From Nitrospinaceae bacterium (GTDB lineage Bacteria; Nitrospinota; Nitrospinia; Nitrospinales; VA-1), in the NCBI GenBank assembly GCA_029261475.1, contig JAJDBG010000093.1:1-40508 (forward strand): a stretch of 40,508 bases of DNA. The letters run 5' to 3'. Positions 1-40,508 of the stretch are shown here, piece after piece (within the stretch, counting starts at the first letter, position 1; every line of letters begins with the position of its first letter). The notes below the pieces were generated by a model. It was not told the origin of the DNA and ran no database searches. It was given only the letters and a program-made list of their open reading frames with translations. A program made the position numbers and the translations under genes.

Positions 1-895
1 AAATCTGCATGGGCACTTGTTCGTCTACCAAGTAACTGGTGAAACCCATGGCCGTCCCCAGAATGATGACGATGGATCCGACCAATACCATGCTATCGCG
101 CATGATTTTGGGCAGGTCCTTGAGTGACAGTTCTCGATAAATCAACGTTTCTACCGCGACGACATATACGGCTGTCAAGGATGCCGCTTCGGTCAGGGTG
201 AGCCACCCACCGTAGATTCCAAATAGAACCAAAAATGGCAGAGGGATTTCCCAGATAGATTCTCGAATTGCCGCTTTTGCATCGGTGAGAGAAAAAGGTT
301 TTTTGTGCTTTGATGCGATAGGGCTTTTGGCGCGACAGTAAATACCCACGATAAGGATCATCAAAATTCCAGGTGCTAGCCCTGCAAGAAATAGCTTGTC
401 CACACTGACTTGAGCAACGATTCCAAAGAGTATGAGTGGAAGCGATGGTGGAAAAAGGATTCCTATGCTTCCCGATGAGGTCAACAATCCGAGTGAAAAG
501 TTTTTGGAATATTCTTCTTTCAAGAGCAATGGGTATAACAGGCCACCGAGGGCGATGATGGTGATACCGGAGGCACCTGTGAATGCGGTGAAGAAGGCGC
601 AGGACCCCAGTGCGACCCATGCGACCCCTCCTTGAACACGCCCCAAAAATGCACGCGAAAGCCGGGTCAAACGTTCGGGCATTTTACTGCGAGAAAGAAC
701 GAACCCTGCAAAGGTAAATAGAGGAATGGCAGTTAGAGTGGGAGCGGATGCGACGCGATACAGTTCAATGAAAAGGGCGGTGGGCTCAATATCGGCTGAA
801 TAAAAGGACAGGATGGCAGAAAGTCCTATCACAACAAACAAAGGGGCACCAAGGAGAGCGAGTAGCACGATCCCTGTAATGATGAGGGTCGTCAT
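1..895 (-). CDS. TRAP transporter large permease (DctM-like), truncated at window edge
   Basis: Reverse strand reads MTTLIITGIVLLALLGAPLFVVIGLSAILSFYSADIEPT...; hydrophobic; its ATG overlaps the stop of the DctQ-like gene (ATGA). Absent from the ORF track because it has no stop inside the window. Confidence 0.85.
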   Translation of the reverse strand, partial: MTTLIITGIVLLALLGAPLFVVIGLSAILSFYSADIEPTALFIELYRVASAPTLTAIPLFTFAGFVLSRSKMPERLTRLSRAFLGRVQGGVAWVALGSCAFFTAFTGASGITIIALGGLLYPLLLKEEYSKNFSLGLLTSSGSIGILFPPSLPLILFGIVAQVSVDKLFLAGLAPGILMILIVGIYCRAKSPIASKHKKPFSLTDAKAAIRESIWEIPLPFLVLFGIYGGWLTLTEAASLTAVYVVAVETLIYRELSLKDLPKIMRDSMVLVGSIVIILGTAMGFTSYLVDEQVPMQI

Positions 896-1383
896 GAATC
901 TTTTTTCAAGGCTGAAGGTGCCGGCAGAGTGGCGTTTAGAAGGAAGCGGAAACATATCACTGCAAAACTATAAGGAATCACAATTTGAAATAACCAGGTA
1001 GGTATTTCAAATATTAGAATGGCCCCGCCTTCTTGCTCGTAGTTTACAAAATCGTAGGCATAATAAGTGAGGACAGCACAAACGGTGCTGGCGAAAATTT
1101 TAATGAAAGTGGCGAGAGAACGCGCCCAGTGCTGAGGAATGAGGTGAGATGCAAATTCGATGGAAAGGTGCCGTGCTTCTTTGGTTGCAAGCGAGGCTCC
1201 AAGCAAACCTATCCATAAGGCACCATGTCTCATCAGTACATCCCCCCAATTCAAACCGGAATGGAAAAAATTCCGCATCACAATCTGGGTGAAAGATAAA
1301 ACGATTAGCCCACTCAAAAGCACAACAATGAGCCGCGCTTCCATGCGCCCGAGCCAGTCATCAATTTTTTTTAGTCGGTGCAT
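892..1383 (-). CDS. TRAP transporter small permease (DctQ-like)
   Basis: 163 aa with several TM helices, DctQ-type layout, ATGA overlap with the DctM-like gene. Confidence 0.85.
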   Translation of the reverse strand: MHRLKKIDDWLGRMEARLIVVLLSGLIVLSFTQIVMRNFFHSGLNWGDVLMRHGALWIGLLGASLATKEARHLSIEFASHLIPQHWARSLATFIKIFASTVCAVLTYYAYDFVNYEQEGGAILIFEIPTWLFQIVIPYSFAVICFRFLLNATLPAPSALKKDS

Positions 1384-1512
1384 TTATTTGAACGCAAATT
1401 TGTGGGCTTGCAAAATCGTAATCAACTATTTCAACTTGCGGAAAAAGTTGTGTGGAAATGACATTCTAACAAATAGTCTTGCTATGTCTGTAGTGTAAAA
1501 ATAAATGGAAAT

Positions 1513-2013
1513 TTAAAACAGTTTTCCGATTGTTTTCATTGGCAGAAAAAGCCGTTTCCCACCTGATAATTTTATGAAACCGAAGTTTTCATAAAAAGAC
1601 GCGGCTTTCTTATTCAAGGCATTGACGACTACGGCTATCGAGCCAATTTGCTCTGACAAACGATAGCTTCGATATAGAGCGTCAATCAATAATATTTCGC
1701 CGGAGCCTTGTCTTTGATGGGATTTTGAAACTGCAAGACGACCTAGAAGGGTTGCGGGTTGAAAGGGATGATTGGGAAGTTTCTTTAATATCTTTTCAGG
1801 CAGTATTTCCGAGGGGAGGTGGGTGGATGAAAGGGTATAATATCCTTTGATTGATTTTTGCTCGCCGGGGAGTAAAAAAACAGCGGCGACGCGTCGCGTT
1901 TGATCTTGCTTCGCATACTGTCGTATGTAAACGTTGAGGACTTCTTCTCCGCAATTGAATTCCTTGCGCTCGTGTTTTTTACTCAGTGTTTCGGTGATGA
2001 AGCTTCTGGTCAC
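1513..2013 (-). CDS. GNAT N-acetyltransferase, TacT-like toxin
   Basis: 166 aa; GRLAVSKSHQRQGSGEILLIDAL acetyl-CoA motif and ASFYENFGF; directly follows and overlaps a DUF1778-like gene. Confidence 0.85.
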   Translation of the reverse strand: MTRSFITETLSKKHERKEFNCGEEVLNVYIRQYAKQDQTRRVAAVFLLPGEQKSIKGYYTLSSTHLPSEILPEKILKKLPNHPFQPATLLGRLAVSKSHQRQGSGEILLIDALYRSYRLSEQIGSIAVVVNALNKKAASFYENFGFIKLSGGKRLFLPMKTIGKLF

Positions 2014-2303
2014 TATTGAGTTTTCATGTGCTTAAAACGCTCCGCCGCACTTTTCAATTTTTTGTTCGGCGCAGGTGGTTTGAGGAGAGCGTCTATGAAA
2101 ATACGTTTGTCTTTTGCGGTGAGATTCAAAATTTCGTGATCGCGTATGAGCGCATCAGCCTTTTCCTGTGCGCTTTGAATGATGAACTCCGTCAGCGAAC
2201 GATGCCCACCCAGAACTGCGGCCTTCTGAAAGATCGCTTTCTGGTCTTCTGTGATTCGTGCTTCAAACCTTGCAGATTTGGATGATTCCAGGTCCTGTTG
2301 CAT
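2013..2303 (-). CDS. DUF1778 (RHH) antitoxin, TacA-like
   Basis: 96 aa; ARFEARITEDQKAIFQKAAVLGGHRSLTEFIIQSAQEKADALI is typical of DUF1778; overlaps the GNAT start. Confidence 0.85.
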   Translation of the reverse strand: MQQDLESSKSARFEARITEDQKAIFQKAAVLGGHRSLTEFIIQSAQEKADALIRDHEILNLTAKDKRIFIDALLKPPAPNKKLKSAAERFKHMKTQ

Positions 2304-2329
2304 AATTGACTCCTTTATCTTCTTCTAGT

Positions 2330-2348
2330 GTACGGTAAACAGACGTAC
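2330..2348. promoter_or_regulatory. Inverted repeat in the TA promoter region (candidate autoregulatory operator)
   Basis: GTACG-N9-CGTAC (GTACGGTAAACAGACGTAC), 27 bp upstream of the antitoxin ATG. Confidence 0.4.
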
Positions 2349-2539
2349 GTGTAAAGCCTTCTTGAGTTTTTTTGATTTTTTAAGATTCAATGATTTACCC
2401 GTTATACATTTTGTCTATATGTTTAATGGTGTGTGTTTTTTGCATGATCTTTTGAGGCTCTTAACGTATATTTTAAGCTTTTCATAGTGCGAGTGGTTTT
2501 TTAAAGAAGGTTTGAAATGTTGCAAACAGGAGTGTTGGA

Positions 2540-3352
2540 ATGAAAAGGATTAATTGTATGGGAATAATGAAATTTAATGTGATTCTGTTCCTTTTTATTC
2601 TACCTCTTCAGGCCGTGGCAGAGCCGGTTGAAAAGGAGATGGTGTTTTTCCCTGCGGGCGAGTTTGTTATGGGAAGCCCGGAAGGAGTTGGGCGAGTTGA
2701 TGAGGGACCTCGTCACAAGGTTTGGCTCGATGGATTTTATATGGACCGTTATGAGGTCAGCGGCAAGGATTTTGAAATCTATATGGAAAAATTTCCTAAA
2801 GTGCACCCTACTATCACAGGTTGGTATGGAAAGAAGGTCAAGCCGGATATGGCAGATCGTCCCGTGTTTGGTCTGACGTGGAAGCGATGCCAGAACTATT
2901 GTTTGCGAAATGGCAAGCGTTTGCCGACGGAAGCGGAGTGGGAGCGTTCTGCGGCAGGTGTGGAACAACGAAATTATCCTTGGGGTTCGGAGGAACCGAA
3001 TCCTGAATTGTCTAATTTTGGGAAATGTTGTTTCATCATGCGCGGAATGGCTCTCGAACCTGTAAAAGCATACGCGAAAGGACAAACTCCAGACGGAGTC
3101 TTTAACATGGCGGGAAATATTGCTGAATGGGTTTATGATTGGTATGATAAAAATTATTATAAAGTCAGTCCTTATAAAAATCCGCGCGGTCCGGAAAAAG
3201 GGAAGTATCATGTGATTCGCGGGGGTGCCTGGAACAGCCTTCCTGTATATTTAAGAAATTCCGCACGTTATGGTTGGGACGATGCAAAAGATTACTATGG
3301 CATTGGGTGTCGTTGCGCTAAGTCGGCCGCTTCTGTACCTGCTCAAAAATAA
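2540..3352 (+). CDS. SUMF1/formylglycine-generating-enzyme-like domain protein with signal peptide
   Basis: EMVFFPAGEFVMGSPEG, GKRLPTEAEWERSA, NMAGNIAEWVYDWY, VIRGGAWN are classic FGE-sulfatase motifs; N-terminal hydrophobic signal. Confidence 0.85.
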   Translation: MKRINCMGIMKFNVILFLFILPLQAVAEPVEKEMVFFPAGEFVMGSPEGVGRVDEGPRHKVWLDGFYMDRYEVSGKDFEIYMEKFPKVHPTITGWYGKKVKPDMADRPVFGLTWKRCQNYCLRNGKRLPTEAEWERSAAGVEQRNYPWGSEEPNPELSNFGKCCFIMRGMALEPVKAYAKGQTPDGVFNMAGNIAEWVYDWYDKNYYKVSPYKNPRGPEKGKYHVIRGGAWNSLPVYLRNSARYGWDDAKDYYGIGCRCAKSAASVPAQK

Positions 3353-3376
3353 AATTTTTCCCCGGTAGCTCAATAA

Positions 3377-4288
3377 ATGGAAAATATCGAAAAGAAAATT
3401 GACACGATGTCACGAGATAAAGTTGGTTATCTCTTGGCAGAAAATTCTGTTCGCATCAAAAAAATCAATACGCGGTTTACAAGTAGTAATAAATTTAATT
3501 CGATGGAACGGCTGGAGGCGAGTTTTGCTTCTTACGATCGTTTGATTCGGTCGATATGCAAGGAGAGGTTTAATATAGAGAAGTCCGTGCGCTTGCGTTA
3601 TATCATTGGTTTGTCGGCAGAGCGTTTGTTGGAGATCAAGAAAGAAAATTTGAATGATGTTGAATCGATTTTAAAAGATATGAGTGATGAGTATCGAATT
3701 CTATATGCTCCTTTTGGTAAGGCTGAAGAATATGATGAACAGGTCAAATTTCTTCTTGAGAAGGCGAGAGATAGTATTGAAAAACTTGCTGAGAAGACGG
3801 CGGAGAGTATTAATGGCGAGGTGAATGAAACCGCCCGGCTTTCTCCTCAAGGTTTGCAAGACCTTTACTTGATAGATCAGTCTTCTTTGGTGGACCTTGG
3901 CTTGATCAAACCATTGCAAAATATTCATCTTGTTTTTGATTCGTTAAAAGATTCGGCCGGGTTTGAAAGTATTGCTTCGGATTTTGGTGAGGCTATCAGG
4001 GAATATGTAACAATAGGTCGTGCTCAAGAGGCAAGTGCCTGGTCCATTCCTTCTGTTCGTGGACGGAAAGAAAAGAAGATGGAAATAGCGGGTCACGACC
4101 TTTTGCTAAAAGAAATTGTATATGGTTTTTATACCTTTGCGCAAAATGCGGGAAAACCAGCAGAAGCTAGAAATATAGATATGATCGATAAGGTCTGGAA
4201 AAATCTGGAAATTGAGATGGGTAAAATACCTAGCCTTGAAAACGTTAAAGAGAAGTTGAGAAGTTTTTATGATTGGCTCAAAATCTGA
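3377..4288 (+). CDS. Hypothetical protein, mostly helical
   Basis: 303 aa ORF, overlaps the SppA-like gene by 20 bp; no family recognised. Confidence 0.75.
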   Translation: MENIEKKIDTMSRDKVGYLLAENSVRIKKINTRFTSSNKFNSMERLEASFASYDRLIRSICKERFNIEKSVRLRYIIGLSAERLLEIKKENLNDVESILKDMSDEYRILYAPFGKAEEYDEQVKFLLEKARDSIEKLAEKTAESINGEVNETARLSPQGLQDLYLIDQSSLVDLGLIKPLQNIHLVFDSLKDSAGFESIASDFGEAIREYVTIGRAQEASAWSIPSVRGRKEKKMEIAGHDLLLKEIVYGFYTFAQNAGKPAEARNIDMIDKVWKNLEIEMGKIPSLENVKEKLRSFYDWLKI

Positions 4289-5273
4289 CTCTCCAAATGC
4301 CTGTATCCAAACAGCACTTTTAAAACCTTTGTTAATGGTGCTGGTTGCAATCCTTTTTTTCTGTTCATGCGCTACAATTCAGTTGAGCCCTCAGCTTGGG
4401 CCCTTCGAGGAAAAAACGCTTTCTGGCGAGGGACCGAATAAGATTCTCCTCGTAGATATCAGCGGAGCTATAGGCAATCATTCCCAGCGGTCGTTGACAG
4501 GATTTCCTTTGTCTCTTGGTATGGTTGAGACAGTGAGAGAAATTCTCAAACAGGCAGAAGGAGACGATGCTATCAAGGCACTTCTGATTCGGATCAATTC
4601 GCCGGGGGGGACGGTCACTTCAAGTGATATCATTTATCATGAATTGAAGAAGTTCAAAGAGCGCAAGAAAATTAAAGTTTATGTTGCGGTTGTTGACCTT
4701 GCTGCTTCTGGTGGGTATTACGTTGCACAGGCCGGAGATTATATTTTTGCGCACCCCACTTCTCTGATTGGTAGCATCGGTGTGATCGCCTTGAAATTGA
4801 ATTTGCAGGAACTTATGGGGAAAGTGGGCGTTGATTGGGAGGTTATTAAATCGGCGGATAAAAAAGATTTTCTTTCCCCTTTTCGCCCCTTGAGTGATGA
4901 AGAACGAAAATTGTTTCAGGGGACTATCGATCAGTTTCATGACCGCTTTGTAAATATCATTTCAATCAATCGCCCTGATTTGGATAGCGAATCAGTCCGT
5001 TCCCTTGCGGACGGTCGAGTGTTCACAGCAGATCAAGCTTTTAAGGCTAAATTGATTGATGGCGTTGGGTATTTGGATGACTTGACGGAAAAAATGAAAT
5101 CTGATTTGAATGACTCAAGCTTGGAAATCATCACCTATCAACGTCCCGGCGAGTATAAAACCAACCTGTATTCCTCCCTCCAAAAAATGGAAACATATAA
5201 ATTAGTCGATTTGAATTTTGGCATGGATTTGAGTGATATCTCGCCGAAATTTCTTTATATGTGGATGCCGTAA
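4269..5273 (+). CDS. sppA: Signal peptide peptidase SppA-type S49 serine protease
   Basis: IRINSPGGTVTSSDIIYHEL, VVDLAASGGYYVAQAGDYIFAHPTSLIGSIGV motifs; N-terminal TM segment. Confidence 0.9.
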   Translation: MIGSKSDSPNACIQTALLKPLLMVLVAILFFCSCATIQLSPQLGPFEEKTLSGEGPNKILLVDISGAIGNHSQRSLTGFPLSLGMVETVREILKQAEGDDAIKALLIRINSPGGTVTSSDIIYHELKKFKERKKIKVYVAVVDLAASGGYYVAQAGDYIFAHPTSLIGSIGVIALKLNLQELMGKVGVDWEVIKSADKKDFLSPFRPLSDEERKLFQGTIDQFHDRFVNIISINRPDLDSESVRSLADGRVFTADQAFKAKLIDGVGYLDDLTEKMKSDLNDSSLEIITYQRPGEYKTNLYSSLQKMETYKLVDLNFGMDLSDISPKFLYMWMP

Positions 5274-5423
5274 ATTATCTTGATTATAAAATTAAGATAA
5301 CCTTCGATGTAAAAATGGTGTTGTTTTTTCTACACTTTTGGGGATTCTAGTTCTTTACTGTTTTGCGTGTATCGCCTAGTATGAGGCAATACAGTAATTA
5401 TTTCCCTGAACTTCCTACGACTA

Positions 5424-7343
5424 ATGACAAACCTGAAAATACTTGTTGCCGATGATGATGTGGAGGATTTAGATATCATCAAACGCTTCATTGAAGGCGG
5501 ACTGGGCAAGAGGGCTTGTACGATTGATTTGGCCTCTAGCTACGAGGATGTCTTGAAATTTTTAGCTAAGGAAAATTATGATGTGGGTTTGTTCGACCTT
5601 AATTTTGGCCTGGAAAACGGGGTTGAGATGTTAGGGAAGGTTCGCAAGAAGGGACACGCTTTGCCCGTTATTTTGCTGACAGGAAGCGGTAGTCAAGAGG
5701 TCGTTGTCAATGCATTCAAGGGAGGAGTTACTGATTTTCTGGATAAGTCCAAATTGAATGAGCGTGACTTGCTGAAAGCGATTGAGTATACCGTTGCTTT
5801 AGATAAAGAGAAACGACTCAAAGATGACGCTGCAGAAAAAAATAAAAAGACGAGCAAGCTGTTGGAAGGTGCGGCGAAGGCGAATCACACATTGTTAACG
5901 CGCTCAGGTTTTCTGGAGTCTTTGGAGTCTGCATTGGCTACTTTGGGAAAAGCCGCAGAGGCTGACATTGCTTGTATTTTTTGCCATGGCGAAAACGGGG
6001 AAGAAAGCGAAAAGATAAAAGAAGCTTTTTGGTGGGAGCGTGGTGGGAAAAGTAGTTCCGCCGATGCCGACTTATTATTTTCTTACAAGGAACTTGGGGT
6101 TGAAGAGGGAGCCTTATCCAAGGCGTTTAGTTCTCATCTTGCCCGATATCAAGATGTTACCTTGCCTCAAAAATTGAGGGAATGGTGTGGCATTGAAAAA
6201 TTAACCGAGTTTTTGATATTCCCAATTATAGTAGAAGGGAAAAGGCAAGGTTTTCTGGGTGTAGGAAGCAAGAGAGATTGCTTTGATTGGTCGTCTAATG
6301 AAATCGCAATAATGGAAATGACCGCGGGTGGTATCGGTGGAAAAATGAAATTATACTCCGATGAAATATCCTTCCGTTCGATTGTGGAAGGCACGTCTAC
6401 TGGAATCGGAGAAGAATTTTTCAGTTCCCTTGTCTATAATTTGGCATTGTCGATGCCTGTGTATTCTGCCAGTTTTGTTGAAGTGATGGGCTATCAAAAT
6501 GACCAATGCAAAATAGTTGCGGGATGGGAAGGCGATCATTTTGTCAGTTCTTATTCTTTCTCCGTTAGAGACACTCCTTGTGAGGAAATTGTCGCAGGAA
6601 TGCTCACTTATTATCCGGACAATGTGGCTGAAAGCTTCCCCCATGCAAAGATTTTTTCGCGATTGAAAATCAGAGGATTTGCGGGTGTTCCTTGTTTCGA
6701 TGCTGAAATGAAAATCATCGGTTGCCTTTGCATTGCGGATCGTTTTCCGCTGATGGAGCGAGAAAGAACTCTGGCAATTTTGAAAATGTTTGCGTCCAGG
6801 GCGGGTGCCGAACTGGAAAGAAAACGTTCCGAAGATGTTATCAAGAACATGGCCTATCACGATGCTCTAACGGGTCTTCCAAATCGTATGCTACTCGGTG
6901 ATCGCTTGAAGATGGGGTTGGCTCACGCTCATCGTAATAAAAGGATCATGGCTGTTTTGTTTGTTGATTTGGACGGATTCAAAGAAATAAACGATAATTT
7001 TGGGCATGCTATTGGCGATTTGGTTTTACAGGAAGTCGCGAATAGGTTGACTCAATGCATACGTGAAGAAGATACCTTGTCTCGTTTGGGTGGCGATGAA
7101 TTCATCGTCTTCTTACCAAGGATTGTTTCAAAAAAGGATGCTGAAAATTTAGCTAAAAAATTATTGGCTGTTGCTCAAAAGCCATTTCACTTTGAAGGTG
7201 AAAATATGTCCCTTTCATTGAGCATAGGTATCAGCTTTTTTCCGGAAGATGGGAGGAGTGCGAAAGACCTTCTTAAGAAAGCAGACGATGCTTTGTACAA
7301 AGCTAAAAACAGTGGGAAGAATACCTATCGTTTGGTTAAGTGA
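5424..7343 (+). CDS. Response regulator with GAF-type region(s) and GGDEF diguanylate cyclase domain
   Basis: N-terminal REC (ILVADDDVEDLDI...LFDLNFG...VILLTGSG), C-terminal GGDEF (LSRLGGDEFIVFLPR) with RxxD (REED) five residues upstream, an I-site. Confidence 0.9.
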   Translation: MTNLKILVADDDVEDLDIIKRFIEGGLGKRACTIDLASSYEDVLKFLAKENYDVGLFDLNFGLENGVEMLGKVRKKGHALPVILLTGSGSQEVVVNAFKGGVTDFLDKSKLNERDLLKAIEYTVALDKEKRLKDDAAEKNKKTSKLLEGAAKANHTLLTRSGFLESLESALATLGKAAEADIACIFCHGENGEESEKIKEAFWWERGGKSSSADADLLFSYKELGVEEGALSKAFSSHLARYQDVTLPQKLREWCGIEKLTEFLIFPIIVEGKRQGFLGVGSKRDCFDWSSNEIAIMEMTAGGIGGKMKLYSDEISFRSIVEGTSTGIGEEFFSSLVYNLALSMPVYSASFVEVMGYQNDQCKIVAGWEGDHFVSSYSFSVRDTPCEEIVAGMLTYYPDNVAESFPHAKIFSRLKIRGFAGVPCFDAEMKIIGCLCIADRFPLMERERTLAILKMFASRAGAELERKRSEDVIKNMAYHDALTGLPNRMLLGDRLKMGLAHAHRNKRIMAVLFVDLDGFKEINDNFGHAIGDLVLQEVANRLTQCIREEDTLSRLGGDEFIVFLPRIVSKKDAENLAKKLLAVAQKPFHFEGENMSLSLSIGISFFPEDGRSAKDLLKKADDALYKAKNSGKNTYRLVK

Positions 7344-7454
7344 AGGCCAAATTTTTGACTTGGCAGAATGTTTTATTTTATTTGGTGCTCAATCGTTCGT
7401 TAAAGTGAAGTATTGAGGTCGATATGATGTGCAGGTTTGGATATCTGATAGTTT

Positions 7455-8114
7455 ATGGCAATCATTGAATCAATCAACATAGGTTCCCGAGAAAAATTGT
7501 CTGTTGATGGTAGGAAAACTCATGAAACGGGTATTTTTAAAAAACCAGTTTCAGGGCCACAATCAGTGGGTATGAGGGGACTTCCCGGCGATGCTGTTGT
7601 CGATAGACGCTATCATGGTGGATCAGACAAGGCATTGTGTGCTTATTTTTCAGATAATTTTTCTTATCTAAAAACAGAACTGGGTTTGGATTGCTCGGCA
7701 GGATCTTTTGGCGAAAATCTGACGATATCTGGATTGGATGAAATGCAGGTGCATATTGGTGATAGTTTTCGAATCGGTACAGCGGAAATCCAATGCACGG
7801 AGCCACGTCAACCTTGCTTCAAACTCGCCTCTATACACCAGTGTCCCGAGTTGATAAAATTTTTGCGTGATTCTGGTTTCACAGGTGCTTATTTTAGAGT
7901 TCTCAAGCCAGGTGAAATTGCTCCTGGCGATGTGCTTGAATTACTCAAAGGTCAAGCAAACGAGTTTTCAATAGCTAAAACCAACCGTCTTCTTTATAAA
8001 GATAAGAAGGATAAAGAACTCCTTGAGAAAATTTTATCGATCAAAGAATTATCCTCAACTTTGCGCAAGTATTTTCAGAAACGCATGGAAAAAACATTCC
8101 CCTGTAAATTTTAA
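7455..8114 (+). CDS. MOSC domain protein (YiiM-like)
   Basis: GLPGDAVVDRRYHGGSDKALCAY, SFGENLTISGLDE, CTEPRQPCFKL motifs of MOSC proteins. Confidence 0.9.
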   Translation: MAIIESINIGSREKLSVDGRKTHETGIFKKPVSGPQSVGMRGLPGDAVVDRRYHGGSDKALCAYFSDNFSYLKTELGLDCSAGSFGENLTISGLDEMQVHIGDSFRIGTAEIQCTEPRQPCFKLASIHQCPELIKFLRDSGFTGAYFRVLKPGEIAPGDVLELLKGQANEFSIAKTNRLLYKDKKDKELLEKILSIKELSSTLRKYFQKRMEKTFPCKF

Positions 8115-8717
8115 ATGACGGATGAAACTCAGAAGTTCCCTAGTGAAGAAACAAACCGTCAAGCCGATAGTGCGCAGTCGATTTGTTTGAGACTTTATGC
8201 ACTTGATTCTCATATAGATGACAAGACTGCTAGTGCTCTTGTGAATCATTTGATTGATCTCGATATACTCTCTATTGCATCGAATGTTGATAGTTTCAAA
8301 TGGTCTGATGACGAGATGGAACGGTACTCTATAAAAATTATCGAGGCATCTTCTCGCAAACGTTATCTGAATTTTTTTCTGCGCGAACCGGCTGAAATAA
8401 GCACCGATGATTTGCTTGGCTTTTCCAGTGGCCTGGTTGAAAAGAAGAAAGCGCGGACGCATTTATTCTCTCGAAAGAAAAATATTTCTGACGGAAAACA
8501 AACATCGGATTTAAGCAATGTGCAGATCGTAAAGAAAATGGAGAGTCAGTTGAAGCCTTTCCTTGATATGGAAAAAATACTGATTCCGCAATTATTGGGT
8601 GAGCGAGTTAACAAGGAAGATGCGCAATGCTTGTTCAATTTTATAATGAGTAAACTCAGAGAAAAAGTTCCCTCCCGAGAGTGGGAGCAACTCAGCCGCA
8701 GGCGACATCAAAAATGA
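8115..8717 (+). CDS. Hypothetical protein
   Basis: ATG directly follows the MOSC stop (TAAATG); stop overlaps the next start (ATGA). No family recognised. Confidence 0.7.
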   Translation: MTDETQKFPSEETNRQADSAQSICLRLYALDSHIDDKTASALVNHLIDLDILSIASNVDSFKWSDDEMERYSIKIIEASSRKRYLNFFLREPAEISTDDLLGFSSGLVEKKKARTHLFSRKKNISDGKQTSDLSNVQIVKKMESQLKPFLDMEKILIPQLLGERVNKEDAQCLFNFIMSKLREKVPSREWEQLSRRRHQK

Positions 8718-10144
8718 ACTCTACGTCGAATAAGAAAATTGATCTACTGGTGATAGGTGCTGGCCCCGGCGGTTACTCTTCCGCTTTCAAAGCTTCGGAT
8801 CAAGGCTTGGAGGTTGCGCTGATAGATGAAAATCCCGATTTAGGTGGAGTGTGCCTCAATCGCGGGTGTATTCCGTCAAAAGCACTTTTGCACATTGCTA
8901 AAGTGGTGTCTGAAAGCAGGGAAGTTTCAAATTGTGGTGTTGCGTTCGATGCGCCATCAATAGACCTGCAAAAATTGCGACAATGGAAAAATGAAGTTGT
9001 TGAGAAAATGGGCGGTGGCTTGGTTCAATTGGCACGCCAAAGAAAGGTGCAAGTGCACTCAGGCAGAGCGCGTTTTCTGGATTCTCATTCTGTCGAAGTA
9101 CAAAATGTCGGCACTATTTCGTTCGATAAATGCATTATTTCTACCGGATCTCGTCCTATCCTGCCGGCTTTATTTGATGGAGCGGGTACTGCTTTGTGGG
9201 ATTCCACTTCGGCATTGGATTTGTCGGAGGTTCCTCAACGTTTGCTCGTTGTTGGGGGTGGGTACATAGGATTGGAGTTGGGGACGGTGTATTCTGCCTT
9301 AGGCAGTCGAGTGACTGTGGTTGAAAAGGAAGCGACTTTATTGCCTGGAGTGGATGGCGACCTCATGCGTCCTCTACAAAGAAGGTTGAATGAAATATTC
9401 GATTCTATAAAGCTGAATACTTCTGTAACCAAGGTGGAAAGTCTGAAAGATGGCGTGACCGCTACATTCAAAGCCTGCGATGGAGATGAAGAGGAGGAAG
9501 AGAGCTTCGATAAGATTCTTGTCTCTGTAGGACGTTCTCCCAATTCTCAAGATATGGGGTTGGAAAACACCGGTATAAAGCTGGACGGAAATGGATTCAT
9601 CGTCGTAAATGGAGCCATGCAAACAGATGAGGCCCATATTTATGCGATTGGCGATATTGCAGGGGGTCCCTTGCTGGCGCATAAAGCAAGTCATGAAGCA
9701 CAAACAGCCGTTGACGCTATTTTGAATAATGGTGTTTTAAACGAAGGTGTAAGAAAAAGTCCTATTCCTGCTGTCATTTTTACTGATCCTGAAATTGCAT
9801 TTTGTGGATTGACGGAAGCGCAGGCAAAAACAGATAAAATTGAACACAGAATTGCAAGATTTCCTTGGTCGGCATCTGGGAAAGCGCAAATAACAGGGCG
9901 CGGCGAAGGCCTCAGTAAGCTGATCATCGAACCGAAGTCTGGAAAAATTCTCGGAATGGGAATCGTGGGTTCCAGCGCGGGAGAGCTCATCGGCGAAGGT
10001 GTTCTTGCCATACGCCTGGGAGCCACTGCAGAAGATCTTGCCCATAGCATTCACCCACACCCCACCCTGTCAGAAACTCTTTCTGAAGCCGCACAAACCG
10101 ACCTTGGAGAAGCCGTCCATATCTACAAAAGAACACGCCGATAA
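8714..10144 (+). CDS. lpdA: Dihydrolipoyl dehydrogenase (E3) family
   Basis: DLLVIGAGPGGYSSAFKA, GGVCLNRGCIPSKALL (redox disulfide), LVVGGGYIGLELG, AIGDIAGGPLLAHKA, HPHPTLSE. The ORF-track start 8681 is probably too early; ATG at 8714 overlaps the upstream stop. Confidence 0.93.
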   Translation: MNSTSNKKIDLLVIGAGPGGYSSAFKASDQGLEVALIDENPDLGGVCLNRGCIPSKALLHIAKVVSESREVSNCGVAFDAPSIDLQKLRQWKNEVVEKMGGGLVQLARQRKVQVHSGRARFLDSHSVEVQNVGTISFDKCIISTGSRPILPALFDGAGTALWDSTSALDLSEVPQRLLVVGGGYIGLELGTVYSALGSRVTVVEKEATLLPGVDGDLMRPLQRRLNEIFDSIKLNTSVTKVESLKDGVTATFKACDGDEEEEESFDKILVSVGRSPNSQDMGLENTGIKLDGNGFIVVNGAMQTDEAHIYAIGDIAGGPLLAHKASHEAQTAVDAILNNGVLNEGVRKSPIPAVIFTDPEIAFCGLTEAQAKTDKIEHRIARFPWSASGKAQITGRGEGLSKLIIEPKSGKILGMGIVGSSAGELIGEGVLAIRLGATAEDLAHSIHPHPTLSETLSEAAQTDLGEAVHIYKRTRR

Positions 10145-10282
10145 AACCTCTTGTCGTTTAAACGCATCTAATATTTTAGTCGTATGATGTGTAGCGTGTT
10201 TTTTTAGAGTTTTCAAAAAAACGGGCTCTTATTTTCCAATTTCGGGTGTTCTTCAGCCCCTTTCAGTTTTCATATTCCTCTT

Positions 10283-11971
10283 ATGCTGGTATTTGATCCT
10301 ATTATGCAGGGCCTTTCCCTATTGGCCGAACGGGAACTCCATAAGGCAGAACAGGTATTTCTGCGTGTTATCAATGACCCCTATGCTCAAAAAAGCGAAT
10401 TAAATCAGGTTAGAAAGTATTTAACCGACATTCGCGACTGTCAGGCAGGTCGAAAGTCCCTGGACTTCTCAGTTTATGAAGGTTTGGCAAAGAAAAGTGT
10501 TTTTTCTTTGGAGGAGGCACTTCATTTTCTGGCCGGAGTTTATTTTTCACCCGCCAAATCGTTTGAGGAATTTGATGCTTACCTGGATGATAATATTTTT
10601 CAGGGGATCAACCGACTGAAGAGGGTGAAAATTTGCGAATTGATGGGCCGAGACAAACTCTTTGAAAGTATAGATACTGACGGAAGTGATTTTGTTCAAA
10701 GGGAAATTAAAAAAAGGGGTTTAGAGGAAGAGTTCGACGTTTATAGGTGGAAGACGGTAAGCCGAAAATTTATTGAGCGTATCAATCCCGTATTGCTGGA
10801 GTGTCATCTTGATTTGCTGGAATACATTCTTGAGAATAATGATATTTCTGTTTTGGATGACCCCAAGCTAACAGTTTTAACCTCCAAGTACCGGTGGATC
10901 ATTGAATCGACCCTCAAAAAAAGATGGTATTTGCTGAGAAGTTATTTTTTTAAAGCACGGTCAGATGTCGAAAAACAATTCAATAAGAAGGACGGAAACC
11001 GGAAATACTGGGATGATGTCAAATACAAGAAAATAAGGATTTTTGAGGCCTGTGGTTTTTCTGAAAAGAATATTCAGAAATTTCTTTTCATTGATAAGCT
11101 GAATTACAAAACCTTGGAGAAAATATATCTATTTGCACAGGATTTGGGGCTTGATTTGAATCCAAGGGATGTGAGCCTGGCCTTACGCGGTGAAGAAAAG
11201 GCGAAGGATCACATAAAAGAACGCGCTGGTTTTTTGATGGGCGAGCGTGGCAGGTTCCAGAAAAGTTTAATGGAAATGGGGTTTTCGGAAAAAGGTTCCT
11301 ACAAGATCGCCAATCAAGCTAAAGGGGCGCATAGCCGACAGATCACCGAGGCTTATCACTTGGCTTTAAAAGTTGCGAGCGACGAGATTTTTTGGTACCG
11401 AATTCCCAGTGGGATGGCTGAACTGTCGAAAAACCTGGAGCTGCAGTGTCAAAAACATTTGAGCACGGTTCGAATCCATCTTTTTGAGCGAGGACGTTTG
11501 AATAAAATTTTATTGAAAATGGGGAAGCCCATTATTCAGAAATTTCTTGTTGAAAAGTACGGGGCCGAAGTCATGTCTTTGCAATGTTATTTCCGACTGG
11601 AAACGGTCCATCAATATTACAAGTTGAAGTTCTTTCATTACCATAGAGATCAAATTCCCAGCGTCTCCGAATTGATAAAAATCAGTCGAAAAGAATTCAA
11701 ACCGATTCTTCTTCAAGGTTATCAGGAGTTTATCAAGAAACGAAATTTGAAGATCGATAAATCTATTTTTTCTCAATTAGAGAAAACTGATTCAATCACG
11801 CAATGGGAAGACCCCTGCACAACAGTAGAAGAAAAAATATTACTTAGATGTTGGTTCCTGATGGATCATGGGGTGAGCATCACTCAATCCCGTGTGGACA
11901 ATGGAATATTCGCACCGGGCTTCGATTTGTGGTCTTTTCTTAAACGACAGGAGACGGAATGCAATCCTTAG
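10283..11971 (+). CDS. Large hypothetical protein
   Basis: 562 aa continuous ORF; no family recognised by eye. Confidence 0.75.
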   Translation: MLVFDPIMQGLSLLAERELHKAEQVFLRVINDPYAQKSELNQVRKYLTDIRDCQAGRKSLDFSVYEGLAKKSVFSLEEALHFLAGVYFSPAKSFEEFDAYLDDNIFQGINRLKRVKICELMGRDKLFESIDTDGSDFVQREIKKRGLEEEFDVYRWKTVSRKFIERINPVLLECHLDLLEYILENNDISVLDDPKLTVLTSKYRWIIESTLKKRWYLLRSYFFKARSDVEKQFNKKDGNRKYWDDVKYKKIRIFEACGFSEKNIQKFLFIDKLNYKTLEKIYLFAQDLGLDLNPRDVSLALRGEEKAKDHIKERAGFLMGERGRFQKSLMEMGFSEKGSYKIANQAKGAHSRQITEAYHLALKVASDEIFWYRIPSGMAELSKNLELQCQKHLSTVRIHLFERGRLNKILLKMGKPIIQKFLVEKYGAEVMSLQCYFRLETVHQYYKLKFFHYHRDQIPSVSELIKISRKEFKPILLQGYQEFIKKRNLKIDKSIFSQLEKTDSITQWEDPCTTVEEKILLRCWFLMDHGVSITQSRVDNGIFAPGFDLWSFLKRQETECNP

Positions 11972-12119
11972 CTCATGCTTTACTCTGAGCGTTATTTTTT
12001 ACTTTATTCCTTTTTTTAAACGTTAAATTGATAAAGCGCGTGATCTTTAACTCTCACCTAGAATCAAAGTTTTCAAACCAGACCCGCTTGCTACTTCGTT
12101 AAGAAATATGTTGCCCCCC

Positions 12120-12148
12120 TTGACTCCTGAAAATATCCTCATTATATT
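12120..12148 (+). promoter_or_regulatory. Putative sigma70-like promoter for the hybrid histidine kinase
   Basis: TTGACT - 17 bp - TATATT, followed by the palindrome CTAGATCTAG (12150-12159). Confidence 0.4.
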
Positions 12149-12382
12149 TCTAGATCTAGTATTCCAGTAAAGAAACTAATAAATCGGTTGCATCTTACAA
12201 AACCCGGTCATTGAATTATGTTCATAGACAAGTTTTAGACTTCTTCTATTGAGTAAAAAGTGAGAGACTTGTAGTTGCGTACAGGTAATTTTGCGATGAA
12301 TTGAAAGTTTCCTTTTCTATAAAATGGCTTTAATTACATTTATTGGGAACAGGATTTATGAGCTTTGACGGTAGTTTATCCT

Positions 12383-14473
12383 ATGAGATCTAAAATTTTA
12401 ATCGTGAATGAAAATTCAGAAGAAGCCGATCTTCTGCGGATCATTCTCGAAGATGAAAACCATATTCTTGATATTGCCGCCAGTGGGGAATGTGCGCTTG
12501 ATATTGCTGGCAAATCTATGCCCGATTTGATTCTTTTGGGTAGCACTTTTCCCGATATGGATGGAATCGAAGTTCAGCGAAGGTTGAAGAAAGAGGCGAG
12601 CACACAAGGCATCCCTGTGATCTTACTGGCGGGAAAAAACGAAATGGAGAATATCGTAAAGAGTTTTCCTGCGGTGGGTGTTGATTGCCTCACAAAACCA
12701 TTCCTCGGCGAAGAAGTTTTAGCAAGAACTCGTAGCCATCTTCACTTTAAGTCACTGGTAAATCAATATGCGGAAGAGTCCGAGGCTTTAAAGAAAAGAA
12801 ACGCAGAATTAGAAAAAGAGATTGCTGATAAAAACCGTGCCGTGACCGTTGCTGAAATTCAAAATCGGGCTTTAGAGGCATTTGCCCAAGATAATAGTTT
12901 GTCTGACATAATAGACATTTTAACAAAGGGTCTGGAAAGTCAGTTTGATGGATGCATGTGTTCGGTGCTTGTATTTAATCCAGAAAGTCAAAGCTTACAC
13001 CATTGCTCAGCCCCCAGCTTGCCAGCCAAGTTCAGTCAGGCGATTGAAGGCATGCAGATCGGGCCTTCGGTGGGTTCCTGTGGGACAGCCGCGTACACGA
13101 AGAAACTGGTGGTCGTAGAAGATATCGAAACGGATCCTTTGTGGAAAAGAGCTCAAAAATTTGCTCTATCGCATAATTTGAGGGCATGCTGGTCTCTACC
13201 AATTTTGGCGGCCGATGATCGAGTGTTAGGAACCTTTGCTGTTTATTACAGCTCACCTCGACGGCCCAGCAAAGAAGAACTTGATTTGATCGGGTCTTTT
13301 GCTTATGTGGCAGGGGTGACCATCGAAAGCAAGGAATTGGAAAAATCCAGCAGGGCAAAATCAGATTTTTTAGCTAGAATGAGTCATGAACTCCGTACAC
13401 CCATGAATTCAATATTGGGTTTTACACAATTACTGGAAATGGATGTTCAAAACCCTTTGACCTCCTATCAAAAGGATAATTTGAGGACAATTTCTTCGGC
13501 GGGGCAACATCTACTCGAGCTAATCAACGAAGTGCTGGATCTTTCCAAGATTGAGACAGGGCATCTTGAGTTATCCATCGAAGTCATCAATTTAAATGAA
13601 CTTGTCGATAATGTGGTGTCTTTTTCAAAGCCATTGGCTGAAAATAAAGGGGTGACTCTTAAACTCCAGAATTCACAATCTCAAGAATATTTCGCTGAAA
13701 CCGATTCCTTGCGTCTAAAAGAAGTTTTATTGAACCTTCTTTCTAATGCGATCAAATACAATAAACTCAATGGTTCGGTAACTGTTTCCTTTGAGGAACA
13801 GGCGGAGGGCAAAATTCGGATAGGTGTTCGAGATACAGGACACGGCATTTCTGCAGAAAATAAACTTAAGGTATTCAAGCCCTTTGAACGATTCGATGTT
13901 GATTCTGATTTCATTGAAGGTACGGGCATAGGATTGAGTATCTCTAAACGACTTGTTGAAATGATGAACGGGTCAATTAATTTTGAAAGTGAGCTTAGAG
14001 AAGGAAGCTTTTTTTATATTGATTTGCCAATTTCAGATAAAACTCCCACTCTCCCTCATATTAAGGAAAAACTCAACATGCCAAATGTTTCTACTGAAAA
14101 GCGTGGCAATTGTAAAATTGTTTATATTGAAGATATTCTGGAAAATATTGAATTAGTGAGGCAGATTTTAAGTCATAGGAAAGACATTGAATTATTTTAT
14201 GCCACTAACGCTTTGGATGGAATTGAATTGGCCCGTGCGGAAATGCCTGATTTGATATTGATGGATATTCACTTGCCGGAAATAGATGGGCTGACAGCTT
14301 TCAAAAGATTACAAGCCATAGATGAAATGCGTAGTATCCCCGTTGTCGCTTTGACCTCAGATGCGATGGATACAAATGCAAAAAAGGCCCTGGAAATGGG
14401 GTTTCACTCCTACATCACCAAGCCCATTGATATCCCCAAATTTATGTCTTTAATCAAAAGTATTCTATATTGA
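12383..14473 (+). CDS. Hybrid sensor histidine kinase (REC-GAF-HisKA-HATPase-REC)
   Basis: N-terminal REC (ILIVNENSEEADLL), GAF (SCGTAAYTKKLVVVEDIETDPLW), H-box FLARMSHELRTPMNSILGF, N-box LLNLLSNAIKYN, G-boxes DTGHGIS/GTGIGLSI, C-terminal REC (LILMDIHLPEIDG). Start at MRSKIL preferred over TTG 12365. Confidence 0.92.
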   Translation: MRSKILIVNENSEEADLLRIILEDENHILDIAASGECALDIAGKSMPDLILLGSTFPDMDGIEVQRRLKKEASTQGIPVILLAGKNEMENIVKSFPAVGVDCLTKPFLGEEVLARTRSHLHFKSLVNQYAEESEALKKRNAELEKEIADKNRAVTVAEIQNRALEAFAQDNSLSDIIDILTKGLESQFDGCMCSVLVFNPESQSLHHCSAPSLPAKFSQAIEGMQIGPSVGSCGTAAYTKKLVVVEDIETDPLWKRAQKFALSHNLRACWSLPILAADDRVLGTFAVYYSSPRRPSKEELDLIGSFAYVAGVTIESKELEKSSRAKSDFLARMSHELRTPMNSILGFTQLLEMDVQNPLTSYQKDNLRTISSAGQHLLELINEVLDLSKIETGHLELSIEVINLNELVDNVVSFSKPLAENKGVTLKLQNSQSQEYFAETDSLRLKEVLLNLLSNAIKYNKLNGSVTVSFEEQAEGKIRIGVRDTGHGISAENKLKVFKPFERFDVDSDFIEGTGIGLSISKRLVEMMNGSINFESELREGSFFYIDLPISDKTPTLPHIKEKLNMPNVSTEKRGNCKIVYIEDILENIELVRQILSHRKDIELFYATNALDGIELARAEMPDLILMDIHLPEIDGLTAFKRLQAIDEMRSIPVVALTSDAMDTNAKKALEMGFHSYITKPIDIPKFMSLIKSILY

Positions 14474-14489
14474 ATTCTCTGAATTCAAT
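14469..14489. terminator. Perfect hairpin overlapping the histidine kinase stop codon
   Basis: ATTGAATTC-TCT-GAATTCAAT, 9-bp stem; no clear T tract, so terminator activity is uncertain. Confidence 0.35.
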
Positions 14490-14564
14490 TCGATAGTGCA
14501 TCAGGTGAGGGGTTGAAATCTTCCAAAGGCAGTTCTTTTGGGTTAAAGAAATAAGCCCTAAACC

Positions 14565-15557
14565 TTATATTGTAGGGATGGCCATCCGGTATCGTTCTAC
14601 GGCTGATGTGACGATTGAATCAACAAGAATTTCAAAGTTTTTTTCAACAGATAAAGATTGATTCTGCATGCTTTGAATGCGCAGACTCCGGCTTTTTGAT
14701 GGGTTCAATCCAGGGATGCCATTGACCTCTATTACTTTTTGAATTCCATTTTTATCTTCGCGAATATCAATTCGCACATGATCTTTGCAATGCAATGCCA
14801 ATGCGGCTTTGCGTGCCAGTTCAATAACGGCTTCTGCTTGTTGTTCTGGAATTTGCAGACGTATTGCATTGGCATTTTTCAGGTCTTCTCGTATGACGGG
14901 GTAGCGTTGGTACTGACTAGTATCTATGTGATTGATTACGGGATAAAAACGGCGGGACTTGCCATTGCCCAAAACAGAGACAGTCCATTCTTTCCCCGGT
15001 AGATATTCTTCTGCCAAGGCAGATTGACCAAATCGGTCATGAATCCATTTCGCACGAATATTTAACTCATCGTTGTCGTGGACAATGCTGTCTTCGGAAA
15101 TGCCCGCACTCTCAGATTCAAATTGTGGTTTTATGAGGAGTGGAAATTCTTTTAGACTCAAAGATTCTCCAGATTTTATGACCCATTGTTTTGGTGTCGG
15201 AATTCCCTCTGCATTCAAAATCCTATGAGTTTCGGCCTTATCAATCATGGCTTTCATGTCGGATGCCGAGGCTCCCACAAAAGGGATTTCCCTTTCTGTC
15301 AAGATGTCTGCGACCCAGGGAACATTTTTACCTAAGCCAACCTGAAGCTTGCTTTGATTGAAGTGATACAAAGCACTCCAGATCATATCAAAAGACCGTT
15401 CTTCCAAGGCGGAAATAAATTCTTCCAGGCGAGTGATGTAGAGAGCTTCCGATTCCCACCCAGATACTTCGAGTGCTTTTTCTACCAGCCTTGTGGTTGC
15501 CCAATCGCCCCACCCTTGAGTGGGACCCGCAGGCCCAGTGATCAAAAGTATTTTCAT
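14565..15557 (-). CDS. ATP-grasp ligase (D-alanine-D-alanine ligase-like)
   Basis: 330 aa; PFVGASASDMKAMIDKAETHRIL, PLLIKPQFESESAGI, EEYLPGKEWTVSVLG, DIREDKNGIQKVIEVNGIPGLNPS. Confidence 0.85.
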   Translation of the reverse strand: MKILLITGPAGPTQGWGDWATTRLVEKALEVSGWESEALYITRLEEFISALEERSFDMIWSALYHFNQSKLQVGLGKNVPWVADILTEREIPFVGASASDMKAMIDKAETHRILNAEGIPTPKQWVIKSGESLSLKEFPLLIKPQFESESAGISEDSIVHDNDELNIRAKWIHDRFGQSALAEEYLPGKEWTVSVLGNGKSRRFYPVINHIDTSQYQRYPVIREDLKNANAIRLQIPEQQAEAVIELARKAALALHCKDHVRIDIREDKNGIQKVIEVNGIPGLNPSKSRSLRIQSMQNQSLSVEKNFEILVDSIVTSAVERYRMAIPTI

Positions 15558-15585
15558 TTTCTAACCCGGGGTTCATTGTTTGGAG

Positions 15586-16332
15586 TCAGTTTTTAATCAT
15601 TCGTAGTAACTTCCGTTTGCCCAGCCCGTCGATTTGAGGTGGCGATGTGCCCAACTCGTTTTCCCAAAAATCCTTGTCTTGAAACACATCTAGTACCAGA
15701 GGCAGGTGGCCGTCTTGCGTATAAAGCAACCCGCCTTTTTCAAGCAAGGGGTATAGATATTTGAGGCAGGTGCGTGTCGATTGCGCTAAATCGACATCCA
15801 GATAAATTGCAGAAATTGGTTGTTTGAAACTTGGAAGCGTATCTTCCAGCCAACCGGGGACGAGGTAGCAGGAATCTCTATGACCAAATTGCTCGAGTGT
15901 GCTTTGCACTTCTTCAAGTGTGCCCCTGTATTCTCCTTGAGTGAATGAAACGGGCTTTTTATAGATATTAAAGGTATGGGGTTCAGAATGAGCAGGGATT
16001 CCTTCGAAGGAATCAAACATGTAAAGCGGACGTCCCAGCATTTTCGCTGCCAAGCTGAACTTGGAAGAACTTCCTCCTTTGTAGCATCCCGCCTCAACGA
16101 GGCATCCCTGAGTTGTATCTGCTACCTCAAATGTTCCGTTGATGAATTGCAGTATTTCGTCCTGTGTGTGTGGGCAGTCAATATGCCAACTGATAGCGTA
16201 GATCTTGCGTATGATGCCCCGTCGCTCCGTACGGGATAGCGGTAGCGCAGGGTTGTGATAAAACTGCGCTACCGCATTCCAGTCTGTCCACCTCAGGAGA
16301 TCAGCTATTCTTTTTTTCAAGCCAGGCCGCAT
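15586..16332 (-). CDS. TylF/MycF-like (macrocin O-methyltransferase family) SAM methyltransferase
   Basis: LVEAGCYKGGSSSKFSLAAKMLGRPLYMFDSFEGIP, YRGTLEEVQSTLEQFG, ISAIYLDVDLAQSTRTCLKYLYPLLEKGG. Confidence 0.8.
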   Translation of the reverse strand: MRPGLKKRIADLLRWTDWNAVAQFYHNPALPLSRTERRGIIRKIYAISWHIDCPHTQDEILQFINGTFEVADTTQGCLVEAGCYKGGSSSKFSLAAKMLGRPLYMFDSFEGIPAHSEPHTFNIYKKPVSFTQGEYRGTLEEVQSTLEQFGHRDSCYLVPGWLEDTLPSFKQPISAIYLDVDLAQSTRTCLKYLYPLLEKGGLLYTQDGHLPLVLDVFQDKDFWENELGTSPPQIDGLGKRKLLRMIKN

Positions 16333-16357
16333 TGCAACCCTCCTTTATCTGAATAGA

Positions 16358-17521
16358 TTAAACACTTGCCTTTGCTGTGCCTTCCACAATGGGGCGCTGG
16401 TTGGGGTCGACTCGGGTGATGCCTTCAAATTGATCCTTGAAACGCTTGTAGCGGTAAACCTTTTCTTCTTCTGAAATTTGATCTGCCATGTCTGCGGCCT
16501 TGGTATCCGGTCGCCCCGAAAACATATGACAGGCCACCGTGTCGAAACTTAAATCTTTGCAGTACTGGATGGTTTCTTCCAGTTCTTCCCGTGTTTCAGA
16601 AGGGAAGCCAACGATGACTGCCGAGGATAAAGTTACGTCAGGAGATGCCTCGCGAATTTCTTTGAACTGTTTCTTAAATACGTCCATGTCGCATAGTCGT
16701 CCCATTAATTTAAGGATTCTTGGTGAGGACGATTGAATAGGGGAATGCAAGGACTCGATTTTGTTTCTTCTTGCGAGTTCCTTGAGTTGCTCAAAACATT
16801 TTGGAATGTACCAGGGTGAAATATCTTCAAGGACCAACTGGAAATCGGCATCGACTTTCAAAATTTCATCAAAGAGAGTCCCAATATTTGCTCCAAAATC
16901 CAGTCCATAAGAGCCAGCAGACTCACCAAGGATATAGATCTTTTTGTGGCCTTCGCGGATGCCTCTGTGAAAATCTGCCATCACCTGCTCCATCGGCTTG
17001 CTCACGCTGTCTCCAGCTTTCCATATTGAACAAAAGGTGCATCGGTGTGAACATCCATCCTGAATCTGTATGAAAAACCGTTCCGTATTCATCATATGGT
17101 TTGTTTCAGGGATTTCCTCATAGCGAACAGTTGGTTCGATAAATTCGTTAAATTGCTCGTAATTGTCCATGTTGAAAGTTGGCCCTCCAAACTCTTTTTC
17201 CATACGTTCTGGATTCATATTGGTCAGGCAACCTCCCATGATGACACGAGCTGATGGCTTCTTTTTTTGATTGATCACTTCCAGAGCATTAAAATCTCCA
17301 TCCTCTATAGCCGTTGTAAAACCGCAAGTGGTCAAGACGATGATGTCTGCTGTTGGGTCTACGTTCAGGTTTTGTAAGGGGAATGCGTATTTATCGGTGG
17401 GGTCGAGATCGTGATCGTCACTGATTACTTCGTAACCATTTGCTTCAAAAAAATGTCTCAAGCGTTGAACCTTTAATCCTTCGCGATGACAACTCTTCTC
17501 AACAATTTGAACTTTTTTCAT
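16358..17521 (-). CDS. Radical SAM protein, MiaB/RimO methylthiotransferase-like, apparently without TRAM domain
   Basis: UPF0004-like N-terminus with three Cys (EKSCHREG, LTTCGFT, MGGCLTN), radical SAM CSHRCTFC, protein ends shortly after the radical SAM region. ATG at 17521 preferred over GTG 17563. Confidence 0.85.
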   Translation of the reverse strand: MKKVQIVEKSCHREGLKVQRLRHFFEANGYEVISDDHDLDPTDKYAFPLQNLNVDPTADIIVLTTCGFTTAIEDGDFNALEVINQKKKPSARVIMGGCLTNMNPERMEKEFGGPTFNMDNYEQFNEFIEPTVRYEEIPETNHMMNTERFFIQIQDGCSHRCTFCSIWKAGDSVSKPMEQVMADFHRGIREGHKKIYILGESAGSYGLDFGANIGTLFDEILKVDADFQLVLEDISPWYIPKCFEQLKELARRNKIESLHSPIQSSSPRILKLMGRLCDMDVFKKQFKEIREASPDVTLSSAVIVGFPSETREELEETIQYCKDLSFDTVACHMFSGRPDTKAADMADQISEEEKVYRYKRFKDQFEGITRVDPNQRPIVEGTAKASV

Positions 17522-17589
17522 GATATTAGGACTCCATTTTTGTATGTAAGCTTGAGAAAACACACCTTCACACTCTAATTTACTATTAC

Positions 17590-17618
17590 TGTATAGCAGT
17601 GTATGATAGTAAGGTCAA
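17590..17618 (-). promoter_or_regulatory. Putative sigma70-like promoter of the radical SAM/TylF/ATP-grasp operon
   Basis: Minus strand TTGACC - 17 bp - TATACA; overlapped by nested inverted repeat TACTAT-t-ACTG-tatag-CAGT-gtatg-ATAGTA (17581-17611). Confidence 0.55.
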
Positions 17619-17837
17619 CCAAATTATATCCGATTTGCAATTTAAATTTATTGGAACTGGTGATTTGTTTGAATTAGCGATGTTTAAACAGCTAGGGAGG
17701 CAAAATACTGGTAAAATCTGTGTTTGTTAAATCATATTCATATATTGTATTTTCTTTTCAAGCTTGAGTTTTTCTTTGAAAATTTGTTCGAGCATGTGTG
17801 GAGCTGATTTTGTAATTTCTAAATCAGATGAGGTGTG

Positions 17838-18206
17838 ATGAATTTAAAAATCATTGATTTTTTGATCAGTTTTGGAGCGGGAGCATTGATTGCTTTTGGA
17901 ACGAGCCAAATTCTTCCCGATAGCTGGTCTCCTCTGGTTCTTATGGTTGCAGGAGGGATTACGGGGATGTTTTTGAGTCTTCCTTTAATGATCATCCTGG
18001 TGCCACCCTTTGGAGCCTTTGAAGTTATGATTGCCTTGCATTTGATTGCGATGCCCGCAGGGATGATAGGGGCTATGTTGATAGGAGTGGCTCCAGATTA
18101 TTGTGTCGCGGTTTCGGGTGCTAGCTGGGGAGTCGTTGTGTGGGGGATTATTGTCTATTTCAATCGACGCTATGGTGTGGGGCGTGTTGAGCAGGTGATC
18201 GAATGA
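17838..18206 (+). CDS. Small integral membrane protein, hypothetical
   Basis: About four hydrophobic segments; overlaps the downstream methyltransferase start (ATGA). Confidence 0.7.
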   Translation: MNLKIIDFLISFGAGALIAFGTSQILPDSWSPLVLMVAGGITGMFLSLPLMIILVPPFGAFEVMIALHLIAMPAGMIGAMLIGVAPDYCVAVSGASWGVVVWGIIVYFNRRYGVGRVEQVIE

Positions 18207-18820
18207 GTGATTCTACAACGAGGAAAGGCAACTATGACGGTGCCGCTAAATTTTTTGATATTTTGAGAAGCGGTGATTCCCGTCGCTGGAGTGACGTTCA
18301 AAAACAGTTTTTTAGTCAACTGAAGGGCAGGGTTTTGTATGTGGGGATTGGCACCGGACAGGAAATTGTAAATTTCCCTCCAGGGCTGGATATCGTTGCG
18401 ATCGATATCAGTGAGGAAATGCTCAAGCGAGCTCAAGACCGAATATCCTCTTATCCAGGCACAATCAAGCCGATCCTCATGGATGCGCATGCCACGTCTT
18501 TTGAAGACAATTCTTTCGATATGGTGCTAACGGTTTGTGTGTTATGCACTGTGGAAAAGCCAGTGCAGGTGCTTGAAGAATTGAAGCGAGTGTTGAAACC
18601 AGGGGGAACACTGGTTTCTTTTGAGCATGTGCAAAGTCGCAATCCTCTATTTGCATGGCCTTTGCTATTAATGAATCCTTTTTCTCTCAAACTGGCAGGA
18701 ACTTCGTTGATTCGTGATACGGCGAAAAATATCCGCTCAGCAGGTTACGACTTACTTGTCGATTCAAATGTCTACCTGGACATTGTGAAAATGTTCACAA
18801 GTAAAAAACCGGAAAGATGA
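18203..18820 (+). CDS. Class I SAM-dependent methyltransferase (UbiE/Methyltransf_11-like)
   Basis: VLYVGIGTGQEIVNFPPGLDIVAIDISEEML, DNSFDMVLTVCVLCTVEKP, ELKRVLKPGGTLVSFEHV. Confidence 0.88.
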   Translation: MSDSTTRKGNYDGAAKFFDILRSGDSRRWSDVQKQFFSQLKGRVLYVGIGTGQEIVNFPPGLDIVAIDISEEMLKRAQDRISSYPGTIKPILMDAHATSFEDNSFDMVLTVCVLCTVEKPVQVLEELKRVLKPGGTLVSFEHVQSRNPLFAWPLLLMNPFSLKLAGTSLIRDTAKNIRSAGYDLLVDSNVYLDIVKMFTSKKPER

Positions 18821-18990
18821 TTTAGAGAAGAAGTCTTCAGAGTGATTTACTTGCTTGAGTGCTTTTTAGGGGATGAATTTCTTTTGAAATTTTTTCGTTC
18901 AGGATTTTATTCAACACGCACTCATTTGCTCTATACAGAAATGACTCGACTCGTTTTATCTCTGAATTTTTTCAAAATAAAAAGAAAGCG

Positions 18991-20520
18991 TCATTTTTTT
19001 ATTTGAGAGATGATGAAATAACTTTTGATACTTTTTTTAGCGATAAGGTTTTTTGCGAATCGTCGAGCATCTTCTTGCTTAGAAAACTCTCCCACACGCA
19101 CTTTATACCAGGTGCCACCAGATTTTCTTGGAGTGGTTACCAGGTAAACACCTTCCAGTCCTTTTTTCTTTAAAGATTTTATGAGCCGATTGGCTTGCTT
19201 TTTGGAGGTTCCCGCAGCGACTTGAATGGTGTGAACTTTATTGCTGCGGTTTTCTTTGCGGGGTGTTTTTTCAGCTGTTTTTTTGCTTTCCAGACCTGAT
19301 TTTATTTGTTCTTTTTGCGTTGATAATTCGTTGAAACTCACTCCAAAGACAATACCAATCAAAACGATGAGCAGGGTTGCGAGTTTGAAACGTAAATTCT
19401 GGCGGCCAAAAACGATTAACATATCTGCTGATTTTAAAATCAGGAAGTTTGCCAGCCTGGAGATTTGTCGAAATGGGAATGCTATGGCTTTCTTGATCCA
19501 ATCGATCGGAGAGCGAGTGATTCCCAATTTCTTCTTGAGTTTTTCTAATTGCTTGAGGTCCTCGCGGGTGAATAATTTTATCTTTCGCAATTTGCCTGCA
19601 AGACGTCCGTCTTCGACTTCTTCGCTGATTTTTTTCTGACTTTCAGGGGAGAGATGAAGAAATACTTCGCCACAAAGTTGATGGAAGTTGGGGTCCATTC
19701 CAGCCCAAATCCCCTCGCAATATTTTTTTGCCAATGCGTTTCTGATTTCTTCTTCGTCGTCCTGAACGTAGGGTAGAGATGCGGCATAAAATTTTATCGC
19801 CGCCTCGTCGAAGCGCTTCAAGGCCATCAATTGAGGTAAGGCAAAGCGGACGATTTCCTCGGTAAGTTTTGATTTGTTCTGCAGGGCTTTCAGGAAAAGG
19901 GGTTCAGTTTTTTCGCTGAATTGTTTTTGCTGAAGAAATATTTCAGCCAAATATTGAACGAGATATTCGTCGTTAAAATTTTCGGCTTTGAGCATCACCA
20001 AAAGGAGATCTAGCTCTTTGGAGCTCAATTCACTCTTTTGAGAAAAAAGTGCTAGTAGGGGGGCACGGAATTTTGATCGCTCTGGAGCCTGCAAGAAAGC
20101 TTTCAGGTAGATTTGAACGGCTCTGGAGTCATCGTGCCCAATGGACAATAAATACTCCGCATAGCTCCATATGGCTTGATCTCGCAGTTGTTTGCCTTTC
20201 CCCGGTAAAAAACAGGCAGAGCGAGAGGATCTGATGAGGTCTTCGTACTGCGTGATCGCTGAGCTTGGCTCGGCAGATCGCTGTTTTGTTTTTAAAAGGT
20301 GCAAGGCATTTTGAAATTTTTGTTCGCCGATCAATCCAAAAGCAAAGAACCCAAAAAATACCGAGACGCTAAACAAGGCCCATTGGATAGTGGTGTCGTC
20401 AAACTGGGCACTTGGCAAAGCTGCTTCGTGCAAAACATATAGCACGGCGTAGCCAAGGCTCAATAAAAGAATTGATGAGGCCCATAGACGCGCTGTGAAG
20501 TATTTAAGGATTTGAAACAT
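18991..20520 (-). CDS. Membrane protein with C-terminal SPOR domain
   Basis: TM segments at N-terminus and near residue 390; C-terminus HTIQVAAGTSKKQANRLIKSLKKKG...YKVRVGEFSKQEDARRFAKNL is SPOR-like. Confidence 0.8.
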   Translation of the reverse strand: MFQILKYFTARLWASSILLLSLGYAVLYVLHEAALPSAQFDDTTIQWALFSVSVFFGFFAFGLIGEQKFQNALHLLKTKQRSAEPSSAITQYEDLIRSSRSACFLPGKGKQLRDQAIWSYAEYLLSIGHDDSRAVQIYLKAFLQAPERSKFRAPLLALFSQKSELSSKELDLLLVMLKAENFNDEYLVQYLAEIFLQQKQFSEKTEPLFLKALQNKSKLTEEIVRFALPQLMALKRFDEAAIKFYAASLPYVQDDEEEIRNALAKKYCEGIWAGMDPNFHQLCGEVFLHLSPESQKKISEEVEDGRLAGKLRKIKLFTREDLKQLEKLKKKLGITRSPIDWIKKAIAFPFRQISRLANFLILKSADMLIVFGRQNLRFKLATLLIVLIGIVFGVSFNELSTQKEQIKSGLESKKTAEKTPRKENRSNKVHTIQVAAGTSKKQANRLIKSLKKKGLEGVYLVTTPRKSGGTWYKVRVGEFSKQEDARRFAKNLIAKKSIKSYFIISQIKK

Positions 20521-20535
20521 TATTGCAATTTATGA

Positions 20536-22746
20536 TCAGGGCGAAATGGTTTCCGGCAAGGCATTGAGTTCATCTAATAATTCGCTTGCCGACAATTTTT
20601 TTATTTTGTCATCTTCCGTTGGAGTTGACGAAGTTTTATTTTTAATTTGGCTTTCGACATTTTCTGGCGTTTCATTTTTGGGAGCAGGTGCTAGATCGGG
20701 TTCCTGAAATGTTTCTGTGTCTTCTTCTTGAGGTTGTGCTCCTTGCGGTCCTGCAACAAATTCATCAGGCGTTTCTACTAGCTCGGTAGGGATAATGGTT
20801 TCTTCTTTTACTGCAACGCGCAGAAATTCTTCAGGTCCTGCTTTATGCAAAATACCTGTTTTAATATCGACATTTTCAATGCGTATTCCTTCCGGTTTCG
20901 GGAAGTGAACTTTATCTTTACCTTCCAGAGCTTTTTTCATGAAGTAAGTCCAGATTGGAGCGGCCGCTCCTGCGCCGGTCAAGCCTTTTCCATTTTTCCC
21001 CAGCATCGGTTCGTTGTCGTCATAACCCACCCATACAGAAGCAGATAGGTCTTTCGTGAAACCATTGAACCAGGCATCTTTGAAGCTATTGGTGGTCCCG
21101 GTTTTGCCTGCAGCAGGATGGCGAAATTTCATGCGTCGCAGGACACGCCCGGTTCCTCCATCGACCACGCCTTGCATCATATCTAAAAGCGGGTAGATTG
21201 ATTTTTGTGGAAAGCGTTGCACGCCTTCGTAAAAATGTTCGTAAAGGCGGTTGCCATCATAATCTTCAATGCGTCGAATGAGATAAGGCTCGTTGTAGAT
21301 ACCGAGATTGGCTATTACGCTATAGGCTCCGGCAAGTTCTAATGGTGATACGGCGGAAGTGCCCAACGCGAGGGATAAATTATTTCCCAACGGACTTTTA
21401 ATGCCGAACTGGCGGGCGGTTTTTATTACTTCTTTAGGGCCTACTGCGTCAATCAATTGGGCGGCGACGGCATTTATGGAACGCATCAATGCCTTTTTTA
21501 AAATCAGTTTTCCTGCATAGGCGTTGGAAAAATTTTGCGGTTGCCAAGGTTCGCCACCTTGAATCGGAAAGGTCCTGGGTTCATCGACCACGACCGTTGC
21601 AGGGGAGTATCCCAACTGCTCCATTGCGGTAAAGTAGACGAAGGGTTTGAATGAAGAGCCTGGAAGTCTGTTATTTGAAACGGCACGATTGAATTGACTG
21701 CTTGAGTAGTCGCGCCCGCCTAATAGCACACGGACGGCACCGCCTTTATTCTCGATAGCAGTCAGAGCTACTTGAAGGGAGTCTTGCCCGGAGCGTGCTG
21801 GCAATTGTTTGTCCAGATAGTCGAGGTGTACTCGCGCAGATTTTTCTGCCGCTTTCTGGAGACGAACGTCCAATGTTGTGAAAACTTTCAAGCCGCCAAA
21901 ATAAACGAATTCTTTCCCATAATCGGCCTCTAGCTGACTCATGACATGATTGACAAAGTAGAGATTGGAGTCCGTTTTTCTTTCAGGCGTCGCCAGTTTC
22001 AGATCGCTTGCAAGAGCACTTTGTTTTTGTGCTTCGGAGATCATCGCCACTTGAACCATTCGCGACAGTATATGATGCGTGCGTTTCATCGCACGATCCA
22101 GATTACTGAAGGGATTGGCATTGTTAGGGGAGTTTGGTAAACCAGCTAGAAGTGCGGCTTGAAGCAAGGTCAAATCTTTGGATCTAATATCAAAATAAGT
22201 TCTTGAGGCTTCTTCGACTCCATAGGCCCCATTCCCAAAATAAATTTGGTTGCTGTAAGCTTCAAGAATTTTATCTTTTGAAAATGTTGCTTCCAATTGC
22301 AGTGCAATGAATAGCTCTTTGATTTTTCTAACCCAGTTTCTCTCAAATGAAAAAAACAGATTTTTAGACAATTGCTGGGTGATTCCACTTCCGCCCTGTC
22401 GTACACGCCCTTCTTTGATGTTTGAAATAAGAGCGCGTAGTAAACCAAGATGATCCAGACCGCGATGTTTGTAAAAATTACGATCTTCAACCGCTACGAT
22501 TGCTTTTAGAAACCAGGGTGATATTTCTTTAAGAGGTACTGGTCGTCGTTGACCAACTATATGAATGCGTTCGCCATCAACCGAATACAGTTCGGTTGGC
22601 AAATTCAGATTGATGGTCTCCAGTTTTTCTGGGAGTTGTGGCAAATCATCGCGCAAGCCAAGGTAGACTCCGGCTAAAACCAATACCCCTGTCAGGGTAA
22701 TAGCGTAAATGAAGTTTAAAATGATTTGGGAAAGTCTGCGGATCAA
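20536..22746 (-). CDS. Class A penicillin-binding protein (PBP1A-type)
   Basis: Transglycosylase motifs AVEDRNFYKHRGLD, RQGGSGITQQLSKNLF, KILEAYSNQIYFGNGAYG; transpeptidase SSFKPF, KTGTTNSFKDAWFNGF. Confidence 0.92.
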   Translation of the reverse strand: MIRRLSQIILNFIYAITLTGVLVLAGVYLGLRDDLPQLPEKLETINLNLPTELYSVDGERIHIVGQRRPVPLKEISPWFLKAIVAVEDRNFYKHRGLDHLGLLRALISNIKEGRVRQGGSGITQQLSKNLFFSFERNWVRKIKELFIALQLEATFSKDKILEAYSNQIYFGNGAYGVEEASRTYFDIRSKDLTLLQAALLAGLPNSPNNANPFSNLDRAMKRTHHILSRMVQVAMISEAQKQSALASDLKLATPERKTDSNLYFVNHVMSQLEADYGKEFVYFGGLKVFTTLDVRLQKAAEKSARVHLDYLDKQLPARSGQDSLQVALTAIENKGGAVRVLLGGRDYSSSQFNRAVSNNRLPGSSFKPFVYFTAMEQLGYSPATVVVDEPRTFPIQGGEPWQPQNFSNAYAGKLILKKALMRSINAVAAQLIDAVGPKEVIKTARQFGIKSPLGNNLSLALGTSAVSPLELAGAYSVIANLGIYNEPYLIRRIEDYDGNRLYEHFYEGVQRFPQKSIYPLLDMMQGVVDGGTGRVLRRMKFRHPAAGKTGTTNSFKDAWFNGFTKDLSASVWVGYDDNEPMLGKNGKGLTGAGAAAPIWTYFMKKALEGKDKVHFPKPEGIRIENVDIKTGILHKAGPEEFLRVAVKEETIIPTELVETPDEFVAGPQGAQPQEEDTETFQEPDLAPAPKNETPENVESQIKNKTSSTPTEDDKIKKLSASELLDELNALPETISP

Positions 22747-23648
22747 GGAGTATTTCTTTCAAGGAGTCGCAATGGGATATCTTGTTCGTCACCTGTTGTT
22801 CCAGCGGGTTCTAGTTGAGACAAGAGGTTATTTGCGGTTTCCCGTGGTGTCGGTATTAATAGATATTCGGTAAAGTAATCGGTTTTGAATTCGATTCCCA
22901 ATTTGATGGGTTGGTCTTCTGGTTCGTTTTCGCGAGGTTCTGATATTCCAACACGGGTGATTTGATATTGTTTTTCAAGGAACCATCGTGGCGGTGGTGA
23001 TATTTGGGACCGAGCCTCGGGATCCATATTTTTTAACAGGATCAAAAAGTCGTTGTATAAAATGATCTGTTCGGGTAGAAATCCTGCGTCTTCTAAATGA
23101 CCGCGTTTTTGAATTCGAGAGGCCTCGAGTGTCTCTAACTGGTTTAGAGATAAGAATACTTCTCGTAATGGAATATTATCATGATCGATAAGATCAAGGG
23201 AAATCCAGGGGCCCATGCGTTTGATTAAAACGCGTTCCCATTGAAGACTGGCGTCGATACCCAGTAAGTCATAGGGTGAAATGAGAGAGCTTGCCCATTG
23301 GCCTGGAAAATCGAAATAAAGGTTTAAAAATCTTTCTTTGGACAACACTCGGGAGTAACCCGGTTCAAGACGGTCAAGCAATTGCCTGAATGAGGTGATG
23401 GATTCTGTGGTCTGTCGGGCATTGTCCATTGATGAACGAATGGATTGCACCTTGGATTGGGCGACCAGAGATAAACGATCGCGATCCCAGATTCTTCCCA
23501 ATTGGGGTCTTTGAAAGTTTTGCCATTTCAAATAGTTCCCGATACTTGTTTCGAGAAAATGGGTTGTCAACTCAAGGAGGACAAGACCTATAACTAAAGC
23601 CCATTGGATGAATATACTTTGTGGCCCGAGGATGGAAACAGATTTCAC
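22743..23648 (-). CDS. Hypothetical membrane-anchored protein in PBP operon
   Basis: N-terminal TM; overlaps the PBP gene start by 4 bp and begins 5 bp after the XRE gene. Confidence 0.7.
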   Translation of the reverse strand: MKSVSILGPQSIFIQWALVIGLVLLELTTHFLETSIGNYLKWQNFQRPQLGRIWDRDRLSLVAQSKVQSIRSSMDNARQTTESITSFRQLLDRLEPGYSRVLSKERFLNLYFDFPGQWASSLISPYDLLGIDASLQWERVLIKRMGPWISLDLIDHDNIPLREVFLSLNQLETLEASRIQKRGHLEDAGFLPEQIILYNDFLILLKNMDPEARSQISPPPRWFLEKQYQITRVGISEPRENEPEDQPIKLGIEFKTDYFTEYLLIPTPRETANNLLSQLEPAGTTGDEQDIPLRLLERNTP

Positions 23649-23653
23649 CTGGT

Positions 23654-24262
23654 TTATCTCACCGTAGTTTTATTAGCGGATTGCGCGATTGTCTTCAATT
23701 TTTCAATTTTCTTTTGAAGGGCTTTTGGGTCCAACTTTTTTCTGCCGCGTTTTTTGGGAGCAGAGGAGGGCTTTTCAGAACGAAGCTTTGATATTTTGTT
23801 TTTATCTGCTTTACCCGAGTGTTTGTTTTGTAGATTCGATATCCAATCTGCTGTTCCCAGGTTTTTACTGAACAGGTCTTGAAGATTGGGGTTCAGCCTC
23901 CTGAAAAGTGAGAGAAATTTTTTTTCTGTGATATCGAAGGCAATGGAAACAGGCATCGGATAATTTTTTAAATAGAGAAGATTTGTTTGAAAATCGACGC
24001 AGTCAATTTGAGCACCTTCGTAAGGGGCGATTACTGCGAGGGGACAAAAATCCTGCAGAGTAATTTTTTCGGTCAAAAGTTTTTGAAGAGACAGGTTTCC
24101 TAGCATGGCAATTTTCACCAGAGTCGAAATGGGTGCATCCCGCTCACCAACTTCGTAACGAACGTAGGTACGAAACCCGATACCAAGGATTTCGGCAAAT
24201 TGGGATTGCGTGCAATCCCGCTCCTTACGAATGGTTCTCAAGTTCTCTGCCAGGATAGACAT
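23654..24262 (-). CDS. XRE-family HTH transcriptional regulator with basic C-terminus
   Basis: LAENLRTIRKERDCTQSQFAEILGIGFRTYVRYEVGERDAPISTLVKIA; C-terminus PKKRGRKKLDPKALQKKIEKLK. Confidence 0.85.
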   Translation of the reverse strand: MSILAENLRTIRKERDCTQSQFAEILGIGFRTYVRYEVGERDAPISTLVKIAMLGNLSLQKLLTEKITLQDFCPLAVIAPYEGAQIDCVDFQTNLLYLKNYPMPVSIAFDITEKKFLSLFRRLNPNLQDLFSKNLGTADWISNLQNKHSGKADKNKISKLRSEKPSSAPKKRGRKKLDPKALQKKIEKLKTIAQSANKTTVR

Positions 24263-24294
24263 GCAAAAGTAACCTCAAGTATTGACAGGTCTCC

Positions 24295-24331
24295 TACCTA
24301 CATAATATATACCTACTCTCCAATTACCTGC
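24295..24331. repeat. Three iteron-like direct repeats at 15-bp period upstream of the XRE gene
   Basis: TACCTAC at 24295, TACCTAC at 24310, TACCTGC at 24325. Confidence 0.5.
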
Positions 24332-24375
24332 AATCGGTTCTTTAAATTTATTTGTTACAATAGGAAGCGAGGTTC

Positions 24376-25350
24376 TCATTCCATAAGAACTTTTGCCGCA
24401 TCTCGGGCAGAATAGGTCAATATCATTTTAGCTCCTGCGCGTTTGATGCTCAGCAATATTTCCATCATCACTCGCTGACCGTCGATCCAGTCATTTTGCT
24501 CGGCGGCTTTCACCATAGCGTATTCGCCGCTCACATTGTATGCGGCCACGGGTACTTGCACCGCTTCTCTGACCCTGTGGATAATGTCTAAGAATGCCAG
24601 GGCTGGCTTGACCATTACGATGTCGGCTCCTTCTTCAATATCCTGAAATACTTCTCGCAGGCTTTCGTCGCTGTTTCCAGGGTCCATTTGATAAGATCTG
24701 CGATCACCAAATTTCGGGCATGAGTCGGCGGCCTCTCGAAAAGGGCCATAAAATGCTGAGGCATATTTTGCGGCATAGGACATGATGATGGTGTCAGAAA
24801 AACTGGCAGCATCCAAGGCTCCGCGAATGGCCTGCACACGACCGTCCATCATATCAGAGGGTGCGACGATGTCCGCGCCTGCTTCTGCATGGGTCAGTGC
24901 CATTTTAGCCAATAGTTTCAAAGTGGGGTCGTTCAGTATCTGGTCGCCTTTGACAACGCCGCAATGCCCATGATCGGTGTATTCGTCGATGCAAACGTCG
25001 GTTATCAACATCAATTCTGGAGTGGTTTCCTTTATTTCCCGAATGGCGCGCTGGATGATGCCGTCTGGATTGTAGGCTTCGGAACCGGCGGCATCTTTTT
25101 TGTCTGGAATGCCAAATAGAATGATCCCCGGTATCCCGAGACGCTGGGTCTCCAGAACTTCCTTCTTCACTTGATCGATGGAGAAACGATACACGCCGGG
25201 CATGGAGCTGATTTCTTCGCGCACACCCTTGCCCTCGCAAATAAAGTAAGGCTCGATCAGGTCGTCTACACTAAGGGTCGTTTCACGGACCATTCTTAAT
25301 ATTTGTTGATTTTTTCTCAATCTTCGATAGCGGTGGATAGGGAAGGGCAT
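24376..25350 (-). CDS. hemB: Delta-aminolevulinic acid dehydratase (porphobilinogen synthase)
   Basis: [75 protein letters not shown]. Confidence 0.95.
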
Positions 25351-25417
25351 GGGAATCTCTTTGCTTGATAAGGTAAATTTAAAAAATATTGTAGGGAATT
25401 GTCTTGGTTTTTAAAAA

Positions 25418-25433
25418 TGGCACGGCTCTTGCT
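25418..25433 (+). promoter_or_regulatory. Sigma54 (RpoN) promoter
   Basis: TGGCACGgctcTTGCT matches consensus TGGCACR-N4-TTGCW at every specified position, about 67 bp upstream of ATG 25500. Confidence 0.75.
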
Positions 25434-25499
25434 TTTAAACAGTCATATAACGAAATTGATAATTTTTTGACGTTTAACACTACTGCCGGAGACTTTGTC

Positions 25500-25901
25500 A
25501 TGAGCAAATCAGAATCCAACGAGGATCGACACTACGAGATTTTAAACGAAGCGATTTTAAATGCAATCACCTCATCAGAAGAGGTCAAAGACATTCTCGT
25601 TGATTTTAAATCGAAAAAGCTGATCAATAACCTTGCTGTACTCAACCTGATTTTAAGTCTGGAAGAGTTGTCTGAATTGATTTTTAAGCCAGAAGGCAGT
25701 CATATGTACAAACTGGAACCGACAGAGCCTGGAAAAAAAGAACTGAAAACCAAGTCTGGGCAATCTTTTTCTGTAGAAAAAGGCAAGTACTCAGTTGATG
25801 GCAGACCTTTGACGGACAAAGAAATTCAATTCGAAGCTTTTTGTCAGGAATCCTTCGATATGAACAAATGGCTAAAAAAGAATCGAATCAAATTGGGTTA
25901 G
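25500..25901 (+). CDS. Hypothetical protein, putatively sigma54-dependent
   Basis: MSKSESNEDRHYEILNEAIL...; GGAG just upstream of ATG 25500. The track start 25404 lies upstream of the sigma54 promoter and is unlikely. Confidence 0.75.
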   Translation: MSKSESNEDRHYEILNEAILNAITSSEEVKDILVDFKSKKLINNLAVLNLILSLEELSELIFKPEGSHMYKLEPTEPGKKELKTKSGQSFSVEKGKYSVDGRPLTDKEIQFEAFCQESFDMNKWLKKNRIKLG

Positions 25902-25980
25902 TGCCTGCGCTGGTCAAACAGCTTGGTAATTTCGATCCCACTCTGGCATTAGTTCGAGCCGGCTGTAAGTAGAATCATCC

Positions 25981-25998
25981 GCTATTGTGCACAATAGC
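25981..25998. repeat. Perfect 18-bp palindrome between convergent genes
   Basis: GCTATTGTGCACAATAGC, followed by hairpin CCTCG-atgaac-CGAGG (25998-26013... ending at 26013). Confidence 0.6.
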
Positions 25999-26014
25999 CT
26001 CGATGAACCGAGGG

Positions 26015-26197
26015 TTAGGATTTGAAAATTTTTGAGTCGCAGGAAATGTACTTGATTTGTTTCAAGGGAATGACAAACACTTCTTCTGAAGTGGTCAGTT
26101 CAAACAGTTCGAGATCATCACTGAAACCGTGCTTTTCTGTGTTTTCCAAAACCAGCTCTTCGTTATCTACAAATACGACTTTCAGTCGGTAAATCAT
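26015..26197 (-). CDS. Small (60 aa) hypothetical protein
   Basis: MIYRLKVVFVDNEELVLENTEKHGFSDDLELFELTTSEEVFVIPLKQIKYISCDSKIFKS; 33 bp after the radical SAM gene. Confidence 0.65.
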   Translation of the reverse strand: MIYRLKVVFVDNEELVLENTEKHGFSDDLELFELTTSEEVFVIPLKQIKYISCDSKIFKS

Positions 26198-26230
26198 AAA
26201 AACTCCTTAAATGCCTCTGCTACTTTCGGA

Positions 26231-27436
26231 TTAATTAGAAAGGGAGATGGCTTCGAATTTCTTGTGTAGGGGATTTCCCAGATAATCTTCTACGTAGTTT
26301 TTGATGTAACCTTTTTCGTACAGCTTTCGGTTGGACATGCCAGAATTGACTTTATGTAGCACCTTGAACCGTATGCGTGGAAAGCGTTCCTGAAAGTCTT
26401 CAAACAGATTCCCCGAAATATCCTTCTCCTGGTTTCCCGAACCCTCCATAATCACCTTAGGCAGATATACGACTCGTTCGTTGGTCAATCGTTTTGCCAC
26501 GTCATCAAAGGTCAACAGAGTTGTGCAATCTGAATCGCCGCCAAGAGTCGCGTTGGGAACATAAAGGTATCGCGCCCGGTTGGGACGGAACAGTTTAAGA
26601 ATCCGATAAACATTGCCTGCCATTACCACGGTATCTTTTTTTTCAAGTTCGCAAGCATCCAGCGTTTTAATGATTTTCTTCCGATTCAAAAATGCAGTGA
26701 TGGACGATTCGGTGTGAATCATTGTGATGTTGGGATAGTTGGCATCGTAAATTCTTCTTGCCTCATTTGGAAGATGATCTTTTCCTATGCGAGTGATGCG
26801 CGTTGTTTCATCGTCCAGTGTTTTTAGAGGCGTCAAACATCCCATCCATAAAAGGCATTTGGAATTAACTTTTGAAATGATTCGAGCGTCTTCGGACATG
26901 GTATTGGGTCCGAAAGAATAAAAGTTTGCAGAGCTAACGGCAGGACCATCCAAAACTTTCAACACATGCTCTGCAGTGGGTCCGTTGGGCATCAACTGTT
27001 TTCGATATTTACCGAGTGTGATAACAGATAGCTCAAAGTTGATGCGACCGGGGTATTTTTCAGAGAGACGGTTGATTTGGTCTGGGTCGACATAGCCCAC
27101 GGTGAACATGATGATATTCTTATCAGTGGTCTCCAGAAATTCCTCTATCCAGGTCATTGTTCGAGGGTGCAAGAACAAGTCGGTCCATTCCATATATTCG
27201 TTGCCGCCGATAACCCAGGATTCTGAAGGTTTTGTGGGAAGACTTTGAATGTTTTTCAGGATGAAACGCCAGTTTTCTTCCGTAGTGAGGGGGATGTCGT
27301 AAGTCTTGCGGAAGTAGGAGTGGTCTTTCTCGTAGCAAAAAGTACACTTTACAGGGCATGTTTTGCCCAAGCTAAGAGGAATTTTTCTTTCTCGGATTTC
27401 TTTTAGTAGTATCTGATTTATAAATTCCTGGTCCAA
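26231..27436 (-). CDS. Radical SAM domain protein
   Basis: LSLGKTCPVKCTFCYEK (CxxxCxxC) near the N-terminus; 401 aa. Confidence 0.85.
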   Translation of the reverse strand: MDQEFINQILLKEIRERKIPLSLGKTCPVKCTFCYEKDHSYFRKTYDIPLTTEENWRFILKNIQSLPTKPSESWVIGGNEYMEWTDLFLHPRTMTWIEEFLETTDKNIIMFTVGYVDPDQINRLSEKYPGRINFELSVITLGKYRKQLMPNGPTAEHVLKVLDGPAVSSANFYSFGPNTMSEDARIISKVNSKCLLWMGCLTPLKTLDDETTRITRIGKDHLPNEARRIYDANYPNITMIHTESSITAFLNRKKIIKTLDACELEKKDTVVMAGNVYRILKLFRPNRARYLYVPNATLGGDSDCTTLLTFDDVAKRLTNERVVYLPKVIMEGSGNQEKDISGNLFEDFQERFPRIRFKVLHKVNSGMSNRKLYEKGYIKNYVEDYLGNPLHKKFEAISLSN

Positions 27437-27581
27437 AATTAACCCTCCGGTGTAAAGGGAATCTGGAAAAAGTTCTTTTGGCCATGAGCGACCTTCTGTG
27501 AAAAGGCTCGCCGCCTGAAAAAATATCAGATTTTTAAAGACCTTCTAAAACTATTTCAGAGCATGAAGTGTGAGCTGGTGT

Positions 27582-27905
27582 TTACCAACCCTTGAATGCT
27601 TCTGTCAATTGTGTATCTACAGGGACTTGTTCCTTTTGATCATCATCAAGCGCATTGATGAGATTACTCAGGTGTACAGCCGCGCATCCCATATATGCGA
27701 TGCTTTCTTGCTGTAACTTGTATTTCCCGGTTTTTAATTTTTTCTGAAATTCTTTTAAATGCTCTTCATCAGCAAGGACACTTGCGGAGGTCTTAAAGCT
27801 TTGTACCGCTTCCTGGTATTCCTTGCCCTCGTGTTGAGACACGCCCGCTTTAAAATTATCCTGAGCTTCGCGAACATCTTCAACCGTGACTGCGTGCTGT
27901 TGCAT
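27582..27905 (-). CDS. Small helical hypothetical protein
   Basis: 107 aa; KAGVSQHEGKEYQEAVQSFKTSASVL resembles a TPR-like helix pair. Confidence 0.65.
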   Translation of the reverse strand: MQQHAVTVEDVREAQDNFKAGVSQHEGKEYQEAVQSFKTSASVLADEEHLKEFQKKLKTGKYKLQQESIAYMGCAAVHLSNLINALDDDQKEQVPVDTQLTEAFKGW

Positions 27906-28025
27906 AAACCCTTAACCTCAATTTAAAAACTTTCGCAGTAGCCCCATTCAGCCAAAAACTAGAGCCGGGGAGGAATTCATTTGATTTGAACAACCAATTT
28001 CCTAACCAGCTAAGCTTGTGGTGTT

Positions 28026-28056
28026 ATTCTAGCTCTAAATGGGGGGAGATTGTCAA
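28026..28056 (-). promoter_or_regulatory. Possible promoter for the 107-aa gene
   Basis: Minus strand TTGACA - 19 bp - TAGAAT (spacer longer than optimal). Confidence 0.25.
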
Positions 28057-28057
28057 G

Positions 28058-28143
28058 CCGGAGTGCCAAAGTAAATACCCCCTGCTAAAAGCAGGTAAAT
28101 GCCTTTAGAACAGGGGGAATTGGACATGTTTTTTTGGCACCGG
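28058..28143. other. Nested-hairpin element (structured RNA or MITE-like inverted repeat)
   Basis: Outer arms CCG(ga)GTGCCAAA / TTTGGCACCGG; inner arms CCCCCTG / CAGGGGG (28078-28084 / 28111-28117); inside these either CTAAA..GCA/TGC..TTTAG or alternative CCTGC-taaaa-GCAGG. Confidence 0.5.
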
Positions 28144-28175
28144 ATCAGGAGAGAATCAGAATTGTAAAATGATCT

Positions 28176-28298
28176 CTACTCAGGCTTGGGGGAATATTCC
28201 TCTTTGCAATGTCCCTCCCAGCATTTTTGTTCCGAACAACCCGAAGCAAACACTGAAACTAATACCAATAACACTATATATACAGCCACTTTTTTCAT
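28176..28298 (-). CDS. 40-aa putative lipoprotein (not in ORF track)
   Basis: MKKVAVYIVLLVLVSVFASGCSEQKCWEGHCKEEYSPKPE; lipobox-like FASGC; AAGGAG upstream of the ATG. Confidence 0.7.
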   Translation of the reverse strand: MKKVAVYIVLLVLVSVFASGCSEQKCWEGHCKEEYSPKPE

Positions 28299-28482
28299 CC
28301 AAAACTCTCCTTATTTAAAATTCCATAACCGGATCAGCCCGAGGCCCACTTTTATTTTTGGACAATGCGTTTTATCAGTATTTGGCTAATATTTCAATCT
28401 TTTTTTGTGTTAATTTCAATTGTAGCAAGCATTTTACACATTGAATCTAAGTAAGTCCCTCTATATCAACCTTAAAATTATT

Positions 28483-29277
28483 ATGACATATTCTGCGATT
28501 GATCTCTCATTTATTAGTAGTAAACGACATCAGGCTGACCTTGGAACGGAGATTCATTTTTTTGAAACCGTTGATTCGACCAATTTATGCGCCCGCCGAG
28601 CTTTAGCTGACGGAGCGAAACATGGATCGGTATTCATTGCCAATGCTCAAAGCCAAGGACGTGGGCGTTTGGGACGATCTTGGTTGTCCGTGCCCTCTGC
28701 TGGTATTTATTTATCTATCATCTTACGGCCTGCCTTGGCTAAGGAGGACTGCTCGAAAGTTTCTCTTGTCGCAGGTTTAGCGGCCGTTTTGGCAATCAAC
28801 AGGGTTTGTGGGGTTCAAGCGACATTGAAGTGGCCCAATGACATTTTATTGATGGGGAAAAAAATCTGCGGCATTTTGAGCGAATTTTATTCTCCTGCCC
28901 CGGATAATTACGGCATTGTCGTGGGGGTGGGTATCAATGTGCATCACAATCGCGAGCATTTTCAGGGGGATTTGGAAGGTTTGGCATCCTCTTTGGAGAT
29001 TGAAACGGGTCGCTCTCAAAATAGAAACGATTTGATCGTTGCTTTTTTGGAGGAACTGGAATCTCAATTGTCTCTGTTGGTAGCAGGTAGTTTTGAGCAG
29101 GTGCTCAATCGGTGGTCGGATCATTGCGCTATGCTCGGAAAGGAGATCACCATTTCGCAAGGCACCTCTTCGTTTCGTGGAAAAGCTTTGAGGCTCGATG
29201 AAGCGGGAAATCTTTTGCTTCAAACGGAAGATAATGAAATTCTCACATTCTCGTCGGGCGAAGCGTCATTGAAGTGA
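28483..29277 (+). CDS. birA: Biotin-[acetyl-CoA-carboxylase] ligase, no N-terminal HTH evident
   Basis: HFFETVDSTNLCARRALADGAKHGSVFIANAQSQGRGRLGRSWLS, TLKWPNDILLMGKKICGILSE, VVGVGINVHHN. Confidence 0.93.
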   Translation: MTYSAIDLSFISSKRHQADLGTEIHFFETVDSTNLCARRALADGAKHGSVFIANAQSQGRGRLGRSWLSVPSAGIYLSIILRPALAKEDCSKVSLVAGLAAVLAINRVCGVQATLKWPNDILLMGKKICGILSEFYSPAPDNYGIVVGVGINVHHNREHFQGDLEGLASSLEIETGRSQNRNDLIVAFLEELESQLSLLVAGSFEQVLNRWSDHCAMLGKEITISQGTSSFRGKALRLDEAGNLLLQTEDNEILTFSSGEASLK

Positions 29278-29314
29278 CTCAAAGGGCAGTCTCAATGACC
29301 ACTGTTCTGTAAAA

Positions 29315-29911
29315 TCACCAATAGCGGGCAGAGTAGGGGGAACCCCTGAATGTGTGATAAAACGGGTCCCAGTATGGCGGGAAGGAGTAGTAGGAAAAGG
29401 GATAGGCGGTTGTATCGGTGGTTTCCCATAAATGTTGTTCTTCCAACTCAAGGACGGGGAAAAGGTACTCCATTTCTCCCACACGACCGTTACGTACTTC
29501 TCGTAAAATGCCAACGCCAACAATGTATCGGCCCTGAGCGTAGACTGTGGGCTCCAGATACTCGCTGGTGAAAAAAATAAAACGTCCGCTGGTTTTGTCT
29601 CCTCGGTCAGGGTAGCCCATGCCGTCCACTTCTTTTTGAACCACCTCTATTTCAGTTCTGTCTTTCAAGTTACGTGTTTCGGCGATGACGCCTCCCCACA
29701 AGAAATGAGTTCCTAAGTATTGTTCGGGGGATTCAAGCACTTGTTCAAAAGTCAGGTTGCTGTCGATTTCCGAGCGCAGTTTTTCAGATATGGGGTGCGT
29801 GCAGGCAGACAATAGAATTAAAAATATCGCAGATAAAATCCCTTTCCAATTTGAGGTAATTGGAATTTTATTTTTCCAGGATTTTGCAGTATTTGAAAGT
29901 GTCATATCCAA
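29315..29911 (-). CDS. Slp-family outer membrane lipoprotein
   Basis: LLSACTHPIS lipobox; PEQYLGTHFLWGGVIAETRNLKDRTEIEVVQ...GRFIFFTSEYLEPTVYAQGRYIVGVG. Confidence 0.8.
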   Translation of the reverse strand: MDMTLSNTAKSWKNKIPITSNWKGILSAIFLILLSACTHPISEKLRSEIDSNLTFEQVLESPEQYLGTHFLWGGVIAETRNLKDRTEIEVVQKEVDGMGYPDRGDKTSGRFIFFTSEYLEPTVYAQGRYIVGVGILREVRNGRVGEMEYLFPVLELEEQHLWETTDTTAYPFSYYSFPPYWDPFYHTFRGSPYSARYW

Positions 29912-29926
29912 ACTATGAGATTGAGG

Positions 29927-30457
29927 TTATTTTTTGATTTGTGGAACGGTTCTCAAAAAGTCTTGAAAATCGTCCCTGCAATCTTCAACAAAACCTTCGA
30001 ATTCTTCATCCTTCATATCGCCTTTATTATAAACCTTGGGAGGTATTTTTATTTTCTCAGAATTATTAAGAAATTTGAAAAAATTTTCCCTGCATTCGGT
30101 CACAAAACGGCTGTAGTCGTGATCGCTGTGAGAGCGTTGTGAGTAAAAACGTTTGGAAGATTTTCTTCGTTGTCGTAAGAACTCTTTGCTTTCAAACGAG
30201 ACACCAGCTCCTCGTTTAGAAGGCAAGGTCCGGTTATAAAGTCGCCTTTTTTGCGGATCGATCAAAACTTTGTAGGCAAGAGCAATCATGATGAATCTCT
30301 GCTCCAACTCTGGGGAATCGGGGCAGCGGTCGGGATGGTACTTCAATGCCATTTCGCAAAAACCACGCTTGATTTCTTTGATATCTGCAAAATTTTCCAA
30401 GCCCAATAAACGATACAGATTTTGCTTTTTAAGAACTTCTGGAATCTTGAAATCCAA
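29927..30457 (-). CDS. DnaJ (J-domain) protein with short C-terminal repeats
   Basis: LYRLLGLENFADIKEIKRGFCEMALKYHPDRCPDSPELEQRFIMIALAYKVLIDPQKRRLYNR (HPD motif). Confidence 0.85.
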   Translation of the reverse strand: MDFKIPEVLKKQNLYRLLGLENFADIKEIKRGFCEMALKYHPDRCPDSPELEQRFIMIALAYKVLIDPQKRRLYNRTLPSKRGAGVSFESKEFLRQRRKSSKRFYSQRSHSDHDYSRFVTECRENFFKFLNNSEKIKIPPKVYNKGDMKDEEFEGFVEDCRDDFQDFLRTVPQIKK

Positions 30458-30721
30458 AAACTAACCTCTTAATTATTAAGGGCTTTTGTGTATGATAAGA
30501 GTCTAAATTATACACGAATTGCAGAGCAATGGGAATCGTCCAAGTGTCGTATTCATAACGGGACCGTGTTCGCGAAAAAGCCTGCAAGAACTGTTTGTTG
30601 TATGAGTGAATGGCATTTGAAAATTTAAACAAGCTTTCTCGCAACCTGTTTGGCTTTTACGCCGAGGCAAATAATATTTCTGCATTCTTGGAACGGTAGT
30701 GAGAAAATCGTAAAATGCCCT

Positions 30722-31450
30722 ATGCTTGAGACTCTATTCATTCTGCTTGTATTGTGCTTTTTCATGATACCCCGAGCAACTTTAGCGTTTGTTCTGGGAA
30801 TTTGGACTGTATATTGTGTTTTTCGAGCGGCTCAGCTTTGGTCTTATCAGCCGCATCCAGGGAAATTACTCTTGAAAATTCGTGCGGTCTCGGCACTCTT
30901 CAATCTATTGCTCAGCGCGGCAATGGCGTTCGCTTTGTCTTCGATGGTGAATATTTTGATTTTGGAGAACGGCTATCTTTTTATTTTCAATCTTGTGTTT
31001 TGCTTTTTTATTTCGTTACGATGGTTTGATTATTCTCAGGCTTTTTATCAATTTGCAGTTTTGAAGTTTTATAATTTGGAAGTGCCCGCTGTTTCTTCTT
31101 CTGCATTTGTAGTTTGCGAGGGGAGAAAAAGGGATTATGGATTTGGCTCTGTCTATTTGCCCATTTTTTTCGATGCTGGTTTTTTATACATTGAAGATAA
31201 CCAATTTATTTTCAAAGGGGTATTGGGTGAATATTGTTGCCGATCGTGTGACTTGTTGGAAATTATCAAGCGAAGTTCAGACTGCATTCGCCTTATCCCT
31301 CAGGCTGGGAAATGTCCTTTAGGCTCAGAAATACTGGACTTCAAGTTCAAAGATCAGTTTTATCCATTTAAAAGCAGGCGAGACCGAGATAGAATAATAG
31401 ACTTGTTAACAGACAATGCAGTTTCCCAATCATCAGCGTCCTTAAAATAG
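30722..31450 (+). CDS. Hypothetical membrane protein
   Basis: Several N-terminal hydrophobic segments; start at MLETLF preferred. Confidence 0.65.
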   Translation: MLETLFILLVLCFFMIPRATLAFVLGIWTVYCVFRAAQLWSYQPHPGKLLLKIRAVSALFNLLLSAAMAFALSSMVNILILENGYLFIFNLVFCFFISLRWFDYSQAFYQFAVLKFYNLEVPAVSSSAFVVCEGRKRDYGFGSVYLPIFFDAGFLYIEDNQFIFKGVLGEYCCRSCDLLEIIKRSSDCIRLIPQAGKCPLGSEILDFKFKDQFYPFKSRRDRDRIIDLLTDNAVSQSSASLK

Positions 31451-31463
31451 ACTTTCCTCTTCT

Positions 31464-32387
31464 ATGGCTAGAAATTATTATAAAATACTTGGTGTTCAAC
31501 CGGATGCTGGCAACGACGAAATCAAAAAAAAGTACAGAGCTCTGGCACTGAAGTACCACCCCGATACCAACAACAATAGTAAAAAAGCAGAAAATCAATT
31601 CAAGATAATCGCAGAAGCTTATGAAACACTGAGTAACAAAAAGAAACGGGCTGAATACGAACGGCAACGTGCCTATTCGTCTTCTTCTGGCAGGGCAAGT
31701 AGCAGTGAAGGTCCTTCGGGATTCAATGGCTACGGGTTTGGTGGGAACCCACGATCTCGTTCGAATCATCGTGAAGGTCCTTTTCGGGCAGATGGAACAC
31801 CTCCACCGAGAGAGGAAGAGTTCCGTCCCGACCCGAACGCTCCCATGTCTGGTTTCGATCTACAGTTCATGGTTGACGTTCCTTTGCCTGTGATGGCACT
31901 TGGCGGCAAAATCCCCTACAGCTATGAGAAATACGTCACATGCCCGCGATGCGAAGGCGAGGGGCGAGATGAGGGGAAAGATTGCTCCCGATGCGGTGGA
32001 AAAAAGCAGATCGTCAAATCCGTTTCCATTGAAATCAAGATTCCGCCAGGTGTGGCAGACCAGTACACGATACGTGTTGAACATAAGGGTGGTGAGGGGA
32101 AAAATGGCGGCCCTCCCGGAAACTTGTTGATCAAAGTATGCGCTATGCCGCACCCACGGTTCAAACGCTCCAAAAGTGATATTTACGCAGACGTTGAAAT
32201 CCCCTTTGAATTGGCCGAAAAAGGGGGGGAGCTGGAAGTCGAAACTCTCAACTCAAAACGTACCATCCATGTAGAAGAGGGGACGCTGACGGGAGAGGAG
32301 TACCGCATCCCAGGGCAAGGTGCCGCCATCTTGTGGGGGAAAAAACGAGGTGATTTTGTTGTGCGTTTCCGAGTCGATACGCCGTGA
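31464..32387 (+). CDS. DnaJ/CbpA-like co-chaperone with a minimal zinc finger
   Basis: MARNYYKILGVQPDAGNDEIKKKYRALALKYHPDTNN; CPRCEGEGRDEGKDCSRCGGKK; C-terminal DnaJ substrate-binding-like domain. Confidence 0.9.
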   Translation: MARNYYKILGVQPDAGNDEIKKKYRALALKYHPDTNNNSKKAENQFKIIAEAYETLSNKKKRAEYERQRAYSSSSGRASSSEGPSGFNGYGFGGNPRSRSNHREGPFRADGTPPPREEEFRPDPNAPMSGFDLQFMVDVPLPVMALGGKIPYSYEKYVTCPRCEGEGRDEGKDCSRCGGKKQIVKSVSIEIKIPPGVADQYTIRVEHKGGEGKNGGPPGNLLIKVCAMPHPRFKRSKSDIYADVEIPFELAEKGGELEVETLNSKRTIHVEEGTLTGEEYRIPGQGAAILWGKKRGDFVVRFRVDTP

Positions 32388-32755
32388 AGGATTACATCCC
32401 TTTTTTGCTATTGCTGGGTGCTTTTGTGTCCGCAATGTTGTTTTACCTTTCCTCTAGAAAATCGCCGCCCAAAAAAATACGCAAGCTTCCTTCCAAAGTT
32501 CAGCCGAAAGCTTTGGCAAAGGCAAATAAACCGTCCATTGAAGAACTACTCAAAAGCAAAAAGAAACCAGAGCCTTCCATTCTGGGGATGGTGCTTAGAG
32601 AAAACATTATACGAACGACTCGAAAGAATCCGGACCAAATAGCAGATGCCCTTCGGGTTTGGTTGAAGGAAGAGGGTGCTAAATCTTCCACTCAAGTAGC
32701 GAAGAACACGGTTAAAAAAAATACACCGATTACCAGTAAAACGAAAAAACGTTGA
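32384..32755 (+). CDS. Hypothetical protein with N-terminal TM and basic tail
   Basis: GTG start overlaps the DnaJ-like stop (GTGA). Confidence 0.65.
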   Translation: MKDYIPFLLLLGAFVSAMLFYLSSRKSPPKKIRKLPSKVQPKALAKANKPSIEELLKSKKKPEPSILGMVLRENIIRTTRKNPDQIADALRVWLKEEGAKSSTQVAKNTVKKNTPITSKTKKR

Positions 32756-32791
32756 AAATTTTCAATTCTGACGACTGAAAGGATTAACTTT

Positions 32792-33355
32792 ATGACCGAT
32801 GCCATTGTAAAGAATCTGGGACCACTGCGACTTTTGGCGGGAACCTGGGAGGGTGATAAGGGGACGGATGTTGCACCTTCAAAAAGCAGGGAAACAGAGA
32901 CCACTGGATTTCGAGAACGCATTGTTTTTTCTCCAATGGGACCCGTCAATAATCACGAACAAGTCTTGTATGGCCTGCGGTATTCGACTACGGTGTGGCC
33001 ATCAGGAGGCAGTGAGCCTTTCCACGAAGAGTTGGGCTATTGGCTTTGGGATGGGGCTGAAAAACAAGTTTTGCGATGCTTTATAGTCCCGCGTGGCGTG
33101 ACGGTTCTTGCTGGTGGAACGGTGGAACCCTCTGCTACCACTTTTGAACTTTCGGCCGATGTGGGATCTGAAACTTACGGTATTTGTTCCAATACTTTTT
33201 TGGATCGAGAGTTCAAAACGGTTCGTTATGAACTGAAAGTCACGGTGCATGATGCCGAAAGTTTTTCGTACGAAGAAGACACTCAGCTTCAAATAAAAGG
33301 AAAGGCCGAAATTTTCCATCATCGAGACGGGAACACTTTAAGGCGTGTTGAATAA
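32792..33355 (+). CDS. FABP-like/nitrobindin-like heme-binding-family protein
   Basis: LGPLRLLAGTWEGDKG...FRERIVFSPMGP...FHEELGYWLWDG resembles DUF1794/THAP4-like family. Confidence 0.7.
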   Translation: MTDAIVKNLGPLRLLAGTWEGDKGTDVAPSKSRETETTGFRERIVFSPMGPVNNHEQVLYGLRYSTTVWPSGGSEPFHEELGYWLWDGAEKQVLRCFIVPRGVTVLAGGTVEPSATTFELSADVGSETYGICSNTFLDREFKTVRYELKVTVHDAESFSYEEDTQLQIKGKAEIFHHRDGNTLRRVE

Positions 33356-33553
33356 AGCCTAGAACGGAGAAATTCCAAAAAAATTACCTTTAAAAATCAA
33401 TGGTATTTATTTTTTCGAATTTCAAATACTCGCATTTTTCAATAGTCCCTTTAAAGCGAGTAGAGTGATTAAAGATTCGTATCTGACTGAGAAAAATGGT
33501 GACTAGAATTTGAGGCTCTCGATCTTGAAAATTATTAAGATGAGGCCACTAAA

Positions 33554-33589
33554 AAAAGGGCTTATGTCTGAATAGACATAAGCCCTTTT
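33554..33589. terminator. Bidirectional Rho-independent terminator
   Basis: AAAAGGGCTTATGTCT-GAAT-AGACATAAGCCCTTTT, perfect 16-bp stem with flanking A/T tracts. Confidence 0.9.
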
Positions 33590-33628
33590 CTTGTAAAACG
33601 TATTCAACGGCTCTCGACGACTAGCCTC

Positions 33629-34255
33629 TTAAGCTTTACGAACTAATCGCATCGAGGAAAAGACATCATTACCTGGATAGGGAGTGTCGACTCCGCATAC
33701 AAGGTCAAAACGTATGGTTTGCTCATCAGAGCATTCTGTGATCCAGGTACTGGCCGCACCACCCTCTGTAAAAAGAGGATCGATGTGGTAAAAATTTCCA
33801 TTTTTATCGGCGCACTTCTTCTTTTTGGCCTTATCAAAAAGGGTCAATGCCTGTGCTTTACTGGGAATGGCCCAGTCGTCATAGCCAGCAAACTTTTCCG
33901 CATTGACAAAATCTACATATTCCTTGTGGTCTTTCCAGAGGTAGAATTTGTGCATATCCACCCACGCGTCAGACTGCTTCCACATCCATCCAGAATTGGG
34001 ATCGGTAACCGTTCCATCGCCATTATCAACCCAAGGCTTTGCCTCTACTTTCGGAGCGGCCTTTGGAGCGGCTTTGGGAGCCGCCTTTGGAGCTACTTTT
34101 GGGGCTGCCGCTTCAGGTTTTGCATCAGATTTCGCCTCAGCCTTTTCAGCTGTTTCAGCCGGAGCGGCTTTTGGTGCTGCTTTGGGGGCTACTTCGGGCG
34201 TTGACTCAGCCTTTTCAGCCGGAACGGTTTCTTTTTTTTCAGGAGTGTCACCCAT
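33629..34255 (-). CDS. DUF1566-like protein with Ala/Pro/Lys-rich N-terminal repeat
   Basis: APKAAPKAAPKAAPK tracts, then DNGDGTVTDPNSGWMWKQSD...GYDDWAIPSKAQALTLFD...SSMRLVRKA. Confidence 0.8.
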   Translation of the reverse strand: MGDTPEKKETVPAEKAESTPEVAPKAAPKAAPAETAEKAEAKSDAKPEAAAPKVAPKAAPKAAPKAAPKVEAKPWVDNGDGTVTDPNSGWMWKQSDAWVDMHKFYLWKDHKEYVDFVNAEKFAGYDDWAIPSKAQALTLFDKAKKKKCADKNGNFYHIDPLFTEGGAASTWITECSDEQTIRFDLVCGVDTPYPGNDVFSSMRLVRKA

Positions 34256-34294
34256 CGTTCTATATCCACTTTATCAACAAAAAAGTTCTTAAAA

Positions 34295-34576
34295 TTAGAG
34301 TTTTGTTTCAACTCTGTCCAATTTAAAGTTCAATAGTTCTTCCAAATGCTGAGTTGAAGAGGAAAGTGACCTCAACATTGCACTCAACTCAGTTGTGGGG
34401 TAGTTTTCCAACTTGGCTGTCCAGCCTTCCCGGTAGCTTCTGCCGTTCTCTTGAATCCACGCAACTATGGCATCATCACCCAAATCGTTACCATAATGGG
34501 CTCGCTTGCGATTCAGAAAATTAGTTTGAGAAACGCGTATCACTTCCGAGATCAAATCAGTTTTGATCTGGCTCAC
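34295..34576 (-). CDS. Small hypothetical protein
   Basis: 93 aa ORF upstream of and co-directional with the DUF1566-like gene. Confidence 0.55.
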   Translation of the reverse strand: MSQIKTDLISEVIRVSQTNFLNRKRAHYGNDLGDDAIVAWIQENGRSYREGWTAKLENYPTTELSAMLRSLSSSTQHLEELLNFKLDRVETKL

Positions 34577-34791
34577 CAGAACACCCCTTATTCAACAGCA
34601 TCTTTATAAAAGACGGTAAATTTATACCGAAATGGAGCTTATGTCAATCCGCGATTCCATGAAAGACCGTGAAGCATTACCTGAAAGATAAGCGAATCGC
34701 CCCATTCAAGGCAGATCGACTGTAACGTATATATTTTAACCGATTTAAAAACAATGGGCAAACCTTTCACTAGTCGATTTGTCAGTATTTG

Positions 34792-35622
34792 CTATTGACG
34801 CAAACGACTTTTGGGGTCCAAGTAATCTCTGAGGCCTTCGCCAAGGAAATTGAAAGCTAAAATGGTTAAGAAAATCGCCAGTGATGGGAAGAAAATCAGA
34901 TGTGGGTAAAACTTGATCGCTTTCCAACCGTCGTTTGCCAAAGTGCCCCAACTGCTATCGGGAGGTGAAATTCCCAGCCCAATGAAACTGATCGTCGATT
35001 CTGCAAGGATGGCGGAAGGGATGCGGAAACTCAAGGTCACCATCAGTAAGCCAATCATATTGGGAAGGATTTCACGAAAAACGATTCTAAAATGACTCGC
35101 TCCAAGAGCTCTGGCCGCTTCGATAAATGGAAATTCTTTGATACGAAGCACCTCTCCTCGCACCAGACGTGCCACAGAAACCCAACTGACCAAAGTGAGA
35201 GCCAGAAAAATTCCCATCATTCCCCTTCCCATCACGACAGTGATGAGGATGATCATCAGCAGATCGGGAAGTGAAAAAACAACGTCCACGATACGCATCA
35301 TCGCTTGGTCGACTCGACCGCCGATGTAACCGGACACCGCGCCGTAAATGGTCCCGATCAACAATGCCAATGCGGTGGTGAAAATACCGATGGACAGGGA
35401 GACCCGCGCACCGTATAAAATTCTGGAGTACAAGTCGCGGCCTAACCGGTCCGACCCCATCCAATGCTCGGCTCCCGGAGAGGCCAAAACGTTAGACGTG
35501 TTCTGTGTCTCGTAGGAGTAGGGCGCAATCCACGGGGCCAGAATAGCGGCGAACGAAATGAGTAGAATGAATACGGCTCCCCATTTTGCAGGTTGCGATA
35601 TATTTCCCAGCCATGCAAGCAT
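34792..35622 (-). CDS. ABC transporter permease (DppC/OppC family)
   Basis: HWMGSDRLGRDLYSRILYGARVSLSIG; EAARALGASHFRIVFREILPN (EAA motif). Confidence 0.92.
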   Translation of the reverse strand: MLAWLGNISQPAKWGAVFILLISFAAILAPWIAPYSYETQNTSNVLASPGAEHWMGSDRLGRDLYSRILYGARVSLSIGIFTTALALLIGTIYGAVSGYIGGRVDQAMMRIVDVVFSLPDLLMIILITVVMGRGMMGIFLALTLVSWVSVARLVRGEVLRIKEFPFIEAARALGASHFRIVFREILPNMIGLLMVTLSFRIPSAILAESTISFIGLGISPPDSSWGTLANDGWKAIKFYPHLIFFPSLAIFLTILAFNFLGEGLRDYLDPKSRLRQ

Positions 35623-35697
35623 AGCGTCGTTCTCCTAAAGAATGATAAAATTTATATTCTGGTACTTCACAGGCTTTCTACTATCATTTTAAGCGAT

Positions 35698-36339
35698 ATG
35701 AAAACCATTCGTTTCATCATACTACTAATCTGTATCTGGGCAACCACAGTCGCAAGCCGTCAAATGCCAGAGATGATAAAGATCCCCGGCGGAGAATTTA
35801 TCATGGGAGACAAGGCAGAGGGCAAGCCCCGGCAGACGCAAACGATCAAGCCCTTTTACATTGATCCCTTCGAGACAAGCAATGCCGAATACACCCGCAT
35901 CGTTCCCGATTATCAATACCCTAAAGGTGCAGAACAACATCCCGTGAGTTTTGTGACATGGGGTGAGGCGCAAAGCTATTGCAATAAAATTGGCAAACGG
36001 CTACCGACTTCTGCCGAATGGGAAAAATCAGCTCGTGGAAACGATGGTCGGGATTACCCCTGGGGCAATAAAACTTTCAGAAAAAAAGCACACCCTTATT
36101 TTTCAGGACTCATCAAACGGAAAGTGGGCCTCAACAAAAAAGACCGCTCGCCATACGGTGTGCGCGATATGGCAGGATCTGTTTGGGAGTGGACCTCTGA
36201 CATCGTAGAAGGAAAAGCCGTGACCCGGGGCGGGCTGTGGAATTTTCATCTCGAATATGAATTCAGCAAAACCTACGAATCCAGTTCCGCCGAGATCGAG
36301 AAGAAATTCCCTTTTCTTGGTTTCCGGTGCGCCAGATAA
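35698..36339 (+). CDS. SUMF1/FGE-like domain protein with signal peptide
   Basis: MIKIPGGEFIMGDKAEG, GKRLPTSAEWEKSARG, GVRDMAGSVWEWTSDI, TRGGLWN, LGFRCAR. Start at MKTIRF preferred over track start 35593. Confidence 0.85.
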   Translation: MKTIRFIILLICIWATTVASRQMPEMIKIPGGEFIMGDKAEGKPRQTQTIKPFYIDPFETSNAEYTRIVPDYQYPKGAEQHPVSFVTWGEAQSYCNKIGKRLPTSAEWEKSARGNDGRDYPWGNKTFRKKAHPYFSGLIKRKVGLNKKDRSPYGVRDMAGSVWEWTSDIVEGKAVTRGGLWNFHLEYEFSKTYESSSAEIEKKFPFLGFRCAR

Positions 36340-36353
36340 ATATCAATGTCCAA

Positions 36354-37456
36354 AAATTTGGGGGTCAAATCTTGATTTTTTTTAAATTGAAGGTTACTAT
36401 TTGAATCAGGAACACTCGAAACAGATATTCACCCTACTCGCAGAAAACAAATCATGTCCAGACCCCTCAGAATTGATTACCCCGGAGCTTGGCATCACGT
36501 CATGGGCCGAGGCGCAGGAAAAAAAGCGATTTTTAGAAACGACAATCAACGCGAGATTTTCATCAAATTATTGGGCGAAGTCCGTGTGATATTTGACATC
36601 GAAATACACGCCTATTGCTTGATGAACAACCATTACCATCTGCTCATCCGTTCTCCTCAAGCCAGCCTTGCGCGCGCTTTGCGTCACTTGAACGGAGTTT
36701 ACACGCAACGTTTCAATCGAATCGTAGGAACCGACGGGCCACTGTTTCGAGGCAGATACAAATCCATCCTCGTGGACAGTGATAACTACCTGCTCCAAGT
36801 CAGCCGCTACATTCACAGAATTTTGCTCGACTCGAACCTATCCAAAAAAATGCAGAGTCTCCTTTGGTCCAGTTTTCCGGCCTATATCGGGAAAGCTTCG
36901 ACAGGAAACGAATTGGAGACAAAACACATTTTAGGGATGATTGGGAAATCAAATACCAAGGCCCGTTACAAAAAATACGTCGAGGAAGGATTGGATGCCG
37001 AAACCGCCGATTTTTACTCTAAGAGCAGGCAGAGCCCCTTATTGGGGGATGAAGCGTTCATTGAAAAAATATCCGATTTTATAGAGTCCGAAAAATTAAG
37101 CCCTGAAATCGCAGGGGCAAAGCGTCTCAAAAAGCCACCAAGCATCAAACGAATCATCCAGTTTTGCGCCGAGTACTTTGAAGTATCGCCCAAAGACCTG
37201 CGTCACAGCGTGCGTGGAATCCGTAATCAGGAACGCGCCATAGCCATCGGCCTATGCCGCGCCCCCGGCGGACATCGTCTGGAAGACATCGCCAGACAAT
37301 TTGGTGACATAAGCTATTCGGGTGTCTCAGCCGCAATCAGTCGCTTGAACCGGGAATTGGACGAAGACGCGAAGTTGAGAAAAATGATGGAAAAAATGAA
37401 ATCAGAACTTTAGCTTGCGTTAGATTTATATGAAAACAAGATTTGACCCTAAATTT
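36354..37456 (+). mobile_element. Y1/REP-type transposase element bounded by inverted repeats
   Basis: Left AAATTTGGGGGTCAAATCTTG (36354-36374), right CAAGATTTGACCCTAAATTT (37437-37456), inverted with one indel and one substitution; 13-bp identical core. Confidence 0.7.
36454..37413 (+). CDS. REP-associated tyrosine transposase (Y1_Tnp) with DnaA-C-like C-terminal region
   Basis: PLRIDYPGAWHHVMGRG, HAYCLMNNHYHLLI (HxH), TDGPLFRGRYKSILVDSDNYLLQVSRYIHRI; C-terminus resembles the DnaA DNA-binding helices. Confidence 0.9.
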   Translation: MSRPLRIDYPGAWHHVMGRGAGKKAIFRNDNQREIFIKLLGEVRVIFDIEIHAYCLMNNHYHLLIRSPQASLARALRHLNGVYTQRFNRIVGTDGPLFRGRYKSILVDSDNYLLQVSRYIHRILLDSNLSKKMQSLLWSSFPAYIGKASTGNELETKHILGMIGKSNTKARYKKYVEEGLDAETADFYSKSRQSPLLGDEAFIEKISDFIESEKLSPEIAGAKRLKKPPSIKRIIQFCAEYFEVSPKDLRHSVRGIRNQERAIAIGLCRAPGGHRLEDIARQFGDISYSGVSAAISRLNRELDEDAKLRKMMEKMKSEL

Positions 37457-38191
37457 CAGGAAGGGAAAGGTTTGCGAAGTCGAAGGTCTTTTCTGGTCAA
37501 TGCTTTTTTCAAGTCAATGGGCGTGTTGACAGCTCTCTTCATCGCTCCCCGCCAATCCTCAGCGCAGACCGATTTTTTCACAGGAACGGAGTTTGTGGGG
37601 AAGACTCGCAAGGGGATTCATGAAAAATTTTACATCAATTTCTTCGAACCCATGCGCCGAATCAAGGCGGATAGATGGCAACTGAAGGTGTCTGGTCTGT
37701 GTGAACAGCCGACTCTGTTCAGCTTGCAGGAATTGATGGACTTGCCCGCCGACTCGCAAGTTTCTCGACTCAAATGTGTTGAGTGCTGGTCGGCAAAAGC
37801 GCAGTGGAGCGGATTCCGATTGCCTGAACTGGAGAAACGGGTGCGCCCTTTGCCCTCTGCAAAGGCCGTCGTCTTTCACTGTGGTGACACTTATCTGGAA
37901 TCTCTCGACCTTGTAAGTCTGCGCGACTCTCGCTCTCTATTGGCCTACGCAATGAATGGTGAAAAATTGAGCGACGAGCACGGCTTCCCGCTCCGCTTGA
38001 TCGTTCCTGCAAAATACGGATACAAAAATCCAAAAGCCATCCTGGAAATGGAATACGTTGCGGAATCTCAATACGGTACCTGGAGCAAAATCGGACCCTA
38101 CTCGACAGACGGAACCATCCTGCCGGGCTACGATCACCCCCTCGACCAAAACAAAATACGCCGCAAAATCCACGGCGGCGAAATCCCCTAG
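37430..38191 (+). CDS. Molybdopterin-dependent oxidoreductase (sulfite oxidase/MsrP-like) with Tat signal
   Basis: SRRSFLVNAFF twin-arginine motif; LKCVECWSAKAQWSG; DEHGFPLRLIVPAKYGYKNPKAI. Native start may be TTG 37472. Confidence 0.85.
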   Translation: MKTRFDPKFQEGKGLRSRRSFLVNAFFKSMGVLTALFIAPRQSSAQTDFFTGTEFVGKTRKGIHEKFYINFFEPMRRIKADRWQLKVSGLCEQPTLFSLQELMDLPADSQVSRLKCVECWSAKAQWSGFRLPELEKRVRPLPSAKAVVFHCGDTYLESLDLVSLRDSRSLLAYAMNGEKLSDEHGFPLRLIVPAKYGYKNPKAILEMEYVAESQYGTWSKIGPYSTDGTILPGYDHPLDQNKIRRKIHGGEIP

Positions 38192-38206
38192 CAGGCAACG
38201 CCTGCT
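38190..38206. terminator. Hairpin after oxidoreductase stop
   Basis: AGCAGGC-aac-GCCTGCT; no T tract. Confidence 0.35.
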
Positions 38207-38262
38207 GGATATAGAACCATTCAAAATAAAGTTTCAATAAGTGCGGATCGACTCAGGAGGAC

Positions 38263-38276
38263 CCCGCTCCGGCGGG
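38263..38276. repeat. GC-rich short hairpin preceded by GGAG (possible REP-like)
   Basis: GGAGGAC-CCCGC-tccg-GCGGG. Confidence 0.25.
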
Positions 38277-38409
38277 CGTGTGCAGTCCAAGTATAACAGG
38301 GCAATTAGTTTGGGCTTTTGTTGCAGTTACTTAGGGGAGTGTCTGGAGGGGTTTTGTGAGGGGGTGCAGTGATTGCCATGAACATTCAAAAAAGGGATTA
38401 CCTTACAAA

Positions 38410-38985
38410 CTATGCATTGTTAGATTCAATCATGGCTTTAGCAAAAATTGAATACTCACGGTCTTTTTCAGCTTCAGCTTCTAGGGTTGTTAAAGCGGCA
38501 TTACGTAGTTGCAAGTTTTTTGTTCTGTAACAGGCTTTAATAGCACTTTCTAATTCATTTAATCGTTCTGCTCGCTTTTCTAGCAAATCAGGCCTGTTCA
38601 AACCAATTTCTTGGATTGTAATCTCTCCTCTTTCGCTACCTTTTTTGGGGCGTAATATAGCTCCAAAAGCATAAAGATTATCTTCAGGTGGTTCTTCATA
38701 GGGATTTACAAATGGCGTATCATCGAAATATTTATTACTTTTTTTATTGTTACATTTGTTGCAAGCATACCCAAGGTTATCCCAATTAAATTCAAGGTCT
38801 GTGAATTTATCTTTGGGTTTGATGTGTTCTACATGAGCAAAATCAATATGCGAGATCTTACTTTCACAATACATACATTTATCGTATGAAGATTTCTTCA
38901 AAGCGTTTTTATTATCAGGGTGTTTGTAATTACCGCCTTTAAGGGCGGATTGGTTCGGACAATTTTGGCGATCTAGTTTAATCAT
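38410..38985 (-). CDS. HNH endonuclease (PtuB-like, TIGR02646-type)
   Basis: CMYCESKISHIDFAHVEHIKPKDKFTDLEFNWDNLGYACNKCNNKKSNKY; IGLNRPDLLEKRAERL. Confidence 0.8.
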   Translation of the reverse strand: MIKLDRQNCPNQSALKGGNYKHPDNKNALKKSSYDKCMYCESKISHIDFAHVEHIKPKDKFTDLEFNWDNLGYACNKCNNKKSNKYFDDTPFVNPYEEPPEDNLYAFGAILRPKKGSERGEITIQEIGLNRPDLLEKRAERLNELESAIKACYRTKNLQLRNAALTTLEAEAEKDREYSIFAKAMIESNNA

Positions 38986-40210
38986 TTTTCTCCTCTAAAA
39001 TCTTTGTGATTGCAGACGGTATTAATCTTTCTAGACCTAGATCTTCTAAATCTTTCTTCATTCTCAAAAATTCATCTTCCGTCATTGTTTTTCTGGAATA
39101 GTTACTTACTATTTCTTCCAACTTTCTTTCAGCCCATATTGGCATTGTAAATGATACCCCTAACACTTCGTCTAATACCTCAGTTGCAGTTTTTGCTTTG
39201 TTTTTAAAATCAAGAACCTTACTTACGACTTTCTTATTTTCATTATAAATCAGGGCATAAACTTTAGCGTCTCTGACAGAGCCAACTATTAAAGGACTGT
39301 GAGTGGATACTATAAACCGTATAGAGGGAAATGCTTCCAACAAGTCACCTAAGATTTGCCTTTGCATGGATGGATGAAGGTGGTTTTCTATTTCGTCTAT
39401 AATAACTGTAAAGATTTCCCCTTTCTCTTCTGTGCTGTACATATAAATTTGCCAAGCTATATCAATAAGAGCTGCAATTCCTCCTGAAACCGTCTCAAGA
39501 ATAAATTCATCTTGTCCACCATTACAGATAAATACGACTTCAGCATTTCTAATCTCAAGTTTTTCAAAGCCAAGTGATTGTGGGAGCACTTTTTTCAAAA
39601 CTAAAGGAAAGCCTTCAAAATACTGAAGTTGATTCGCATCGGGAGGCATAACTTTTGACCCATAACCTTGTACTGCCCAGCCTATTAATGCCGATTTCAT
39701 CATAAAAGAACTGGATTGATTACCTTCTCCCATATAGCGCTGTCTATTACTAGTATAAACCTCATCAAAAGCTTGTCTTTTTGGTTTCTTAGCCATGGGA
39801 ATAGTTGTGACCTGTTTATACTTCGGAGCAGAGCGATGCGATGGTACAAAAAAGCAATTTACTCCTTGTTGCCCATTGATTTGCAGATGGTATTCGGCGG
39901 ATGCTGTGTCTTGAGTTTGTATTTTTGCTGTTTGGCCATTGCTGTAAGATAATTGGCCTATTTGAGGTAAATCACTCTTGTCTTTCCCGTTAAAATAGCG
40001 CGTAAAAAACTTAATGATCCCAGACTCTTTTTCCTTTTGTGGTGTTGAAAAAGACGGATTTTGCCAATTGGAGTGTTTAGCTAATATACTTAATATTGAT
40101 GTTTTCCCACTTCCGTTCGCACCAGTAAGAATTGTCAACCTGTTGTCCAGATCAATATCTATGTTTTCAAATTGTTGCCAGTGATCAATTTTAATAATAT
40201 TAAAATGCAT
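38978..40210 (-). CDS. AAA ATPase (AAA_15/AAA_21, PtuA-like)
   Basis: Walker A GANGSGKTS, Walker B FTVIIDEIENHLHP, STHSP; overlaps the HNH gene by 8 bp. Confidence 0.85.
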   Translation of the reverse strand: MHFNIIKIDHWQQFENIDIDLDNRLTILTGANGSGKTSILSILAKHSNWQNPSFSTPQKEKESGIIKFFTRYFNGKDKSDLPQIGQLSYSNGQTAKIQTQDTASAEYHLQINGQQGVNCFFVPSHRSAPKYKQVTTIPMAKKPKRQAFDEVYTSNRQRYMGEGNQSSSFMMKSALIGWAVQGYGSKVMPPDANQLQYFEGFPLVLKKVLPQSLGFEKLEIRNAEVVFICNGGQDEFILETVSGGIAALIDIAWQIYMYSTEEKGEIFTVIIDEIENHLHPSMQRQILGDLLEAFPSIRFIVSTHSPLIVGSVRDAKVYALIYNENKKVVSKVLDFKNKAKTATEVLDEVLGVSFTMPIWAERKLEEIVSNYSRKTMTEDEFLRMKKDLEDLGLERLIPSAITKILEEKND

Positions 40211-40341
40211 TCTTTCCTTTCTTTATTACCTAGGTAGTAGGGACCAAAAGTAAGGTATGTAGCAACGTCCGCTTTGGGTCGATAATCGTCTGATTTTTCA
40301 ACATTAAAAATTCCTTATGAGGAGTTCTTATTTTTTGTGAG

Positions 40342-40380
40342 ACTTGGTGCGCTTGTTGTTCATGGTGTAGCGCACCTAGT
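40342..40380. repeat. Inverted repeat/hairpin upstream of the AAA ATPase gene
   Basis: ACTTGGTGCGC-N17-GCGCACCTAGT (10/11 arm match); a second hairpin GAAACCT-ttacag-AGGTTTC lies at 40397-40416. Confidence 0.5.
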
Positions 40381-40508
40381 CGGTTTGGGTGATTGTGAAA
40401 CCTTTACAGAGGTTTCGGATTTCCATAATTGTAGCTTGTAGTGAATTTTTCGTCAATCCAGGATGATAGTGTCCACCAAGCGGGTTCGCCCAGCCTATTG
40501 CCTGCACA

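Follow-up and report, generated by a model that had tools for sequence, protein, structure and literature searches.

The window analysed here, a stretch of 40,508 nucleotides that makes up contig C93 in a draft Nitrospinaceae genome of 2.9 Mb, carries three consecutive open reading frames on its minus strand (14565-17563). In order, they encode a TRAM-less radical SAM protein of the MiaB/RimO, or methylthiotransferase (MTTase), superfamily (16358..17521, 387 aa; PF04055 and PF00919), a TylF-like SAM-dependent O-methyltransferase with an altered metal motif (15586..16332, 248 aa; PF05711, 4e-17), and a non-Ddl ATP-grasp ligase of the D-Ala-D-Ala-ligase superfamily (14565..15557, 330 aa; PF07478, 3e-17). 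An initial annotation of this DNA had described three minus-strand genes separated by about 25-30 bp; the gaps measure 25 bp (radical SAM/TylF) and 28 bp (TylF/ATP-grasp), and both Pfam and NCBIfam agree with the three family names it assigned. The convergent kinase and divergent gene that it placed at the borders are also found, as a two-component kinase with GAF, HisKA and receiver domains (12365-14473, plus strand) and a small membrane protein (17835-18206, plus strand).

The radical SAM reading frame can start at a GTG at 17563, giving 401 aa, or at an ATG at 17521, giving the 387 aa used for residue numbering below. The ATG is more likely to be the start, because the ortholog in a second genome of the genus (G002) begins there and a GGAG lies upstream. 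In the stretch that separates the trio from the divergent gene (17522..17834) there is no conserved small ORF, and promoter and terminator matches within it were not in excess over shuffled sequence. GC content is 45% in the trio and 43% in the window, and the corresponding values for the trio of G002 and its surroundings are 51% and 50%. The trio is therefore close to local GC in both genomes and gives no compositional sign of recent transfer.

Several other features of the window were recorded. A PtuA/PtuB pair of the Septu anti-phage system lies at 38410-40210 on the minus strand (PADLOC, 532 and 217 bits). A stand-alone 401-aa protein (26231-27436, minus strand) has a CPVKCTFC motif and a weak radical SAM match below cut-off; its DNA is kept in G002 (72%) and in another genome of the genus, G001 (84%), so the genus carries it as an established, though uncharacterised, gene. 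On the plus strand, a 562-aa protein at 10283-11971 has no Pfam match and is conserved in G001, and a protein at 36454-37413 is of the IS200-like (Y1) transposase type by Pfam, with a DnaA C-terminal-like match just under cut-off.

Sequence features of the three proteins

Known MTTases have three domains, fall into four clades, and use two SAM molecules to make and insert SCH3 (PMC10702137). In the trio protein the radical SAM motif CX3CX2C is kept (C157-X3-C161-X2-C164), with cysteine in 53 of 53 aligned rows, and the auxiliary-cluster residues C11, C66 and C98 are cysteine in 50-51 of the 53 rows, the others being gapped. Both cluster sites are thus in place. The TRAM domain, by comparison, is missing: neither the window protein nor its G002 ortholog has a Pfam match to it, and both end shortly after the core. 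RimO of the window genome, used as a positive control, gave PF18693 and PF01938; the genome's own MiaB (461 aa) also had no match at the same threshold, though its C-terminal length suffices for a TRAM domain. Because all three MTTase domains contribute to substrate binding (PMC10702137), loss of TRAM alone is no proof of a small-molecule substrate.

The best NCBIfam match of the radical SAM protein was TIGR00089, at 209 bits against a cut-off of 251, and the TIGR equivalog models for MTTases gave 155-177 bits against cut-offs of 315-357, so that the protein falls below every NCBIfam MTTase cut-off. Among solved structures it is closest to Thermotoga maritima RimO (4jc0, 5.5e-36). MiaB and RimO of the window genome score above their family cut-offs, and an MtaB-like copy is cut by a contig end; with these copies elsewhere and the trio protein under all cut-offs, its identity as the housekeeping MiaB, RimO or MtaB was rejected. 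In trees its stem branch spans 1.6-3.1 changes per column, and topology tests rejected neither a grouping with RimO (p-AU 0.38) nor one with MiaB (p-AU 0.28). What stands out most in the analysis is this putative MTTase, which has no TRAM domain and is claimed by none of the curated family models.

Another TRAM-less MTTase-like radical SAM protein was seen directly upstream of an NRPS gene (L107:148-5655, on G345:C407). It may be a natural-product MTTase in its own right. An early tree placed it as sister to the trio protein, but at a point where long branches come together, and kinship of the two is not claimed.

The methyltransferase scored 62.7 bits against Pfam TylF (PF05711, gathering score 23), and its closest solved chains are 4cdz, 5i10, NovP and MycF. 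TylF enzymes O-methylate, and those known structurally, NovP and MycF, methylate antibiotic sugars; a triad of aspartates binds a divalent metal. In the window protein this triad (D-x26-DD) is incomplete, as D179 and D207 are present and the middle position is Gln206. The closest protein outside the genus, at 44% identity, is encoded on a Pantoea dispersa plasmid (NZ_CP106661). It forms with the window and G002 proteins a subfamily of three, with the motifs EAGCYKG, YLDVDL and QDGHLPL; all three members carry the glutamine and read QDGH (Q206-D207-G-H), versus DDY in 6 of 7 other TylF proteins.

On the Pantoea dispersa plasmid, the TylF gene lies in a cluster (L060:7671-13914) with genes for a 213-aa hypothetical protein, two PhyH dioxygenases, a B12 radical SAM protein and an extra TyrRS; an MFS transporter gene is nearby. 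From its gene content this looks like an antibiotic-type cluster, with the TyrRS presumably serving self-protection.

The ATP-grasp protein is far from the housekeeping enzyme. Its best Ddl model, PRK01372, gave 89.6 bits against a cut-off of 243, and the window genome has its own Ddl-like gene on contig C39, 24-26% identical to that of the trio; assignment as the housekeeping Ddl was rejected on these grounds. The closest homologs sampled (104 bits, 33-34% identity) are ATP-grasps outside Ddl that carry the motifs RDxxRxDxR and ExNPxPG, and the presumed Mg ligands of the trio protein, E277 and N279, align with their ExN. Enzymes of the ATP-grasp ligase class act via acyl phosphates. A separate operon (L108:1093-4983, on G345:C441) combines KamA, two Ddl-like ATP-grasps and a GNAT-like gene.

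The trio in related genomes and beyond

G002, a single contig of 3,310,067 bp, contains the same three genes in the same order and orientation (L038:6655-9623) at an unrelated chromosomal place. Protein identity between the two trios is 76% for the radical SAM protein, 52-53% for the methyltransferase and 55-56% for the ATP-grasp, and two of the genes overlap by 4 bp in G002. There the trio is bordered by a class I methyltransferase/endonuclease V-like pair on one side and a hypothetical gene on the other, and a distance of about 440 kb separates it from the orthologs of the window's downstream flank (from 17835 on). G001, in turn, has no trio at the collinear site: both flanks align with the window at 75-80% DNA identity, and the 5.9 kb from 11971 to 17835 are replaced by 1.8 kb with an RtcB-like gene. 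The presence of the trio elsewhere in G002 and its absence from the collinear site in G001 thus define a presence/absence unit within one genus. The site itself is a variable spot, where the RtcB-like gene of G001 (L104, on G001:C32; identified by eye, not by profile) replaces kinase and trio between orthologs of window positions 11971 and 17835.

Between the window and G002, pN/pS was 0.18 for the radical SAM gene, 0.44 for the methyltransferase and 0.36 for the ATP-grasp, with synonymous sites saturated; these values indicate purifying selection on all three genes. Wherever it is present, namely in the window genome and G002, the trio is co-conserved in synteny, and none of its members is a housekeeping ortholog, the genome having its own MiaB, RimO, MtaB-like and Ddl-like copies. 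The trio is thus a real, uncharacterised and relocating unit, its co-conservation being based on two genomes. The initial annotation had proposed a self-contained, undescribed pathway, which the comparison supports in part. Its unit is syntenic and free of housekeeping orthologs, and in the literature searched we found no description of a methylthiotransferase combined with an ATP-grasp and a TylF enzyme; the chemistry is, as before, inferred.

Outside these two genomes the search gave much weaker matches. Among the 78 genomes of the phylum, G002 alone besides the window genome contained the radical SAM protein at E below 1e-33. Among 387 genomes spread over the domain, its next best match was 138 bits, compared with 687 for G002; domain-wide values were 69 versus 299 bits for the methyltransferase and 104 versus 383 bits for the ATP-grasp, in samples whose 300-390 genomes per protein cover bacterial families thinly. 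Another two samples, each of about 330 genomes and searched one with the radical SAM protein and the other with a methyltransferase profile, added no new ortholog. A plasmid search with the radical SAM protein returned only RimO- and MiaB-type proteins; in phages the matches were remote and confined to the ATP-grasp and the methyltransferase. Scans of the genome and viral contig collections with trio proteins or alignments yielded no relatives, although the peptide patterns chosen were poor and the result is no evidence of absence. Relatives may well exist elsewhere in bacteria. A reading of the trio as an anti-phage system was rejected, as it had no PADLOC match.

Proposed function and comparison with known systems

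The reading we favor, with confidence that falls just short of even, is that the trio is a mobile biosynthetic or tailoring cassette for a small, sulfur-containing, O-methylated compound derived from an amino acid. More tentatively, the radical SAM protein could represent a new MTTase clade whose substrate is a small molecule or short peptide in place of tRNA or S12; together with the non-Ddl ATP-grasp and the TylF enzyme with its altered metal site, it would yield a methylthiolated metabolite in marine bacteria of this nitrite-oxidiser phylum. The radical SAM enzyme would probably consume two SAM molecules: the first would donate its methyl group to a sulfide bound to the auxiliary [4Fe-4S] cluster, and the second would give rise to a 5'-deoxyadenosyl radical. 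In this way -SCH3 (or S) would be placed on a carbon that is not activated, in a substrate of low molecular weight. The ATP-grasp would convert a carboxylate to its acyl phosphate and couple it with an amine, so that an amide (dipeptide-like) is formed, and the TylF-like enzyme would O-methylate a hydroxyl. The sequences show the three families, the gene unit, the two cluster sites and the lack of TRAM; we infer that the substrate is a small molecule, that it receives SCH3, in which order the steps follow, and that all three enzymes act on one product.

Synteny in G002 with absence from the collinear site in G001, purifying selection, the MiaB, RimO and MtaB-like copies elsewhere in the genome, retention of the six cysteines and absence of TRAM in both species were counted as support for the cassette reading. 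Further contextual support was drawn from the location of the L107 protein beside an NRPS, from the Pantoea dispersa cluster, and from ATP-grasp homologs encoded beside lysine 2,3-aminomutase genes (L061 and L108). AlphaFold models made without an alignment were unusable (mean pLDDT 45 and 35). Counted against the reading were the two-genome basis of the co-conservation, the tree tests, which rejected kinship with neither RimO nor MiaB, and the content of the cassette, which lacks a transporter, a resistance gene and an enzyme to build a scaffold and would therefore have to draw on a primary metabolite. Methylthiolated small molecules such as mt-F430 occur, and the enzyme responsible is not known (PMC10702137). 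A small-molecule MTTase, if that is what the trio encodes, would be new, as S12 is the only MTTase substrate other than tRNA named in the literature read (PMC10702137), and this compact set of three genes, with an MTTase-like protein that has no TRAM, makes a promising target in the search for the first one.

The trio could instead modify a specific protein, with the radical SAM enzyme methylthiolating a residue in the manner of RimO on S12, the ATP-grasp attaching amino acids much like RimK on S6, and the methyltransferase adding another mark. The structural match to T. maritima RimO and the tree test, in which grouping with RimO was not rejected, are consistent with such a role, as is the position of RimO as the one MTTase known to act outside tRNA (PMC10702137). 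However, RimO of the window genome is intact, and the ATP-grasp best matches Ddl-type models, not RimK. Structurally known TylF enzymes, moreover, methylate antibiotic sugars, and the two trio loci have no linked gene in common for a candidate target protein. Together these points make protein modification unlikely. A little less likely again is that the three genes, though transcribed and moved as a set, belong to separate pathways, for example with the TylF protein methylating a surface sugar. The sugar substrates of the known TylF structures and the faster divergence of the methyltransferase and ATP-grasp (52-56% identity) than of the radical SAM protein (76%) would fit this; the same gene order at two unrelated places and the 4 bp overlap in G002 argue for joint function.

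We give marginally lower credence to the possibility that the trio modifies a ribosomal precursor peptide encoded nearby or elsewhere, even though radical SAM, ATP-grasp and methyltransferase enzymes all occur in RiPP pathways. The unit has no peptidase or transporter, and the surroundings of the two trios have no small ORF in common. The initial annotation had noticed no clear precursor, and the comparison extends this to both trios: within the two loci, no ORF of at least 15 aa upstream of the window trio resembles one upstream of the G002 trio, so a RiPP with a linked precursor is unlikely. Least probable by some distance is a divergent fourth MTTase acting on tRNA, which would follow the habit of all known MTTases except RimO of modifying A37 (PMC10702137) but conflicts with the absent TRAM, the MiaB and MtaB-like copies already in the genome, operon partners that are not tRNA enzymes, and the patchy occurrence of the trio within one genus.

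Set against known systems, the proposed small-molecule cassette is built of variants of known families in a combination that we did not find described in the literature searched. Its radical SAM protein shares with the MTTase family (MiaB, RimO, MtaB, e-MtaB) the radical SAM core and the N-terminal three-cysteine domain, with all six cysteines aligned. It differs in lacking TRAM, in scoring below all cut-offs, in the wider spacing of its first two cysteines, in its stem branch, and in sitting in a dedicated operon. The methyltransferase resembles the TylF/MycF/NovP O-methyltransferases in its PF05711 membership and LDxD motif, whereas its subfamily has Gln for the first Asp of DDY. With the Ddl superfamily, the ATP-grasp shares the C-terminal ATP-grasp domain and an EVN-x-x-PG motif; its N-terminus, however, reads GPAGPTQGWGD in place of the MGGLSSE of the genome's own Ddl, and where Ddl has PGMT it has GLNP followed by a KSRSLRI insert. 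The N-terminal motif, the KSRSLRI stretch after GLNP and a further motif, FESESAGI, are private to the window and G002 proteins.

At the level of gene combinations, the KamA operons (L061, L108) likewise pair a radical SAM gene with a Ddl-like ATP-grasp, and their ATP-grasps are 27-29% identical to that of the trio, compared with 24% for the genome's own Ddl; their radical SAM protein is of another family (lysine 2,3-aminomutase), and they have no TylF gene. The uncharacterised Pantoea dispersa cluster has no ATP-grasp, and its radical SAM protein is B12-binding and accompanied by two PhyH proteins and the extra TyrRS, but its methyltransferase gene adjoins a radical SAM gene, as in the trio.
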